64,000 nucleotides of DNA from the NCBI RefSeq assembly GCF_018919265.1, contig NZ_JAHLQO010000001.1, positions 248,001 to 312,000 on the forward strand, given 5' to 3'. Origin of the DNA: Peptoniphilus ovalis. Its GTDB lineage: Bacteria; Bacillota; Clostridia; Tissierellales; Peptoniphilaceae. Under the pieces are notes generated by a model. That model did not search any database and had not been told where the DNA came from. It saw nothing but the letters and a program-made list of their open reading frames with translations. Below are positions 1 to 64,000 of the stretch, piece after piece; the stretch's first letter is position 1, and each line of letters begins with the position of its first letter. Made by a program: the position numbers and the translations under genes.

Positions 1-339
1 ACAGGCACAACTGCAACTCTTATTAGAAATAACACATCTCTTGATGTTAAGCGTCTTGCATCAGGTCCTCTTGGCGGCGACCAACAACTTGGTGCATTGA
101 TTTCAAAATCAAAAATAGATATTTTAATATTTTTCTGGGATCCTCTTGAAGCACTGCCACATGATCCAGATGTAAAGGCACTTCTTAGAATCTCAACACT
201 TTACGATGTGGCTATGGCAACTTCAAAAATCACAGCCGATTATTTAATTACTTCAAATTTATTTGACGAAGAATATAATGTCTATGTTCCTAACACTGAA
301 GATAATGTGGAGAATAGAATTTCTGATAATAAATTTTGA
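1..339 (+). CDS. mgsA: Methylglyoxal synthase, C-terminal part (5' end outside window)
   Basis: The reading frame is open from base 1 and ends in TGA at 337–339, so this is the 3' portion of a gene that starts upstream of the window. The product shows the TGTTA phosphate-binding turn at its start, then [12 protein letters not shown] and [12 protein letters not shown], which are hallmarks of methylglyoxal synthase. The enzyme converts dihydroxyacetone phosphate to methylglyoxal and phosphate in the cytosol, a bypass of lower glycolysis under phosphate limitation. The aspartate in the GGDQQ segment is the family's catalytic residue. An internal TTG at 97 is not the start, because essential motifs lie before it. 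No odd features are seen in the visible part. Confidence 0.95.
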
Positions 340-441
340 TTAACTAATTAATATAAATTATAAATAAATACGAGGCTCAAAGACTCTTTTTTGTTTATAA
401 ATTTTTATTCCTGGGTAGCAAATAAAAAAGAGGCGATAAAA

Positions 442-708
442 ATGGATATTTTAAGAATAGTTTTGCCCTTTGCTTTATTAGCAATTGGAATCGCATGTTT
501 AATCTTAAATATTTCTAATAAATCAAAAAATAATGAAGATAAATATAAAAAAAGTGAAAATAAAAATTTAGGTCTTGGTATTGGACTTGGATTATGCTTT
601 GGAACAGCTTTTGCAATGATTCTTGGATTTGAAAATATAGGTGTTGGTGCAGGTGTAGGACTTGTAATAGGAATAATTATAGGTACAGTTTTAGATAAGA
701 AGGAGTAA
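442..708 (+). CDS. Small glycine-rich membrane protein, unknown function
   Basis: This 88-residue protein has two hydrophobic stretches. One is at residues ~4–23. The other is at the C-terminal half and is glycine-rich, with repeated G-x-G spacing (GLGIGLGL, GVGAGVG), separated from the first by a short lysine/asparagine-rich loop. The start at 442 is chosen because GAGGCG lies 5–10 bases upstream; the longer TTG frame from 391 has no ribosome site and would put an odd peptide before the first membrane segment. It is followed 3 bp later by the PCC-domain gene, so the two are probably cotranscribed. No function can be assigned; glycine-zipper-like helices suggest oligomerisation in the membrane (inference). 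Confidence 0.7.
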   Translation: MDILRIVLPFALLAIGIACLILNISNKSKNNEDKYKKSENKNLGLGIGLGLCFGTAFAMILGFENIGVGAGVGLVIGIIIGTVLDKKE

Positions 709-711
709 ATA

Positions 712-1134
712 ATGGATTACAGAAGATTTGGTAATAAAATTGTCGCAAGAATAGACAGAGGAGAAGAAGTTCAAGAAAAGTTAAAAGAGATTGCAGAAAA
801 GGAAAATATAAAGCTTGCAAGCATCTCTGGACTTGGTGCAACTGATGATTTTACAATTGGAGTTTATAAAGTAAATGATAAAAGCTACACAGAAAAGAAT
901 TTCAAGGGAATTTATGAAATCTTATCAATTATTGGAAGTATTTCCACAAAAGATGGAGAGTATTATCCGCATCTACACATCTCTGCAGCTGATGATAAGG
1001 GAAATGGCTTTGGCGGACATTTAATAAAATCACATATTAGCGTAACTTGTGAGCTTACTATTGATGTAATAGACGGAGTTGTTGAGAGAGAAATAAATGA
1101 AGAAACTGGATTAAATGTTTATAAATTTATTTAA
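712..1134 (+). CDS. PCC/DUF296 domain protein
   Basis: This 140-residue protein consists of one PCC (plants and prokaryotes conserved, DUF296) domain. It is recognised by the N-terminal segment on low-molecular-weight effector-like folds, the SGLGATD strand-loop, the PHLHISAADDKG histidine motif and GGHLIKS near residues 85–105. Bacterial stand-alone PCC proteins form trimers; the plant relatives carry AT-hooks and bind DNA, but no AT-hook is visible here, so DNA binding is not supported. The gene sits 3 bp behind the small membrane protein gene. It is the last gene before repeat copy 1, whose first base lies about 57 bp after its stop. The biochemical role is unknown. Confidence 0.85.
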   Translation: MDYRRFGNKIVARIDRGEEVQEKLKEIAEKENIKLASISGLGATDDFTIGVYKVNDKSYTEKNFKGIYEILSIIGSISTKDGEYYPHLHISAADDKGNGFGGHLIKSHISVTCELTIDVIDGVVEREINEETGLNVYKFI

Positions 1135-1190
1135 TTATAATTTTTTAATTTAATTTATCTAATTTATAAATTTTTAAAACTATTTTATTA

Positions 1191-1519
1191 TTTGGAGGGG
1201 CATTAGGACGTCTTGTAATGGACCTTTAATTGTAGTGAATCGAGTGACTGGTCACGAGATGAACGGTCTTCACAGTGAATCTGAACTAAGTGAAGATGAA
1301 CTGATGAAGAACCTTATGCATGCGAATATAAAAAAGCGACTGAATAAAGAGCTTTTTTAGATGAGTCGCGGCCCCTCCAAGCCTCCCCAAAACACCTTGA
1401 CGCTGCTGAAAGTTCAAAAAAATCGTCCATGCTAAATTTTCAAAACTCACTTCGTTCAAACAAGTTGAAAATTCTTAACGCTTAGACGATTTTTTTGTTA
1501 ATTATATGCAAAATTGCAA
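1191..1519 (+). repeat. Dispersed ~330-bp structured repeat, copy 1
   Basis: One of three near-identical elements in the window; the others are at 55173–55510 and 58346–58676, both inverted. It begins TTTGGAGGGGCATTAG and has a conserved body of about 190 bp. GGAGGGGC near 1194 can pair with GCCCCTCC near 1371, enclosing smaller hairpins: TCTTCAC (1267) with GTGAAGA (1290), and AAAAAAGC with GCTTTTTT near 1330–1358. A linker and a long A/T-flanked hairpin at 1416–1496 follow. The body is frame-interrupted between copies, so it is probably not coding. It lies downstream of, and in the same direction as, the PCC-domain gene. It fills most of the gap 1135–1606; I see nothing in 1520–1606. Confidence 0.9.
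1416..1496. terminator. Terminal hairpin of repeat copy 1 (bidirectional-terminator-like)
   Basis: An A-run at 1416–1422 leads into ATCGTCCATGC (1422–1432). This pairs with GCTTAGACGAT (1480–1490) with two mismatches and is followed by a T-run. An inner stem, ATTTTCAA with TTGAAAAT, is shared by all copies. The A-run/T-run flanks allow termination in both directions. The outer-stem sequence differs from copies 2 and 3 while pairing is kept. Confidence 0.75.
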
Positions 1520-1606
1520 ACCTCATTTATTTGAACACTTTAAAATAGTAGATAAATTCTCAGTAAGATTTTAAAGCCTATTCACTAAAATTGATATTAA
1601 AAATAT

Positions 1607-2014
1607 TTAATCAATAACAATCATGGCAAGTGCCATTGCTGATATTATAATCAGTGCAAAAATCAATATGCTTCCAGCGATAAAATTCATTTTAAAGTTT
1701 TGCAATTTTTCGTTGGAGTCTTCGTAGCTTTCACTTATAAATTTGTAATTTCCCCTGTATTCAAACCAAGCGTATAAAAATGTTGCAATTCCAAGTAGAA
1801 CTAGCAGTATGCCAATTTTATTGGAGTATTCAAAGTTTTTGGAATTCTTAAGTACTTCTGATATAGTCACTCCTGCACCTGCTATTGCAAATCCAGTTCT
1901 TATCCAAGCTGCGAAGGTCCTCTCCGATGCAAGCAGTGATCTGTTTTGTGCAAGTGAAGTTCTTTTTTCTGCCAATTTATCTGAATCTGCTAAAATTTTT
2001 GTTTTTTCGCTCAT
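1607..2014 (-). CDS. DUF202 (YidH-like) membrane protein
   Basis: This 135-residue protein has the DUF202 signature LLASERTFAAWIRTGFAIAG at residues ~27–46. Three hydrophobic segments follow, roughly at residues 38–55, 68–85 and 110–133, so it is an inner-membrane protein. The function of the family is unknown. Its start codon overlaps the stop of the formylglycine-generating enzyme gene (ATGA), so it is translationally coupled as the third gene of the sulfatase operon. The coupling suggests a role tied to that module, but nothing in the sequence proves it. Confidence 0.85.
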   Translation of the reverse strand: MSEKTKILADSDKLAEKRTSLAQNRSLLASERTFAAWIRTGFAIAGAGVTISEVLKNSKNFEYSNKIGILLVLLGIATFLYAWFEYRGNYKFISESYEDSNEKLQNFKMNFIAGSILIFALIIISAMALAMIVID

Positions 2015-2877
2015 AGTGACCTCACTAATCTAAATCCAATATTACAAGCCGAAGAATTTGCAGTTGTGGAGTTTCTTGAAGCAACTCTGTACCTTTTGCA
2101 ATAATCTGGCGAGCAAAGAAAGGATCCGCCTCTTAGCGACTTTAGATTTCTCGTATAATTTTGATTTTCTTTTACAAATTCATCTCTATCTTTTTTAGTA
2201 AATTCATTAAGAGAAATTCCCCCATCATTTATGCACCATTCATAGACATTTCCACAAACTTGATAGAGACCAAAGTCATTGGGATAATAGGAATCAACTG
2301 GAGCAGTTGCAATATATCCATCTTCATCTGTGATGTAGTTTGGGAACTCACCTTGATAAGTATTTGCCATATGCTCTTTATTTTTTACTAGCTCATCTCC
2401 CCATGGAAATCTCGTAGTTGTGCCGGCTCTTGCGGCGTACTCCCACTCCGCTTCTGTTGGAAGTCTTAGACCCTTCCAGTTTGCATAGACCATGGCATCA
2501 TTGTATGAAATATGCACCACAGGATGATTCATCTTATCTTCTATGCTTGAACCATCTCCAGTTGGCTTTCTCCAAGATGCGCCCTGGACTTCAACCCACG
2601 CACTTTCTGTGCTAATAGTTTCAATTGATTTCTTAGGGTCTAACAAATAGTGAAAGACAAAGGATGATCCATATCTTTCAGCTTCTGTTACATAGCCCGT
2701 CTCTAGGAAAAATTCTAAGAATTCTTCGTTAGTCACAGTGAATTTCATAATTTCAAAGGGCTCAATTTCTACCTCAACGCTGGGTCCTTCCATGTCTTTT
2801 TCAAAGCCTTCATTTAAATCGCATCCCATTTTAAATTTCCCACCAGGAAGAGCAATCATTTCATTTTTCATCTTCAT
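2011..2877 (-). CDS. Formylglycine-generating enzyme (sulfatase-modifying factor family)
   Basis: This 288-residue SUMF1/FGE-sulfatase domain protein starts with MIALPGGKFKMG and contains the family motifs TNEEFLEF, RLPTEAEWEYAARAG, GNVYEWC and LRGGSFLC. It retains both active-site cysteines, Cys255 and Cys260, in RGGSFLCSPDYCKRYR. These are the copper-binding pair of true aerobic FGEs, rather than the cysteine-less pattern of FGE-fold proteins with other roles. The enzyme oxidises a sulfatase cysteine to formylglycine using O2. Its gene overlaps the sulfatase gene's end by 17 bp, and the sulfatase carries the Cys-type motif, so enzyme and substrate are encoded together. The O2 requirement is unexpected in a presumed anaerobe. 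Confidence 0.9.
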   Translation of the reverse strand: MKMKNEMIALPGGKFKMGCDLNEGFEKDMEGPSVEVEIEPFEIMKFTVTNEEFLEFFLETGYVTEAERYGSSFVFHYLLDPKKSIETISTESAWVEVQGASWRKPTGDGSSIEDKMNHPVVHISYNDAMVYANWKGLRLPTEAEWEYAARAGTTTRFPWGDELVKNKEHMANTYQGEFPNYITDEDGYIATAPVDSYYPNDFGLYQVCGNVYEWCINDGGISLNEFTKKDRDEFVKENQNYTRNLKSLRGGSFLCSPDYCKRYRVASRNSTTANSSACNIGFRLVRSL

Positions 2878-4495
2878 GACCTCTGTTTAGCTCATCAACA
2901 TATTCTTTGTAATTGTCCATCCAAGCAAGTTGTTCCCAGTCTCCAGTTGGCAAATCTCGTTGATTTTCTTGAGATTTTCCAGGAGTTGATCTTCCTCTTA
3001 ATATATAATCTTTTAACTTTTCTTCAAGTTTTTTAGCAATTTCAGGATATTCATCAATTACATTGTTCTTCTCAGAAATATCTTCTTTTAAATTGTAAAG
3101 CTCTGTTGGTTTAAAGACTTCTTTAAAAGATTCTTCATTTCTATCGTAATTCATATCAAGTCCGCCGCCAGTTGTTAGGATTAATTTCCAAAATCCCTCT
3201 CTTATGGAAAGTCCACCATTGCCTGATGAATGCACAATGTCTTCTCTCACATCTTTGTCTTCGCCCTTCCAAAGAGATAGGTTTGATATACTGTCTTCTG
3301 CTGCATCATCTGAAATATCTGCCCCGAGAAGTTCTGCAATTGTGCTGTATAAATCTGAATGAGAAATCATGTGATTTGACACAGTTCCCTTTCTAATTAT
3401 TTTTGGATAGGAGATTATCGTCGGCTCTCTGTGACCGCCTTCCCAAATATGCATCTTGTGACCTCTGAACTCCATGCTTGAATCGTGGCCCTTTTCCTTT
3501 AATTCATCAAGTCCCACAATTGAAGAAACACCATTATCTGATGTAAAAATAAATAAAGTGTCATCAAAAATTCCAGCTTCATCAAGCTTGTCTATTATCT
3601 CGCCCACATAGGAATCAAGCTGCAACACAAAATCTCCATAATCGCCAATTCCAGACTTTCCTCTAAACCTTTTTTGAGGAATTATCGGTCCGTGAACTAG
3701 GTGATTTGGATAGTACAAAAAGAATGTATCATCATTTTTTATATAATCATCTAAAATCTCCATCACCTTTTCTTGAAGCTGATCTGGAAGATTGTATGGG
3801 CTGTGTTCTGGTGCAGCAACTCCAAGCTCAATTGCCTTAGGGTTTGAGCTGTCAATCCTTGAAATATCGCCATTTCCCATTACATAAATTGGCTCTGAAA
3901 GTGGCATGTTATTTTCAACAAGCACATAGGGACCTTGATCTAAAGATGCATTAGTACCCAAGAAATAATCAAATCCATAATCATTAGGTCCGTAATTTAT
4001 TGGCTTAGTATAGTCGATATCTGTACCTCTTACAAAGGGCTCACCTGTTGTGTTTCCAAAATAAGGTCTTCCCTTTTGATACTCTGGCTCTTTCTTTTCG
4101 ATATATTCTCTGTCAAGACCGTATTTTTCATAGTCCTTATCATCTTTTAACGCCCAATCCATGCCGAGATGCCACTTGCCAATGGCAGCAGTCTTATATC
4201 CATTTTCCTTCAAGAGATGTGCCAAAGTCTTTCTATCCTTTTCTATTAAAGTTTGTGAATCTCCTGGAATTACACTTGATTTTAGTCTGGATCTAAAATT
4301 GTATCTTCCAGTTAAAAGCCCATATCTTGATGGAGTGCAAAGTGCAGAAGTTGCGTGAGAATCGGTAAACATCATACCTCTCTTAGCAAGTCTATCTATG
4401 TTTTTAGTATTAATTTTCGACCCTTTATTAAAGCAAGAAACATCGCCAATACCTAAGTCGTCGCAAAAAAATAAAATAATATTTGGTTTTCTCAA
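2861..4495 (-). CDS. Cys-type sulfatase, apparently cytoplasmic
   Basis: This 544-residue type I (alkaline-phosphatase fold) sulfatase has NIILFFCDDLGIGD at the N-terminus with the metal-binding Asp pair, the formylglycine motif C53-T-P-S-R followed by GLLTGRY, AAIGKWHLG, and a TSDNG segment further on. It hydrolyses sulfate esters once Cys53 is converted to formylglycine; the substrate could be a glycan or a small sulfate ester and cannot be read from the sequence. There is no signal peptide, so it should act in the cytosol on imported substrate. The start is TTG at 4495, preceded by AAAGGAG at good spacing; no ATG suits. It is the first gene of a three-gene operon with its maturase. Confidence 0.93.
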   Translation of the reverse strand: MRKPNIILFFCDDLGIGDVSCFNKGSKINTKNIDRLAKRGMMFTDSHATSALCTPSRYGLLTGRYNFRSRLKSSVIPGDSQTLIEKDRKTLAHLLKENGYKTAAIGKWHLGMDWALKDDKDYEKYGLDREYIEKKEPEYQKGRPYFGNTTGEPFVRGTDIDYTKPINYGPNDYGFDYFLGTNASLDQGPYVLVENNMPLSEPIYVMGNGDISRIDSSNPKAIELGVAAPEHSPYNLPDQLQEKVMEILDDYIKNDDTFFLYYPNHLVHGPIIPQKRFRGKSGIGDYGDFVLQLDSYVGEIIDKLDEAGIFDDTLFIFTSDNGVSSIVGLDELKEKGHDSSMEFRGHKMHIWEGGHREPTIISYPKIIRKGTVSNHMISHSDLYSTIAELLGADISDDAAEDSISNLSLWKGEDKDVREDIVHSSGNGGLSIREGFWKLILTTGGGLDMNYDRNEESFKEVFKPTELYNLKEDISEKNNVIDEYPEIAKKLEEKLKDYILRGRSTPGKSQENQRDLPTGDWEQLAWMDNYKEYVDELNRGHEDEK

Positions 4496-4571
4496 AATTT
4501 TCTCCTTTCTTTAATTAATTAATTTTATATATCCAATCAATAATATCCTTAACTTATAATTAAAGATTAAT

Positions 4572-4592
4572 AAAAAAATGAGCTATAGCTCA
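4572..4592 (-). terminator. Rho-independent terminator
   Basis: TGAGCTATAGCTCA at 4579–4592 folds as GAGC-TATA-GCTC. On the minus strand it is followed by a run of seven T. It ends the small membrane-protein gene at 4596–5060. Confidence 0.75.
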
Positions 4593-4595
4593 ATT

Positions 4596-5060
4596 TTAAA
4601 ATCTTTTTTCTCTTATTAATGTAATAATGTATCCAATTATTTGAATCGCAAAAACTGCACATAAATGAATTCTAAACAAATTGTAACTTCTATAACCAAT
4701 AAAGTAGAATATTAAAATTATTAATAACTCTAAAGATAAAAATATCAAATTAAAATTTGTCCAATTAATATAAGACTTTTTGTAAACGTCTTTATTTTCA
4801 ACAGATTTTTTTGAATAGTATCCTGAAATTTTCCAGCCTTTTTTATAAAATTCTCTTAAATCATCGTAATCTGGAATGTATTTTCTCTTAAAATAATAAG
4901 CGATAATAAAATAAATAGAAACAATCACACAAAAATAAATTGCATTGTCATCATTCATTTTAGCTCCAAAGATATAGTCCTGGAATAAAATTAGAAAAAT
5001 CGCCAAAATTAGTAAAAAAATCACATCAACAAGTATATAGTTTCTCTTTAAATATTTCAT
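4596..5060 (-). CDS. Hypothetical four-helix membrane protein
   Basis: This 154-residue protein has hydrophobic segments at about residues 11–29, 39–56, 103–120 and 130–147. Between the second and third is a charged cytoplasmic-looking loop (KRKYIPDYDDLREFYKKGWK). The start ATG at 5060 has no strong ribosome site nearby. The gene is a single unit between two terminators (4572–4592 downstream, 5075–5096 upstream), so it probably has its own promoter. I do not recognise a family. Confidence 0.65.
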   Translation of the reverse strand: MKYLKRNYILVDVIFLLILAIFLILFQDYIFGAKMNDDNAIYFCVIVSIYFIIAYYFKRKYIPDYDDLREFYKKGWKISGYYSKKSVENKDVYKKSYINWTNFNLIFLSLELLIILIFYFIGYRSYNLFRIHLCAVFAIQIIGYIITLIREKRF

Positions 5061-5074
5061 ATTAAAATTATATC

Positions 5075-5096
5075 AAAAAAGGACCTCGAAAGGCCC
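5075..5096 (-). terminator. Rho-independent terminator with UUCG loop
   Basis: On the minus strand, GGGCCT-TTCG-AGGTCC is followed by TTTTTT. It lies 10 bp after the stop of the glutathione-transferase-like gene. Confidence 0.8.
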
Positions 5097-5105
5097 CTCT
5101 ATAAA

Positions 5106-6062
5106 TTATAAACTAAAATCAATTTCTGGTCCTATTGGCACAATTTGATTTGGATTTATCATATCATGTGACATATAGTAATGAGTCTTGATGTGGTCAA
5201 GGTCCACTGTTTCGGCTATTCCATCCATGTTGTAGATTTCTCTTGTGTATCTCCAAATATTTTCATAGCTTGTAAGTGGTCTTAGGTTGCACTTAAAATG
5301 TCCAAAATAAACTGCATCAAATCTCACAAGAGTTGTAAAAAGTCTAATGTCAGCTTCTGTAAATCTATCTCCAACAAGATATTTATTCTTTGATAGAATT
5401 TCTTCGATTTTATCAAGAGCTTCAAATACATTTTTTGCCTCTTCTTGATAAACTTCTTGTTTTGTAGCAAATCCTGCCTTGTAAACTCCATTGTTTATTC
5501 TGTCATAAACATAGTCGTTTATCTCATCTATTTCATCTCGCAAATCTTCTGGATAATAATTTCCTTCCTTTGCTCCTAAATCATCAAAGGCTTCGTTAAA
5601 AATTCTAATAATATCAGCAGATTCGTTGTTTACAATTTTTTCTTCTTTCGTATCATATAAAACTGGTACTGTAACCCTTCCTGTGTAATCAGGTTTTACA
5701 TGAGTGTAAAGTTCGTGAAGATACTTAAATCCGTGTACATTGTCTTTAGTTGCGCCTGGATAATCTTCAAAAGTCCAGCCCTTGTCAAACATTAGAGGAC
5801 TTACTATTGAGAGACCAACTATATCTTCAAGGCCCTTTAATTTTCTAACCATTAAAGCTCTTGAAGCCCATGGACAAGCAAGTGAAACATATAGGTGATA
5901 TCTGCCTTTTTCAGCAGGATATGCCTTTTTAGTATCATCATCAATAGTTCCATCTTTCGTTATCCAATCTCTAAAGGAAGAATCCTTTCTCACAAACTTT
6001 CCGCCAGTTGATTCAGTATCATACCACTGATCTTGCCATTTACCTTCTACTAATAATCCCAT
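5106..6062 (-). CDS. yqjG: Glutathionyl-hydroquinone reductase-like protein (Xi-class GST)
   Basis: This 318-residue protein shows the Xi-class glutathione-transferase pattern. It has an N-terminal W-Q-D-Q-W-Y region, the SLACPWASRA motif whose cysteine is the catalytic residue in glutathionyl-hydroquinone reductases, VPVLYD and NNESADIIR of the thioredoxin fold, and a C-terminal all-helical GST domain with GDRFTEADIRLFTTLVRFD. The family reduces glutathionylated hydroquinones. The start at 6062 is preferred because AAGGAG lies six bases upstream; the ATG six bases earlier abuts the ribosome site. In an anaerobic coccus the thiol partner may not be glutathione. It is a single-gene unit between terminators. 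Confidence 0.85.
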   Translation of the reverse strand: MGLLVEGKWQDQWYDTESTGGKFVRKDSSFRDWITKDGTIDDDTKKAYPAEKGRYHLYVSLACPWASRALMVRKLKGLEDIVGLSIVSPLMFDKGWTFEDYPGATKDNVHGFKYLHELYTHVKPDYTGRVTVPVLYDTKEEKIVNNESADIIRIFNEAFDDLGAKEGNYYPEDLRDEIDEINDYVYDRINNGVYKAGFATKQEVYQEEAKNVFEALDKIEEILSKNKYLVGDRFTEADIRLFTTLVRFDAVYFGHFKCNLRPLTSYENIWRYTREIYNMDGIAETVDLDHIKTHYYMSHDMINPNQIVPIGPEIDFSL

Positions 6063-6135
6063 AGTCATCTCCTTTTATTTCTATAATTTTATATTTAAAT
6101 TCCTATTATATATTCTACCCATTAATTTATAAATT

Positions 6136-6161
6136 AAAAAAGGACTATCCTAAGATAGCCC
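6136..6161 (-). terminator. Rho-independent terminator after ftsH
   Basis: On the minus strand GGGCTATC-TTAG-GATAGTCC is followed by TTTTTT. It is 14 bp beyond the ftsH stop. Confidence 0.85.
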
Positions 6162-6174
6162 ACCTTTAAATAAT

Positions 6175-8037
6175 TTAGTTTTCTTCTGCAACATCTGCTT
6201 TATCAAAATTTGTATATTTTGAAAGTATTTCCATAAACTGTTTTCCAGTTATTGTTTCTTCTTCTAACAGGAATTCTGCAAGTTCTTTCATTGCGTCTTT
6301 ATTGTCTCTTATTAGTTTTCTTGCATTTTCTTGGCAAGTTTTAATTGTTTTTACTATTAGGTTGTCGATTTCTTTTTGTGTATCTTCTGAACAATTCATG
6401 CTGCCTTGATCTCCCATATATCTTGAGCCAGAGTTTTGGAACTTAACCATTCCAAATTCATCTGCCATTCCATATTGAGTTATCATTGCTCTTGCCATAT
6501 CTGTTGCTTTTTCTATATCATTTGATGCTCCAGTTGATACTTCGTTAAATATTACCTCTTCTGCAGCTCGTCCACCACATAATGTTGTGATGTGATTTAT
6601 TAAATCGTCACGAGTGTATAGGTTTTTTTCATCTTCTGGAACTTGCATAGTGTAGCCCAAAGCTCCCGATGTTCTAGGTATTATTGTAATTTTTTCAACT
6701 GGTTCTGATCCTGTTTGAAGTGCTGCTACAAGTGCGTGACCAATTTCGTGATAAGATACTCTCTTCTTTTCTTCTGGAGATAGGATATCTTGTTTTCTTT
6801 GTGCACCTGCAATTACAACTTCAATGGATTCTTGTATATCTTCTGTTGTTACTACGCTGTGGCCCATTCTAACTGCACGTAGTGCTGCTTCGTTTAATAT
6901 ATTTGCAAGTTGTGCACCACTTGCCCCTGCAGTTGATCTTGCAATCAATGAATAGTCTATATTTTCATCCATTTTATAGCTTCTTGCGTGAACTTTTAAT
7001 ATTTCAATTCTGTCTTTTAATGTTGGAAGTTCAACTCTAATTTGTCTGTCAAATCTTCCAGGTCTTAATAGGGCAGGGTCAAGAGTTTCTGGTCTATTAG
7101 TTGCTGCAAGCATTACTATACCAATATTTCCGTCAAATCCGTCCATTTCTGTAAGAAGTTGATTAAGGGTTTGTTCTCTCTCATCATTTCCAGAAATTCC
7201 AGCAGAATCTCTCTTCTTACCAATTGTATCGATTTCGTCAATAAATATTATACAAGGTGCGTTTTTCTTTGCTTCGTCAAATAATTCTCTGACTTTAGCC
7301 GCTCCACGACCTACAAACATCTCAACGAATTCTGAACCTGCAATTGAATAAAATGGCACATGACTTTCCCCTGCAACTGCTCTTGCAAGAAGTGTCTTAC
7401 CAGTTCCTGGAGGTCCTACAAGTAATGCTCCCTTAGGACATTTTGCTCCAATTGCTGTATATTTTTCAGGATGCTTTAAATAGTCCACTATTTCTACAAG
7501 GGATTCCTCAGCTTCCTCTTGACCTGCAACATCTTCAAAAGTCACAGTTTCTCCAGTTGGCACGTATTTTTCAATTTTTTTGCCACCAAAGATTCCGCTA
7601 GCTCCGCCGCTCATATTTCTCATTCTCTTAGTCATTGCTCTTTGTAGCAAGAAGAATAAGAATATTGGAACTCCCCAAGTCATTAGAAATGACAAGAAAA
7701 TATTTGGTTTTTCAGGTATTTCTGATGCATAATCTACATTTTTTTCTTCAAGGTCGTGAACTATTTCAGGGTCATCCATTTTTCCTGTCTTATAAACCTT
7801 GTTTTCTTCACCTTTTAATGTGTATAAAATTTTGTCTTGTTGAAATTTAACTTTGTAGATATTATCGCTGGCAAGGCTTCCTCTAAAATCTGAATATGTA
7901 GCATTTTCTACACTATTTTGATTTAGCGTTGGAAGAATAAGCCAGTTTAGTGCAAATACTGCAAGTATTGCAATTAGATAATAACTAAGTAAATTATAAC
8001 TGGGTCGATTGTTTTTGTTATCTTTATTATCTTCCAT
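6175..8037 (-). CDS. ftsH: ATP-dependent zinc metalloprotease FtsH
   Basis: This 620-residue membrane protease has two transmembrane segments (residues ~17–36 and ~112–132) flanking a short extracytoplasmic domain. An AAA+ domain follows with Walker A GPPGTGKT at 208–215, Walker B IIFIDEID at 263–270 and the arginine-finger region LDPALLRPGRFDRQ. The peptidase domain has the zinc motif H430-E-I-G-H434. FtsH degrades misfolded membrane proteins and short-lived regulators. Its length is normal for the family. It stands alone here, with terminators on both sides, rather than next to tilS/hpt as in many Bacillota. The start ATG at 8037 has GGAGG just upstream. Confidence 0.98.
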   Translation of the reverse strand: MEDNKDNKNNRPSYNLLSYYLIAILAVFALNWLILPTLNQNSVENATYSDFRGSLASDNIYKVKFQQDKILYTLKGEENKVYKTGKMDDPEIVHDLEEKNVDYASEIPEKPNIFLSFLMTWGVPIFLFFLLQRAMTKRMRNMSGGASGIFGGKKIEKYVPTGETVTFEDVAGQEEAEESLVEIVDYLKHPEKYTAIGAKCPKGALLVGPPGTGKTLLARAVAGESHVPFYSIAGSEFVEMFVGRGAAKVRELFDEAKKNAPCIIFIDEIDTIGKKRDSAGISGNDEREQTLNQLLTEMDGFDGNIGIVMLAATNRPETLDPALLRPGRFDRQIRVELPTLKDRIEILKVHARSYKMDENIDYSLIARSTAGASGAQLANILNEAALRAVRMGHSVVTTEDIQESIEVVIAGAQRKQDILSPEEKKRVSYHEIGHALVAALQTGSEPVEKITIIPRTSGALGYTMQVPEDEKNLYTRDDLINHITTLCGGRAAEEVIFNEVSTGASNDIEKATDMARAMITQYGMADEFGMVKFQNSGSRYMGDQGSMNCSEDTQKEIDNLIVKTIKTCQENARKLIRDNKDAMKELAEFLLEEETITGKQFMEILSKYTNFDKADVAEEN

Positions 8038-8115
8038 TCTTTCCTCCTATTATAAATTTAATAAATTTGTGTGATAGAAAAGAATTTTATTTGCGTTATA
8101 TTTGTGAATTTATTT

Positions 8116-8148
8116 AAAAAAATAGCCGAATCATAATAATGACCCGGC
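8116..8148 (-). terminator. Rho-independent terminator after nrdB
   Basis: On the minus strand a ten-pair stem begins GCCGGGTCAT and ends ATGATTCGGC, followed by a T-rich run. It ends the nrdAB transcript 13 bp after the nrdB stop. Confidence 0.8.
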
Positions 8149-8161
8149 TTTTAAAATATAA

Positions 8162-9202
8162 TCAAAGGTCGTCTTCTATCACTGAAGATTTAGCATAGGC
8201 TGATGGCCTAGCCTCAAAGAAGTCTGTCTTTATCTTGTTTGGATCAGAGTATTCTGATACCCATTTCATTGATTCTGGTTCCTCAATATTTTCTTCGAAT
8301 AAATTTCCAAAACCTAAATTTCTAGATCTCAAATTGCCAAGATACTTGATGTAATCTTCAATCATCTTAGAATTAAGACCTCTTATGTCATCTCCTATGA
8401 CATATTTACCCCAAGATACTTCTTCTTCAACACCTTTTTTAAGCATTCCTTTATAAAATGAAATATCTTCATCTGTAAATACTTCTGGATTTTCCTTTTT
8501 AAGTTCAAGGATAATGCTTCTAAATAACCAAAGATGAGTGTTTTCATCTCTATTTATATATCTAATTTCAGAAACTGTACCAGGCATTTTGCCCATTCTT
8601 CCGAGGTTATAGAAGAATGAAAATCCTGAGTAGAAGTAAATTCCTTCTAAGATATAGTTGGCAATTAGAGCCTTCATAAAGTTTCTAAGGGTTTCTTCTT
8701 CGTAGAAGTCTTGATATTGATCTCCTATAAATTTATTTCTCTTTAATAAGAATTCATCGTCCTTGTATTGGTAAAGTATTTCATCTCTTTCTTCTGGAGA
8801 GCAGATTGTATCAAGGATATAGGAATAGGATTGTGAGTGAATGGACTCTTGATATCCCTGAATTGAAAGGCATAAATTTATCTCATTTGCTGTTACATAG
8901 GACTGCAGCTTTGGAATTTGTGCAGTTTGTAGTGAATCAAGATAGATTAAGAAAGATAAAATCTTATCATAAGCTGTCTTTTCATACTTATCAAGAAGTC
9001 TGTAATCCTTAATATCTTGCGATAAATTAATTTCTTCTGGTATCCAAAAGTTATTCATAGCTTGGCGGTACCAATCTGATGTCCACTTGTACTTTAAATT
9101 GTTGAAATCATTTAGATTTGTGGTATTCCCATCGACAACTCTTCTCTTTGAAGTTTCGATATCTCCATTTTCATTAAATAATCCTCTTTTTGAAAGTTTC
9201 AT
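8162..9202 (-). CDS. nrdB: Class I ribonucleotide reductase, beta (radical) subunit
   Basis: This 346-residue R2 protein has the di-metal ligands in the expected order: an Asp in FLIYLDSLQT, E-x-x-H in QESIHSQSY, a Glu in YILEGIYFYSGF, and E-x-x-H in RDENTHLW. The tyrosine seven residues after the first Glu is present, which is the radical-bearing Tyr of class Ia/Ib enzymes. It supplies the radical used by NrdA to reduce ribonucleotides; cofactor assembly needs O2 (or superoxide). It follows nrdA with a 15-bp gap containing AGGAGG. No nrdI flavodoxin gene is adjacent, which favours an Ia-like over an Ib system, though nrdI could be elsewhere. Confidence 0.95.
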   Translation of the reverse strand: MKLSKRGLFNENGDIETSKRRVVDGNTTNLNDFNNLKYKWTSDWYRQAMNNFWIPEEINLSQDIKDYRLLDKYEKTAYDKILSFLIYLDSLQTAQIPKLQSYVTANEINLCLSIQGYQESIHSQSYSYILDTICSPEERDEILYQYKDDEFLLKRNKFIGDQYQDFYEEETLRNFMKALIANYILEGIYFYSGFSFFYNLGRMGKMPGTVSEIRYINRDENTHLWLFRSIILELKKENPEVFTDEDISFYKGMLKKGVEEEVSWGKYVIGDDIRGLNSKMIEDYIKYLGNLRSRNLGFGNLFEENIEEPESMKWVSEYSDPNKIKTDFFEARPSAYAKSSVIEDDL

Positions 9203-9217
9203 AATTCCTCCTACCTC

Positions 9218-11746
9218 TTATGATGCACAATAATCGCATTCTTCAACTTCAAGCGACTTACTTCTCACATAGTAAACTGATTTAATATTTTCTTTACAAG
9301 CTTTAATATATAGATTTAAAATCTGTCTCATTGTATATTCAGTAGTTATATAAAAGTTAATTGACTGAGATTGGTCAATATGTCTTTGACGGATTGATGC
9401 CGCTTCTATTACTACATTTTGGTCGATTTCATGGGCATTTTCGTATAGCCAGAATGTCTTTGGAGTTAGGTCTGGCGCTACTCTTGGAAGGATTGAGCCC
9501 TTCTTTTCTTCTAAGAAATATCTATTCATTACAGGGTCAACACCTGCTGTTGTTGCAGAAATAATTGAAGTAGATCCAGTTGGTGCAATCGCCATTATAT
9601 AGCCATTTCTAAGTCCATTTTTGTGAACTTCTTCGCGTAGTTTACTCCATTTTTCGTCATTATAATCTCTTAAATCGAAATACTCTCCACTATCCCAATC
9701 TGAACCCTCAAAGAAATCATAGCTTCCCTTTTCCTTTGCAATTTCCATTGAAGCTTTAATTGCGTGGAAATTGATTCTTTCATATAAATCATCTGCCCAA
9801 GCTAGGTGCTCTTCAACATCTGTAAAGGCAAATCCTGCTTTTACAATGGCGTGGTGATATCCGCTTGTGCCAAGTCCAATGGAACGGTATTTTCTATTAG
9901 TTACCTTGGCATAAGGAATTGGATAGTAGTTTAGATCAATTACATTGTCTAGTGCTCTAACAGTAGTCTTTACAATGTCTTCTAGTTCCTTGTCATCTTC
10001 TACATTTATATTTCCAAGGACAAGTGATGCAAGATTACATACTACGAAATCTCCAGGTTTTGTAGTATTTACAATAACTTCATCTCCATCAACTGTTTCG
10101 ATTTTAGTTTCTAGAGTTTCAATTGCACTCATATTTTGCATGATTTCTGTACATAGGTTTGATGAATAGATAATTCCCTTGTGCTTGTTTGGATTCATCT
10201 TATTTACATTGTCTCTATAGAATGCAAATGGAGTTCCAGTTTCTGTAAGTGATTTAATAATAAGTCTTACTAAGTCCTTTACAGAGATTTCACGTCTTGA
10301 AATTTCTGAGTCATTTACACATTCGTAGTATTTTTCTTCCCATTCTTTTCCATAGTAATCTTCAAGGGCAAATCCCTTTTTAGTTAAGATTTCATGGGGA
10401 TCAAACATATACCAAGTTGCGTTTATGTCATTTTCTGCAAGTCTAAAAAATAGATTTGGATAAGAAACCGCAGGGAAGATGTCGTGTGCCTTCATTCTGT
10501 CGTCCCCATTATTTGTACGAAGTTGTAAAAATTCTGGAATGTCCTTGTGCCATACATCTAAATAACATGCAACAGAACCTTGGCGAACTCCCAGTTGGTC
10601 AACTGCTACAGCAGTGTCATTTGCAAGCTTTATCCATCTAATTACACCACCTGCAACTCCTTTAAATCCACGAATATCAGATCCAGTGGCTCTAACTTTT
10701 CCAAAATAAAGCCCCATTCCGCCGCCATGCTTTGAAATTTGTGCAAAGTTGTCTATGGAACGATAAATTCCTTTTAAAGTGTCTGGAACTGTGTCTATAA
10801 AGCATGAAGAAAGCTGATTGTATGGCTTTCTTGAATTGGACATAGTTGGAGTTGCGACAGTTACCTTTAAAGTAGAATATATGTCGTAGAATTTCTTTGC
10901 CCAGTGAACTCTATCTTTTTCTGGAATGGCAAGGTGCATTGCAATCCCCATAAACATCTCTTGCACAGACTCTACAAATTTGCCATCATGCGAGCGGATT
11001 ACATATCTCTTAACAAGTAAGTCAAGACCAGAATAATTTAATAATTTATTTCTTTCATTATCAATATAACTTTCAAGTTCTGCTATTTCTTCTTCTGAAT
11101 AATTTTCTAAAATATAGCTTCCGTATAAATCTTTTTCTGTTAAGAATTTAATCTTTTCATAAAAGTTATTGATATTGTATTCAGCTAAATTTTTTGCAAT
11201 TTTATTTTCTAAATCATAATTTAAAAATAATGCAGCGATAAATTCCCATCTTGGAGAGTCCTTTGTAGTTAGCTCACTTGCAGCCTTAATTATTTCTGAT
11301 AAATAAGACTCTTGTGACTGATCCTTTTTAACAAAGGATTCAAACTTTCCATACAAATCCTCAAGGGGATATCTCTCAGCATCGTAATCTTTTCTAATAG
11401 ATTTTAAAATCTTGATAACATTGTTGTCTGTGATAAACTTTTCGAATTTAGAAATAATTTGTCTTTCTTCAGAATGTCTATTTCTGTAGAGAATATAAGC
11501 TTTAACAACTTCAATTTCCTTTTCATCGATTAGCTTTAACTCAACTAAATCTTGAATTTCTTCAACAGTTGGAGGGTTTTTCTCGTCGTAATTTTTCTCC
11601 AACTCATTTTGTATATCAATTGCATATGCCTTAGTCTTTTCAGAATCGTATTCTTTTCCCGTAGAATCAAAGGCCTTTTCAATGGCATTTTGAATCTTTG
11701 TATGATTGAAATCCACTTCTCTTCTATCTCTTTTTAATATTTTCAT
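9218..11746 (-). CDS. nrdA: Class I ribonucleotide reductase, alpha subunit
   Basis: This 842-residue catalytic subunit begins with an N-terminal ATP-cone (residues ~1–90, KRDRREVDFNHTKI), implying allosteric activity control by ATP/dATP. The active-site pieces are visible: LSSCFIDTVPD (first reducing cysteine), NLCTEIMQN (Asn, radical Cys and Glu), VCNLASLVL, and SVYYVRSKS with the two radical-transfer tyrosines near the end. The C-terminus, EECDYCAS, carries the CxxC that re-reduces the active site. It makes deoxyribonucleotides in the cytosol together with NrdB. The start ATG at 11746 has GGGGGA upstream. It is the first gene of a two-gene operon. Confidence 0.97.
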   Translation of the reverse strand: MKILKRDRREVDFNHTKIQNAIEKAFDSTGKEYDSEKTKAYAIDIQNELEKNYDEKNPPTVEEIQDLVELKLIDEKEIEVVKAYILYRNRHSEERQIISKFEKFITDNNVIKILKSIRKDYDAERYPLEDLYGKFESFVKKDQSQESYLSEIIKAASELTTKDSPRWEFIAALFLNYDLENKIAKNLAEYNINNFYEKIKFLTEKDLYGSYILENYSEEEIAELESYIDNERNKLLNYSGLDLLVKRYVIRSHDGKFVESVQEMFMGIAMHLAIPEKDRVHWAKKFYDIYSTLKVTVATPTMSNSRKPYNQLSSCFIDTVPDTLKGIYRSIDNFAQISKHGGGMGLYFGKVRATGSDIRGFKGVAGGVIRWIKLANDTAVAVDQLGVRQGSVACYLDVWHKDIPEFLQLRTNNGDDRMKAHDIFPAVSYPNLFFRLAENDINATWYMFDPHEILTKKGFALEDYYGKEWEEKYYECVNDSEISRREISVKDLVRLIIKSLTETGTPFAFYRDNVNKMNPNKHKGIIYSSNLCTEIMQNMSAIETLETKIETVDGDEVIVNTTKPGDFVVCNLASLVLGNINVEDDKELEDIVKTTVRALDNVIDLNYYPIPYAKVTNRKYRSIGLGTSGYHHAIVKAGFAFTDVEEHLAWADDLYERINFHAIKASMEIAKEKGSYDFFEGSDWDSGEYFDLRDYNDEKWSKLREEVHKNGLRNGYIMAIAPTGSTSIISATTAGVDPVMNRYFLEEKKGSILPRVAPDLTPKTFWLYENAHEIDQNVVIEAASIRQRHIDQSQSINFYITTEYTMRQILNLYIKACKENIKSVYYVRSKSLEVEECDYCAS

Positions 11747-11856
11747 AAATCCCCCATATAGTAGATTTTTTAATAATTTTTAATAAATTTATACTATATG
11801 TTATCACAACTAATAATAAATAAATAGTCCTTACATCTCAAATTTTATAATTTAAG

Positions 11857-11879
11857 TATTGTATATATTTAATACAATA
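11857..11879. promoter_or_regulatory. Perfect 8-bp inverted repeat between nrdA and the surface-protein gene
   Basis: TATTGTAT and ATACAATA are separated by seven bases in the divergent gap 11747–12025. Both flanking genes read away from it, so it could be an operator for either. The motif is AT-rich and could arise by chance in this base composition. I see no convincing NrdR box pair; the rest of the gap is AT-rich promoter-like DNA. Confidence 0.35.
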
Positions 11880-11979
11880 ATGTAGCTTAAAGTTATTGAT
11901 ATAACATAATTTCAAGATTATAATATTATTAAGATTAATAAATAAAAAATTTTAATTAATCTTAATATTAAAAGAAATG

Positions 11980-11992
11980 AGGGAGAGAAACG
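11980..11992 (+). promoter_or_regulatory. Ribosome-binding site directly ahead of an ACG codon
   Basis: AGGGAG at 11980–11985 lies four bases before ACG at 11990. The ACG is in frame with the giant surface protein and is followed by AAA AAG AAG, the usual lysine-rich start of a signal peptide. No ATG, GTG or TTG occurs in that frame between the stop at 11978 and the ATG at 12026. This suggests that the natural start codon is ACG, or has become ACG. Confidence 0.6.
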
Positions 11993-12025
11993 AAAAAGAA
12001 GTATAATTTAGTCTTTCTAATATTA

Positions 12026-15000
12026 ATGCTTTTGCTTTTTATAAATATTAACGTATTTGCAGAAGAAAGTAATTCAGGAAATTCAACAGATTCTTCTATA
12101 GTTTCATCTCCCACTGAAGTAGAAGGTACTTCAGAAAATGAGGTAGATAAAAATATAGTGGCAGAAACTGAAGAAACTAGCGGTGTTAATGAAACAGAAT
12201 ATGCTGCAGACTCACACCCTGATAACAATGAATCAGATTTACTAAAAGATTATGGCGAAAACCATGATGTCGTAGAAGTTAATTCTGAAAAACCTAAGTC
12301 AGAAGAAGTTCCTGCAACTACAGCCGAAGGTGAAGGCACAGAAACTTCAGTAGAAAATCCTGAAAATAAACCAGATGATAAAAATCCTGAGATTAACACT
12401 GTTTCAGAGACTGAAAATCCAAAAACTGAAGAAACTAAGAAAAACAAAAATCAAGTTGAAACTTCTGAAGATCTAAAAAAATTAGATGAAAAAATTAAAA
12501 ATGAATCTGATGCTAATAAAAAGAAAGAACTTCAAAAAGAATATAATGAAAAATATCTATCTGAAGTGGAAGCATCAGGCAAAGAAAAACTTGATGAAAA
12601 AATCTTAGAGCGATTTACAGATGAAGAAAGAACAAAACAGTTCTACGAAATTCAAGCTAAGAAAAAAGAATTAGCTGAGAAAAAAGAAAAGGGTAATTTG
12701 ACTCAAAAAGATATTGATGAGTACAACAAAATGCTTGGTGAGTTTGACCCACCACGTCTTCTAAATGAAAATGAAAAGACAGCTCTTGATAAATTTAATA
12801 AGAGTATTTATATTCCAGGTTTAGACAATGCAAGCGACGAATGGAATAAAAAGTTCGAAGCTTATGAAAAAGCTAAAAAAGATTTAGAAAATGCTCTTAA
12901 TCCTGAAAATAAGTCTTTAGACCCTGAAGAACTTAAAAAATTAGAAGATGATTTTTATAAACTTCAAGATGCAATCCAAAAGGGAATAAAAAATGGCGAT
13001 GTAAAAGCTAAATTTACTAAAGGAGAACCTGAAGTAAATGTTTTTCCACTGGACTTCATTGGCGGACTTGGAAATAAGATTGAAACAGAAAAAATTTATA
13101 TTCCTGACAACACTCCTATTAATTTGCTAGTTCAAGTAAATAAGGATGAGGATAATAAAGAGTTTACTTTTACAATCACTCCAGACACTCCAGAAAAAAT
13201 TGGAACAGAAGTTCCAGAAGCTGATGTTAAAAATTTAGTATTTTTAAACGGAAATCCAGCAAATCTAACTAAAAATAAAGATGGATCCTATTCCTTTACA
13301 ACTAATGTAGAATTTGGAATCGCTCAACTTAGATTTAATATGCCTGGATTTAAGGGACCTTTCCACAGTGGCTTTAGATTAAAAATGAAAGCCGGCGAAA
13401 CAGAAGCTTCTAAAGAATTTTTAATAACTAAGAAGGGTTATGAAGATGAAGCTAATATTGCTGGTCCTGGAAGTAAAGAAATCAAAAATGCACCAGAGAT
13501 TGATGCAGGAAGTACTGAAAATTCTATAGTAAATTCTGACACAGAGAAGGTAATAGATTTCTTTGGTTATCTTAAAAAATCAAATACTTACATTGATAAG
13601 GTAACTTTTAATTCAGGTAATGGAGAGTCACTTCCACTATCATCTGTAGAAATTACTTTTACACTTCCAGAATTTAATGGTAATAAAGCTGAATTTATTA
13701 ACAAATCTGGACTTAATTACTATAAAAACACTGATGGAACTTACACTTTAAAGCTTGATACTAAGACATTAGGTGGAAAGCTTACTAAAGATAAAGATGG
13801 AAAATTATTTTTAGATGGCAAAGAGCTTACTAAAGAAAATATCACTGATGTAATTCTTGAAAATGGAAATAAGAAAGTTTACATCGATGAAAAAGGTAAT
13901 TCTCACAATGTAGAAGTAAATGAAGTTTTAGAAGGTGGAGATTATAAAGTTGAAGGTGGAAAGCTTGATAAAAATGCTAATGGTAACTACTCTGAAGTTG
14001 GAGAATTTGGAAAAGAAATTCAAGATGAAAACTTTGGAAAAGTTAGAAAGCTAGAAAAAGATGGCACAACTTATATCTTAAAGGGGAATAAATTAATTTC
14101 TTATACAAATGAATACAAGGTATTTGATGGTCATGTATCTAATAAAGATGATAAAGCTGACTCATCAGTTACATCAACAGTAGCAGGTAATCAAGTAACT
14201 ATTGTTGACGGAGATAAAACTTCCTATGGTGGAACTATAATCGAAGATGGAATATATGACAGTAATAAAAAATATTTCAAAAAAGATGGTTATACTGGAT
14301 TTGAATCTGCTTTAATTGACAATGGTAAGAGAGTTGATATTAATTACGACGAAAAAGATGTTGTAGTCGATGAAAAAACAAAAACTAAGACAGTTACAAT
14401 AGATGGTAAAACTTATAAACTTGTTGAAAATGCAGTTTTTGATAAAAATGGATATATTATCTCTAATCTTGAATACAAACCAGGACCTACACTTGTAGAT
14501 AAGTTTGGAAGACTTCAAAATGATATAACTGTTACAGGAAATGGTGAAACTTACAAATTTACAAAGACTACTAAGTACAAGGATTCTGAAGGTAATGAAA
14601 AAGTAGATACTCAAAAACAAACTTCAGGAGAAAACATTAAAGTTGATAGTAAGGCTAGACAAATCTTTGTAAATAATAAAAATTATGTAGTAGATCCTTC
14701 AACAGGCTATGAAGCTATTAAGGGTAAATACTATTACAATGGCACAAAATTTGTCCCTGCTGATGAAAAAAATATTAAAAAGGACAAATTCTTTGAAAAT
14801 CTTAAAGAAACAACTCTTGAAAAAATAATTAAAGAGTTCTACAAAGATGGTGATAAAGAAGTTAACCTAGAAAACAAAACAACTTTAAAGGGCAACAAAG
14901 ATGATTACTTCGTATCTGATGGCAAGACTTATGTTAAAAAATCAGATGCAAATGGTGAATATTATGTAAATGTAGATGACAATTTAGATGTTTTATCAGA

Positions 15001-18000
15001 AAAAGAAATTGTAAAAATAGTACAAACTCTTGGCAAAGACAAAAATGCAAAAACATTAATCACTGATGAAACAAGTATCTTTGATGCATTTAGAAATGCC
15101 AAGTTTGGTCTTAGATTCCCAGGATTTTTAGCTGGAAAGGACATTGTCTATAATCTAAAGGCAGATGTCAAAGCAAAATATCCTGCGCCAGTATTTAATA
15201 CAGAAACTAAAAAATGGGAAATAAAAGAAATATCAATTTTTAAAGATGATAAAGGCAAAGCTGCAGAAACTAAAACTGTAAATAAGTACTTTACACTTAA
15301 AAATACTAAATCTACAAGTAGTATGTTTTTCAAAAATAAGCCAGAAGAACTTGGAAAAATTCCAGATATAAACTTCTTTAATATTTTCTATCGCGATGGA
15401 AGTGATAGAGATAGAGACGCTTATATTTTAAATCTTCTAAAAATAACTGAAGAAGAAAAGGCAAAAGAAGAAAATAAAAAGAAGGTAGAACTTCTTAATT
15501 TACTTCAAAAAGAACTTGGTAGACTTTACAATGGAGCTAAGTTTGAATTAAATAAAAATAAAGATGGTTTTGTTATTAAGAGAGATAATAAAACTATTAA
15601 TATCGATCGTTCACTTCTTTGGGAAATAGGATTTACTAATAATGGTGGCGGAATATTCCCAGAAGATCCTGATTCAACAATTATAATTGAAGATCACAAT
15701 ATGGACAATCGTCTAATATATGATGAAATTATAATTAATGATACTAAGGATAAATGGGAAAAAGCTAAGAAAGAATTTGAAGATAAAGAAGAAAATAAGG
15801 ATAAGAAATTCGGTAACGATGAGTATTTCTTCTTAGATCAAATTGACAATATTAGATTTGGCGTAAATCCAAATTATTTTGACAATCGCTTTGTACCACT
15901 TGGACAAGGTTTTGTCATTACTGTTGAAGATATAAAAACTGCACTTAATGGAAATGGTGAAATTGGAAAAGACGGAGATAAGTTTAAGATTAAGGTTACT
16001 CGCGATGCTGAAAAGGGACAAATTAGAATTAAAGTTCTAAATGCTTTTTATAAGAAATTAGAAAATAACAAATTCGAAAGTCCAGTTCAAAAGGCATATC
16101 AAGATAAAATTAATGATGCAATTAAAGCAGCTGATAATTTAAATGCTAACTCAAAGCAAGATTTAATAGATAGTTTTGCAACTGTTGTAGATAAAATTCA
16201 CTCATCTACTACTACAACTTGCTACGGTAAGGTAACAGAAAAGTTTAATGAATTAATTTCTAAAATTAAAGATGATGATAAAGATAAAAGTAAAAAATTA
16301 ACTTCAATTAAAGATTCTTTAATAAAAGAAATTGCAAAATTAAAACTTGGCTATCTTGACAATTCTAAAAAAGAATACAAAAACGATGATATGCGTTTTA
16401 ACGCCATTAGAATTGAATTAAAACCAGGCACACAAATTGGTGGAGCAATGGATAATTCAAAGACTAAAAAGCTTGGCATCACTTCTGTATTAAATCCCAT
16501 GATAGATATTCCATACACTGATGAATTTGGAAATATCCTTACAAATAAGGACAAGTATCTAAATGAAGAAATAGAAAATATTTTAAAGAATGGAATAGGC
16601 GAAGGAGAAAATAAAAAGTCTTATACTAAGGCGGACTTAAAAGTAGAAGAAAAATATAGAGAAATCTATGAAGAAGCTTATAAGAGAGTTAATGATAAAA
16701 TTTCTAATGAAGAAATAGAAATCAAAGACCTTGCAGCAGATTCTAATGATAATTACAGAAAATATCAACCAGTTGCAGGCAGTAGCCTTGATTTTAAAGA
16801 TTTATCAGTAAATGACAAAGCTATAAAAAATAATGCTGGTAAAGATATAAATGGTTTCTTTGATTCTAAAGGAAATAGTATAGAAAATAAGATTAAGGAC
16901 AAAGACCTTAAAGAAACAAATGCATATAAAAACCTTTCAAATCAAGAGATTGACCTTTCTGCATATTATATGTCAAAAGATGGCTACAATAGAAAATTCT
17001 ATGAAAACTTCGCAGCATATAAGCTTGCAAAAGAAGGACAAGGCCCTGGAATCTTTAAGGATGAAAGTAATTGGAAGAAGACTATTTGCTACGAAGGGCT
17101 TGGCAAATGTATAGAAATTGCAGGCAAAGATTCAAATGTTGATAAAACACCTGCACAAGATGCTGCTGAAAACAGTGGAGCAGCTAATTCTAAATTTGAA
17201 TTAACTTATGAACCATCTACTGTTGGTCCAGAAGAAGAAAAACCAAAGGTTGACAAAGATTCTAATAAAAATAAAATTGATTTATCCAAAGAAGATGAAG
17301 ATAAAAAAGTTGACTTCAAAATTGACATCACTGTAGATAAACTTACAAAGGATCAAAAGCAAATTGCTGAAGCAATGAAATCTGAAAATAATAAAGATAA
17401 ACAAAAAGATTTATTAGAAGGATATAATGAAAATGGATTCTACGAATACAAAAACGGCTTAATTATTGACTTCTTGCCAGATGTTTTTGAATTAAAGAAT
17501 GGCGAAACAACAATTACACTTAATGTTGATAAAGTTAAGTTGATGGCAAATGGAGCTAACGCATCTTTTAATGAAGAAGGAAAGTTTGAAGAGTTTGAAA
17601 AGAATATTAAATATTTATATGTAGAAGATATTAATGAATATTTAAAAACTCTTCCAAAGGATAAAGCTGAAGTTCTTAAAAAAGCCATTGATCAAGCAAT
17701 AGCTGAAAAGAGAATTAAAGAAAATTCTAAACAACAAGCAGTACTTGCATGGCTTCCAACTTTTGAAGCACCACATGGATCTTCAAATCAATTTACTTTT
17801 AAACTTGAGAATTTAAATGTAAATATTAAAAAGTTTAAGGAATATGCTGATCCACGAAACCTTGGACAAATTTACAAAAACCATGCAGCCTTTGGAAATA
17901 GTGCTAGTTTCTTATTTGATGATAAACCAGTTCGAATTACTGATGGACACAAGGGAGATGTAAATAAATATCTACAACTTCTTGACGAAAAGGGTAATGT

Positions 18001-19267
18001 CCTAAATAAAGAAGAAGCAGATGGATGGTTTAAGGGAAGTGCTGAGATTAAATTTGGAGACAAATTTAATTATAAGATTAGCATAAGACGTGATAGTGGA
18101 ATTGTCGACACAGGAATTGCTGATACAAGCTACAAAGAATGGTCTTTAGACGACTTATTCCCTTCAAAAAGAAATAATACTTTCAAGGGACTTAAATCTG
18201 TTCTTAGAGATTTTGTAATTGCTCCAGATGGATTTGAAGTTGAATATCTAATAAATGGAGAGTACAAAAAACAAAGTGAAATCACAAAAGATGATCTTGT
18301 AAAAGTAACAGGCATTAAGATGAAAGCTGGCAAGGCAGGATTTGCTGACAAGACTACTCAAGAATTTATCCTTCCAATGATGATTCCTGAGCTCGATGCT
18401 AAAATTGAAAATGGTAAAGTAATCTATATTGGAATTGACGGAGAAAAACACGAACTTGGAAATGCTGATGAATTCTTTAATTTAAAAGATTTAGTGAATA
18501 AAGATAAAGAACTATATGCTGAAAACAGCGTTAAAGATTCTAATACTGTTACTATTTATCTTGAAAAGGAAAGATTTATCAAACTTTACAAAGAATTCGT
18601 TGAAGCAGACGGAAAAGAAATTAAAAAAGACCGTCCAGAAGTTAAATTTGACATTTATCAAATTATAAAAATAAATGGCAAAGAAGAAAGAATTAAGTTA
18701 AAGGAACAATTGACTTTAAACGAAGCAAATAATTTTGTAGATAAAGTTAATCATCTTCCATTATTTAAAAAAGTTACAACTTTTGATGAAAATGGAAAAG
18801 CAAAAGTAGAGTTAATTGAATATTCTTATGAAGTTAGTGAAGTTCCAGTTGAAGGATACGAAGGTAAGGTATTTAAGTTTGATTCTAGTGATGAGTTGGG
18901 ATTTGTATTAAAAGCACAAAATACAAAAAAACCAAATAATCCACCAGACACACCTGAAAACCCACCAGAAGAACCTAACACTCCTCCGGGAAATCCTCCT
19001 GAAGAGCCAAATACTCCTCCAGGAAATCCACCGGAAGAACCTAATACACCTCCAGATACTCCAGATGAACCTGGTAAACCAGAAGAACCTGTCACTCCAA
19101 ATGTGCCAGAAAAACCTGAAAACCCAGATAAACCTGGTATTCCTAATAAACCAGATAATCCAAATGAAGTTCCAAAAACTGGAATAGAGGATAATTTTGG
19201 ACTAATGTTATTAAGTGGAGCAGTATTAGTTTTACTAATTGCTTACAGAAAAAGATTTGCAAAATAA
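12026..19267 (+). CDS. Giant cell-wall-anchored surface protein with Cna-B-like domain and VPKTG sorting signal
   Basis: From the ATG at 12026 this is a 2,413-residue protein. An in-frame ACG at 11990 would add 12 residues (TKKKYNLVFLIL) and complete a signal peptide cut after VFA. Order: acidic Ser/Glu/Thr-rich N-terminus to ~residue 115; charged, coiled-coil-prone region ~140–330; many beta-rich segments with repeated short strand motifs such as GKTYKLV and GNGETYKF; a Cna-B-like domain near 2190–2300 ending YEVSEVPVEGYEGKVF; a Pro-rich spacer with repeated EEPNTPPGNPP; then VPKTG, a hydrophobic stretch and KRFAK tail. It should be attached to peptidoglycan by sortase, most likely the class B sortase encoded 19 bp downstream. 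It is probably an adhesin (inference). Confidence 0.9.
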   Translation: MLLLFININVFAEESNSGNSTDSSIVSSPTEVEGTSENEVDKNIVAETEETSGVNETEYAADSHPDNNESDLLKDYGENHDVVEVNSEKPKSEEVPATTAEGEGTETSVENPENKPDDKNPEINTVSETENPKTEETKKNKNQVETSEDLKKLDEKIKNESDANKKKELQKEYNEKYLSEVEASGKEKLDEKILERFTDEERTKQFYEIQAKKKELAEKKEKGNLTQKDIDEYNKMLGEFDPPRLLNENEKTALDKFNKSIYIPGLDNASDEWNKKFEAYEKAKKDLENALNPENKSLDPEELKKLEDDFYKLQDAIQKGIKNGDVKAKFTKGEPEVNVFPLDFIGGLGNKIETEKIYIPDNTPINLLVQVNKDEDNKEFTFTITPDTPEKIGTEVPEADVKNLVFLNGNPANLTKNKDGSYSFTTNVEFGIAQLRFNMPGFKGPFHSGFRLKMKAGETEASKEFLITKKGYEDEANIAGPGSKEIKNAPEIDAGSTENSIVNSDTEKVIDFFGYLKKSNTYIDKVTFNSGNGESLPLSSVEITFTLPEFNGNKAEFINKSGLNYYKNTDGTYTLKLDTKTLGGKLTKDKDGKLFLDGKELTKENITDVILENGNKKVYIDEKGNSHNVEVNEVLEGGDYKVEGGKLDKNANGNYSEVGEFGKEIQDENFGKVRKLEKDGTTYILKGNKLISYTNEYKVFDGHVSNKDDKADSSVTSTVAGNQVTIVDGDKTSYGGTIIEDGIYDSNKKYFKKDGYTGFESALIDNGKRVDINYDEKDVVVDEKTKTKTVTIDGKTYKLVENAVFDKNGYIISNLEYKPGPTLVDKFGRLQNDITVTGNGETYKFTKTTKYKDSEGNEKVDTQKQTSGENIKVDSKARQIFVNNKNYVVDPSTGYEAIKGKYYYNGTKFVPADEKNIKKDKFFENLKETTLEKIIKEFYKDGDKEVNLENKTTLKGNKDDYFVSDGKTYVKKSDANGEYYVNVDDNLDVLSEKEIVKIVQTLGKDKNAKTLITDETSIFDAFRNAKFGLRFPGFLAGKDIVYNLKADVKAKYPAPVFNTETKKWEIKEISIFKDDKGKAAETKTVNKYFTLKNTKSTSSMFFKNKPEELGKIPDINFFNIFYRDGSDRDRDAYILNLLKITEEEKAKEENKKKVELLNLLQKELGRLYNGAKFELNKNKDGFVIKRDNKTINIDRSLLWEIGFTNNGGGIFPEDPDSTIIIEDHNMDNRLIYDEIIINDTKDKWEKAKKEFEDKEENKDKKFGNDEYFFLDQIDNIRFGVNPNYFDNRFVPLGQGFVITVEDIKTALNGNGEIGKDGDKFKIKVTRDAEKGQIRIKVLNAFYKKLENNKFESPVQKAYQDKINDAIKAADNLNANSKQDLIDSFATVVDKIHSSTTTTCYGKVTEKFNELISKIKDDDKDKSKKLTSIKDSLIKEIAKLKLGYLDNSKKEYKNDDMRFNAIRIELKPGTQIGGAMDNSKTKKLGITSVLNPMIDIPYTDEFGNILTNKDKYLNEEIENILKNGIGEGENKKSYTKADLKVEEKYREIYEEAYKRVNDKISNEEIEIKDLAADSNDNYRKYQPVAGSSLDFKDLSVNDKAIKNNAGKDINGFFDSKGNSIENKIKDKDLKETNAYKNLSNQEIDLSAYYMSKDGYNRKFYENFAAYKLAKEGQGPGIFKDESNWKKTICYEGLGKCIEIAGKDSNVDKTPAQDAAENSGAANSKFELTYEPSTVGPEEEKPKVDKDSNKNKIDLSKEDEDKKVDFKIDITVDKLTKDQKQIAEAMKSENNKDKQKDLLEGYNENGFYEYKNGLIIDFLPDVFELKNGETTITLNVDKVKLMANGANASFNEEGKFEEFEKNIKYLYVEDINEYLKTLPKDKAEVLKKAIDQAIAEKRIKENSKQQAVLAWLPTFEAPHGSSNQFTFKLENLNVNIKKFKEYADPRNLGQIYKNHAAFGNSASFLFDDKPVRITDGHKGDVNKYLQLLDEKGNVLNKEEADGWFKGSAEIKFGDKFNYKISIRRDSGIVDTGIADTSYKEWSLDDLFPSKRNNTFKGLKSVLRDFVIAPDGFEVEYLINGEYKKQSEITKDDLVKVTGIKMKAGKAGFADKTTQEFILPMMIPELDAKIENGKVIYIGIDGEKHELGNADEFFNLKDLVNKDKELYAENSVKDSNTVTIYLEKERFIKLYKEFVEADGKEIKKDRPEVKFDIYQIIKINGKEERIKLKEQLTLNEANNFVDKVNHLPLFKKVTTFDENGKAKVELIEYSYEVSEVPVEGYEGKVFKFDSSDELGFVLKAQNTKKPNNPPDTPENPPEEPNTPPGNPPEEPNTPPGNPPEEPNTPPDTPDEPGKPEEPVTPNVPEKPENPDKPGIPNKPDNPNEVPKTGIEDNFGLMLLSGAVLVLLIAYRKRFAK

Positions 19268-19286
19268 TTTGTGAGAAGAGGTTAAA

Positions 19287-19988
19287 ATGAAAAGACGTAA
19301 AATTTTATTAAATTTAATAATTTTTTTGGTGGCGATATTTTTCGCCTACCAAGTCTTTTCGTACATAAATAAGAAGACTGACGAGAAAAAATCTGTAGAA
19401 ATTTATTCCCAAATTGAAGAAAAATCTACTACAGAAGATGAAAAAATTGATTTTAATTATTTAAAGAGCATAAATCCTGAGATTATCGCATGGATTAAGT
19501 CTAGCGAAGGAAGCATTGACTATCCAATAGTTAAATCAAGTAAGGACAATAGTTTTTATCTAAGACATGATGTAAGTGGAAATAAAAATATTTTTGCATC
19601 AATTTTTATGGATTACAGAAATAATGGAATTCATGATGATTTTGTGCTAATTTATGGTCACATGACTAAAAATAATTCAATGTTTGGCTCTTTAAATAAA
19701 TTTAAAGAAAATCCTAACTATAAAGATTTTACTTTCTACACAGAAGATGGTGAGATTAAATCAAGAGCTGTCCTTGCAGGGATTATCCCTGGAGAAAGTT
19801 ATATAAATCCAAAAGATTATAAAGACTTTAAGAAGAGAAAAGAATTTTATAATCTTGTAAAAGATAATGCTGTTTTCGATTCTTCTTATGAATTAAAAGA
19901 AGAAGATGAGATGATAAATTTAATAACATGCACCTATGAGAGAAAAAATTCAAGGCTCGTAGTTGTAACTATAAAAGAAAACCACTGA
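19287..19988 (+). CDS. srtB: Class B sortase
   Basis: This 233-residue protein has an N-terminal membrane anchor (residues ~7–26) and a sortase domain. The catalytic triad is visible as His125 in LIYGHMTKN, Cys215 in NLITCTYE and Arg223 in NSRLVVV. The segment NYKDFTFYTEDG and the extra N-terminal helix region are typical of class B. Sortases cleave a sorting signal in surface proteins and link them to the wall on the outer face of the membrane. The gene lies 19 bp behind the surface-protein gene with its own AGAGG site, so its natural substrate is probably that protein's VPKTG signal. That differs from the NPQTN-type motif of staphylococcal SrtB. Confidence 0.92.
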   Translation: MKRRKILLNLIIFLVAIFFAYQVFSYINKKTDEKKSVEIYSQIEEKSTTEDEKIDFNYLKSINPEIIAWIKSSEGSIDYPIVKSSKDNSFYLRHDVSGNKNIFASIFMDYRNNGIHDDFVLIYGHMTKNNSMFGSLNKFKENPNYKDFTFYTEDGEIKSRAVLAGIIPGESYINPKDYKDFKKRKEFYNLVKDNAVFDSSYELKEEDEMINLITCTYERKNSRLVVVTIKENH

Positions 19989-20024
19989 AGTTTATGGGGT
20001 CACCACAAAGTTCAGTGGTTTTTA
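19979..20024. terminator. Bidirectional terminator between srtB and MATE gene
   Basis: ACCACTGAA (19981–19989) pairs with TTCAGTGGT (20011–20019) and is followed by TTTTTAT. It serves convergent genes. Its inner loop, with GGGGT and CACCACA, may add structure. Confidence 0.75.
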
Positions 20025-21344
20025 TAATTTATATATACTGCTATCTTTTTTAATATTACTGTAAAAATAAATTGAAAGCATAAATACTATGGCTTCTGAT
20101 ATTATTGCTCCGTAGAATAAATATTTTGTTCCCAAGATTTTCACGCAAAGGTAAAGTGCAAGGAATATGCAAACTGATCCTCTTAGCATATTTATTATTA
20201 TTGAATATCTTGGTTTTCCTATGGCTGATGCCATAGATGCTATAAATAAATTATGTCCCGCTAAGAAAAACATAAGTGCATAAATTCTCATTGGTCTAAT
20301 TGATGATTCAATCATTGATTTATTTTCCAAAAACATATTAAATAATGTCTCTGCTCCAAAAAAAGATATTGCATACATTATTAATGAAATTACAAATATT
20401 AATGCAAAGGACATATTTACGATTTTTCTACTTTTTTCCACTTCTCTTGATCCATGGTAGAAGGATAAAAGTGGGAGCGTGCCGTGACAAACTCCTTGAA
20501 ATGTTGAGTTTGCAAATAAGGACATATAGTTTATAACTGCATAGGGTGATATGAAGTTCGAAGAAAGATATCTCATTATAAATGTGTTAAATATAAATAC
20601 TATTGTAGCTGTGTTAAGCTCTGATATAAATTCTCCAAATCCATATGCTACTACTTTTTCAAGGTATTTTATACTTTCCTTTAGGCTCATCTTTATTTTT
20701 TCCACTCTAAGATAACCTTTATGTGATCTAAAGTGAATCCAAAATATTATTACCGACAAAAGCTGAGCAGTTCCTGTTGCGATAGCTGCTCCTCTTACTC
20801 CCATTTTAAATTTATCTATAAATATATAGTCTAAGATTATATTTGTGATACAAGCTGACAATGCTCCAATTATTGCAGTTCTTGGATAACCGTCGACTTT
20901 TACAAGCACTTCAAAGGCATAGGATATTATAAAAAATGGTGAGAATAAAATTATCACTGACAGATAATCTTTTGATAGATAAAATAAACTGGAGTCAGCT
21001 CCTAGAAAATAAATTATCTTATCTATAAAGATTAGTCCCAAAATTGCAAGTGTTGTTGAAAATAATATTATAAAGATGAGTATAAAGGTAAAAACTTTAT
21101 TTGCCTCGTCTCGATTTTTCTTGCCAAGCTCCATGCCAATTATGGTCTGGGCTCCAACTCCTGTAATTATTGCGATTGCAAATAAAAAATTGACATATGG
21201 CACTACTATTGTAATCGCAGAAAGTTCCTTTTCTCCTGCAAAATTTGCAACGAAAAACCCATCTACAATTGTATATATTGAGAAAACCCACATGGCAATT
21301 ATAGACGGTATTACAAACTTAAAAAATTGTCTTTTAAGACTCAT
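20022..21344 (-). CDS. MATE family efflux transporter
   Basis: This 440-residue protein has about 12 membrane segments in two related halves. It starts with MSLKRQFFKFVIPSIIAMWVF and has the MATE signature region IVDGFFVANFAGEKELSAI in the first helix pair, then the related segment for the second half after residue ~225. MATE exporters use Na+ or H+ gradients to expel cationic drugs and metabolites. It ends convergently with srtB at a shared terminator and is divergent from the LigB-type dioxygenase gene 119 bp away. It is clearly a different branch from the MepA-like exporter at 24483–25820. The substrate is unknown. Confidence 0.9.
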   Translation of the reverse strand: MSLKRQFFKFVIPSIIAMWVFSIYTIVDGFFVANFAGEKELSAITIVVPYVNFLFAIAIITGVGAQTIIGMELGKKNRDEANKVFTFILIFIILFSTTLAILGLIFIDKIIYFLGADSSLFYLSKDYLSVIILFSPFFIISYAFEVLVKVDGYPRTAIIGALSACITNIILDYIFIDKFKMGVRGAAIATGTAQLLSVIIFWIHFRSHKGYLRVEKIKMSLKESIKYLEKVVAYGFGEFISELNTATIVFIFNTFIMRYLSSNFISPYAVINYMSLFANSTFQGVCHGTLPLLSFYHGSREVEKSRKIVNMSFALIFVISLIMYAISFFGAETLFNMFLENKSMIESSIRPMRIYALMFFLAGHNLFIASMASAIGKPRYSIIINMLRGSVCIFLALYLCVKILGTKYLFYGAIISEAIVFMLSIYFYSNIKKDSSIYKL

Positions 21345-21463
21345 GATACACCTCTATATAAGGATTATATATCAGCTGCAAATTTTTATCAATTGAAGCA
21401 TACTTCACAGCCTTTAGTGGTATAAATAAATTATAAAACAATAAATAATGGAAGGATGATTAT

Positions 21464-22216
21464 TTGAAGATGCCTACAATTTTCATAGGACATGGATCTC
21501 CTATGAATGCTATAGAGAATAATGTTTATACAGAAAAATGGAAAGAAATTGGAGAAAAAATAGAAAAGCCAAAGGCAATACTTTCTATTTCTGCTCATTG
21601 GTTTACTAAGGGGTCTTTTACAACAAATGAAGCAAATCCTCGCACAGTTTATGATATGTATGGATTTCCAAAAGAGCTTTACGATATAGTCTATGACGCA
21701 CCTGGTGCTCCAGAACTTGCTGATGAAATTAGTAAAAAACTCAATATAGATATAGACAATTCATGGGGAATTGATCATGGAACTTGGTCTGTCTTACATC
21801 ACATGTATCCAAATAGAGATATTCCAGTTTTTCAAATTTCTATTGATGCAACTAAGGATGCAAGATACCACTACGAGCTTGGAGAAAAATTAAAATATTT
21901 AAGAGATGAAAAAGTATTAATTCTTGGCAGTGGAAATGTCGTTCACAATTTAAGACTTGTCGATTACAATAAAAAAGGTGGATTTGACTTTGCAATAGAG
22001 TTTGATAGAAAAATTAAAGAAGATATATTAAATAAGAATCACGAAAATATTATAAATTATAAAAACTATGGTGAGATAGCTGATCTTTCTGTACCTTATA
22101 TGGACCATTTTGCCCCTTTGTTGTACGTTTTGGGAGCAAGTAATAAAGATGCTAGCGTTCTATGCGAAGGTTTTGAATTAGGCTCACTTTCTATGACATC
22201 TTATATTTTTGATTGA
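21464..22216 (+). CDS. ygiD: LigB-type extradiol dioxygenase (YgiD/4,5-DOPA dioxygenase family)
   Basis: This 250-residue protein has the family motifs IFIGHGSPMNAIE at the N-terminus, SISAHWF near residue 45, GIDHGTWSVLHHMYP near 105–120 and MDHFAPLLYVLGA near the end. The histidines in these motifs form the metal site. Family members open catechol rings, such as DOPA, with O2 in plants and E. coli; the natural bacterial substrate is often unknown. The start is TTG at 21464, seven bases after GAAGGA; the ATG at 21470 is too far from that site. A ring-cleaving dioxygenase is unexpected in a presumed anaerobe. It is followed 51 bp later by the C26 hydrolase gene. Confidence 0.88.
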   Translation: MKMPTIFIGHGSPMNAIENNVYTEKWKEIGEKIEKPKAILSISAHWFTKGSFTTNEANPRTVYDMYGFPKELYDIVYDAPGAPELADEISKKLNIDIDNSWGIDHGTWSVLHHMYPNRDIPVFQISIDATKDARYHYELGEKLKYLRDEKVLILGSGNVVHNLRLVDYNKKGGFDFAIEFDRKIKEDILNKNHENIINYKNYGEIADLSVPYMDHFAPLLYVLGASNKDASVLCEGFELGSLSMTSYIFD

Positions 22217-22267
22217 TATTTGTGTTTTAAAAAAATAAAATATAAGTATGAAGAAATGGGGGATTTT

Positions 22268-23002
22268 ATGAAACCAATTATCGGTATTAGTCTTAATTCA
22301 CTTAAAGATATATCGCAAAAAGATGTTGGAGAAATTGGAACAGAAGGACAAGACTGGCAACTGCTTGCAACTGACTACATTAGAGCAGTTGAAAGAAATG
22401 GAGCAGTGCCAATTATTATTCCAAACCTTAAAAATATTGAAGACTTGACTCAAATTATAGATAAACTTGACGGAATAATTCTATCAGGTGGTCATGATGT
22501 AAACCCGAGAACTTACGGCGAGAGAAATAGTGGAAAGGCTGGAAAGTTCGACAATTTAAGAGATGCTTGCGAGATTTTCATCACTCAATATGCTCTAGAA
22601 AAAGATATTCCTATTCTTGGAATTTGCAGAGGATTTCAAATTTTAAATATCACCCTTGGAGGAACTGTTCATCAAGATTTAAAGACTGCAGGTTATCCAG
22701 AGCATTCTCTATCAAATTCTAATAGAAACGAAGCATCTCATTCTATAAAAATAATAGAAAATTCTCCTCTATTTGAAATATTTAATAGGGAAGAAGCTTG
22801 GGTAAATTCCTATCATCATCAAGGGATAAATACACTTGGAAGAAATTTAAAAGTTGCTGCAACTTCAGAAGAAGGCTTAGTCGAAGCAGTTTTTCTTGAA
22901 AATAAAAAGTTTGTGCTTGCAGTTCAGTGGCATCCTGAAATGATGTATGACAACAAAGATATGAATAAGATTTTTGAAAAGTTTATAAATTCATGTAATT
23001 AA
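22268..23002 (+). CDS. Class I glutamine amidotransferase-like (peptidase C26, PuuD-like) hydrolase
   Basis: This 244-residue protein is a stand-alone glutaminase fold. The nucleophile is Cys120 in LGICRGFQIL, and the His–Glu pair of the triad is in VQWHPEMMYD. SGGHDVNPRTYGE and the SYHHQGIN segment match the gamma-glutamyl hydrolase branch. Relatives hydrolyse gamma-glutamyl-GABA (PuuD) or other gamma-glutamyl amides. No putrescine pathway genes are adjacent, so the substrate is open. The start at 22268 is chosen because GGGGGA precedes it; the longer TTG frame from 22220 has no site. It ends at a terminator shared with the DUF4300 gene. Confidence 0.9.
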   Translation: MKPIIGISLNSLKDISQKDVGEIGTEGQDWQLLATDYIRAVERNGAVPIIIPNLKNIEDLTQIIDKLDGIILSGGHDVNPRTYGERNSGKAGKFDNLRDACEIFITQYALEKDIPILGICRGFQILNITLGGTVHQDLKTAGYPEHSLSNSNRNEASHSIKIIENSPLFEIFNREEAWVNSYHHQGINTLGRNLKVAATSEEGLVEAVFLENKKFVLAVQWHPEMMYDNKDMNKIFEKFINSCN

Positions 23003-23021
23003 TTATTAATTTGCAATTATT

Positions 23022-23046
23022 AAAACCCTCCAATAGGAGGGATTTT
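23022..23046. terminator. Terminator between convergent genes
   Basis: CCCTCC-AATA-GGAGGG (23026–23041) has an A-run before it and ATTTTT after it, so it can act in both directions. Confidence 0.8.
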
Positions 23047-23921
23047 TACTTATTGTTTGGATTTTGTCTGAAGTCTTTTAAAAGTTTCATTCCGTCCATT
23101 ATAAACGGTCTTGTTGTATTTTGATTGTACTCGACATCGTATTTTCCCATCAAATAATCTGAGAGTTCTCTTTCGTTCTTTACTACTACTGCTTGATAGG
23201 GCTCATTAAAAGAAAGTTTTTCTATAAACATTAATTTATTTTGATATGGCACAAGTATTCCAGTATGGCCTATAAATAAAATATTTCCGTCAATGTCGTT
23301 ATTGTCGTGAAACCACACATTTATCATTCTCGCCTTGGAATCAGCAAAGGAAATTCCTCTTTCTTTAAAAGTTTCTTCGATTTTCTTTATTTGATCATCT
23401 TTATTTGCACTTTCAGCTGCAGGTACTGGTGCAAAAAGTGTCTGAAATTCGCTCTTTTTAGTTTCATCAAAATCATCACTAAACTCACTTTCAATTGAAG
23501 CTTTGTCAAAGGCAAGTATGCTTGAATTGTCTTCAAGTTTTCTATTTATTTTTATATTTTCTCTGTCTAGTAAATAGGTATTAATTCTGCAATTTGAGCC
23601 AATTCTATTTTCTTTTTTATAAAACTCATCGACTGTGTCATTGTAATCAACTTTAAAGTCTTTTACCTCAGTAAATCCATCTGCAAAGGGAAGTTTATGA
23701 TTTACAAAAATATTGTAGTCAAAAACATTTTTTAAAAATTCTTCGATTATTTCTTCACTAATACCTGCATCTTTTAGATATAGCTTTACAATATCTCTGT
23801 CTTTACTTGTAGCAATATTTGAAATCTTTACTGATTCCAGTGCTTCTGTCCTATCTTTATTACATCCTGCAAATATAAATAAAGAAATTACTAATAAAAT
23901 TAAAATCTTAAATCTTTTCAT
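23046..23921 (-). CDS. DUF4300 family lipoprotein
   Basis: This 291-residue protein has a lipoprotein signal peptide ending FIFAGC, with Cys19 as the likely lipidation site, so it is anchored on the outer face of the membrane. The mature part matches the pattern of DUF4300 proteins seen in streptococci and clostridia: a central LFAPVPAAESANKDDQI segment, a later GNILFIGHTGILVPYQN segment, and a C-terminal SDYLMGKYD. The function of the family is not known. The upstream AGAGGT site fits the ATG at 23921. It is a single-gene unit. Confidence 0.82.
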   Translation of the reverse strand: MKRFKILILLVISLFIFAGCNKDRTEALESVKISNIATSKDRDIVKLYLKDAGISEEIIEEFLKNVFDYNIFVNHKLPFADGFTEVKDFKVDYNDTVDEFYKKENRIGSNCRINTYLLDRENIKINRKLEDNSSILAFDKASIESEFSDDFDETKKSEFQTLFAPVPAAESANKDDQIKKIEETFKERGISFADSKARMINVWFHDNNDIDGNILFIGHTGILVPYQNKLMFIEKLSFNEPYQAVVVKNERELSDYLMGKYDVEYNQNTTRPFIMDGMKLLKDFRQNPNNK

Positions 23922-24032
23922 AATCTACCTCTTTTTTATATAATAATTATATTGAATTAAATTGACAAATAAAATATTCATTGTCAATTTTAAATTATCT
24001 AAAGTGATTTTATAAATTAAAGTGAGGACATT

Positions 24033-24452
24033 ATGGGATTATTATTTAATGACGAAAAAGAAATAAAATATGCAGTACATGAAGAATTTAAAAATACAGA
24101 CAATTATATGGTAGCTATTAAGCATGATAACATTGGTAAGAATCTCTTGAAATTAATGGTTTCTGACTTGTTTTATACCATTGATTCAACGAGAACTTTT
24201 GTCATAAATTTTAATGAAGATGGGATTTATGAAAAGGAAATTTCAAATTCAATGAAAAGAGATTTTCTATTAATGCCATGGAGCGAAGTAGAAGATTTTG
24301 AAGTAATTGAGAAAAATAACAAGGTCTTTATAAAATTTAAACATATTGGAAAGGGAACTGGCTATGAAATTCCCTTTAATGGCAAAATATTTAATGATAA
24401 TAAAGTTAATTTTAAAAATTTAAAAGATAAAAATTTTTTTCAAATAATTTAA
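24033..24452 (+). CDS. Hypothetical protein
   Basis: This 139-residue soluble protein has no signal peptide or membrane segment. Alternating hydrophobic/charged strands in the second half (FLLMPWSEVEDFEVIEKNNKVFIKFKHI) resemble a small beta-barrel such as the bacterial PH-like fold, but this is only an impression. The start ATG at 24033 has GTGAGGA upstream. It is a single gene with its own terminator. I do not recognise a family. Confidence 0.7.
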   Translation: MGLLFNDEKEIKYAVHEEFKNTDNYMVAIKHDNIGKNLLKLMVSDLFYTIDSTRTFVINFNEDGIYEKEISNSMKRDFLLMPWSEVEDFEVIEKNNKVFIKFKHIGKGTGYEIPFNGKIFNDNKVNFKNLKDKNFFQII

Positions 24453-24461
24453 TGCATTAAA

Positions 24462-24484
24462 AAACAGCTCTAGGGCTGTTTTTT
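24462..24484. terminator. Rho-independent terminator
   Basis: AACAGC-TCTAGG-GCTGTT is followed by TTTTAT and preceded by A-rich DNA. It separates two convergent genes. Confidence 0.75.
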
Positions 24485-25820
24485 ATTTGCTAAATTTAAT
24501 TTTTAATTCATTATTAAAGCTCTTAATTTTATAAGCTACATATATTGCAACTATTAACTCTGTTATTACCATTGTAAACCAAATTGAGTTTGGTCCAAAT
24601 ACAGTTGGAAGTATATAGATTAAAATTCCGCTTATAAGCGCGCCCCTTGCAACAGAAACTATAAAGGAAGTTCTCGGCTTCATAATCGCTTGAAAATAAT
24701 ATGTTGAGAAAATATTAAAGGGAAGAAGCAAGAAGGAGATTCCATAGCTTGATAAAATAGCGGGTGCTAATTTTAATATTTCTTCTGTTGGTTTCATAAA
24801 TATATTTATAAATAAATTTGGGAATAACTCTATTACAAGAGTCCAAGCTATTCCAAAAAATGCCGCCGTTATTAAAGAATATTTTAAAGTTTCTCTTATT
24901 CTCTTTTCATTCTCAGCACCAAAATTTGCAGATATTATAGGCTGTGAAGCTTGGCCAATGCTGTATGCGCAACACTGAACAAAGGTTGATATATTTATAA
25001 TAACTCCATAAATTGAAAGCTCACTTGTTCCAAGATATTTTAAAATCTGTCTGTTGAAAAATATTGTTAAAATTCCCATGGCTATATCTATGAAAAAAGT
25101 TGAAAATCCTGTCTCAGTTATTTCTTTTATCATTGTTAATAATTTCTCCGGCTTTTTAATTTCAAGAGAATTCTTTTCACTTCTAAAATGTCTTAACATC
25201 ATTAAAAAAGAAAGGACTGATCCAATTGCAGTTGCAAGTCCAGCTCCCATTATTCCCATATCAAGTGTAAATACAAAGAAATAGTCTCCTATTACATTGA
25301 AAATTCCACCGAATAACACTGCTCTTGTTGCAAGAACAGGGTTTCCATCATTTCTTAAAAATGCTGCCAAAAATTGGTTAAATAAAAAGCATGGAACTAC
25401 AAATTTTATTGGGAATAGATAACTTTTTGCAAGATGCAAAAGTTCATCATTAGAGCCAAAAAATTTTAAAAGTTCGCTGTCAAAAAATATAATTCCTATC
25501 CAAGACAAAATTGACAAAAATAAAACACCTATTAAAGATGCTGTAAAGTACTCATTTGACTTCTTGTGATATTCTTCGGACCTTCCTCTTAAAATGGAAA
25601 AGTAAACTGATCCTCCAATTCCCATGAGAAGTCCTAAACTGTAAATTATATTCCACACAGGGCTTACAATTGCAAGAGCAGCTGTACCATCTGGTCCTTG
25701 ATATCTTCCAACCATTGCCATATCAACGATTCCATAGATTGAAGATATAAGTGCACTGCCAAAGGCAGCATAAAGATATTTTAAATACATTGGTTTAATT
25801 TTATCAGTAAGAAAATTCAT
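24483..25820 (-). CDS. MATE family exporter, MepA-like, behind an attenuator
   Basis: This 445-residue, ~12-helix MATE exporter has the N-terminal segment SIYGIVDMAMVGRYQG and GIGGSVYFSILRGR, typical of the MepA/DinF-like branch in Bacillota. It exports cationic compounds with an ion gradient. The gene has an AGGAGG site before the ATG at 25820. Behind that lies a ~90-nt leader that ends in a strong terminator hairpin, so expression is probably controlled by premature termination. If the leader is a mepA-type guanidine-IV riboswitch, the exported substrate or inducer would be guanidinium-related (inference). Confidence 0.9.
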   Translation of the reverse strand: MNFLTDKIKPMYLKYLYAAFGSALISSIYGIVDMAMVGRYQGPDGTAALAIVSPVWNIIYSLGLLMGIGGSVYFSILRGRSEEYHKKSNEYFTASLIGVLFLSILSWIGIIFFDSELLKFFGSNDELLHLAKSYLFPIKFVVPCFLFNQFLAAFLRNDGNPVLATRAVLFGGIFNVIGDYFFVFTLDMGIMGAGLATAIGSVLSFLMMLRHFRSEKNSLEIKKPEKLLTMIKEITETGFSTFFIDIAMGILTIFFNRQILKYLGTSELSIYGVIINISTFVQCCAYSIGQASQPIISANFGAENEKRIRETLKYSLITAAFFGIAWTLVIELFPNLFINIFMKPTEEILKLAPAILSSYGISFLLLPFNIFSTYYFQAIMKPRTSFIVSVARGALISGILIYILPTVFGPNSIWFTMVITELIVAIYVAYKIKSFNNELKIKFSK

Positions 25821-25849
25821 AAATCCTCCTAAAAATATAAAATAAAATT

Positions 25850-25935
25850 AAAAAAGCTGGATAAGAAACAGATATCTCAATCTGTTGCCTTATCCAGCTA
25901 ATTATTTCATAGAATAATTTGCCCTCCGAGCAAGC
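25850..25935 (-). promoter_or_regulatory. Attenuator leader, possible mepA-type (guanidine-IV) riboswitch
   Basis: Read on the minus strand: a small stem TTGC…GCAA with loop TCGGAGG (25919–25933), then AATTATT…AATAATT (25900–25919), then an 11-bp stem AGCTGGATAAG…CTTATCCAGCT (25855–25899) holding an inner ACAGAT…ATCTGT stem, followed by a T-run. The MATE start codon is 30–35 bases further on. A terminator inside the leader of an intact gene implies conditional read-through. Guanidine-IV riboswitches sit before MATE genes in clostridia and use this kind of arrangement, but I cannot confirm the consensus from memory. Confidence 0.55.
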
Positions 25936-25983
25936 TTTACTATTATATATTAAATTAAAAATGAAAGTCAAGTTTTGAAAAGT

Positions 25984-26331
25984 TTATTTCTTTTGATTTT
26001 TATCTAAATCCCTATCCTTAGACACTCTTGAAGAGAATTTAAAAAACTCAATTGCCGATAAATGCCCAAGGTATTCAAATTGACATATATTTTTGTTTTC
26101 CTTACTTTCGATTTTTCTAAATACAAAATAGTGATCCTTAAAGTCTTTAGAATTTTTCGCATTTAATCTAAAGTACTCGTGATGTGTGGAAACCATGTGT
26201 TGAAGTAAATCATCGGCTAAAAATGTAAGTGGAATATTTATATTTGCAAATTTATAAAAATCCTCCTCAAATTTAGCATAATTCCTAGAGAAATAATCAA
26301 ATTGAACACTATTTTTTTCTAATTCATTCAT
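25984..26331 (-). CDS. Hypothetical protein, third gene of Y-polymerase operon
   Basis: This 115-residue protein has no membrane segment or signal peptide. It is rich in aromatic residues (QFDYFSRNYAKFEEDFYKF, HHEYFRL) and ends in a lysine-rich tail. Its ATG overlaps the stop of the YolD-like gene (ATGA) with GGAGGA upstream, so it is translationally coupled. I do not recognise a family. Its position suggests a role alongside the translesion polymerase. Confidence 0.65.
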   Translation of the reverse strand: MNELEKNSVQFDYFSRNYAKFEEDFYKFANINIPLTFLADDLLQHMVSTHHEYFRLNAKNSKDFKDHYFVFRKIESKENKNICQFEYLGHLSAIEFFKFSSRVSKDRDLDKNQKK

Positions 26332-26672
26332 AGTTCCTCCATAAGTATTATTCTAATAATTTCACTAAATGAAATGTACTTGGGCTCATCTCCACTTAGA
26401 TAAATATTTGTATCTATAATTTCTTCTATTTTGCCAATAAAGGGCTCTTGTCTAACATTTGTATAAATCATAATTTTAAGTTTGTTGATATAAACCTGAG
26501 TTATTAAGATGAGAATTTCTTCATCGCTCATTTGCTCCGATATATCTATTTCATCACCCATATGATTTAGTGCCGTTGTATGCTCTGAAATAAAAAATCC
26601 CATCCACTTTGCCATGCCTCTATCTACGTATTCTCTTGCAGATTTGTAGGGAAGATAATCTCTTTTAGCCAT
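26328..26672 (-). CDS. YolD-like protein
   Basis: This 114-residue protein contains DRGMAKWMGFFISEHTTAL near residues 17–35. That matches the RGMxKWxxF…EH core of YolD-like proteins, which are regularly encoded beside UvrX/YqjW-type Y-family polymerases in Bacillota. YolD-like proteins are thought to act in UmuD-like fashion as polymerase partners, though this is not well established. The start is placed at 26672, where ATG overlaps the polymerase stop by one base (TAATG); the earlier start lacks support. It is coupled on both sides. Confidence 0.75.
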   Translation of the reverse strand: MAKRDYLPYKSAREYVDRGMAKWMGFFISEHTTALNHMGDEIDISEQMSDEEILILITQVYINKLKIMIYTNVRQEPFIGKIEEIIDTNIYLSGDEPKYISFSEIIRIILMEEL

Positions 26673-28081
26673 TATGTACCATCCATTCCACCGCAATGTC
26701 CGCCAATTAACTTACTTCTTTCGATTACACGAGACCCTTCTACAAGTGAAGTTGCCCTTTGAACAGAGGTAAATCCGAATCTATTTCTAATTTCATCAAT
26801 GGCTCTATCAAGTTTTTCTTCTTTTTCGATTTTTGCAATGTCATCGAAAAAATTAAAGATTGTACGAGATTCGTCAACTAAATTATCATAACTAACACCG
26901 AGATTTCTAACAGATCCTCCATCGTATTTTTCGCGAAATAGTTTGATAACTTCGCTGCAAAGTACCTTAGTTGACTGACTTGGGTTAATTGTCCTTCTCG
27001 CATTAATTGAATTTTTATTCTCCCCATAGGAAAAGCCAACATAAATCGCCACAACTGATGCCTTTTTCTTAATTCTTCTAATTCTTATGGCAACTTGCTC
27101 TGCAATTTCTCTTAGCACAATTTCAATTTCATATTGGCTTTTATAATCTCTTGGAAGTACCTGTGAATTTCCAAGACCTTTAGACTTTGGCTTATATGGA
27201 ATAGATGGCTTAGATTCATCAACTCCATTGGCATGAAACCAAAGCTGAAGTCCAATTACTCCAAGCTCATTTTTTAAAATATCTGGATTGTAATTTGCAA
27301 GGTCCTTTACGCTATAAATATAGAGATTATTTAACCTCTTTTTCATTCTTTTTCCAATTCCCCAAAAATCTGTAAGATCACCAATACTCCAAACCTTGTT
27401 TTCAACATCTTCGTAGGACCAATTTGCCCTCATAGTCCTTGTCTTTTTGGCTTCATTGTCAAGGGCAAGCTTTGCAAGAAGTGGATTTGCATTGCTCATT
27501 CCAACAGTTGAGTAGACTCCTGTCTTTTTCCAAATTTCGTGTTGAATTCTCTCAGAAATTAAATCAAGCTTTCTCCTTCTATCCATAGATTTATCCCTAA
27601 TAAAATAATCGAGGCTCTTTGTAAGATCAATAAAGCCTTCATCAATAGAATAGGGATGGATATCTTCATTTGGTGCATAATTTTGAAAAACTTTTTGTAT
27701 TTTTAAATTTTCTTCGATATATAGAACCATGCGAGGCGGTACAATTAATGTATTTTCTGCCCATTTTTGTACATGTTTTATATATTCCTTTGTGATTTCA
27801 ATATTTTGACTCCTTGCATTTTCAAAGCTAAACTCTCTAGTGTCTATATCAAAGGGGAGATCTCTTGCTCTTCCAACATTATTTTTGCCAAATACTTTTT
27901 TAAAAGTAGGAGAGCTTGCAAGTATTAATCCATTGCTGTGCTCGCTCCTACTCATGACGCAAAGAGAAGTAGTTAGTGGATCTAGATTTCTCTTTACGCA
28001 TTCAACACTGGCATAAAATGACTTAATATCAACAAAAGCAATATCAGATTTAGGCTCTAAAGAATAATCAATAATACCCAT
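26672..28081 (-). CDS. Y-family translesion DNA polymerase (UvrX/YqjW type)
   Basis: This 469-residue polymerase begins with AFVDIKSFYASVECV (first catalytic Asp and steric-gate region) and carries HPYSIDEGFIDLTKSL with the Asp–Glu pair of the active site. GVYSTVGMSNANPLLAKLALD and LTDFWGIGKRMKKRL (helix-hairpin-helix) follow, then a little-finger domain. It belongs to the UvrX/YqjW/ImpB branch rather than classic DinB. It copies past damaged bases. The start at 28081 has AAGGAGG seven bases upstream. A probable SOS box lies 55 bp upstream. It heads an operon with the YolD-like and hypothetical genes. Confidence 0.92.
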   Translation of the reverse strand: MGIIDYSLEPKSDIAFVDIKSFYASVECVKRNLDPLTTSLCVMSRSEHSNGLILASSPTFKKVFGKNNVGRARDLPFDIDTREFSFENARSQNIEITKEYIKHVQKWAENTLIVPPRMVLYIEENLKIQKVFQNYAPNEDIHPYSIDEGFIDLTKSLDYFIRDKSMDRRRKLDLISERIQHEIWKKTGVYSTVGMSNANPLLAKLALDNEAKKTRTMRANWSYEDVENKVWSIGDLTDFWGIGKRMKKRLNNLYIYSVKDLANYNPDILKNELGVIGLQLWFHANGVDESKPSIPYKPKSKGLGNSQVLPRDYKSQYEIEIVLREIAEQVAIRIRRIKKKASVVAIYVGFSYGENKNSINARRTINPSQSTKVLCSEVIKLFREKYDGGSVRNLGVSYDNLVDESRTIFNFFDDIAKIEKEEKLDRAIDEIRNRFGFTSVQRATSLVEGSRVIERSKLIGGHCGGMDGT

Positions 28082-28135
28082 AACTTCCTCCTTAAACAAA
28101 AATTTAAAAATATATTTAAACTTAATATTTAAATA

Positions 28136-28149
28136 TGAACAACAGTTTG
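28136..28149 (-). promoter_or_regulatory. Candidate LexA (SOS) box
   Basis: On the minus strand AAAC-TGTT-GTTC matches the Gram-positive SOS box GAACNNNNGTTC in seven of eight fixed positions. It lies 55 bp upstream of the Y-polymerase start, a typical promoter-overlapping position. The rest of the divergent gap 28082–28341 is AT-rich with no other clear feature. Confidence 0.5.
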
Positions 28150-28341
28150 TTTAACATTATTGTAGGTCAATTTCTATAAAAATGCAATGGAATTAATGAA
28201 AAATAAATATATTTTTAAAACTTTGTTCTTATTTCTGATTTATGTTTGATTTAAATTTGTAAAAAACCTTATTTTTTAATGAATGTTTAATATACTTAAT
28301 ATTGGTTATATATTGAATGAAAAGATTAAGGGGGAAGCGAA

Positions 28342-28674
28342 ATGATTAATTTAATTGTAAAAATTATAGTAAGTGCTATTGCAATTCTAATCACATCAGC
28401 TTTATCAATTGGCGTGCAAGTCGATGGATTTATGACTGCAGCTTGGGTAGCTATCGTGATCGGAATACTTGATTGGGCGATTAATAAATTTACTGGTATA
28501 GATGCATCACCTTTTGGTAGAGGTGCTGTAGGATTTATAGTAGCAGCTATAATTCTTTATATTACAGGACGTTTTGTAGATGGATTTAATGTATCAGTTA
28601 TTGGTGCAGTTATTGGTGCAGCAATTCTTGGTATTGTTGATTCTTTCTTACCAGCAGATAAAAAAGTTATGTAA
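28342..28674 (+). CDS. PF04020 (phage holin family 4 / DUF360) membrane protein
   Basis: This 110-residue protein has four hydrophobic segments and the family's SFLPADK-type C-terminus, with LSIGVQVDGFMTAAWVAIVIGILDWAIN split across the first two helices. Despite the family name, chromosomal members are common in Bacillota outside prophages, and there are no phage genes nearby. Its role may be in the envelope rather than lysis. AAGGGGGAAG precedes the ATG. It is a single gene ending in a strong terminator. Confidence 0.8.
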   Translation: MINLIVKIIVSAIAILITSALSIGVQVDGFMTAAWVAIVIGILDWAINKFTGIDASPFGRGAVGFIVAAIILYITGRFVDGFNVSVIGAVIGAAILGIVDSFLPADKKVM

Positions 28675-28682
28675 TGATAAAA

Positions 28683-28707
28683 GGCTCGAATAAATCGAGC
28701 CTTTTTT
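28683..28707 (+). terminator. Rho-independent terminator
   Basis: GGCTCGA-ataaa-TCGAGCC is followed by TTTTTT. It closes the PF04020 gene and separates it from the DnaA-box cluster. Confidence 0.85.
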
Positions 28708-28728
28708 AATGCCATAAATTACTAAAAG

Positions 28729-28858
28729 TTATCCACAATTTTTGATATTTATTCACATTTGTGGACTATTTTTGATAATTTATGGCATTTTCATTATAAA
28801 TATATTAAAATATTTTTGTTTTGTGGATAAATATTAAACTTCACCAACTTTATCCACA
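28729..28858. other. Isolated DnaA-box cluster, possible accessory origin or titration site
   Basis: In the gene-free stretch 28675–28977 there are three exact DnaA boxes: TTATCCACA at 28729 and 28850, and TGTGGATAA at 28822. A variant, TTATTCACA, is at 28749. All lie within 130 bp of very AT-rich DNA, about 10 kb from dnaA. The same box types dominate the dnaA-flanking origin. The density is far above what is expected outside an origin. Confidence 0.75.
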
Positions 28859-28977
28859 TTATTTGAGATATGATTTTTGCTTATTTTATAAATTTATAAC
28901 TAATAATTAGGTTTAATAAATTAAACTCTAGATTAGATACTTATAAAAAAAATTAATAATAAAAAAGGAAGATATTT

Positions 28978-29391
28978 CTATCTTCCAAAATCTTCTATTA
29001 TATTTTCAATTATTCTCGAATTTCTTGAACTAATATTGTAATAAATATTATTAACTCTTAGGGTAAGTCCAGTTTTTACAAAGGAAATCTTGTTTCCACT
29101 TGTAAAATACACATTTATATAATTTGTAATCTCTGCATTTGTGTCTTTATTTGCCTGTTTTCCCCTCAATTTATTTAAATTTTTAACTATTTTTTCTACA
29201 CTTCTTTTGTCATTTATTGTCTTCATATTTCCAGTTTTAAAACCAATTATTTCTACATAATCCACATCTTTTGGATTGATATCTACGATTTTATTGCGCG
29301 ATGAGATTAAATTTACGCCAAGAAATAGAAGCACTATAAAAAATAGAATTATAACAATTCTTGATTTATTACCTCTCTTTTTTCTTCTCAT
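28978..29391 (-). CDS. Hypothetical membrane-anchored protein
   Basis: This 137-residue protein has a basic N-terminus (MRRKKRGNKSR), one transmembrane segment at residues ~11–27, and an extracytoplasmic domain of ~105 residues with alternating strands (VDYVEIIGFKTG, INVYFTSGNKISF). It is probably anchored facing outward. Its ATG overlaps the PhzF-like gene's stop by one base (TAATG), so it is coupled to it. I do not recognise a family. Confidence 0.65.
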   Translation of the reverse strand: MRRKKRGNKSRIVIILFFIVLLFLGVNLISSRNKIVDINPKDVDYVEIIGFKTGNMKTINDKRSVEKIVKNLNKLRGKQANKDTNAEITNYINVYFTSGNKISFVKTGLTLRVNNIYYNISSRNSRIIENIIEDFGR

Positions 29392-30281
29392 TATAAATAA
29401 AGTACTCCATTCATAAATACGTAAGCTCTTCCACCGACTCTAACGAGCTTATCATTATCTTTTATATTTGCCACAACCTTAGATGTCCTACCTATATAAT
29501 TTCCCTGAGTTGAAAAAATCTCTTTTTCGTCTGTGACATTATTAGAATGTAGATAGTGCATTGTCGCAGCTGTAGATGTTCCGCTTCCAAATTCTTCATC
29601 AACTCCAATAATAGGAGAGAAAGTTCTCTGTTTTACATTTTTACCATCACTTGTTGTGAATACATGAAGTGAGATTATATCTTCTTCTTTGCAAAGCTTA
29701 AGAGCTTTTTCTCTATTGATATTTATAGAAGACAGAACTTTTTCATTTTTCACAGGTACTAATATATCACAAGTTCCAGTTGAAATTTTTTCAATATTGC
29801 AAGTTCCACAAATTTCAAATCCTAAATCTTCTTCTTTTATTCCTAAAATTTCAAGAACTCGATTTTTGTCTTCAAAATCCTCTTTTAATTTGATTTCTAG
29901 ATTCATATAGATGTTTTGTGTCTTGTGATTTGAATATTCCAATTCTACTGGTATTTTGCCAATATTTGTGTGTTGGATAATTTTTTTAATTCCAGAATCT
30001 AGTGGCTTTATATATTCATTTTCTGCAAGTGCATAAAATGTTGCAATAGTTGCATGGCCACATAATTTTATTTCTTCATTAGGTGTGAAAAACCTTGTAG
30101 AGTATCTATCTCTGTCAAGCTCTGTCACAAATACTACTACAGATTGATTGATGTCCTTTGCAATATTTTGCATTTCTTCATCAGTTAAATTTGTGTCATC
30201 TATAATTACACCAGTGGAGTTTCCCATAAATGCTCTGTCAGAAAAAGCTGAAACTAAATAACATGTATAAAATCTCTTCAT
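29391..30281 (-). CDS. PhzF family isomerase-like protein
   Basis: This 296-residue protein has the PhzF/diaminopimelate-epimerase fold. It starts YLVSAFSDRAFMGNSTGVII, contains FFTPNEEIKLCGHATIATF in the N-terminal half and a GVDEEFGSGTSTAATMHY segment in the C-terminal half. In PhzF the catalytic Glu lies in a S-E-T motif; here the corresponding stretch reads INQSVVVFVTE, so the Glu seems replaced. Activity of the classical kind is doubtful. The gene lies 4 bp after parB and is probably part of the parAB transcript. The substrate is unknown. Confidence 0.88.
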   Translation of the reverse strand: MKRFYTCYLVSAFSDRAFMGNSTGVIIDDTNLTDEEMQNIAKDINQSVVVFVTELDRDRYSTRFFTPNEEIKLCGHATIATFYALAENEYIKPLDSGIKKIIQHTNIGKIPVELEYSNHKTQNIYMNLEIKLKEDFEDKNRVLEILGIKEEDLGFEICGTCNIEKISTGTCDILVPVKNEKVLSSININREKALKLCKEEDIISLHVFTTSDGKNVKQRTFSPIIGVDEEFGSGTSTAATMHYLHSNNVTDEKEIFSTQGNYIGRTSKVVANIKDNDKLVRVGGRAYVFMNGVLYL

Positions 30282-30285
30282 CTAA

Positions 30286-31134
30286 TCACTGCCTCTCCAA
30301 TAATAAGTCTATAATTCTTGAAAGATCTTCTTCACCATAATATTCTATCTCGATTTTTCCAACTTTACCCTTCTTTTTAAAATCTACTTTAGTACCAAAT
30401 TTACGAGATATTTCAGTCTTTATGTCTTCTAGATAGATATCTTTTACTACACTTCTAGATTTTTTCTTAGTAGATTTCTTTTCATTGTCATTAACTGGAA
30501 GGGCGTGTTTTACAATCTTTTGAGCTTCCTTATACTGTTCATCTCCATCTTTAATAGAAAGGAGATTCTTTCCATGTGATGGAGAGATTTGTCCTTCTTC
30601 TAATAATTTTAAAACTCTGGGATCGAGCTTTAAAAGCCTAATAGTATTTCCTACATATTGTCTACTTTTTCCAATTTCTGAAGCAAGTTCTTGTTGTGTT
30701 AAGTCTTGTGAATCTAATAAATGTCTATAACTCATGGCTTCTTCAACTGGGTTTAAGTCTTTTCTTTGGATATTTTCTATAATTGCAATTCTATCAGATA
30801 TATCTTCAGATACATCTCTAATTATTGCAGGAACTGTATCAAGCTTTGCAATAATTGCAGCTCTATATCTTCTTTCTCCTGCTATAATTTCGTATTTGTC
30901 ATCTTTTTTCTTTAAAAGAAGTGGTTGAATAATTCCGTATTTTTCAATAGATTTAGCAAGCTCTTTAATTTCTGCTTCATCAAATCTCTTTCTAGGTTGA
31001 TTGACATTGGGACTTATTTTATCAATATCAATTTCAAGTAGAGATGAATTATCTGAATCTATAACTTCTTTTAATTTTTCACTTGATGTCAAAAAATTTC
31101 CTATTCCTCTTCCAAGTCCTTTACTTCTTGTCAT
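30286..31134 (-). CDS. parB: Chromosome-partitioning protein ParB/Spo0J
   Basis: This 282-residue ParB begins with KGLGRGIGNFL, the short motif that activates ParA ATPase. The N-terminal CTP-binding region follows, with NQPRKRFDEAEIKELAKSI, GERRYRAA and ENIQRKDLNPVEEA; then the helix-turn-helix TQQELASEIGKSRQYVGNTIRLL and a C-terminal dimerisation domain. It loads at parS sites and spreads as a CTP clamp to organise the origin region. Its start lies inside the end of parA (14-bp overlap). Three parS-like sites lie just upstream of parA. Confidence 0.97.
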   Translation of the reverse strand: MTRSKGLGRGIGNFLTSSEKLKEVIDSDNSSLLEIDIDKISPNVNQPRKRFDEAEIKELAKSIEKYGIIQPLLLKKKDDKYEIIAGERRYRAAIIAKLDTVPAIIRDVSEDISDRIAIIENIQRKDLNPVEEAMSYRHLLDSQDLTQQELASEIGKSRQYVGNTIRLLKLDPRVLKLLEEGQISPSHGKNLLSIKDGDEQYKEAQKIVKHALPVNDNEKKSTKKKSRSVVKDIYLEDIKTEISRKFGTKVDFKKKGKVGKIEIEYYGEEDLSRIIDLLLERQ

Positions 31135-31882
31135 CTAATTCACCTATGATTTCCTTTGCAAGCTTCTTATATGCCCACGCACCCCTTGAGAATTTATCAT
31201 ATTCTAAAATACTTTTGCCAAAACTTGGTGCCTCTGCAAGTCTAACATTTCTTGGTATTTTTGTCTTAAATACTTTATCTTTAAAAAAGTTATTTACCTC
31301 ATCAACTACAGAATTAGAAAGATTATTTCTAGAGTCAAACATGCAAATTAAAACTCCCAATATATTTAAATTTGGATTAAAGTTTTCTCTAACTAATGTA
31401 ATTGTGTCGATTAACTGACTTACTCCTTCTAATGCATAGTATTCAGATTGTACTGGTATTAAGATTTTATCACTTGCTACAAGAGACATTATTGAAAGTA
31501 CTCCAAGAGATGGAGGCGAGTCTATTATAATGATGTCATAATCTTCTTTTACTTCATCTAATACCTTCTTTAATCTAAATTGCCAGTTTTCAAGCTGTGA
31601 AAGTTCAAGCTCAACACCAGCAAATTCCCTATTTGAAGGAATTATATTTAAGTTTTTAGTATTAGTTTTATAAATTGTTTCCTTATTTTCATCAATTATA
31701 AAATCATAAATCATATTGTCAAATTCATAAAGTCCAAGTCCTGAAGTAGAGTTACCCTGTGGGTCCATGTCTACTACTAGAACTTTTTTGCCTTTTTGAG
31801 CAAGGGCAGCTCCTGTATTTACAACGGTTGTAGTCTTTCCAACACCGCCTTTTTGATTAAAAACTGTAATTACAACAGACAT
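31121..31882 (-). CDS. parA: Chromosome-partitioning ATPase ParA/Soj
   Basis: This 253-residue ATPase has the deviant Walker A motif KGGVGKTT with the signature lysine near residue 11, VVDMDPQGNSTSGLG for Walker A', and IIIDSPPSLGVLS for Walker B. It binds DNA nonspecifically as an ATP dimer, and ParB stimulates hydrolysis, moving the origin. In Bacillota it also modulates DnaA. It is the first gene of parAB, 82 bp downstream of the nearest parS-like palindrome. Confidence 0.97.
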   Translation of the reverse strand: MSVVITVFNQKGGVGKTTTVVNTGAALAQKGKKVLVVDMDPQGNSTSGLGLYEFDNMIYDFIIDENKETIYKTNTKNLNIIPSNREFAGVELELSQLENWQFRLKKVLDEVKEDYDIIIIDSPPSLGVLSIMSLVASDKILIPVQSEYYALEGVSQLIDTITLVRENFNPNLNILGVLICMFDSRNNLSNSVVDEVNNFFKDKVFKTKIPRNVRLAEAPSFGKSILEYDKFSRGAWAYKKLAKEIIGELDDKK

Positions 31883-31963
31883 ATCTTACCTCATTTCTAT
31901 AAGAAATATAATAACATGTTTAGAAAAACTTTTAAATACAAATAGAGAAAATAAAAAAATTAA

Positions 31964-32049
31964 TGCTCTATGTAGAGCATTTAAGTTAACATAAAAAAAT
32001 GCTCCACGTGGAGCATTTTACTTTTAAATATTTTGCTCTACGTAGAGCT
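31964..32049. promoter_or_regulatory. parS: Three tandem parS-like centromere sites
   Basis: Three 16-bp palindromes are spaced about 35 bp apart: TGCTCTATGTAGAGCA (31964), TGCTCCACGTGGAGCA (32000) and TGCTCTACGTAGAGCT (32034). The Bacillus parS is TGTTNCACGTGAAACA, so these share the TG-TC-ACGT-GA-CA framework. The middle one is closest to consensus. They sit between rsmG and parA, a usual parS location near oriC. Alternative reading as terminators is weaker, because the arms meet with no loop and T-runs are absent or short. Confidence 0.8.
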
Positions 32050-32054
32050 TTTTA

Positions 32055-32750
32055 TTATAATGGCTGTTTTCTAGGTTTCCCTCCGCCTCTTGGGTATTTC
32101 TTTGGAGTTGGTTTAATTTTTTTTATCACTATTAAATAATGGTCTATCTCATCTGGAAGATTGACTTTTATAATATCAGAAATCTCAGCACCCATAGTCT
32201 TGATTGCATTCTCTGCTTCTTTTATTTCTTCTTTATATTCTGGACCCTTTTGAGAAATAAAATATCCGCCTACTTTTACAAAGCCCAAAGTATATTCGGA
32301 TAAAGTTGCTAGGTTTGCAACAGCTCTCGAAAGTGCTATGTCATATTTTTCTCTGTACTTTTCGTTTCTTGCCGCTTCTTCAGCTCTTTCGTGAACTGCA
32401 ATAATATTATCTAGTTTTAACTTTTCAATTACTCCATTAAGAAAATCAATTCTCTTTCTTAAAGAATCAAGAAGAGTTATCTCTAAATTCTCGTTGTATA
32501 TCTTAACAGGCATCCCAGGAAATCCAGCTCCAGTTCCTATATCGATTATTTTAAGGCCTTCTTTAATTACTCCTGATTTTAATATTGAAAGTGAATCTAG
32601 GAAGTGCTTTACATTAAATTCATCTTCTTCAGTTATTCTTGTGAGATTAGTATGCTCATTGTATTCTAAAATTAATCTTTTATACTCCTCAAATTTATCA
32701 ATATTTTTCGTATCTAAATCATAATCTTTAAAATAGTCAATTAGCTTCAT
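32055..32750 (-). CDS. rsmG: 16S rRNA (guanine527-N7)-methyltransferase RsmG
   Basis: This 231-residue SAM-dependent methyltransferase has the GidB pattern: [22 protein letters not shown], the SAM-binding [16 protein letters not shown], the acidic loop ending strand 2 ([12 protein letters not shown]) and [12 protein letters not shown]. It methylates G527 in the decoding site of 16S rRNA; loss gives low-level streptomycin resistance in other bacteria. Its start overlaps mnmG's end by 14 bp. The C-terminal tail is basic ([19 protein letters not shown]). Confidence 0.97.
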
Positions 32751-34644
32751 TTTTTCTCCTCATTTGTTCAAGATATATAAGAAGTACATTTATATCAGCA
32801 GGGGAAACTCCAGTAATTCTAGAAGCTTGACCAATTGATTCTGGCCTAATATCAGATAGCTTTTCTCTTGCTTCAATTCTTAGTCCATCAATTGATTTAT
32901 AATCCAAATCTTGGGATAATTTTTTGTTTTCAAGCTTTTTAAACTGTTTAATTTTTATCTCTTGCTTTTCAATATATCCTTCATATTTTATCTCGATTTC
33001 AATATTTCTTATAATATCAGGTCTCACATCAGGTCTTTCTGGGTCAAAAACTCGTAATTTATTGTAATCAAGTTCTGGTCTTTTAATCATTTCATATAGA
33101 GTAAAGGAATTTTGAGTTTCCGTTGATCCAAGAGATTTTAAAATTTCATTATTTTCTCTTGTAGGATTAATTTTAATCTTTTTAATTCTTTCAATCTCTT
33201 TATTAATTTCTTCTTTTCTATATATATAACCTTCATATCTTTCATCACTTACAAGTCCAATTTCACGACCCTTTTCTGTAAGCCTTAAATCAGCATTGTC
33301 TTGTCTTAAGGTTAATCTATATTCAGCTCTTGAAGTCATCATTCTATATGGCTCGCGAGTTCCCTTAGTTACTAAATCATCAATTAAAACTCCAATGTAA
33401 GCTTCAGATCTGTCTAATACAAATTCATCTTCGCCCTTAACTTTTCTCGCAGCGTTAATTCCTGCTATAATCCCTTGAGCACCTGCTTCTTCGTATCCAC
33501 TTGAGCCATTGATTTGTCCTGCAAAGAAAAGTCCTTCAAAGTCCATATGCTCTAAGCTTCTCTTTAGAAGTGTTGCATCAATTGCATCATATTCTATTGC
33601 ATAGGCAGGTCTTAAAATTTTACAGTTTTCAAGACCTATAATTTCTTTATAAAATTGTTGTTGCACTTCAACTGGTAGGGAAGAAGAAACACCTTGAATA
33701 TACATTTCATCAGTAGTTAGTCCTTCTGGTTCAATAAAAACTTGATGTGAGTCTCTGTCGGAAAATCTCATTACTTTATCTTCAATAGAAGGACAATATC
33801 TAGGTCCTTTTCCTTCAATATCTCCAAGTGCCAATGCAGATCTTTCTATATTATCTCTAATAATTTCATGGCATTTAGGAGTAGTGTATGTTAAGTGACA
33901 AAGTTCTTGCTCTTTATCTAAGTTTTTATCAATATTTAAAAATGAAAATGGAATTATTTCTTCATCTCCAGGTTGCTCAACCATTACTGAAAAATCTATT
34001 GATTTTCTTAAAACTCTCGCTGGAGTTCCAGTCTTCATTCTCTGAAGTTTCATTCCAAAATCTTCAATTAAGCTTTGAGAAAGATGATTTGCTGGTCCAA
34101 ATCCACTTGGTCCTGATGAATAATTTACTTCACCCATAAAGATTCTAGCTTTAAGATAAGTTCCAGTACAAACTACAACTGTCTTAGTGTTGTATTTACA
34201 GCCATTTCTTGTGAGAACTCCAGTGATTTTATTGCCATCTCTTAAAATTCTAACAGCTTCATCTTCTACAAGGTATAGATTTTCTTCATTTTCTAAGACT
34301 CTTTTCATCTCTTCATGATACTTTCTCTTGTCAGCTTGTACTCTAAGTGAGTGAACGGCTGGACCTTTAGAGCTATTTAACATCTTTGATTGAATAAAGG
34401 TCTTGTCTATATTTATTGCCATTTCTCCGCCCAATGCATCAATTTCACGAACAAGATGTCCCTTTCCAGTTCCACCTATATTCGGATTACAACTCATTTG
34501 GGCGATTGAATCTAAATTTATACATAAAAGTAAGGTTTTTGCTCCAAGCCTTGCACTTGCAAGAGCTGCCTCACTTCCAGCATGGCCGGCTCCAATTACA
34601 ATAGTGTCGAAGTCTCCAGCTTCAAAATATTTAATATCTGCCAT
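32737..34644 (-). CDS. mnmG: tRNA uridine 5-carboxymethylaminomethyl modification enzyme MnmG
   Basis: This 635-residue FAD protein has the N-terminal dinucleotide fold [39 protein letters not shown], the [12 protein letters not shown] segment and the C-terminal helical domain with [18 protein letters not shown]. With MnmE it installs the cmnm5 group at wobble U34 of several tRNAs. It is 6 bp downstream of mnmE and overlaps rsmG, so the order mnmE–mnmG–rsmG is a coupled operon. Length is normal. Confidence 0.98.
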
Positions 34645-34650
34645 TAATAC

Positions 34651-36030
34651 CTACTTTCCAATACAAAATTCTGAAAATACTCTGTCTAAAATATCCTCTG
34701 TAGTTATAGTTCCAGTAATTTCAGAAATATGGCCAATTACATTTTCAATATCAACTTCAATTAAGTCTAAGAATTCCTTTCTGTCAATGCCATTTCTAAC
34801 CTCAATTAGGTCTTCTTTTGCATCTTTTAGGGCATTTACATGTCTTAGATTAGATAGTGTTGCATCAGAAGAAATGACTATTTCTCCGTCAAAGAATAAA
34901 TCTATAATTAGCTTTTCGATTTTTTTAATAGACTCATTTTCCATGACAGAAAGTCTCAAATAATCATCTCCAAAATGATTTTTTATTTCTTCATCAGTAA
35001 TCTTTTGTTCTAAATCATCCTTATTTAGGATAACTATATATTTTTTATTTTCAATTAAGTTTAAAATTTCTTCATCATCTGAATCAAATTCGCGAGATAA
35101 GTCAAAAATTGCAATTACAAGATCTGCTTCTTTTAACTTTTCTCTTGCAATATTTACACCAATTTTTTCAACTTGGTCATCAGTTTCTCTAATTCCTGCA
35201 GTGTCAGTGATTTTTAAGAGGACTCCATCAAGATTTATATAATCTTCAATTACATCTCTTGTAGTTCCTGCAATATCAGTTACAATGGCTCTGTCGTATT
35301 TTAAAAGTCCATTTAAAAGTGAACTTTTTCCAACATTTGGTTTGCCCAATATAACTGTATTTATTCCATCCCTTAAAAGTCTTGAATTTTTAGAATTATC
35401 TAAAAGATTATCAATTTTATCTAAAATCTTTTGCGATCTTTCATCTAGACTGTCATAAGTTGCATTTTCAATATCATCTTCAGGGAAGTCAATATTTGCA
35501 ACGACTAGAGCCTGCATTGAAATAAGCTCATCAATCATATTATTTAAAACTCTACTTAGCTCTCCATTTAACTGATTAAGCCCCATATCAAAGGAAGTTT
35601 CAGTCTTGGATTTAATCATATCTATTATACCTTCAGCTTGAGCAAGGTCAATACGACCATTTAAAAAACCTCTCTTGGTGAACTCGCCCCTTTCAGCAAG
35701 TCTTGCTCCCTTAGATAATAGAAGATTTAAAATTCTTTTAACTGCTACAACACCGCCGTGGCAGTGAACCTCTACAATATCTTCTGCAGTATAAGAGTGA
35801 GGTCCTTTCATCTTTACAACTAAAACCTCATCTATAATTTTATCTCCATCATAAATATGACCATAGGCAAATTTTCTGTTTTCAAATTCTGCCATGCTCT
35901 TTTGGCTAACACCTTTAAATACCTTATCTATTATTTCAATTGAATCGTCGCCACTCATTCTCACTATAGCAATTCCTGCTTCTCCAATTGCAGTTGAGAT
36001 AGCGGCAATAGTATCCTTTAAATTTTCCAT
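34651..36030 (-). CDS. mnmE: tRNA modification GTPase MnmE
   Basis: This 459-residue protein has an N-terminal tetrahydrofolate-binding domain (DTIAAISTAIGEAGIAIVRMSG), a helical domain, and an inserted G domain with GKPNVGKSSLL, DIAGTTRD, DTAGIRE and NKDD. It ends in CIGK, the essential C-terminal motif. It is the GTPase partner of MnmG. The start at 36030 is preferred since AAAGGA lies upstream; the ATG at 36051 has no ribosome site. A terminator separates it from khpB, so it probably has its own promoter. Confidence 0.98.
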   Translation of the reverse strand: MENLKDTIAAISTAIGEAGIAIVRMSGDDSIEIIDKVFKGVSQKSMAEFENRKFAYGHIYDGDKIIDEVLVVKMKGPHSYTAEDIVEVHCHGGVVAVKRILNLLLSKGARLAERGEFTKRGFLNGRIDLAQAEGIIDMIKSKTETSFDMGLNQLNGELSRVLNNMIDELISMQALVVANIDFPEDDIENATYDSLDERSQKILDKIDNLLDNSKNSRLLRDGINTVILGKPNVGKSSLLNGLLKYDRAIVTDIAGTTRDVIEDYINLDGVLLKITDTAGIRETDDQVEKIGVNIAREKLKEADLVIAIFDLSREFDSDDEEILNLIENKKYIVILNKDDLEQKITDEEIKNHFGDDYLRLSVMENESIKKIEKLIIDLFFDGEIVISSDATLSNLRHVNALKDAKEDLIEVRNGIDRKEFLDLIEVDIENVIGHISEITGTITTEDILDRVFSEFCIGK

Positions 36031-36072
36031 TGAATCAGTCCTTTTAATCATAATACTACAATTAGCCTAAAT

Positions 36073-36104
36073 AAAAAAGAAGGCTTTTAATTTATAAAAG
36101 CCTT
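36073..36104 (-). terminator. Terminator between khpB and mnmE
   Basis: On the minus strand AAGGCTTTT…AAAAGCCTT is followed by CTTTTTT. It lies 6 bp after the khpB stop. Confidence 0.8.
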
Positions 36105-36109
36105 AAAAA

Positions 36110-37000
36110 TTAATATTCTCTTTCTTTTTGAATTACTACTTTTCTAAAAGGATCTCTTCCTTCAGAATGAGTAAGCACACCATCAAAATCTTGAAGTTTA
36201 GTGTGAATTATCTTTCTTTCATAAGAATTCATAGGTTCAAGCTTTATAGGTCTTCCAGATTTAACAACTTTTCTAGCCATTTTTTCAGCTAACTCTTCAA
36301 GAGTGTGTTTTCTCTTTTCCCTATAACCGCTGGAATCTAAGCTAACTCTTATATATCTTGAAGATTTCTTATTTACTAAAAGATTTAAAATGTATTGAAT
36401 GGAATCTAATGTAACGCCTCTTTTACCAATTAAAATACCAAGTCTACTTTCGTCTCCATTGATATTTACATTTAAAGTATCAGAAACAAGTTCCATTTCA
36501 ACAATATTTTCAAGTTCTAAAGTCTCTAGAAGTTTAGAAATAAATTCTCTTGCAGTTTCAAGAATTACTTCATCTTCGTCATAATCTTTTTCACTATCTT
36601 CAGATGTAATTTCTTCTGATTTGTAGTTTTCATAATTTTCTTCTGCATCAATTTTATTTACTTCGACAATTTCTTCTGTTTCTAAATTATTAGTAAAATC
36701 ATCTTCATTATTTATAGAAATATCATTGTTTTCGATTTTAAGTTCATCATTTTGAACTGCTTGTTGGCTCTCCTCTGATTCTATATTTTCACTAAATATT
36801 TCGTTTAATATGCTTTCTGTTTCATCTTTAGTAGAAGTAACTTTAACAGTAGCATCTTTAGAACCAATTAGTCCTAAAAATCCTTTTTGACCTTCGTCTA
36901 GGATTTCTATTTTAGCATCTTCTCTTGAAATATTTAATTCTTTAAGAGCCTGACTTACTGCTTCATCTACGGACTTTGCCGTTTTTATTACATAACTCAT
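36110..37000 (-). CDS. khpB: RNA-binding protein KhpB (Jag/EloR)
   Basis: This 296-residue protein has the three-part Jag layout: an N-terminal Jag_N domain (residues ~1–50, VDEAVSQALKELN), a long acidic linker (~55–145) rich in Glu, Asn and Asp, and a C-terminal KH domain (LGILIGKRGVTLDSIQYILN) plus R3H domain (MNSYERKIIHTKLQDFDGVLTHSEG, split over two helices). It binds RNA and is linked to cell elongation and division control. It follows yidC with an ATGA overlap, as in many Bacillota. The acidic linker is low-complexity and its length is probably variable between strains. Confidence 0.95.
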   Translation of the reverse strand: MSYVIKTAKSVDEAVSQALKELNISREDAKIEILDEGQKGFLGLIGSKDATVKVTSTKDETESILNEIFSENIESEESQQAVQNDELKIENNDISINNEDDFTNNLETEEIVEVNKIDAEENYENYKSEEITSEDSEKDYDEDEVILETAREFISKLLETLELENIVEMELVSDTLNVNINGDESRLGILIGKRGVTLDSIQYILNLLVNKKSSRYIRVSLDSSGYREKRKHTLEELAEKMARKVVKSGRPIKLEPMNSYERKIIHTKLQDFDGVLTHSEGRDPFRKVVIQKEREY

Positions 37001-37728
37001 TTTTTATCCATAACCTCTTCAACTTCTTCTTCTACAATCCTGTTTGTTATAAATTGTTGAACAATTGAAAATAAATTTGAAACTGTCCAATAGATAACAA
37101 GTCCTGCTGCGTATCTTCTAGCCATTGAAAAAATTAAAATTGGCATAACTATCATCATAGTGCTCATCATTGATTTAGCTTGATCTGCTCCTGCACCTTG
37201 AGTAGCAGGGTTTTTCATAGAAATAAAACTTACTAAAAATGTAGTAAATGCAGATACAATTGGCATAATCAATGTAGGATCTGGATTATCTATATTCGGA
37301 ATATAGAAAAAGTTTTTACTAATAGACTCATATAAGCCTGGTTCTTTAAAAATAAAGGTTTGTGGACTTAAGAAAACTCTATAAAACGCGATTAAAACTA
37401 CCATAGTGATAATCATTGGAAGGCATCCACCAGCCAAATTATAATCAGCATCTTTATAAAGTTTTTGTTGTTTTGCAGCTAGAGTTTGTGGGTCATTTTT
37501 ATATTTCTTTTGTAACTTTTGCATCTCCGGTTGAAGTTTTGCCATTTTCTTTTGATTTCTCATTTGAGAAATATTAAGTGGCAAAATTAAAAGTTTAATA
37601 ATAATTGTAGCAATTATTATTGAAAGAGCAAAAAATGAAATACTAGCTGGTTCACTAGGCATAATATTTGCAAGCATATCATAAATTAACTTTACAAATG
37701 AGCCTAAAATTGAACTAATTGCACTCAT
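36997..37728 (-). CDS. yidC: Membrane protein insertase YidC/OxaI
   Basis: This 243-residue protein has five membrane segments and the central coiled loop LQPEMQKLQKKYKNDPQTLAAK. It lacks an obvious lipoprotein signal peptide. It inserts membrane proteins alone or with Sec. In most YidC proteins a hydrophilic-groove arginine lies in TIIIRLLILPL; here the same place reads TIIIKLLILPL, a conservative Lys. It is 18 bp downstream of yidD in the rpmH–rnpA–yidD–yidC–khpB transcript. Confidence 0.95.
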   Translation of the reverse strand: MSAISSILGSFVKLIYDMLANIMPSEPASISFFALSIIIATIIIKLLILPLNISQMRNQKKMAKLQPEMQKLQKKYKNDPQTLAAKQQKLYKDADYNLAGGCLPMIITMVVLIAFYRVFLSPQTFIFKEPGLYESISKNFFYIPNIDNPDPTLIMPIVSAFTTFLVSFISMKNPATQGAGADQAKSMMSTMMIVMPILIFSMARRYAAGLVIYWTVSNLFSIVQQFITNRIVEEEVEEVMDKK

Positions 37729-37746
37729 TAAAATTTTCCCCCAATA

Positions 37747-37962
37747 TTAAATGAGAGGATCGTAACCACCTTCGTGAAAGGGATGGCATTTAAGGATTCT
37801 TCTAATAGTTAAATAAGTTCCCTTAAAAAAACCATATTTTTCATAGGCTTCATAACTGTATTGTGAACATGTAGGTGTGAATCTACAGTGTCTGCCAGGT
37901 AAAAGATATCTAGAAATGACATTTTGATAAAATCTAATCAAAATCATGCAAACTCTCTTCAT
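37747..37962 (-). CDS. yidD: Membrane protein insertion efficiency factor YidD
   Basis: This 71-residue protein has the signature [19 protein letters not shown] with the conserved cysteines, then [16 protein letters not shown] near the C-terminus. It helps YidC-dependent insertion at the inner face of the membrane. The ATG overlaps the rnpA stop (ATGA). Length is typical. Confidence 0.97.
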
Positions 37963-38294
37963 CTTTTCACCTTCTTTTGCCTTTTTAAAACAGAGAAAAA
38001 AGAATTTTTAAAATCTTTAAAGTCTGCCTCAGGGGCATCTTTTTTCACCACAAATACATAATCCATTCCATTGGATAATTTGTCAGAATTTTCTCTTATA
38101 ATATGTTTTAATCTTCTCTTCACAAAATTTCTCTTAACAGCATTTCCTATTTTTTTAGTAGTAGTAATACCACATCTAGGATAGTTAAAAGAATTTTTTG
38201 CAGTAAAAAGTGTAATATATCTCGATCCAGATATATTTTTCTTGGCATAAACTCTTTGAAATTCACTGTTCTTTTTTAAATAACAATCCTTCAT
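37959..38294 (-). CDS. rnpA: Ribonuclease P protein component
   Basis: This 111-residue basic protein has the RnpA RNR-like motif region, here [21 protein letters not shown], and an N-terminal [14 protein letters not shown]. It assists the RNase P RNA in removing tRNA 5' leaders. It follows rpmH by 8 bp and overlaps yidD by 4 bp. The RNase P RNA gene itself is not in this window. Confidence 0.97.
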
Positions 38295-38302
38295 TTTAAA
38301 CC

Positions 38303-38437
38303 TTAAGCTGAAAGTCTCTTTCTACCTTTTCTTCTTCTTGCCTTTAGAACTGCTCTTCCTGCTCTAGTTCTCATTCTAGCACGGAAACCATGTTCTCTTT
38401 TTCTTTGTTTGTTCTTTGGTTGATAAGTTCTCTTCAC
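38303..38437 (-). CDS. rpmH: 50S ribosomal protein L34
   Basis: This 44-residue protein, [20 protein letters not shown] at its start and [11 protein letters not shown] at its end, is unmistakably L34. The start codon is GTG at 38437, with GAGGTGAG upstream. It is the first gene of the leftward rpmH–rnpA–yidD–yidC–khpB operon and lies next to oriC. Confidence 0.98.
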
Positions 38438-38564
38438 ATTTCTCACCTCTTTCCATTCTTAATATTTTATTTACAAATGCTTCTAATGTCAAGTAAAATA
38501 AGGGTTTTTTCATATTTTTATACAGATAAAATCCTAAAATCTAAAAGTCATATAAAGTTCAAGT

Positions 38565-38832
38565 TGTTGATAAGTCATCTCCAATTTGTTAAAATGTATG
38601 TGGATAAATTTTATATGTATGTAGATAGAAATAAAATTGTTTATAAGTAAAGTTATTCACAATCTGTTAATAACTTGTTGATAATTTTATTTTTATTTTT
38701 CTGTTTTTTGTAAAATATGAGATTTTTTTAATAATTTATTCACATTTTCTAAATAAAAGCCTTGTTTATAAGTTAATTATCCACATTTTTATTAACTTTG
38801 TAGATAAAATTATACATAAGAATTTATCAACA
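38565..38832. other. oriC: Chromosomal replication origin, upstream DnaA-box region
   Basis: The 434-bp gap between rpmH and dnaA holds many DnaA boxes and variants: TGTTGATAA (38565, 38676), TGTGGATAA (38599), TTATTCACA (38653, 38736), TTATCCACA (38777) and TTATCAACA (38824). They lie within strongly AT-rich DNA. Genes diverge here (rpmH leftward, dnaA rightward). Together with boxes after dnaA this forms the bipartite origin known from Bacillus. The same gap must hold the rpmH and dnaA promoters. Confidence 0.93.
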
Positions 38833-38871
38833 ATTTTTTAATTGTTAATAATATAAATATAAGGAGGAAAT

Positions 38872-40221
38872 ATGGATAGAGAACTTTCCATGATGTGGGA
38901 ATCTTTCTTAAAAGAGCTTGAAAAAAGATCCATGTCCCAAGTTACATACTCAACTTGGTTTTCTAGAATGCTTCCTAAGAAAATCGACTATGACAGTAAA
39001 AGTATTGTAATTACAGTTCCTTCACCATTTATAAGAGATTATCTTGCAAATAATAAAAGACATTTTGACCTTGTTTTTGAAGCTTTAAAAGAAATCACAG
39101 GGATAGATTTTGACATAAATATTATTTCAGAAGATGAAGCAGATAATGTAGAGCCAACAGGGCTTGCAAATACAAAGTTTTTAAACGCTTCTAGATTAAA
39201 TCCAAAATATGTATTTGATACATTTGTCGTAGGCAAAAGTAACGAATTTGCTCATGCAGCTGCTCTTGCAGTTTCAGAAAATTACGACAATCCTCAAAAT
39301 GCTTTCTCAAATCCCTTATTTATCTATGGTGGAGTAGGTCTTGGAAAAACCCACTTAATGCATGCCATTGGTCATTTCGTATTGGATCAAGACCCAACTA
39401 AGAAAATTTTATATGTCACTAGTGAACAATTTACTAATGAGCTTATTAATTCCATTCAGACAAATAAAAATGAAGAATTTAGAAATAAGTACAGAAAAGT
39501 TGATCTACTCTTAATTGATGATATTCAGTTCATAGCTGATAAAGACAGGACTCAAGAGGAATTTTTCCACACATTTAACGAACTTCACGAGCAAAATAAG
39601 CAAATAGTTCTCACATCAGATAAACCTCCAAAGGATATAAAAAGTCTTGAGGAAAGGTTGATTTCAAGATTTGCTTGGGGTCTTGTAGTAGATATTGGAC
39701 CTCCTGATTTAGAAACAAGAATAGCAATCTTGAGAAATAAGGCTGATTCTGAAGGTTTTGAAATTGATGGAGAAGTGCTTACATTTATTGCAGAAAATAT
39801 TAGAAGTAATATTAGAGAATTAGAAGGTGCATTATCACGAGTTATGGCCTATTCTAAGCTAACTTCAGGTAAAATTTCAGTTGAATCTGCAGCAATTGTT
39901 TTAAGAGATATTTACGAAACTACTAATAAGAAGAAAATCACTGGAGAATATATTAAATCTGAAGTTGCTAAAAAATACGGACTTACAGTAGATGATTTAA
40001 ATTCAAGGAAGAGAACAAAACAAATAGCCTATCCAAGACAAATTGCAATGTATATAACAAGAGAGCTTACAGATTTAAGCTTGCCTAAGATTGGCGATGT
40101 CTTTGGAGGACGCGATCACTCAACTGTAATTCATGCCTATGATAAAATTAGTGCTGACTTAGAAAGTGATCCGATTTTTAAAATAGAAATAACAAACTTA
40201 ATAAAAGAAATAAAATCATAA
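38872..40221 (+). CDS. dnaA: Chromosomal replication initiator DnaA
   Basis: This 449-residue protein has an N-terminal helicase-interaction domain (~1–80), a linker, and an AAA+ domain with Walker A GGVGLGKTH and Walker B LLIDDIQF. The initiator-specific region and the C-terminal box-binding HTH follow, the latter with GGRDHSTVIHAYDKI. It opens the origin by binding the DnaA boxes on both sides of its gene. AAGGAGGAAAT precedes the ATG. Boxes close to the promoter suggest autoregulation. Confidence 0.99.
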   Translation: MDRELSMMWESFLKELEKRSMSQVTYSTWFSRMLPKKIDYDSKSIVITVPSPFIRDYLANNKRHFDLVFEALKEITGIDFDINIISEDEADNVEPTGLANTKFLNASRLNPKYVFDTFVVGKSNEFAHAAALAVSENYDNPQNAFSNPLFIYGGVGLGKTHLMHAIGHFVLDQDPTKKILYVTSEQFTNELINSIQTNKNEEFRNKYRKVDLLLIDDIQFIADKDRTQEEFFHTFNELHEQNKQIVLTSDKPPKDIKSLEERLISRFAWGLVVDIGPPDLETRIAILRNKADSEGFEIDGEVLTFIAENIRSNIRELEGALSRVMAYSKLTSGKISVESAAIVLRDIYETTNKKKITGEYIKSEVAKKYGLTVDDLNSRKRTKQIAYPRQIAMYITRELTDLSLPKIGDVFGGRDHSTVIHAYDKISADLESDPIFKIEITNLIKEIKS

Positions 40222-40312
40222 TGTGGATAAATCTCAATAACCCAGAAAGTTATCCACAAGATATCAATATTTAATTCTTTGAAAGATTATTAATTATAGG
40301 GACTTATCCACA
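40222..40312. other. oriC: Origin, downstream DnaA-box region (probable unwinding side)
   Basis: Three exact DnaA boxes, TGTGGATAA at 40222 (one base after the dnaA stop) and TTATCCACA at 40250 and 40304, lie in the 147-bp dnaA–dnaN gap. In Bacillus the DNA-unwinding element is in this gap; here AT-rich DNA separates the second and third boxes. Confidence 0.88.
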
Positions 40313-40368
40313 AATTCACAGCCCCTACTACTATTACTATTTAATATACTATTTTCTAGGAGGAAAAA

Positions 40369-41463
40369 ATGCTAATAAAGGTTAATAGAAAAGAACTTGC
40401 TAAGCATATACAAATAGTGCAGAAAGCAATTTCTCAAAGAACAACTATGCAAATACTTGAAGGCATAAAAATATCAGCAAAAGAAAATACTTTAATATTA
40501 ACTGCAACTGATACTGAAATAAGCATAGAAACAAGACTTTCTGCAATAGTTGAAAGAGAAGGAGATTTTGTAATTAACTCTAGACTATTTGGAGATATTG
40601 TTAGAAAACTTGAAAATGACATTATAGATATAAATATAGAAAATTATAATATGAATTTAAAATGTGGAGATTCAATATTTAACTTATCCACACAAAAGGC
40701 CGATGAATATCCAGATCTTCCAAGAGTAGAAGAAAATACTGAGATTAAAATTTCTGCAAAAGATATTAAAAATATAGTAAAGAAAACTACTTTTGCAGTT
40801 TCTACAGATGAATCAAGAATTGTATTTACTGGTGTATTTATGGATATAAGAAGAGATTATATTAATTTCGTTGCACTAGATGGATTTAGAATGGCAATTC
40901 AAAAATTAGAAAAGCAAACTGGAATTGAAGAATCAATAATTATTCCTGCAAGATCACTTAATGAACTTGTAAAAATTATTGAAGATGATGAAGATATAAG
41001 CATAAATATTTCAAGAAATAATATTGTATTTAAGTTTGGAGATACTGTATTTTATTCAACACTTTTAAGTGGAGAATTCTTTAGCTATACTGCTCTTCTT
41101 CGAGATGAACACAGCATCTCAACATCTGTATCGAGAAAGGAATTTCAACTTGCAGTTGAAAGAGCATCACTTCTTGCAAGAGAAGATAGAGCAAATCTTA
41201 TCAAATTAAATGTAGAAAATTCTCACATTGATATTAAGAGTAATTCTGAAATTGGAGATGTATTTGAAAAAGTTAAGTCATCAGAACACGACAACACTTT
41301 AGATATTGCATTTAACTCAAGATATATCTTAGATGGAGTTAAGATTTTAGAAGCAGAAGAAATTAATCTAAACTTTACAGATTCTGTAAATCCACTAATT
41401 ATTACAGAAACTGATGATGCTTCTTATATATATCTAGTGCTACCAGTTAGACTTGCGGGGTAA
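40369..41463 (+). CDS. dnaN: DNA polymerase III beta subunit (sliding clamp)
   Basis: This 364-residue protein has the three-fold clamp architecture with typical pieces RTTMQILEGIKI, ISIETRL and, at the end, INPLIITE-like NPLIITETDDASYIYLVLPVRL. As a dimer it encircles DNA and tethers polymerases. AGGAGG precedes the ATG. It is followed 2 bp later by the S4-domain gene. Confidence 0.98.
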   Translation: MLIKVNRKELAKHIQIVQKAISQRTTMQILEGIKISAKENTLILTATDTEISIETRLSAIVEREGDFVINSRLFGDIVRKLENDIIDINIENYNMNLKCGDSIFNLSTQKADEYPDLPRVEENTEIKISAKDIKNIVKKTTFAVSTDESRIVFTGVFMDIRRDYINFVALDGFRMAIQKLEKQTGIEESIIIPARSLNELVKIIEDDEDISINISRNNIVFKFGDTVFYSTLLSGEFFSYTALLRDEHSISTSVSRKEFQLAVERASLLAREDRANLIKLNVENSHIDIKSNSEIGDVFEKVKSSEHDNTLDIAFNSRYILDGVKILEAEEINLNFTDSVNPLIITETDDASYIYLVLPVRLAG

Positions 41464-41465
41464 AA

Positions 41466-41678
41466 ATGGAAATTATAAAAATTGAAAGTGAATTTATAAA
41501 ACTTGATTCCTTCTTAAAATTAGCGGGAATTTGTCAAACTGGTGGAGAAGCCAAAAACCTTATATTAGATGAATATGTAAGTGTCAATGGAGAAATTGAA
41601 ACTAGAAGAGGCAAAAAGTTATATCCTGGAGATATTATAAGTTTTGATGGAAATGAATTTAAAATTGGTGAAAGATGA
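41466..41678 (+). CDS. yaaA: S4-domain RNA-binding protein YaaA
   Basis: This 70-residue single S4 domain (FIKLDSFLKLAGICQTGGEA) is encoded between dnaN and recF, as in most Bacillota. It is named for the B. subtilis gene at the same place. It probably binds rRNA or tRNA; the precise role is unsettled. It overlaps recF by 4 bp (ATGA). Confidence 0.93.
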   Translation: MEIIKIESEFIKLDSFLKLAGICQTGGEAKNLILDEYVSVNGEIETRRGKKLYPGDIISFDGNEFKIGER

Positions 41679-42751
41679 AACTCAAATATCTAAGACTTTT
41701 TAATTTTAGAAATTACAAAAGTTTAGATTTCATTCCTTATGATAAAATAAATATACTTCATGGTTTAAATGCTTCAGGAAAGACTAATTTAATTGAATCA
41801 ATTTATATGTCTGTTAAAGGAAATTCTTTTAGAAATTCAAAAGACAGAGAACTCATAAATGTAGATGAATTTAGCTCGAGTATAATCTCAAAATATGAAA
41901 GTGGATCCTATGAAGATGATTACAGAGTTGAGATTTCAAATTTTGACAACAAAAAATTATTCATAAATGATGAAAAGGTAAATGCAAAGGAATATAGAAA
42001 ATCAAGATTTGCGGTTCTATTTGATCCAAGCGACTTAAATATGATTAAATATTCTCCAAGCAATAGGAGAAGTTTTTTAGATGATTTAATGAGCAATATT
42101 GACCTAAATTATGATTTTTACATGAGTAGATATAGGAAGCTTCTATTTGAAAGAAATAAGCTTTTAAAAATCAGTATGGATAAAAATCTCTTAGATGTGT
42201 ATGACAGAGAGATTGCAAAAACTGGTACTAAGATTATTATCATGAGGCTTAGAGCAATTAAAAAGCTTAATGAATTTGCAAAAATTCATTATAAAAATAT
42301 GTCAAATGATGAGCTAAACATCACTTATCTTTCAACTGTACCAGTGGTTTTAGATGAAAAGGAACTTATGAATAATTATCTAAATCTCATAAAATCTTCA
42401 ATTAAAAGGGATATGGAGAAGAGATATACAACAATTGGTCCTCACAGAGATGATTTAGATTTTAAGATAAATAAACTTTCTTCAAAATCTTTTGGATCTC
42501 AAGGTGAGCAAAGAAGTGTAGTATTAAGTCTTAAACTTTCTGAAGCTGATATTATAAAAACTAGTTACGGAATAAAGCCTTTGCTTTTATTAGACGATGT
42601 TTTTTCAGAAATTGATAGAGCTAGAAGCAAATATTTTTTAGATTCACTAAAGGATTTACAGACATTTATAACAACTACAGAATTAGATGAAAATTTAAAA
42701 AAAATTGATGCCAAATTTTATAAGATTAATAAGGGCGAAATCATATTTTAA
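41675..42751 (+). CDS. recF: DNA replication and repair protein RecF
   Basis: This 358-residue SMC-like ATPase has Walker [16 protein letters not shown], the ABC-type signature [16 protein letters not shown] (FGSQ then QRS), and Walker [13 protein letters not shown]. It promotes RecA loading at gaps. It sits in the usual place between yaaA and gyrB. Length is normal. Confidence 0.97.
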
Positions 42752-42765
42752 GAATAGGAGAAAAA

Positions 42766-44685
42766 ATGGCAAATAATGATAGACATTATGACGCATCGGA
42801 CATACAGGTCTTAGAAGGGCTTGATCCCGTAAGAAAAAGACCTGGGATGTATATTGGTTCCACAGGTCCTAGAGGTCTACATCACTTAGTTTATGAAATT
42901 GTAGATAACTCAATTGACGAGGCACTTGCTGGAATTTGCGATCACATAATTATAAGAATAAATAAAGATGGCAGTGTGGAGGTTGAAGATAATGGTTCAG
43001 GTATTCCTGTTGACAAGCATCCACAAACTGGCAAATCAACTGTTGAAACAGTACTTACAATACTTCACGCCGGCGGTAAGTTTGATAACTCTGCATACAA
43101 GGTATCAGGGGGTCTACACGGTGTAGGTGTATCTGTTGTAAACGCACTTTCCAATAAACTCATAGCAACTATTAAAAGAGATGGAAAAGTTTATAGACAG
43201 GAATTTTCTAGAGGAAAAACTGTAACTGAACTTGAAGTTGTTGGAGAGGTTAAAAAAGACGACACTGGTACAACAATTTATTTTGAACCAGATGATACAA
43301 TTTTTGAAACTGTTGAATTTTCTTTTGAAACTCTTTCAAAGAGATTTAGAGAAATGGCATTTCTTAATAAGGGAATAAAAATTGAATTTATAGATGATAG
43401 AGATGATTTAAGAGAAGTTTATCACTATGAAGGTGGAATTAAATCCTTTGTTGAATACATCAATAAAAAGAAAAAGCCAATCCACGATGAAATAATTTAT
43501 ATAGATGAAGTAAAAGAAGAAACAGCAGTAGAAATTGCAATTCAATACACTGATTCATATTCAGAAGTAGTTTTATCTTTTGCAAATAATATAAATACTG
43601 AAGAAGGTGGAACTCATTTATCAGGATTTAGATCTGCTCTTACTAGAACTTTAAATGATTATGGTAGAAAAAATAATATTATAAAGGAAAAAGAAGAAAA
43701 TCTATCTGGTGAAGATGTTAGAGAAGGAATTTCTGCAGTAATTTCTGTAAAACTTCCAGATCCACAATTCGAAGGACAAACTAAGGGAAAACTTGGCAAC
43801 TCCGAAACAAGAGGAGTTGTGGATTCAGTCCTATCAGAAGATTTAGCAATATTCTTAGAAGAAAATCCAAGAGTTGGAAAACAAATACTAGATAAGGCAC
43901 TTTCAGCAAGACGTGCAAGAGAAGCAGCTAGAAAAGCTCGTGACTTAACTAGAAAGAAAAACAACTTAGAGACAATGACTCTTCCAGGAAAACTTGCAGA
44001 TTGTCAAAATGATGAACCTGAGAGAAATGAAATATTCCTAGTCGAAGGTAATTCTGCCGGAGGTTCTGCAAAGGACGGAAGAAATTCAGAATTCCAAGCA
44101 ATACTTCCACTTAGAGGTAAGATTATGAATGTTGAAAAGGCAAGACTTGATAAAATGCTTAACTCATCTGAAATTAGAGCAATGATTACTGCCTTTGGAA
44201 CAGGAATTGGAGAAGAATTTGACATATCAAAACTTCGTTATGACAAAATCATAATCATGACCGATGCCGACGTCGATGGTGCTCACATTATGACACTTCT
44301 TCTCACATTCTTCTTTAGATATATGAGACCTTTAATTGAAGAAGGCCATGTATATGTAGCTCAAGCTCCACTTTATGGTATTGAAAAGGGAACTAAAATC
44401 CTTAGATATTGCCACAATGAAAAGGAACTCAGACTTGCAGTTAAGGAATACGAAAAGGACAATGTTAAATTCAATATTAGAAGATACAAGGGTCTTGGAG
44501 AAATGAACTCAGAACAACTTTGGGAAACTACAATGAATCCAGACAACAGACTTCTTCTAAAAGTTAATATTGAAGATTTGTCAGAAGCAGATGATACTTT
44601 CTCAATCTTAATGGGAACAGAAGTTGAACCGAGAAGAGAATTTATCACAGAAAATGCAGTTTATGCAGATTATATAGATGCCTAG
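42766..44685 (+). CDS. gyrB: DNA gyrase subunit B
   Basis: This 639-residue ATPase subunit has the GHKL motifs [11 protein letters not shown] and GSGIPVD, then [14 protein letters not shown], the TOPRIM pieces [15 protein letters not shown] and [10 protein letters not shown], and [10 protein letters not shown] near the end. With GyrA it adds negative supercoils. It is 14 bp after recF and 9 bp before gyrA. Confidence 0.99.
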
Positions 44686-44694
44686 GAGGAAGAG

Positions 44695-47121
44695 ATGACT
44701 GAAAATAATTTTATAGAATCAGGAATTATTGATGTAGATATTGATAAAAAGATGAGATCATCTTATCTTGACTATTCTATGTCAGTAATTGTAGCGAGAG
44801 CTCTTCCAGATGTTAGAGATGGATTAAAACCTGTTCACAGAAGAATAATTTACGGAATGCAAGAACTAAATCTTGCATCAAATGGACCATACAGAAAGTC
44901 TGCAAGACTTGTTGGGGATGTAATGGGTAAGTTTCACCCTCATGGTGACTCTTCAATTTATGACGCAACAGTTAGACTTGCACAAGATTTTAGTACAAGA
45001 TATCCACTTGTAGATGGACAAGGAAACTTTGGTAACATCGACGGTGACGGTGCTGCGGCTATGCGTTATACCGAAGTTAAGATGACTAAGCTTGCAGAAG
45101 AAATGCTTAGAGACATTAAAAAGGACACAGTTGATTTTGTACCTAACTTTGATGAAAGTGAAACTGAACCAACAATTCTTCCTTCAAGATTTCCAAATTT
45201 AATTGTCAATGGATCAAGTGGTATTGCCGTAGGTATGGCTACAAATATGGCTCCACACAATATGAATGAAGCAATTGATGGAGTTATTGCTTATATTGAT
45301 AACGACAATATTTCAATAGATGAATTAAATGAAATAATTAAAGGACCTGACTTTCCAACTGGTGCTCAAATTATGGGAACAGATGGAATTAAAAAGGCCT
45401 ACAAAACTGGTAGAGGAAAAATTACTGTAAGGGCAATTGCAGAAATTAAAACTGTAAAGAAAAGAGAACAAATTGTAATTACAGAACTTCCATATCAAGT
45501 GAATAAATCAACTCTTGTTATGAAGATTGCAGATCTTGCAAAAAATAAAGAGATTGAAGGAATTTCAAATATTACAGATGCATCTAATAAAAAGGGAATC
45601 AACATTATAATTGATTTAAAAAGAGATGCAAATGCAGAAGTTGTATTAAATAAACTTTATAAAAATACACAAATGCAAACAACTTTTGGAATTATAAATC
45701 TTGCACTTGTAAATGGAAAACCAGAAATACTTAATCTTAAAGATTTAATAAGACATTATGTAGATCATCAAGTTGAAGTTGTAACTAGAAGAACTGTATT
45801 TGACTTAAATAAAGCTGAAGCTAGAGCTCATATTATCGAAGGACTTTTTATCGCTCTTGATAATATTGACAGAATTATAAAAATTGTTAGAGGATCTAAA
45901 GACGACAAGGAAGCAAAGGAAAAATTCCACGAAGAATTTAACTTAACTGATGCTCAATCTCAAGCAATTTTAGATATGAGAATTAGAAGACTTACTGGAC
46001 TTGAAAGAGAAAGACTTCAAGATGAGTACGATAAGCTTCAAGCTGATATTAAATGGTTTAAAGAAATACTTGAAAACAACGAAGTTCTTATGAATTTAAT
46101 AAAAGAAGAACTTACTGAAATCAAAGAAAAATATGGTGATTTAAGAAGAACTATAATATCACATGATGATACTGATATAGAAATCGAAGACATAATCAAA
46201 AAAGAAGATGTTGTAATTACACTTACTCAATTTGGATATATAAAGAGAATGAGTGAGGGAACTTACAAGCCACAAAAAAGAGGTGGCAGAGGTGTATCTT
46301 CAGGCAATATGAGAGAAGATGACTTTGTAAAAGAATTATTTGTAACATCAACTCATGATATGATTTTATTCTTTACATCTCTTGGAAATGTCTTTAAACT
46401 AAAAGCATACGAAATACCACAAGATTCTAGAACATCAAGGGGAACTGCAATTGTAAATCTTCTTGATCTAGAAGAAGATGAAAAGATAAGCTCAATTATT
46501 CCAGTTAAGGAATACGACCCAGAACTTAATTTCTTAATGGTAACTGAAAATGGTATAATTAAGAGAACATCATTTAAAGAATATAAAAATATTAGAAAAT
46601 CTGGCATAATCGCTATTAAACTTAATGAAGGTGACAAGCTAATCAATGTTCATTTAACTAAAAACGATGAAAATGTAATTTTAGTAACTAAGAAGGGACA
46701 ATCCATTAGATTTGATGAAGAACAAGTTAGAAAATCTGGAAGAAATTCAATAGGTGTTAAATCAATTGAACTTGCAGAAGGAGACAAAGTTGTATCATCA
46801 GATATTGCAGATGACAATAAGTATTTACTTGTAGTTTCTGAAAATGGATATGGAAAACTTACACAATTATCAAATTACAAGGTACAAAACAGAGGCGGTA
46901 AGGGAATCTTAACTTATAAGATTACTAATAAGACTGGCGATGTAGCAAGTGCTAGTGTAGTTGATAAAGAAGATGACATCATGATAATAGCAGATTCTGG
47001 AATTATTATAAGAATTTTAACAGATGATATTTCTGTACAAGGAAGAAATACATCTGGTGTTAAGCTAATGAATTTAAAAGATGCAAAAGTTGTGGCAGTG
47101 GCAAGATATATTGGTGACTAG
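44695..47121 (+). CDS. gyrA: DNA gyrase subunit A
   Basis: This 808-residue subunit has the breakage–rejoining domain with catalytic Tyr125 in AMRYTEVKM, the coiled-coil region around the [16 protein letters not shown] stretch, and a C-terminal beta-pinwheel with the GyrA-box-like [10 protein letters not shown]. The quinolone-resistance region reads [10 protein letters not shown], so Ser86 and Asp90 (E. coli 83 and 87) are wild-type. It is followed 9 bp later by the anti-sigma antagonist gene, so gyrase and the sigma module may share a transcript. Confidence 0.99.
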
Positions 47122-47130
47122 GAGGACCTT

Positions 47131-47442
47131 ATGGACTTTAAACTAGAAAAAGAATTAACAGACGAATTTCTAATTTTGTACCCAAAGGGAGAACTTGATG
47201 TATACAATACAAAAAAGTTCAAGGAAAAATCATTAAAATTTTATGAAAAAGAACCAAAAGATATTTTATATGACTTCAGTGAATTAAAATATCTTGATTC
47301 AACAGGACTTGGATCACTTATTTATGTTCTAAAAGAAGTTGAAAAAAACAATCATAAAATAGTTATAGAAAATATTAACAATTCAATACTAAAACTTTTT
47401 AAAATAACAAAACTCGATGAAATGTTTGAAATTAGGAGATAA
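47131..47442 (+). CDS. STAS-domain anti-sigma factor antagonist (RsbV/SpoIIAA-like)
   Basis: This 103-residue STAS protein has FLILYPKGELDVYN at the start and the phosphorylation-site motif KYLDSTGLGSL with Ser57. In B. subtilis the unphosphorylated antagonist binds the anti-sigma kinase and frees the sigma factor. GGAGG precedes the ATG at 47131. It is the first of a three-gene partner-switch module behind gyrA. Conservation of Ser57 implies phosphoregulation, though the neighbouring kinase looks degenerate. Confidence 0.9.
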   Translation: MDFKLEKELTDEFLILYPKGELDVYNTKKFKEKSLKFYEKEPKDILYDFSELKYLDSTGLGSLIYVLKEVEKNNHKIVIENINNSILKLFKITKLDEMFEIRR

Positions 47443-47443
47443 T

Positions 47444-47791
47444 ATGGATACTTTAAAATATCAACTACCAAATGATGCTAAGTATTTTTCAACAGTAAGA
47501 CTAATGCTTACAGCTCTTTTAAATATATTAAATAGAGACATTGAAGAAATTGAAGATTTAAAAATGGCTGTTACAGAAACACTTAACATTGCTCATGATT
47601 TAAAAACTAAGGAAATAATAGATTTAGTATTTGAAATAGAAGAAAATAAAATAAAAATTTATGTAAATGAAATCGATCAAGAAAAACTAGATTCCTGTGA
47701 AGAACTTTCCCTTGCAAAAACTGTTATAGATTATCTAGTAGATGATTGTGTCTTTAAAGAAAAGACTATGATTTTAACTAAAGAATTTTAG
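47444..47791 (+). CDS. RsbW/SpoIIAB-like anti-sigma factor, ATP-binding motifs degenerate
   Basis: This 115-residue protein sits between the antagonist and sigma genes, where the anti-sigma kinase is expected. Its start resembles RsbW (LPNDAKYFSTVRLMLTALL). The N-box region reads DLKMAVTETLNIAHD, roughly like the Glu–Asn pair but with altered spacing. The DxGxG and GLGL ATP-lid motifs are not recognisable; the matching parts read YVNEIDQEK and LSLAKTVIDY. It may bind the sigma factor without kinase activity. The start at 47444 has AGGAGA upstream; the longer frame overlaps the previous gene needlessly. Confidence 0.75.
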   Translation: MDTLKYQLPNDAKYFSTVRLMLTALLNILNRDIEEIEDLKMAVTETLNIAHDLKTKEIIDLVFEIEENKIKIYVNEIDQEKLDSCEELSLAKTVIDYLVDDCVFKEKTMILTKEF

Positions 47792-47799
47792 GAAATATT

Positions 47800-48585
47800 A
47801 TGAATTTAAAAGAATACAACGAACTTGACAGAAGGCTCACAAAAGAGGAGAGAAAAGAACTTTTCAAAGAATATTATGAAACTAATGATCAAGAAATTAG
47901 AGATATATTAATTGAAGAACATCTCTATATAGCTGAAATTCTGTCAAAAAAATACACAGGAAAGGGAATAGATTATGATGACATATTTCAGGTCGCATCT
48001 ATTGGACTGATATATGCCATTCAAAGATATGACCCTAGCAAGGGATTTGAATTTTCATCATTTGCTACGCCTACAATAATAGGAGAGATAAAAAAATATT
48101 TTAGAGATAATGGTTGGACAATTAGAGTTCCAAGAAGAATACAAGAACTTTCTAAGAAGATTACAAATGCAACAGTTACACTTTCTCAAAAATATCAAAA
48201 AAATCCAACAATAGATGAAATTGCTGAATTTTTAAACTCAACACCTGAAGAAGTTATGGAAGCTATGGAAGCATCCAAGGTCTACACACCACAATCTTTA
48301 GATGTGACTTATAAATCAGGTGATGAAAATGAAATAAATCTTTCGGATTTAATTGGAGTGGATGAAGAATATTTCGATAAGATTGAGTCCAATGACTTTT
48401 TCAACAAATCAATGGAAAACTTAGATGAAGTTGAGAGAAAAATATTAATAGACAGATTTTTTAATAAAAAAACTCAAGTAGTAATAGCTAAAGATCTCAA
48501 TATATCACAAATGACAGTATCTAGAATTGAAAAGAAAGTTCTGGAAAAGATGAGAAAAGAATTAACTAAGACTATGGAGGTATAA
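47800..48585 (+). CDS. SigB/SigF-type RNA polymerase sigma factor
   Basis: This 261-residue sigma-70 family protein has region 2 (DYDDIFQVASIGLIYAIQRY, FSSFATPTIIGEIKKYFRD), region 3 (VPRRIQELSKKI) and region 4 HTH (TQVVIAKDLNISQMTVSRIEKKV). The F-S-S-F-A-T-P-T-I-x-G-E-I stretch is diagnostic of the SigB/SigF/SigG group. With no sporulation genes nearby it is likely a general-stress sigma factor rather than forespore SigF, but the two cannot be told apart by sequence alone here. It overlaps the next gene by one base (TAATG). Confidence 0.9.
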   Translation: MNLKEYNELDRRLTKEERKELFKEYYETNDQEIRDILIEEHLYIAEILSKKYTGKGIDYDDIFQVASIGLIYAIQRYDPSKGFEFSSFATPTIIGEIKKYFRDNGWTIRVPRRIQELSKKITNATVTLSQKYQKNPTIDEIAEFLNSTPEEVMEAMEASKVYTPQSLDVTYKSGDENEINLSDLIGVDEEYFDKIESNDFFNKSMENLDEVERKILIDRFFNKKTQVVIAKDLNISQMTVSRIEKKVLEKMRKELTKTMEV

Positions 48586-49250
48586 TGAATAGAAATAAAT
48601 ACCTAGTAAACCTACTAAAGATTGTAAATGCTTTTGAAATAATAGTTTCAATACTTTTAATTATAGGAGTTGTTATTTCAGTACCAGATATTTTAAAATA
48701 TTACATTAAAATACTCACTAATAATGCAACATTATCCTATGAAATATTTCAACATTTTCTATCACATGTACTTTTATTAGTAATAGCCATAGAATTTGTG
48801 GTTCTAATGATTGCACATACTGACACAAATATTATACATCTTATACTTCTTGTAATTTCTAGAAAAATGCTTGTATATTCAGAAACTATGCCAGACTTAT
48901 TAATTGCAACAATAGCAATAGCAATATTATTTGCAATTAAAAAATACTTAATAACTGGAGTTAACTTTGATGGATTAGATACAGCTGAAAATGAATATTC
49001 AGCATCTATTCCTATTACGAGACTTAATTCAAAGTATGGATTTGATATTGAAAAGGGTAAATCTGAAACTCTTGGAGGATATGTTTCACTACTTCTCGAA
49101 GAAAATGCAGAGGAGCCTGAAGTTGGTGTAATAGTAAGTGATAAAAAGCACATTTTCCAAATTGTAAAGATGGCATCAGGCGGAGTAATTGAAACAATAT
49201 CTGTCGAAAATATTGACGAAGTAAAAGAAATAAATGACAATAAAAAGTAA
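48585..49250 (+). CDS. PsiE-like membrane protein with C-terminal CorC_HlyC-like domain
   Basis: This 221-residue protein has four membrane segments (residues ~10–31, ~60–83, ~86–99, ~103–122) and a cytoplasmic tail of ~90 residues. The membrane part, with the HLILLVISRKMLVY stretch, resembles PsiE. The tail, with SKYGFDIEKGKSETLGGYV, a G-x-x-V turn and FQIVKMASGGVIETI, matches the CorC_HlyC transporter-associated fold. The gene is translationally coupled to the sigma factor (TAATG), so it is the fourth gene of the module and may sense or transmit a signal. The function is unknown. Confidence 0.75.
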   Translation: MNRNKYLVNLLKIVNAFEIIVSILLIIGVVISVPDILKYYIKILTNNATLSYEIFQHFLSHVLLLVIAIEFVVLMIAHTDTNIIHLILLVISRKMLVYSETMPDLLIATIAIAILFAIKKYLITGVNFDGLDTAENEYSASIPITRLNSKYGFDIEKGKSETLGGYVSLLLEENAEEPEVGVIVSDKKHIFQIVKMASGGVIETISVENIDEVKEINDNKK

Positions 49251-49289
49251 AATTTTAAGATTTTATGATATAATACCTAAGAAGATCTT

Positions 49290-49313
49290 GAGACCGATTT
49301 TTCGGTCTCTTTT
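49290..49313 (+). terminator. Rho-independent terminator ending the gyrase–sigma operon
   Basis: GAGACCG-ATTTTT-CGGTCTC is followed by TTTTATTTT. Confidence 0.85.
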
Positions 49314-49341
49314 ATTTTGTAACAAATTATAGGAGAATATA

Positions 49342-50982
49342 TTGAATTTTAAAGAACTAAATTTATCAAGAGAAGTTTTAAATGCACTAGATGATATGGG
49401 TTTTAATGAGCCTTCTAAGGTGCAAGAAGAAAGCATTCCATATGCATTAGAGGGTCGTGACATTTTAGTTGAAGCCCAAACTGGTACAGGAAAGACTGCT
49501 TCTTTTGGTATTCCAATGATAGAAAAATTAGAAAAAAGTGACCATATAAAGGGACTTGTACTTGTTCCTACAAGAGAACTTGCAAGACAAGTTTCTGATG
49601 AATTAAAGAAAATCGCAAAGTACAAAAAGTTTATAAAAATCCTTCCAATTTATGGTGGAGCTGACATGGGCAGACAGTTTAGAGAACTTAGAAATGGAGT
49701 AGACATTGTCGTAGGTACTCCTGGAAGAGTAATGGATCACATGAGAAGAAAGACAATTCTTCTTGATAATCTTGAAATTCTTGTCCTTGATGAAGCTGAT
49801 GAAATGTTTGATATGGGCTTTCGAGATGACATGAAGACAATTATTGAAAAGACAAATCCAAATAGAATAACTTCATTTTATTCAGCAACTTTAGGAAATG
49901 ATATAAAACAGTTTTCAAAACTTTATCAGAATAATCCTGAAAAAATTGTAATTGAAAAGAAGGAGCTAACTCAAGAGAGAATCAATCAGTATTATTTAGA
50001 AATGAATAATAATATGAAAAGTGAGATTTTAAACAGACTAATTATGATTTATAAGCCAAAGAAATCCATAATTTTTTGCAACACTAAGAGAATGGTTGAA
50101 AAACTTGAAACAGAGCTTGCAAAAAAGGGCTACAAAGTTGATTCACTTCATGGAGATATGCGTCAAGGCTCAAGAGATAGCGTAATGAAAAAGTTTAGAG
50201 AAAACTCCATAGATATTTTAATTGCAACTGATATTGCTGCACGTGGTCTTGATGTTGATGATATAGATGTTGTATTTAATTACGATTTTCCGCAACAAAA
50301 TGAATACTATGTCCATAGAATTGGAAGAACTGCAAGAGCTGGTAAAAATGGAATTTCCTTTACATTTTTAACAAGTAAAGACTTCCACAAATTAGCTGAA
50401 ATTGAAAAATATACTAATGCAAATATGGAAAAAATTTCTCTTCCAACTCTTGATGATGTAAAAGATTCTAATGAAGAGCATTTATTTGAAATGATTAAGG
50501 AAAATATCTCAAAGGAAAATAGTGAGCAATATGTAAATTTATTAAACAGACTTCTTGCAGAGGGAAATAGCCTATATGATATAGCGGCATCACTTATTGA
50601 ACTTTTAGACAATGCAAATATTAGCGAAAACTTCTCAGAACTTAAAAACGTTGATTATGGCAAAAAACTTAGCATCAAGAAAAATAATTCTAAAAAAAGA
50701 GAAGAAAGACGCGAAAAGAAAAGAGATAAGAAAGAAAAGAAAAGAAATTATCCTGAAATCTTTATAAACAAGGGAAAAAGAGATGGTCTAGATAACAACG
50801 AAATCATAAGACTTATTAGAAAGTACACAAATCTTTCTGCAAAGGATATTGGAAAGATTTCTCTAATGCCAAGCTTTACCTTTGTTGAAATTCCAGAAAA
50901 TAAAATTGTAGATGCAGCTGGAGATCTTGATGGCAGAAAAGTTAAGGGCAAGACTATTAAAGTTGAATTAGCTTCAAAATAA
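49342..50982 (+). CDS. DEAD-box ATP-dependent RNA helicase (CshA/DeaD type)
   Basis: This 546-residue helicase has the Q motif SKVQEESIP, motif I AQTGTGKT, PTRELA, VGTPGR, DEAD (VLDEADEMFD), SAT, and motif VI HRIGRTARAG. The linker ~440–475 is Lys/Arg-rich. A C-terminal DbpA-type RNA-binding domain follows (residues ~477–546, EIFINKGKRDGLDNNEI). It remodels RNA in ribosome assembly, mRNA decay or cold growth. The start is TTG at 49342, with AGGAG seven bases upstream. It is a single gene flanked by terminators. Confidence 0.96.
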   Translation: MNFKELNLSREVLNALDDMGFNEPSKVQEESIPYALEGRDILVEAQTGTGKTASFGIPMIEKLEKSDHIKGLVLVPTRELARQVSDELKKIAKYKKFIKILPIYGGADMGRQFRELRNGVDIVVGTPGRVMDHMRRKTILLDNLEILVLDEADEMFDMGFRDDMKTIIEKTNPNRITSFYSATLGNDIKQFSKLYQNNPEKIVIEKKELTQERINQYYLEMNNNMKSEILNRLIMIYKPKKSIIFCNTKRMVEKLETELAKKGYKVDSLHGDMRQGSRDSVMKKFRENSIDILIATDIAARGLDVDDIDVVFNYDFPQQNEYYVHRIGRTARAGKNGISFTFLTSKDFHKLAEIEKYTNANMEKISLPTLDDVKDSNEEHLFEMIKENISKENSEQYVNLLNRLLAEGNSLYDIAASLIELLDNANISENFSELKNVDYGKKLSIKKNNSKKREERREKKRDKKEKKRNYPEIFINKGKRDGLDNNEIIRLIRKYTNLSAKDIGKISLMPSFTFVEIPENKIVDAAGDLDGRKVKGKTIKVELASK

Positions 50983-50986
50983 AGAA

Positions 50987-51017
50987 ATCTCCCAGATTAA
51001 ACTGGGAGATTTTTTTA
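50987..51017. terminator. Terminator between helicase and YczE-like gene
   Basis: AATCTCCCAG-attaaa-CTGGGAGATT has a T-run after it and A-rich DNA before it. It serves the helicase gene and may also serve the convergent gene. Confidence 0.85.
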
Positions 51018-51668
51018 AATTTGTTCAATTTTTTTGACAATTGGCTCTATATATTTACTAAATTTCTTTACAAAAAATCCAACGAATATGGCAGATATAA
51101 TTGTTCCTTCTCTTATTCCTTCAATTTTTCCAAGGAAAATCAAAGAAATAATAATTGCAAGACTTACCATAGTTATGTCAAATACCATTTTTATGTCTCC
51201 AAAGGTTTTATCTTTAAAATACTTTTTATTAACTGCTTGGATAAACCCTTCAACTGGCATATTTATAAGATTAACTGATAGATAAAAATTAAATCCAATT
51301 GCTGTTAATAATACAGACATAAGTATCATTAGAAGACTTCCAAAATAAGTTGGAATTTTAAAATCTCCCACGAAAAATTCTGCATAGTCTATAAAAAATC
51401 CAAATAATGTCGAGAATAACAGCTGAGATAGATTATAAATTTTAAATTCATTTTTTAAAATTATAATTTGTAAAATCAACATAATTATAAATAAAACTAT
51501 GACCATTTTCCCAAGGCTTACATTTATAACTTTACTTACAGTGTATGGAAAGGAATTTATAGGAGTGATTCCAAGCCCTGAATTTAAGGAGATTCTAACT
51601 CCAATTGCCATTATAAATAGTCCTAAAATGTATATCAGTGATTTAATAATTATTGTTTTTGCTTTCAT
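51015..51668 (-). CDS. YczE-like (DUF6198) membrane protein, paralogue 2
   Basis: This 217-residue protein has five or six membrane segments and the family pieces IGVRISLNSGLGITPINSFP, LINMPVEGFIQA and EGIREGTIISAIFVGFFVKK. Its neighbour at 51766–52419 has exactly the same length and is similar throughout, so they arose by tandem duplication. Each has its own terminator. YczE-like proteins are of unknown function; B. subtilis YczE affects an antibiotic synthase. No substrate can be proposed. Confidence 0.82.
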   Translation of the reverse strand: MKAKTIIIKSLIYILGLFIMAIGVRISLNSGLGITPINSFPYTVSKVINVSLGKMVIVLFIIMLILQIIILKNEFKIYNLSQLLFSTLFGFFIDYAEFFVGDFKIPTYFGSLLMILMSVLLTAIGFNFYLSVNLINMPVEGFIQAVNKKYFKDKTFGDIKMVFDITMVSLAIIISLIFLGKIEGIREGTIISAIFVGFFVKKFSKYIEPIVKKIEQI

Positions 51669-51733
51669 CTTTCTTCCCCTAAAATTTTATTTTAAAGATT
51701 ATACCATATTTTATTAAAAAATTTTACATATAT

Positions 51734-51759
51734 AAAAAAACTCTCTAGAAATTGAGAGT
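51734..51759 (-). terminator. Rho-independent terminator
   Basis: On the minus strand AACTCTC-AATTTCTA-GAGAGTT is followed by TTTTTT. It ends the upstream YczE-like paralogue. Confidence 0.78.
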
Positions 51760-51765
51760 TAATTA

Positions 51766-52419
51766 TTATAGACTTTCTAATTTTTCTTCAAATGGAATTA
51801 TAATTTTTGAGAATATCTTTACAAAAAATCCTACAAATATAGCACTTAATACTGTTCCTTCTCTTATTCCTTCAAGTCTTCCTAAAAACACAAAGGAAAG
51901 AATTATTGCAATTATAACCATTGATACATCGATAACAATTTTAATGTCTCCAAAACTTTTTTGTGGAAGATATTTGTATTTTATAGCTTCTACAAATCCC
52001 TCAATGGGCATATTGATAAGTTTTGTTGAAACATAAGTAGTTAGTCCAAGTGCAATTAAAATTATACTTATAAGAAGTAAAATTAAACTTCCAAAGTATG
52101 ATGGTATTGTAAAATCTCCAATTAAATTTTTTGTAAAATCTGTGAAAAATCCAAATAAATACGAAAAAATAATTTGGCTTAAATTATAAATTTTAAATTC
52201 ACTTCTTAAAATTAATATTTGCAAAACTAAGATTAAACCAAATATAAAAGTAATCATGTGCCCTAAGTCAAATCCAAAGGAAAGATTTAAAACATAGGGT
52301 ATGGAATTTATTGGAGAAATACCAAGGCCTGAATTAATTGAAAAACTAACTCCCAAAGCCATTACAAATAAACCCACGATATAAACTATAGATTTAATTA
52401 ATAATTTCTTTAAATTCAA
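51766..52419 (-). CDS. YczE-like (DUF6198) membrane protein, paralogue 1
   Basis: This 217-residue tandem paralogue of the protein at 51015–51668 shares LGVSFSINSGLGISPINSIP, EFKIYNLSQ, GDFTIPSYFGSL, INMPIEGFVEA and EGIREGTVLSAIFVGFFVK. Terminators on both sides isolate it, so the two paralogues are transcribed separately. A multi-pass inner-membrane location is clear; the function is not. Confidence 0.82.
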   Translation of the reverse strand: MNLKKLLIKSIVYIVGLFVMALGVSFSINSGLGISPINSIPYVLNLSFGFDLGHMITFIFGLILVLQILILRSEFKIYNLSQIIFSYLFGFFTDFTKNLIGDFTIPSYFGSLILLLISIILIALGLTTYVSTKLINMPIEGFVEAIKYKYLPQKSFGDIKIVIDVSMVIIAIILSFVFLGRLEGIREGTVLSAIFVGFFVKIFSKIIIPFEEKLESL

Positions 52420-52450
52420 ATAATCATCTCTTTTCTATATATATTATATC

Positions 52451-52477
52451 ACAAAAAATCCCCTGAATTCAGGGGAT
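52451..52477 (-). terminator. Rho-independent terminator after the metal ATPase
   Basis: ATCCCCTGAATTCAGGGGAT at 52458–52477 is a perfect 20-bp palindrome, with a minus-strand T-run after it. Confidence 0.85.
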
Positions 52478-54384
52478 TAGTTATAATCTATAGGATCTTC
52501 GTGTTTCATAAACATGCATCTTATTGCATTTAATGCTGCTATAATCGTTACACCTACATCTGCAAAAATTGCAGCCCACATTGATGCAAATCCTAATGCT
52601 CCAAGTATTAACACAATTACTTTAACTCCAATAGAGAAGTAAATATTTTGTTTTACTATTCTAAGACATTTCTTAGAAAGCTTTATTGCAGTTGAAATTT
52701 TAAATGGGTCGTCATCCATTAAGATTACATCTGCAGCTTCAATTGCAGCATCAGAACCCATAGCGCCCATGGCAATACCAATATCTGCACGAGTTAGAAC
52801 TGGTGCATCATTTATTCCGTCTCCAACGAAGGCAACTTTTTTGTTTTCATCATTATTGTTATCAAGAATTTCTTCAAGCTTAGTTACCTTATCTTGAGGA
52901 AGAAGTTCTGCATAGTATTTATCTAGACCTAATTCATTTGCCACATCTTCTGCAACTACTTTACTGTCACCAGTAAGCATAATTGTTTCTGAAATTTTAT
53001 TTTTCTTAAGTGCCTTAATGGCTTGTCTTGAATTTTTCTTTATAGTGTCTGAAATTACAATATGACCTTCGTATTCTCCATTAATTGCAACATGGATAAT
53101 AGTCCCTGTTTTTTCACAATTGTGCCATTTGATGTCAAATTTCTCCATCATTTTGACATTTCCAACATATACAAGATTTCCATTTACCATGGCAGAAATT
53201 CCGTGACCTGCAATTTCTTTTATATCTTCAACTTTGCAATCATCAGCTTCATTTGGGTATGCCTTTCTAAGTGAGTCGGCAATAGGGTGAGTTGAGTATC
53301 TCTCAACATGAGCAGCAATGTGAAGAAGTTCTTCAGGAGATTTATCCTCTGGATGAATTGCAGTAACTTCAAATGAACCTTCTGTAAGAGTTCCAGTCTT
53401 GTCAAAAATCACCTTGTCAGTTTTTGAAAGAACTTCCATAAAGTTAGAGCCCTTTACAAGGATTCCTTCCTTACTTGCTCCGCCAATTCCAGCAAAAAAT
53501 GATAAAGGAATTGAAATCACAAGAGCACATGGACATGAAATTATAAGAAAAGTTAATGCTCTATAAATCCATGTAGAAAAATTTGCATCTCCTCTTGTTA
53601 AAATTCCAAAAACTGAAGGAAGAATTGCAAGAGCAAGTGCAAGATATACAACTACTGGAGTGTAAATTCTTGCAAATTTCGTAATAAAGTTTTCTGTCTT
53701 AGACTTTCTACTTGATGCCTCTTCAATAAGTTCAAGAACCTTTGTAGCAGTTGACTCGCCAAATTCTTTTGTAGTCTTAACTCTAATTACACCTGATAAA
53801 TTTATTGAACCAGAAAATACTTTACTTCCCACTTCAACATCTCTTGGAAGAGATTCACCAGTTAGGGCTGCAGTATCAAGAGTTGAATGACCTTCAACAA
53901 CATCACCATCTAGTGGAATTTTTTCACCAGGTTTAATAATTATAATTGATCCAATTTCAACATCATCTGGGTCAACTTCTATTAATTCTCCATTTTCATC
54001 TTCAATATTTGCATAATCAGGAGCAATATCCATTAAATCAGAAATTGACTCTCTGCTCTTTCCAACAGCATAGGATTGAAAAAATTCTCCAATTTGATAG
54101 AAAAGCATAACGGCAATTGCTTCTACATAGTCGCCGCTTCCGCTATAAATTGCAAGAATTATAGCACCTATTGTGGCAATACTCATAAGTAGTGATTCAT
54201 CAAAGGGCTGTTTATTTTTTATACCGTGAAGTGCATTTAATAAAATATCATATCCTATTATTAAATATGGAATAAGGTATGCGATAAATCTTGGAAATCC
54301 CTCTAAGGGAATAAAGTGAAGAATAACAAGTAGAAGTGCCGAAATAATTATTCTAGTTAAATTTTTCTTTTGCTTCTTATTCAT
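52477..54384 (-). CDS. P1B-type zinc/cadmium-translocating ATPase
   Basis: This 635-residue heavy-metal pump has eight membrane segments, the CPC motif (LIISCPCALVISIP) in helix 6, the phosphorylation site DKTGTLTEG, the HP motif (YSTHPIADSL), and GDGINDAP. Helix 8 reads IFADVGVTIIAALNAIR, with the Asp typical of Zn/Cd/Pb pumps (ZntA/CadA class) rather than copper pumps. It has no N-terminal metal-binding domain; that domain is a separate gene just upstream. It expels metal across the membrane. It is probably controlled by the divergent ArsR/SmtB repressor. Confidence 0.95.
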   Translation of the reverse strand: MNKKQKKNLTRIIISALLLVILHFIPLEGFPRFIAYLIPYLIIGYDILLNALHGIKNKQPFDESLLMSIATIGAIILAIYSGSGDYVEAIAVMLFYQIGEFFQSYAVGKSRESISDLMDIAPDYANIEDENGELIEVDPDDVEIGSIIIIKPGEKIPLDGDVVEGHSTLDTAALTGESLPRDVEVGSKVFSGSINLSGVIRVKTTKEFGESTATKVLELIEEASSRKSKTENFITKFARIYTPVVVYLALALAILPSVFGILTRGDANFSTWIYRALTFLIISCPCALVISIPLSFFAGIGGASKEGILVKGSNFMEVLSKTDKVIFDKTGTLTEGSFEVTAIHPEDKSPEELLHIAAHVERYSTHPIADSLRKAYPNEADDCKVEDIKEIAGHGISAMVNGNLVYVGNVKMMEKFDIKWHNCEKTGTIIHVAINGEYEGHIVISDTIKKNSRQAIKALKKNKISETIMLTGDSKVVAEDVANELGLDKYYAELLPQDKVTKLEEILDNNNDENKKVAFVGDGINDAPVLTRADIGIAMGAMGSDAAIEAADVILMDDDPFKISTAIKLSKKCLRIVKQNIYFSIGVKVIVLILGALGFASMWAAIFADVGVTIIAALNAIRCMFMKHEDPIDYN

Positions 54385-54393
54385 CTTTTTACC

Positions 54394-54612
54394 TTAAATA
54401 TAAATTTCACAGTCTCTTTCAACTTTTTTGCAATTCTTTACAACTTCTTGCATAACTTCGTCTTTATCAACGCCATCTTCAAATTCGACTTTCATCTTAA
54501 GAAGCATAAAGTTAATATTGCAATCTTTAACTCCTTCTACTTTTTTAGCTTCAAGTTCCATTTTGTCAGCGCAAGCTGCACAATCTACATCAATTTTGTA
54601 AGTTTTTTTCAT
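54394..54612 (-). CDS. Stand-alone HMA metal-binding (metallochaperone-like) protein
   Basis: This 72-residue protein is a single heavy-metal-associated domain with the CxxC-type site DCAACADK (Cys-Ala-Ala-Cys) and an acidic C-terminal part containing NCKKVERDCEIYI. The start at 54612 has AAAGGAG upstream; the longer frame runs back through the operator region. It lies 9 bp before the metal ATPase, which lacks this domain, so it likely supplies or senses the same metal. Confidence 0.9.
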   Translation of the reverse strand: MKKTYKIDVDCAACADKMELEAKKVEGVKDCNINFMLLKMKVEFEDGVDKDEVMQEVVKNCKKVERDCEIYI

Positions 54613-54639
54613 AATATTTTTCTCCTTTTTTATATTTAT

Positions 54640-54726
54640 CAAACGATTAAGCATATATTTAATTGTTTCTAAAATTATAATACACTTTATATTTATAAAT
54701 GTCAAACGATTAAGCATATATTTAAT
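54640..54726. promoter_or_regulatory. Direct 24-bp repeats in divergent metal-efflux promoter (candidate operators)
   Basis: A 24-bp sequence occurs identically at 54640–54663 and 54703–54726, 63 bp apart (about six helical turns). It starts CAAACGATTAAGC and contains ATTAA…TTAAT as an inverted repeat. One copy is close to the HMA gene start, the other close to the repressor gene start. ArsR/SmtB proteins bind such imperfect palindromes and release them on metal binding. Confidence 0.75.
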
Positions 54727-54774
54727 GAAAAATTTTAAAAAATTTGATAAAATATAAATATAGAGGTGAAGAAA

Positions 54775-55107
54775 GTGAATTTACCACATAATCATGGCGA
54801 TAATTTAAATAATTTTAAAAAAATAGAAGATAAAAAAGCAGTTGAGATTTCAGATGCTATGAAACAACTTGGAGACCCGTCAAGACTTCAAATATTTTGG
54901 CTACTTTGCCACAGAGAAGAATGCGTAATAAATATAGCAGCCTTTATGGATATGTCATCTCCTGCAGTAAGCCATCATTTGAGAGTATTAAAAATAGCAA
55001 ATCTTATAGAATCAAGACGTGAAGGAAAAGAAATGTTTTATCACGCAAAGGATAATGAACTTACTCACGCACTTTTAAATGCAACAATAGAATTATCTAA
55101 GATTTAA
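54775..55107 (+). CDS. ArsR/SmtB family metal-responsive repressor
   Basis: This 110-residue winged-helix protein has LGDPSRLQIFWLLCHREECV, the recognition helix SSPAVSHHLRVLKIANLIESRREGKE (split here for clarity as SSPAVSHHLRVLK and LIESRREGKE) and a metal-ligand-rich N-terminus (NLPHNHGDN). It likely represses itself and the divergent HMA–ATPase genes until zinc or cadmium binds. The start is placed at GTG 54775 because GAGGTG lies six bases upstream; an earlier GTG overlaps that site. Confidence 0.92.
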   Translation: MNLPHNHGDNLNNFKKIEDKKAVEISDAMKQLGDPSRLQIFWLLCHREECVINIAAFMDMSSPAVSHHLRVLKIANLIESRREGKEMFYHAKDNELTHALLNATIELSKI

Positions 55108-55172
55108 ATTTATAAAATAATAATTTTAAATTAAATAATATTTATAGAACTTTTCATTAGAATGAAAAAGTA

Positions 55173-55510
55173 GCAATTATGTATAAAATAAGCAAAAAAA
55201 TTGGTCATGCGTAAAAAATTTTCAACTTGTTTGAGCGAGCGAAGCGAGTGAGTTTTGAAAATTTAGCATGACCGATTTTTTTGGACTTACCAGTGCGTCG
55301 TGGGGTGTTTTGGGGTGGCTTGGAGGGGCCGCGATTCATGTAAAAAAGCTCTTTATTCAGTCGCTTTTTTACATTCGCATGCATAAGGTTCTTCATCAGT
55401 TCATCTTCACTTCGTTCAGATTCACTGTGAAGACCGCTCATCTCGTGACCAGTCACTCGATTCACTACCATTAAAGGTCGATTACAAGACGCCACTAATG
55501 CCCCTCCAAA
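55173..55510 (-). repeat. Dispersed ~330-bp structured repeat, copy 2
   Basis: This copy reads right to left, starting TTTGGAGGGGCATTAG at 55510. It lies 68 bp beyond the stop of the amino-acid permease gene, in the same direction. The body matches copies 1 and 3 nearly base for base, including GTGACTGGTCAC and the AAAAAAGC…GCTTTTTT stem. Here the body happens to be an open frame of 96 codons, but copy 1 has TAG and copy 3 TAA in that frame. It fills most of the gap 55108–55577. Confidence 0.9.
55194..55282. terminator. Terminal hairpin of repeat copy 2
   Basis: On the minus strand, an A-run leads to ATCGGTCATGC, which pairs with GCATGACCAAT with one mismatch, then a T-run. The inner stem is the shared ATTTTCAA…TTGAAAAT. 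The loop has an extra GAGC-type insertion compared with copy 3. Confidence 0.8.
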
Positions 55511-55577
55511 TACAATTAATTAACTTATTAAATTTGAAATTTCAAAATTTAAGAAAAATAAAAAATAAAATTTTATT

Positions 55578-57035
55578 TTAAGCTTTATTATAAAACTTAA
55601 TAAACAACCCACCTAATACTAACCACACAAAGAAAATAATAAGTGCAGTGTTACCCATATAAGATGGTGCAAATGGTATAAATGTTGATATTACAATAAT
55701 AGCTGAAATTAATATTGCAAGATAAATTGTAAATTTTCCTCCAGGTGTGACAAAAGATGTATAATAATCCTTGTCTTTTTTTATTATTACAATTAATGAT
55801 GTACAAGTTAAAAACCAACCAATTACAAAGGCAACAGAGCCAAGATTTGTAAGTGGGTCTATAAATTTAATTCCAACAAAAGGTCCAATTGCTGCAAATA
55901 TTAAACAAAATAATAGAGCAGTAACTGGAGTGTTATACTCTGCATGTTCGTGTGAAAACATAGAAGGAATCAAATTACTTTTACTCATTGACTGAATTAA
56001 TTTTGCAGAAGCCATAAACATTCCATTCCATGTGGAGAAAAGTCCTGCAACTGTACCTATTACAATGAGTTTATCTAGTACATATCCAAAAGTTCCACCA
56101 TAGGCAGCTTCAAGCATTACACCCATTGCAGGCGGTGCTGCAAGTGAATACTCCTTCCAATTTCCAACAGATCCTGTTGAAATAATTACAAGAGAATAAA
56201 ATATTCCTGCTGCTACAATTGAAAGCACCATGGATATTGCTACGTTTTTAAATTTTTTATTCTCTGCAGTTTCTTCAACAGATTGAGCAATTGTGTCAAA
56301 TCCTGACATAAAAAATGGTACTACTACAATTATCCCAATCATTCCACCGAAGAATCCGCTGTGAGTTCCCACACCTACATTTTCATAAACTGGCTTTAAG
56401 TTTTCAACATCCCCTGCAATAAATGAGAAAATAATTACTAAAACACCAGTTATTATAATAAGTATTGATAAAAATGACTGGAGCTTTGAAGCAAATGTTG
56501 AGCCCTTAAAATTAATAAAAAATAAAGCGGCTGCAAGTATAAGTCCCAAAACTATTGATGAAAGTGTGATTGCTTCGCCACCTACATAATATAAAACTCT
56601 AGAATCTGATAGTGCTGGAAAAATATCTGTAATTATAGTGTTGATATAAATTGCTTCCCAAGGGAGAATTGTAAGATATGCCAATGCCAAAAACCACGAA
56701 GACATAAAAGATAATTTATTTCCAAAGGCTTTTTCAGTGTAGACCATTACTCCTCCACCCTTTGGAAGAGTCGCCAAAAGTTCGCCATGGCATAGTCCAA
56801 TAGGCACCAGTAAAAGTGTGGCGAGAAGAAAACCAATAAAAGCAGGAATTGGTCCTCCAGCTTGTGCAATCCAGTGATTAGATGACACTGCCCATCCAAC
56901 TCCAACCATGGAGCCAAAGCCAAGCATGAAAAAATCTAAATATCCCATGTCGCCCTGTTTTCTGTTCTGTCTAATTTTTAGAATGTTTTTAATATTGGGG
57001 AAGTTTTTCTTATTCCCTCTTTTTGCTTTTCCCAT
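55578..57035 (-). CDS. APC-superfamily amino-acid permease
   Basis: This 485-residue, ~12-helix transporter has the helix-1 motif FMLGFGSMVGVGWAVSSNHW with the glycine-rich break used for substrate binding, and LPKGGGVMVYTEKAFG. It probably imports or exchanges an amino acid; the specific one cannot be read. The start ATG at 57035 has GAGGTG upstream. A terminator separates it from the upstream glycerol-dehydrogenase-like gene. Repeat copy 2 lies in its 3' region. Confidence 0.9.
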   Translation of the reverse strand: MGKAKRGNKKNFPNIKNILKIRQNRKQGDMGYLDFFMLGFGSMVGVGWAVSSNHWIAQAGGPIPAFIGFLLATLLLVPIGLCHGELLATLPKGGGVMVYTEKAFGNKLSFMSSWFLALAYLTILPWEAIYINTIITDIFPALSDSRVLYYVGGEAITLSSIVLGLILAAALFFINFKGSTFASKLQSFLSILIIITGVLVIIFSFIAGDVENLKPVYENVGVGTHSGFFGGMIGIIVVVPFFMSGFDTIAQSVEETAENKKFKNVAISMVLSIVAAGIFYSLVIISTGSVGNWKEYSLAAPPAMGVMLEAAYGGTFGYVLDKLIVIGTVAGLFSTWNGMFMASAKLIQSMSKSNLIPSMFSHEHAEYNTPVTALLFCLIFAAIGPFVGIKFIDPLTNLGSVAFVIGWFLTCTSLIVIIKKDKDYYTSFVTPGGKFTIYLAILISAIIVISTFIPFAPSYMGNTALIIFFVWLVLGGLFIKFYNKA

Positions 57036-57088
57036 AGGTTCACCTCATTTGTATGGGTTTTATTATAATTATCTTATACCCAAAATAT

Positions 57089-57117
57089 AAAAATACCCCA
57101 AGGTTTTCCCTGGGGTA
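57089..57117 (-). terminator. Rho-independent terminator
   Basis: On the minus strand TACCCCA…TGGGGTA is followed by TTTTTATAT. It lies 5 bp after the glycerol-dehydrogenase-like gene. Confidence 0.78.
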
Positions 57118-57121
57118 ATAA

Positions 57122-58204
57122 TTATTTTAAAGTTTTTCCAAATTCATCAGCTTTTTTAACAGCTTCAATAAATTTATCTTCAGATAATTTATCTTTAGAA
57201 ACTTGCCATTCTTGAGTAGCAACTACCTTTGGCATCATAATATCTAAATCTTCAATCTTTAGACCAATATCAGAAAGAGTAACTGGAAGAGAAAGTTTTT
57301 TATTAAACTTTGCAAATTTTTCAAGACCTTTAGAGTCCTCATCATATGCTTTTAACACTAGAGTACCAAAGGAAACAACTTGACCGTGAAGATAAGTTCC
57401 TTCTCTTTTAACAGAAGTTGAAGCATTGTAGAATGCATGAGCAAGAGAAGAATTGTAATAATAATCTTCTTGATCAGTTAAATTAGAAGTATAACCTGTA
57501 TTTATGCAAATATCGATTACAATTTCTGTAACAGCTCTAGTAATTTTATTATTTTTAAAATCTTCTAAAGCCTTCTCGCCGTATTCAAAAAATGGATAGT
57601 CACAAGACTTTGCAATACTAATTCCCATTTTAGCAATGTAGTCTAGGTCTTCGCCCCTTGAAGAAAATAGCACTTCAGATTGTTTACTAAGACCATCGCC
57701 AATACCTGCCCAAAAATATTCATAAGGAGCATTTACAATAGTTTCGATTTCAATAAAGTTGTGAACTGGAGCTTCAACAGTTTCATATCTCTTTAAGCTG
57801 CCATCTTCGTTATAAACAACTGCAACAGATGTGGAAGACGAACAGTTTGAACAAATTGTAGGAAAAGAAATGCAAGGCTTATTCAAAAACTTTGCAAGAG
57901 CTTTACAAGTATCAATGGATTTTCCACCACCAATGGCAAAAATAACATCGGCATTTTTGATTTCATCTTTTTCCATTAATTTTTCAATATTTTCATCAGT
58001 ACATTCCTTGCCGTAGATGAATTCACCATTAATATTAATGTCAGAATTTTCTAACTCTTTTCTAATTTTTGAAGAAACAGCATTTAAAGCCCTTTTTCCA
58101 CCAACAAGAACCACGCTATCATACTTGTAGCCCTTTAAAATTTCGGTAAGACCATCGTATCCACTTTCACTTAAACTGTAATTAGTAAGTTTCATTGTTC
58201 TCAT
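57122..58204 (-). CDS. Iron-containing (glycerol) dehydrogenase-like protein
   Basis: This 360-residue protein belongs to the family III (iron/zinc) alcohol dehydrogenases. The NAD-binding AIGGGKSIDTCKALAKF motif is followed by the expected metal ligands: Asp in GIGDGLSKQ, His in SLAHAFYNA and His in YLHGQVVSF. The pattern is close to glycerol dehydrogenase (glycerol to dihydroxyacetone). The nearby glpK supports glycerol use. The start at 58204 has a GGAAGAAGAG stretch upstream; the longer frame adds a poor N-terminus. The substrate is inferred, not shown. Confidence 0.85.
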   Translation of the reverse strand: MRTMKLTNYSLSESGYDGLTEILKGYKYDSVVLVGGKRALNAVSSKIRKELENSDININGEFIYGKECTDENIEKLMEKDEIKNADVIFAIGGGKSIDTCKALAKFLNKPCISFPTICSNCSSSTSVAVVYNEDGSLKRYETVEAPVHNFIEIETIVNAPYEYFWAGIGDGLSKQSEVLFSSRGEDLDYIAKMGISIAKSCDYPFFEYGEKALEDFKNNKITRAVTEIVIDICINTGYTSNLTDQEDYYYNSSLAHAFYNASTSVKREGTYLHGQVVSFGTLVLKAYDEDSKGLEKFAKFNKKLSLPVTLSDIGLKIEDLDIMMPKVVATQEWQVSKDKLSEDKFIEAVKKADEFGKTLK

Positions 58205-58345
58205 AATTATCACTCTTCTTCCCTTAAATAAATTTTTTATCATTATAACACTTTTTTTAAAAAATTTCTTTGGAGACATATAGATTCTTTAAGAATACTA
58301 ATATTTAAACATTAATATTTCAAAAATGTAATTAAATATGTTAAC

Positions 58346-58676
58346 TTTGCAATTTTGTATAAAATAAGCAAAAATAATTCCCTTGCGTTAAAAATTTTCA
58401 ACTTGTTTGAGCGAAGCGAGTTTTGAAAATTTAGCAAGGGTATTATTTTTGGACTTTCAGTGCGTGTGGGGTGTTTTGGGGTGGCTTGGAGGGGCCGCGA
58501 CTCATCTAAAAAAGCTCTTTATTCAGTCGCTTTTTTACATTCGCATGCATAAGGTTCTTCATCAGTTAATCTTCACTTAGTTCAGATTCACTGTGAAGAC
58601 CGTTCATCTCGAGACCAGTCACTCGATTCACTACCATTAAAGGGGCATTACAAGACGCCCCTAATGCCCCTCCAAA
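58346..58676 (-). repeat. Dispersed ~330-bp structured repeat, copy 3
   Basis: This copy reads right to left from 58676, 57 bp after the stop of glpK and in the same direction. It starts TTTGGAGGGGCATTAG. A further local stem, AGGGGC…GCCCCT, is formed within its first 35 bases. It fills most of the gap 58205–58732; the remainder is AT-rich with a probable promoter for the dehydrogenase gene. Confidence 0.9.
58370..58450. terminator. Terminal hairpin of repeat copy 3
   Basis: On the minus strand AATACCCTTGC pairs with GCAAGGGAATT with one mismatch, between A-rich and T-rich runs. The inner stem ATTTTCAA…TTGAAAAT is as in the other copies. The variable positions (ACCCTT/AAGGG) differ from copy 2 (GGTCAT/ATGACC) on both arms. 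Confidence 0.8.
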
Positions 58677-58732
58677 TAAAAATAAAATTTCAATTTTTAA
58701 AATAATTTTCAATTTAATAAAATTAACTAAAT

Positions 58733-60223
58733 TTACTTTGCCCAATTTTTTGAATATTCTATAGCTTCATGCCATCTCTTCATTTTTTTATTTCTTGTTT
58801 CTTCATCCATTTCTGAAATAAAAACTCTATCTACATCTGTTTTTTCTCTAAGTTCTTCTTTATCTTTCCAAAATCCAACAGAAAGTCCTGCCATATAGCA
58901 TGCACCCAAAGCTGTAAGTTCTACAAGTTTTGGTCTTTTGACCTCAACATCAACTATATCTGATAAAAAAGACATCAAGAAATTATTTTTGCTCACGCCG
59001 CCATCTGCTTTTAATGATTTTAATTTTGTGTTTGAATCTTCTTCCATTGCATTGATTACATCTGCTGAAAGATAGGCAAGAGACTCAAGTGCTGCCCTAA
59101 CTATGTGGTATTTGCTAACAGATGCAGTCAGTCCAATTATTGCTCCTCTTGCGTATTGATCCCAATATGGTGCACCAAGTCCTGTAAATGCTGGTATAAA
59201 GTAGACATCTTCAGTATCATTTACCTTGCTTGCCATGTATTCTGAATCATCAGCCTGGTCGATTATTCTGAGATTATCTCTTAGAAAATCTATTGCAGAT
59301 CCTGCTTCAAATATTGATCCTTCAAGTGCGTAGGTTATCTTTCCGTCAATTGCCCATGCAATTGTAGAAACAAGTCCATTTTTTGATTGCACAAGTTCCT
59401 TTCCAGTATTCATCAAAATAAATGCGCCAGTTCCATAAGTTGCCTTTGCAAGTCCTCTCTCAAAGGAAGCAGTTCCAAAAAGTGAAGATTGCTGGTCGCC
59501 TATTGCAGATGAAATTGGAATTTCGCATCCCAAATATTTTGATTTACTGTGTCCATAAACTTCACTTGAATTTCTAATTTCAGGAAGCATTGACTTAGGG
59601 ATTTTAAAAAGTTCTAGGAGTTCATCATCCCATTTATTTTCGTTAATATTAAAAAGCATAGTTCTTGAAGCGTTGGTGTAGTCTGTGATGTGGACTTCGC
59701 CATCTGTTAATTTATAAATCAAATAACTTTCAACTGTGCCAAATAATAGCTCACCCTTTTCTGCCTTTTCTCTTGCACCTTCAACATTTTCAAGTATCCA
59801 TCTGATTTTTGTAGCAGAAAAATATGGGTCGATTACAAGTCCAGTTTTATCTTCAATCATTTTGCCATAGCCTTTATTTTTTAGCTCCTCGCAATAATCA
59901 GCAGTTCTCTTACATTGCCAGACAATTGCGTTATAAATCGGGTCCCCTGTATTTTTGTCCCACACAATTGTAGTTTCTCTTTGGTTGGAGATTCCAATTG
60001 CAGCAATTTCCTTTGGGTCAATATCTTTTTTAATCATCGCTTCTACTGCAGTACCAATTTGCTTTGACCATAAATCTTCTGGCTCTTCCTCAACATAGCC
60101 AGGCTTTGGAAAGTGCTTGATTAAGTCCCTTTGTGCCATAGAGACGATATCTGCGTTTTTATCAAAAATTATAGTTCTAGCAGAAGTAGTTCCTGCATCA
60201 AATGCCATTATGTATTTTTTCAT
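58733..60223 (-). CDS. glpK: Glycerol kinase
   Basis: This 496-residue FGGY-family kinase has the N-terminal ATPase motif MAFDAGTTSARTIIFD, SNQRETTIVWD, the ATYGTGAFILMNTG segment, GLGAPYWDQYARGAIIGLT, and a C-terminal KADGGVSKNNFLM. It phosphorylates glycerol to glycerol-3-phosphate in the cytosol. It stands alone here; a glycerol facilitator or G3P dehydrogenase is not adjacent. Repeat copy 3 follows it and may terminate its transcript. Confidence 0.97.
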   Translation of the reverse strand: MKKYIMAFDAGTTSARTIIFDKNADIVSMAQRDLIKHFPKPGYVEEEPEDLWSKQIGTAVEAMIKKDIDPKEIAAIGISNQRETTIVWDKNTGDPIYNAIVWQCKRTADYCEELKNKGYGKMIEDKTGLVIDPYFSATKIRWILENVEGAREKAEKGELLFGTVESYLIYKLTDGEVHITDYTNASRTMLFNINENKWDDELLELFKIPKSMLPEIRNSSEVYGHSKSKYLGCEIPISSAIGDQQSSLFGTASFERGLAKATYGTGAFILMNTGKELVQSKNGLVSTIAWAIDGKITYALEGSIFEAGSAIDFLRDNLRIIDQADDSEYMASKVNDTEDVYFIPAFTGLGAPYWDQYARGAIIGLTASVSKYHIVRAALESLAYLSADVINAMEEDSNTKLKSLKADGGVSKNNFLMSFLSDIVDVEVKRPKLVELTALGACYMAGLSVGFWKDKEELREKTDVDRVFISEMDEETRNKKMKRWHEAIEYSKNWAK

Positions 60224-60259
60224 ATTATCACCATTTCAATTATACCAAATATAAAGATT

Positions 60260-60290
60260 AAAAAAGCTGACTTCATTATAAAAGTCAGCT
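60260..60290 (-). terminator. Rho-independent terminator ending the folate/glucosaminidase operon
   Basis: On the minus strand AGCTGACTT…AAGTCAGCT is followed by TTTTTT. Confidence 0.82.
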
Positions 60291-60295
60291 AAAGA

Positions 60296-60778
60296 TTATT
60301 TTTTCTTTTTTGATTTTTTTGTATTTTTTGCCTTTATTTCTTTTTTCTCTGCATCTTTTTCAGCAGTCACATTTTCATTTTCTTTAAGCATTACAAAAGA
60401 TCCAAAGAATGCGAAAATATAAACTCCAAAGAATGCAAGTTGTTTCAAAAGACTACTCTTGATTTGTGAAATTTCTGCTGCAGTTGCTCCTGTTATATTT
60501 GTGTATCTGTAATAAGAGATTCCTGCAAAGATTATTGCAAATATTATTATTGCAGAGAGCGATAATTTCGTGTCCTTATATCTCTTTTCGCTTACAAATA
60601 GTACAACAATAAGTGCAAATAATATTACCATTACAAGAAGTATTGCAGTTGTTTTAAAATTAAATACTTCTACGAAATTTAGCTTATCAAGTCTATAGTA
60701 TTTTACAATTAAGTATAGCACTGCTAAGGCTGAGGCAGCCAATGTATATAAGAGAAAGGTTTTTCTTTCTTTTGTCAT
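60296..60778 (-). CDS. Hypothetical four-helix membrane protein with lysine-rich tail
   Basis: This 160-residue protein has membrane segments at about residues 7–26, 41–62, 75–92 and 114–130, then a lysine-rich cytoplasmic-looking tail (KKEIKAKNTKKSKKKK). AGGAGG precedes the ATG at 60778. It follows the glucosaminidase gene by 8 bp and ends at the operon terminator. I do not recognise a family. Confidence 0.7.
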   Translation of the reverse strand: MTKERKTFLLYTLAASALAVLYLIVKYYRLDKLNFVEVFNFKTTAILLVMVILFALIVVLFVSEKRYKDTKLSLSAIIIFAIIFAGISYYRYTNITGATAAEISQIKSSLLKQLAFFGVYIFAFFGSFVMLKENENVTAEKDAEKKEIKAKNTKKSKKKK

Positions 60779-60786
60779 TTTTCCTC

Positions 60787-61362
60787 CTAATTATCCAGTT
60801 CTTGCAAATTATATTTCTCAATTACAGAAATTATCTTGTTGGCATATTTTGGGTCAGTTGCATAGCCTGCTTTCATTATTGAATGGGCTGCTTCTGTGTA
60901 GTTTGTTGCTTTTTTTACTTCTTTATATCTATCAGCTTTAGTTAAAAGTTTTGCATAATGCTCGAAGGATTCCTGTTTGGAACTGTATTTTTTAAAGCTT
61001 TCAAGGTATCTTCCGCTTTCGCCATCTACATACTCTTCTGTTTCATAAACTACGCCTTCGCCCTTTTTAATTTCCTTTATGCCAAAGTAATTATTGTACT
61101 TCTTTGAAAGTTCAGATCTTCCCCAATTGCTTTCAAGCACTGATTGAGCAAGCATCACAGAAGGAAAAAGTCCATATCTCTTGGCAGTTTTTGTTGCAAC
61201 TTCCTTTGTGCTTTCCAGATATTCTTCTCTGTAATTAAGGTTTTTAAGTCCCTCATTATCCCTTGTTTTTAAAATATTTACAAATATTGATATTGCAAAA
61301 AGTGCAATGAAAAATAAAGCAATAATTGAGATACATCCACAGCCTGTTTTAAATGCTTTCAT
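60787..61362 (-). CDS. Glucosaminidase-domain protein (peptidoglycan hydrolase), membrane anchored
   Basis: This 191-residue protein has an N-terminal membrane segment (residues ~9–30) that begins after CGC, then a glucosaminidase/FlgJ-type domain with AQSVLESNWGRSELS (catalytic Glu in LES) and NYFGIKEIKKGEG. It should cut the glycan chain of peptidoglycan on the outer face. Its start overlaps folBK by 4 bp (ATGA), an odd pairing of a folate gene with a wall hydrolase. Confidence 0.88.
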   Translation of the reverse strand: MKAFKTGCGCISIIALFFIALFAISIFVNILKTRDNEGLKNLNYREEYLESTKEVATKTAKRYGLFPSVMLAQSVLESNWGRSELSKKYNNYFGIKEIKKGEGVVYETEEYVDGESGRYLESFKKYSSKQESFEHYAKLLTKADRYKEVKKATNYTEAAHSIMKAGYATDPKYANKIISVIEKYNLQELDN

Positions 61363-62171
61363 TTTTTAACTTCTTCATATAATTTGCTAATTTTTTTATT
61401 TAAAATTGGATGATAGTAAGTTGGAATTAGCTCATTTAGTGATTCTAAGACAAATTCTCTCTCCTCGATAAATGGATGAGGTACTATTAATTCATCGGTG
61501 TAAATTATTTCTCTATCAACAAATAATACGTCTAGGTCAATTGTCCTAGGTCCCCACTTTTTAATTCTAACTCTATCAAGATCGATTTCGATTTTTTGTA
61601 AGATGTGAAGCACATCAATTGGGTCTTCGAAACTTTCAACTTTTACAACTCTGTTTAAAAAATCTGCTTGGTCTTCAACTCCCCAGGCCTTTGTTTCTAT
61701 TACGCTAGATTTATCTAAGATTTTAAGACCAGCCTTTTCCATTTCTTCAAGGGCTTTTTCAAGATATTCTTCTCTATTTCCCATATTTGTGCCCATTCCA
61801 ATATAGAAATGTCTTTTCTTTTTAAATAGTCTAACAGAGGCTGTGTCTAGTGGAAGATTAATTGGAGCCCAAGGTTTTTTAATTTCAACCTCAACTGTCT
61901 TAGCAATTTCATAATTGTCAAAAATATGTTTTACAAGTTTATATACAAGTGTCTCAATTAAATCCTCTGTCTTTTCTGTAAAAACTTCCTTTAATTCATG
62001 AGATAATTTTCCATAATCAATAGACTTATCTAAATCATGAGAAATTGCACAATCTCTAAAGTTTAATCCAATTTCTGCACTTATTAAAAATTTTTGGCCT
62101 AGTTTTTTTTCTTCTTCAAATAGGCCATGATTTGCGTAAACTTCTAAATCTTTTACTTTTATAAAATCCAT
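61359..62171 (-). CDS. folBK: Fused dihydroneopterin aldolase–HPPK (FolB–FolK)
   Basis: This 270-residue fusion has an N-terminal FolB domain (~1–120: FIKVKDLEVYANHGLFEEEKK, then SIDYGKLSHEL and VEIKKPWAP). A C-terminal FolK domain (~122–270) has YIGMGTNMGNREEYL, KKWGPRTIDLDVLF and VPHPFIEEREFVL. It makes 6-hydroxymethyl-7,8-dihydropterin and then its pyrophosphate, two successive steps to folate. The start at 62171 has GGGAG upstream; the long upstream frame overlaps the HD gene. FolP is not adjacent. Confidence 0.95.
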   Translation of the reverse strand: MDFIKVKDLEVYANHGLFEEEKKLGQKFLISAEIGLNFRDCAISHDLDKSIDYGKLSHELKEVFTEKTEDLIETLVYKLVKHIFDNYEIAKTVEVEIKKPWAPINLPLDTASVRLFKKKRHFYIGMGTNMGNREEYLEKALEEMEKAGLKILDKSSVIETKAWGVEDQADFLNRVVKVESFEDPIDVLHILQKIEIDLDRVRIKKWGPRTIDLDVLFVDREIIYTDELIVPHPFIEEREFVLESLNELIPTYYHPILNKKISKLYEEVKK

Positions 62172-62181
62172 ATTGCTCCCA

Positions 62182-62679
62182 TCAGTATTTAATGAAGTGG
62201 TTTTTCTTTTCATAACTCCAGTTGCACTCATCATAGGCAGGGCATCTAAAGCAAGCTCTAGATAATTTGTCCGCCCTATAGAAAATGTTGAAAAATTCAT
62301 CTTCAGAAGGCTCTTTTGTCCTGTGGTAAGATATACATTCTAAGATTCTATTTTTTTCATCTTCTGTAAAGTCTGTTAGTTCTAAGATTTCTCTTGCAAT
62401 AGGAACTGAAGCTATGGCGTGATTTATCCCTTCTTTGATTTCTGTAACTCTTCCAAGGTCGTGTAAAAGTCCTGTTGAATAAACCATGTCTTTAGAAACA
62501 TCCACATCTTCTTCAAGTTTTAAAATATAACAAATTCTTGCAACTGAAATAAAGTGCTCGTAATTATGTCTGCAGAAAAATCTGTCCCTTTCTAGATACT
62601 CCAGTTCGTTTAAATATTTATTATAAATTTCACTTAATACAATTTTATTTGTTTCTTTTAAATCAAAATCATTTATCAA
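62182..62679 (-). CDS. HD-domain protein in folate operon
   Basis: This 165-residue protein has the HD metal motif: His in CRHNYEHF, His-Asp in GLLHDLGR, a further His in INHAIASV, and Asp in FYRADKLSR. The C-terminus has three cysteines in [10 protein letters not shown], suggesting a metal site. It lies between folE and folBK with a 4-bp overlap with folE. HD proteins hydrolyse phosphoester or pyrophosphate bonds; given its place it could remove phosphate from dihydroneopterin triphosphate, a step with no dedicated gene here. That is an inference. Confidence 0.85.
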
Positions 62680-63230
62680 AATTCAATCAACCTATATGCT
62701 TCGGCTCTTTTATTTTCATCAGTTTCTAGAACTCCTCTGTAAACAGAAGTTACAGTTTTAGAGCCAGGTTTTTTAACTCCACGCATATTCATGCACATAT
62801 GCTCAGCTTCTACAACAACTAAAACTCCCTTAGCATTAAGATATTTCATCATTGCATCAGCAATTTCAATATTAAGTCTTTCTTGGAGTTGAGGTTTTCT
62901 TGCATAAGTTTCAACAGTTCTAGCAAGTTTAGAAAGACCTGCAACTCTATTATTAGGAATATAAGCTATGTGAGCCTTGCCAAAAAATGGTAGGAAGTGG
63001 TGTTCGCACATTGAAAAGAATTCAATATCCTTTACAACTACCATATTGTCTTCAACTATTTCAAAGGTCTTTGAAAGATGTTCTTCTGCAGTTTTGCCAA
63101 GACCAGAGAAAATTTCTTCATACATTCTGGCAACTCTATCAGGAGTTTCTACAAGGCCTTCTCTTGTTTTGTCTTCGCCGACAGCTTCAATTATCATTTC
63201 TACAGCTTTTTTAATTTTTTCTTTATCCAT
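62676..63230 (-). CDS. folE: GTP cyclohydrolase I (type IA)
   Basis: This 184-residue enzyme has the FolE motifs [40 protein letters not shown] with the zinc-binding Cys and His, [19 protein letters not shown], and [11 protein letters not shown] with the second zinc Cys. It converts GTP to dihydroneopterin triphosphate, the first step of folate synthesis. The start at 63230 has GAGGAGA upstream; the longer frame reads through the promoter. It is the first gene of folE–HD–folBK–glucosaminidase–membrane protein. Confidence 0.97.
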
Positions 63231-63410
63231 TAAATAAAATCTCCTCATTTTTACATTTTTACATTGTAAAATTATATTCATTATTATAGCATATAAAGCT
63301 AACAAAGATAACAATTTCCCCAAATCACATAGGTTTTTAGCATTATATGTTTTTATACCCATAATTTACAATTAAAACATAATTTGATACAATAAATTTC
63401 GAGGTGTATA

Positions 63411-64000
63411 ATGAAAAAATTACTCATTTACTTATTTGCGTTAACCTTACTCCTTCCAAACTTTATTTTTGCAGAAGAAGAAAATTCAGATGCAAATGCA
63501 GATAATAAGGTAGAGCAAGTATTAGAAGTAGACCCAAATCTAGTAAGAGATAAAGGCATATTGGTGCCAACGGACAAGGGAATACAACAGGCAAATCAAG
63601 TAGAGCTAAATAAAATAAATGAACTTTCAAAACTTCCCTTGGAAAGTTTGACAAAGTCCTACCTACTGGGAGATTATAAATCAGGAAAAATTTTAGAAGG
63701 ATATAATATAGACGAAGTGCGCGCAATGGCCTCAACATCTAAGCTTGTCTCAATATTTGTAGTCTTTGACAAAATTAAAGACGGCACAATAAAGCTTGAA
63801 GATGAAGTTACAATTGACCACGAAGTAGCAAGCCTTACAGGATCTTCTTATAAATTAAAAGAAGGCGATAAGACAACTGTAAGAAACCTAATAGAAGCGG
63901 CAATGGTAGTATCAGGAAATGATGCAATAACTGCACTTGCAAAGCATGTGGCAGGAACTACAGATAACTTTGTAAAAATGATGAATGATAAGTGCGCTGA
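63411..64000 (+). CDS. D-alanyl-D-alanine carboxypeptidase, N-terminal part (runs off window)
   Basis: The frame is open from ATG 63411 to the end. A signal peptide (MKKLLIYLFALTLLLP) is followed by cleavage near FIFA-EEE. The serine-peptidase motif SxxK is at S108-T-S-K111 and the SxN motif is in VVSGNDA; the KTG motif would lie beyond the window. The product trims the D-Ala from peptidoglycan stem peptides outside the membrane. GAGGTG precedes the ATG. Confidence 0.9.
   Translation, partial: MKKLLIYLFALTLLLPNFIFAEEENSDANADNKVEQVLEVDPNLVRDKGILVPTDKGIQQANQVELNKINELSKLPLESLTKSYLLGDYKSGKILEGYNIDEVRAMASTSKLVSIFVVFDKIKDGTIKLEDEVTIDHEVASLTGSSYKLKEGDKTTVRNLIEAAMVVSGNDAITALAKHVAGTTDNFVKMMNDKCA

Follow-up and report, generated by a model that had tools for sequence, protein, structure and literature searches.

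A three-copy repeat of Peptoniphilus ovalis is a composite of a palindromic frame and an inserted, structured element that recurs in Peptoniphilaceae, often at gene 3' ends

REP sequences positioned near stop codons can stall ribosomes. In a review, REPs (20–40 bp) and BIMEs are described as dispersed palindromic repeats that lie close to the 3' ends of genes, commonly where the neighbours converge or run in one direction, and that at times supply the stop codon (Di Nocera 2013, PMC3733652). A 2024 survey of 50 bacterial genomes set apart a class of mobile/repeat candidates; it depicts one of them, MRSC-65-2, as a single long stem with more than 20,000 representatives in several phyla, and describes mobile/repeat motifs as often tied to transposases or inconsistently oriented (PMC11109978). 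Peptoniphilus, Anaerococcus, Finegoldia and Parvimonas do not occur in its main text (PMC11109978). Group IIC introns insert past intrinsic terminators (PMC4424553). In what follows, we compare with these systems a repeat from a 64,000-nucleotide stretch of the P. ovalis genome (the window), with genes called as plain ORFs throughout.

The initial annotation had described a single structured element of about 330 bp in three copies, and the copies are indeed present where it placed them and on the strands it gave (Table 1), with pairwise identities of 92.0, 92.3 and 94.5% (325 aligned bases per pair). When copy 1 is searched against its own genome, the other two are retrieved at E = 1.2e-123 and 5.1e-117. 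Each begins, as had been claimed, shortly past a same-strand stop codon: 56 nt past that of the PCC-domain ORF (copy 1), 67 nt past that of the permease ORF (copy 2) and 56 nt past the glpK stop (58733-58735, -; copy 3). All three fold better than shuffled sequence (z of -4.2, -5.5 and -5.2), and their 200-bp outer flanks resemble one another no more than 100 shuffles do in five of six comparisons, the sixth scoring 32 against a shuffle maximum of 31. Plasmid and phage collections gave no match to window positions 1186-1522. Copies 1 and 2 lie between convergent ORFs (the second members being 1607-2014 and 54766-55107, respectively), such that an upstream same-strand gene is automatic for both and the glpK copy is the sole informative one.

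Table 1. Make-up of the three composite copies and their upstream genes in the window
Feature	Position	Strand	Basis
Copy 1, whole (329 bp)	1191..1519	+	
Copy 1 left F: TTTGGAGGGGC arm and inner hairpin ending CCTTT	1191..1227	+	sequence comparison of copies
Copy 1 element B, 142 nt, three hairpins	1228..1369	+	R2 (B model) match L001:1579-1720
Copy 1 right F: GCCCCTCCAA arm, C-rich linker, terminator-like hairpin, tail	1371..1519	+	R1 match 1372-1509
Copy 1 terminator-like hairpin arms, A7/T7	1415-1432 and 1480-1497	+	
Copy 2, whole (338 bp)	55173..55510	-	
Copy 2 left F	55473..55510	-	copy comparison
Copy 2 element B	55331..55472	-	R2 match L003:1659-1800
Copy 2 right F	55173..55329	-	R1 match 55181-55328
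Copy 3, whole (331 bp)	58346..58676	-	
Copy 3 left F	58639..58676	-	copy comparison
Copy 3 element B	58497..58638	-	R2 match L002:1652-1793; empty site L008 lacks exactly this stretch and one G
Copy 3 right F	58346..58495	-	R1 match 58357-58494
PCC-domain gene 5' of copy 1	712..1134	+	name from first reading of sequence; no NCBIfam match
Amino-acid permease 5' of copy 2	55578..57035	-	family matches under curated cut-offs

What did not survive the genome search is the notion of one element with a nearly invariant body. The search returned 40 pieces, corresponding to left F, right F and middle B parts that occur separately, from which the composite nature of the repeat emerged: it is built of two repeat families, a frame (F) and an inserted element (B), both more numerous in the genome (19 F-type matches and at least 24 B matches) than the three copies. 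Of the supposedly invariant body, 143 nt are insert, i.e., B and one ambiguous G (at 1370 in copy 1) that is assignable to B or to its target. When a terminator-like repeat and a folded element nest in this way, the annotation of repeats and of RNAs goes astray.

A natural empty site (L008), some 260 kb from copy 3, carries F without B, with 181 of 183 aligned flank bases identical to copy 3. The two differ by small gaps in the linker and second hairpin, none of which falls within 30 nt either side of the junction of CCTTT and GCCCC; at that junction, copy 3 carries the 143 nt, AATGG...GTCGCG. The junction is clean and no target bases are duplicated at this single empty site, so the insertion of B was exact. 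The reported lack of a target duplication and of terminal inverted repeats was thus borne out, with no repeats of the MITE type seen at the ends of B or of the composite (repeat search on copy 1, by eye). Compared with the B of copy 3, that of copy 1 has 97.2% identity and that of copy 2 has 95.8%, the next-best long matches being at 81-83%. We infer that one insertion of B into F, followed by copying of the composite to three places, fits these data best. On the 3' side of glpK in 13 other genomes of the genus (620 nt each), no such element was found.

Frame F comprises a GGAGGGG...CCCCTCC hairpin, the arms of which alternate with AAGGAGGGGG/CCCCCTCCTT, a C-rich linker (CCACCCC...), and a second hairpin in which A7 and T7 enclose a stem and a loop module, TAAATTTTCAAAACTC...GTTGAAAATTT. 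A model of its right half has 65 matches in 10 of the 14 genus genomes, of which 19 are in P. ovalis; these counts include a sister frame, F2, and one element split in two. The 19 matches amount to 18 places. F2 (GGGAAGGGGC/GCCCCTTCCC; L016, L021, L022, L058) has a different first hairpin and linker (CCTGGCAGGGGCCCGACCCGTTAATACGC) and the same loop module. Across 24 copies of the second F hairpin, double changes occur at 6 of 22 pairs, the loop module is nearly invariant, and the wobble pairs (G-T 0, C-A 16) lean to the strand opposite to that of B. Fourteen of the 18 P. ovalis places are convergent, three antisense codirectional, one sense codirectional and none divergent; convergent regions make up 15.5% of intergenic bases (binomial p about 1e-8), a background drawn from the one 64-kb window, in which one ORF (55205-55495) is spurious. 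Codirectional places among all 65 F/F2 matches are split evenly, with 15 sense and 15 antisense. F, a palindromic repeat of the genus, has the feature of a bidirectional terminator, an A-run/T-run hairpin between convergent genes. It shows no strand preference and, judging by its sequence and placement, most likely ends transcription from both sides where genes converge.

Nesting within hairpins recurs around F. At L004, L006 and L007, the first F hairpin holds another insert of about 85 nt (GATGAAGCCCTAGCC...CGGCTCGTCC) where B would be, while at L018, L009 and L056 a loop module of a terminator-like hairpin holds a long palindromic insert (GACCTAACTC...AGGTCAG), again at the apex. F and F2 are dispersed in P. 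ovalis; in relatives they cluster in stretches of 10-20 kb (G002:C1:1417-1430 kb, G004:C5:903-920 kb, G013:C2:691-702 kb, G012:C9:114-131 kb), where some copies form inverted pairs with only a few hundred bases between them. Integron-like or phage cargo was considered and rejected: three loci of the clusters in relatives resemble ordinary chromosome, and the plasmid and phage collections, as noted, did not match copy 1.

Element B is 138-144 nt long, runs from AATGG to GTCGN and forms three hairpins. For 20 units aligned with MAFFT, 29 of 40 predicted pairs display compensatory double changes, 97.5% of cells pair compared with 77.3% in shuffles, and the covariation score is 0.565 compared with 0.178 for shuffled and 0.044-0.078 for slid alignments. 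The copies at groEL alone (11 genomes) give 46 pairs with double changes at 32. The compensatory changes thus exceed the controls, as expected of a structured nucleic acid under selection, and we read B as such. Hairpins 1 and 2 contain tandem G-A internal loops, in place of which some copies have ordinary base pairs. GCGACTGAA..A.GGAGC is common to the loops of hairpins 2 and 3. By eye, hairpin 3 offers candidate pseudoknots (loop GACT with AGTC; TTATNCAG with CTGNATAA). Its 5' arm contains a structured insert of about 80-100 nt in L245 and in the second units of L217 and L219, a third level of nesting, and a longer insert in L196. Coding was rejected for B, since each of the six frames is interrupted by stops in 14-20 of the 20 units, as was a hammerhead suggested by CUGAUGA, since matching stems are absent by eye and Rfam gave no match.

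The earlier statement that no known RNA family fits also held, for no Rfam 15 family covers B: the whole window yielded no match; 411 bases searched up to an E value of 5 yielded three, all far under gathering; and ten B loci yielded one, SpR18, outside B. That match (SpR18_sRNA, 86.1 bits; gathering 60) lies at L229 1703-1828 (+), just past a B copy at the guaA end. B copies with the head AATGGGAGTAA are also found elsewhere past a shared sequence, TTTGGAAAAGAAG, and may be remnants of islands that integrated at guaA.

Several comparisons bear on which strand of B is the folded one. In a model-fitted alignment of 130 copies, G-T outnumbers C-A by 209 to 57 in 4,533 cells, in a fit that itself favours G-T; among 58 copies from other genera, the counts are 112 and 18, with one pair supplying 26 of the 112. 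On the MAFFT alignment, for which pairs were predicted on both strands, they are 17 and 6, and a strand-symmetric choice of columns, which lets in non-nesting columns, gives 15 and 16. In all 20 units the plus strand folds better than the minus, although a single additional pair forms in the minus-strand fold, where it is G-U; the plus strand has C-A at that place in every one of the 20. Taken together with the sense bias described below, these strand data point to RNA: most likely it is the plus strand that folds and functions, as RNA. Plus-strand single-stranded DNA would yield the same wobble bias.

With a covariance model, B is found in at least 26 of 130 Peptoniphilaceae genomes and at least five of 39 genera (best 24 candidates scored per genome), P. 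ovalis having the most matches of any genome (at least 24, among the best 24 candidates scored). Across 249 genomes of the order, at least 24 have B, all of them Peptoniphilaceae (best 12 candidates scored per genome). The TTTAATGGTAG pattern occurs 29 times in P. ovalis compared with 4 for its reverse, and 0-6 compared with 1-7 times in 13 relatives; 3 of the 29 sites look coding by eye. B heads in other lineages read AATGATAAG or AATGGGAG. Within the part of the matching literature that was covered, a search on Peptoniphilus, Finegoldia or Anaerococcus repeats, palindromes and RNAs found nothing on B or F.

Once arrays are collapsed, 130 B hits reduce to 97 sites. At 34 of these, in 13 gene families (two weak), the B 5' end is 20 nt or less from a same-strand stop codon, and at 12 of the 34 the stop overlaps the first two B bases (T followed by the AA of B; TGA once). 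The B 3' end comes as close (20 nt or less) to an opposite-strand stop at 6 of 97 sites (four at hisS, two at doubtful ORFs), and a divergent ORF starts at the B 5' end at 7 of 97. Where both neighbours are clear genes (77 sites), the arrangements are ++ 28, -- 8, +- 30 and -+ 11. The idea of a structured, spreading element with a preference for the 3' ends of same-strand genes, which the initial annotation had attached to the whole repeat, therefore largely holds for B (28 vs 8 codirectional sites) and fails for F, the orientation of which relative to flanking genes is random genome-wide. Eight codirectional and 11 divergent-type B sites clash with a sense 3' UTR.

At the groEL stop, B is present in all 11 B-bearing genus genomes, with degenerate or interrupted copies in G001 and G007. 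Loci of groEL were obtained for 30 of 58 genomes; in 27 relatives without a groEL B, other sequence follows the stop, mostly a plain terminator by eye, with one read ending at a contig end. Several species have additional B units and terminators downstream of the groEL copy. Other genes abutted by B include those for dnaK, glucose-6-phosphate isomerase, L19, GMP synthase, rubrerythrin and an AbgT-type transporter, and no function is common to the host genes. At the S20, S9, L1 and LrgB-type genes, B lies some 30-70 nt past the stop, beyond the terminator. In P. ovalis, a hairpin of at least -8 kcal/mol stability stands immediately before 10 of 29 TTTAATGGTAG sites, compared with 8 of 400 control TTTAA sites, and 8 of those 10 have a T-run of 5-8. 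Many P. ovalis copies are thus past, not before, a terminator and would be transcribed only by read-through. At hisS, an antisense B sits within a direct repeat of about 214 bp that duplicates the last hisS codons (L012 ~1400-1900; G000:C5 ~111.6-112.1 kb), and antisense B copies beside hisS are also present in four relatives (L049, L054, L216, L242).

The search for an enzyme that could mobilise B or F was one for the Y1 family. It met no transposase gene flanked by F ends, in keeping with what had been claimed of the repeat, and did find two REP-type (RAYT-like) tyrosine transposase genes elsewhere in P. ovalis, above the Pfam cut-off and below that of NCBIfam. These (L059 1465-2031 and L060 1303-1869; G000:C2 ~93.9 kb and C5 ~243.6 kb) lie inside arrays of GGGACAGTCC/GGGGCTGTCC repeats, which agree with the TIRYT motif GGGGWSAS. 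A homologue occupies a similar array in G006 (L090). TTTAATGGTAG heads lie at C5:244218 and 244960, beside the transposase gene at C5:243433-243981; neither L059 nor L060 is matched by the B model, and the copies next to the transposase genes have only the head in common with B. Homologues of one transposase protein were found in 11 of 130 genomes, being one of the 26 with B and ten without, a distribution that, for this one query protein, rules out a RAYT as the general driver of B. A PF01797 (Y1) match is present in 13 of 14 genus genomes, mostly strong and of IS200 type. Among the genus genomes that carry B, G009 alone lacks any Y1 match; the rest have some, mostly of IS200 type, and for most genomes an IS200-type enzyme may be the driver of B. 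A literature search on RAYT in Firmicutes and Clostridia found nothing.

The account that we tentatively favour, at somewhat less than even confidence, has F as a bidirectional terminator repeat and B as a mobile, RNA-folded element that inserts at 3' ends and acts in a REP-like manner in the 3' UTR, with the composite copied to three places. B would insert just past T-rich 3' ends, be these stop codons or the T-run of intrinsic terminators; at groEL-like sites it would come to lie, from the sequence order there, between the stop codon and the terminator, within the 3' UTR. Its fold would most likely act as a REP sequence does, by analogy either shielding the mRNA 3' end or slowing translation termination. 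In P. ovalis, one B would have landed past the inner hairpin and TTT of an F, after which the composite would have been copied to its three places. Possible, though doubtful, is that B is instead a purely selfish single-stranded-DNA element, with hairpins recognised by a trans-acting enzyme, gene-end placement arising from a T-rich target and tolerance, and no role for the RNA. Y1/HuH elements insert exactly and without target duplication, as B did in F, and the jumps in copy number between relatives, the tandem arrays, the occurrence of B sites in both orientations and the many IS200-type Y1 matches in the genus would all suit such an element; the constancy of the groEL copy, with its fold kept by compensatory changes, and the Y1-free genome with B argue against it, and the sense bias would require a strand-specific target. 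An unlikely further reading would place B in an undescribed class of short, protein-free structured RNAs, which would spread via an RNA intermediate and a borrowed enzyme, their 5' end being joined to transcript 3' ends at the stop codon or past the terminator T-run, and which would later have been kept behind groEL and other housekeeping genes as a 3'-UTR control.

Very unlikely, in our estimation, is that B is a GTAG REP moved by the P. ovalis REP-type (RAYT/TIRYT) tyrosine transposase. GTAG does directly precede hairpin 1 in most P. ovalis copies, TTTAATGGTAG does lie beside one of the two RAYT-like genes and this genome does have the most B matches; yet homologues of the one protein searched are nearly confined to genomes without B, the copies beside the transposase genes are heads only, the heads of other lineages differ, and the transposases lie amid repeats that carry the motif of TIRYTs. 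There is likewise little to commend the view that housekeeping genes have in B a fixed cis-regulator or small RNA, inherited vertically and multiplied by duplication, without transposition. This would explain its strong covariation and its sharing of one place, at groEL (11 genomes) and next to hisS (5), but sits poorly with some 20 or more B copies at unrelated P. ovalis places, with the insertion into F and with host genes of no common function. Scarcely tenable is the whole 330-bp unit as a single non-coding RNA or MITE: its three near-identical copies and strong overall fold are set against F and B each occurring alone (16 of 19 F-type matches in P. ovalis lack B, and the composite accounts for 3 of at least 24 B matches) and the absence of any single match spanning both parts in 13 other Peptoniphilus genomes, and the exact empty site at L008 already largely refutes it. 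With its covarying fold over five genera, its fixed place behind groEL in 11 genomes and one clean natural insertion, B opens two questions to testing: what moves a short structured element that has no transposase of its own, and whether such an insert determines how long the mRNAs of chaperones and ribosomal proteins last or how they are translated.

How, then, do F and B compare with the described systems? F resembles bidirectional intrinsic terminators in its A7...T7-flanked hairpin and its mostly convergent placement in P. ovalis, and differs from them in recurring at dispersed places, in the near-constancy of its loop module and in its nested inserts. Insertion 3' of terminators, as in group IIC introns, applies to a third of the B sites tested in P. 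ovalis, many other B sites being at stop codons; unlike these introns, B is some 142 nt long, lacks a protein gene and has no Rfam match. GTAG REPs, the closest of these systems in behaviour, are like B in being dispersed at gene 3' ends, in supplying stop codons and in forming arrays, and unlike it in their size of 20-40 bp, against about 142 nt, three hairpins and covariation over five genera (PMC3733652). Nor does B show their RAYT association, with a homologue of the one query protein in 1 of 26 B genomes. By eye, 18 of 20 units (A2) have GTAG or GTGG 0-2 nt before the hairpin, in the form AATGGTAG or AATTGTAG and with the eighth base a G; of the remaining two, one has GTAA. Other lineages have AATGATAAG or AATGGGAG here. 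B behaves like a REP without being one on the features tested, and is best read as a mobile 3'-UTR fold of an undescribed family. With the mobile/repeat candidates, B shares a covarying fold, many copies per genome and a possible nature as DNA or RNA; from MRSC-65-2 it differs in having three hairpins and in its confinement to one family, and from the often inconsistently oriented motifs of this class in its mostly sense orientation (PMC11109978). The survey's mobile/repeat class is the nearest published label for B (PMC11109978).
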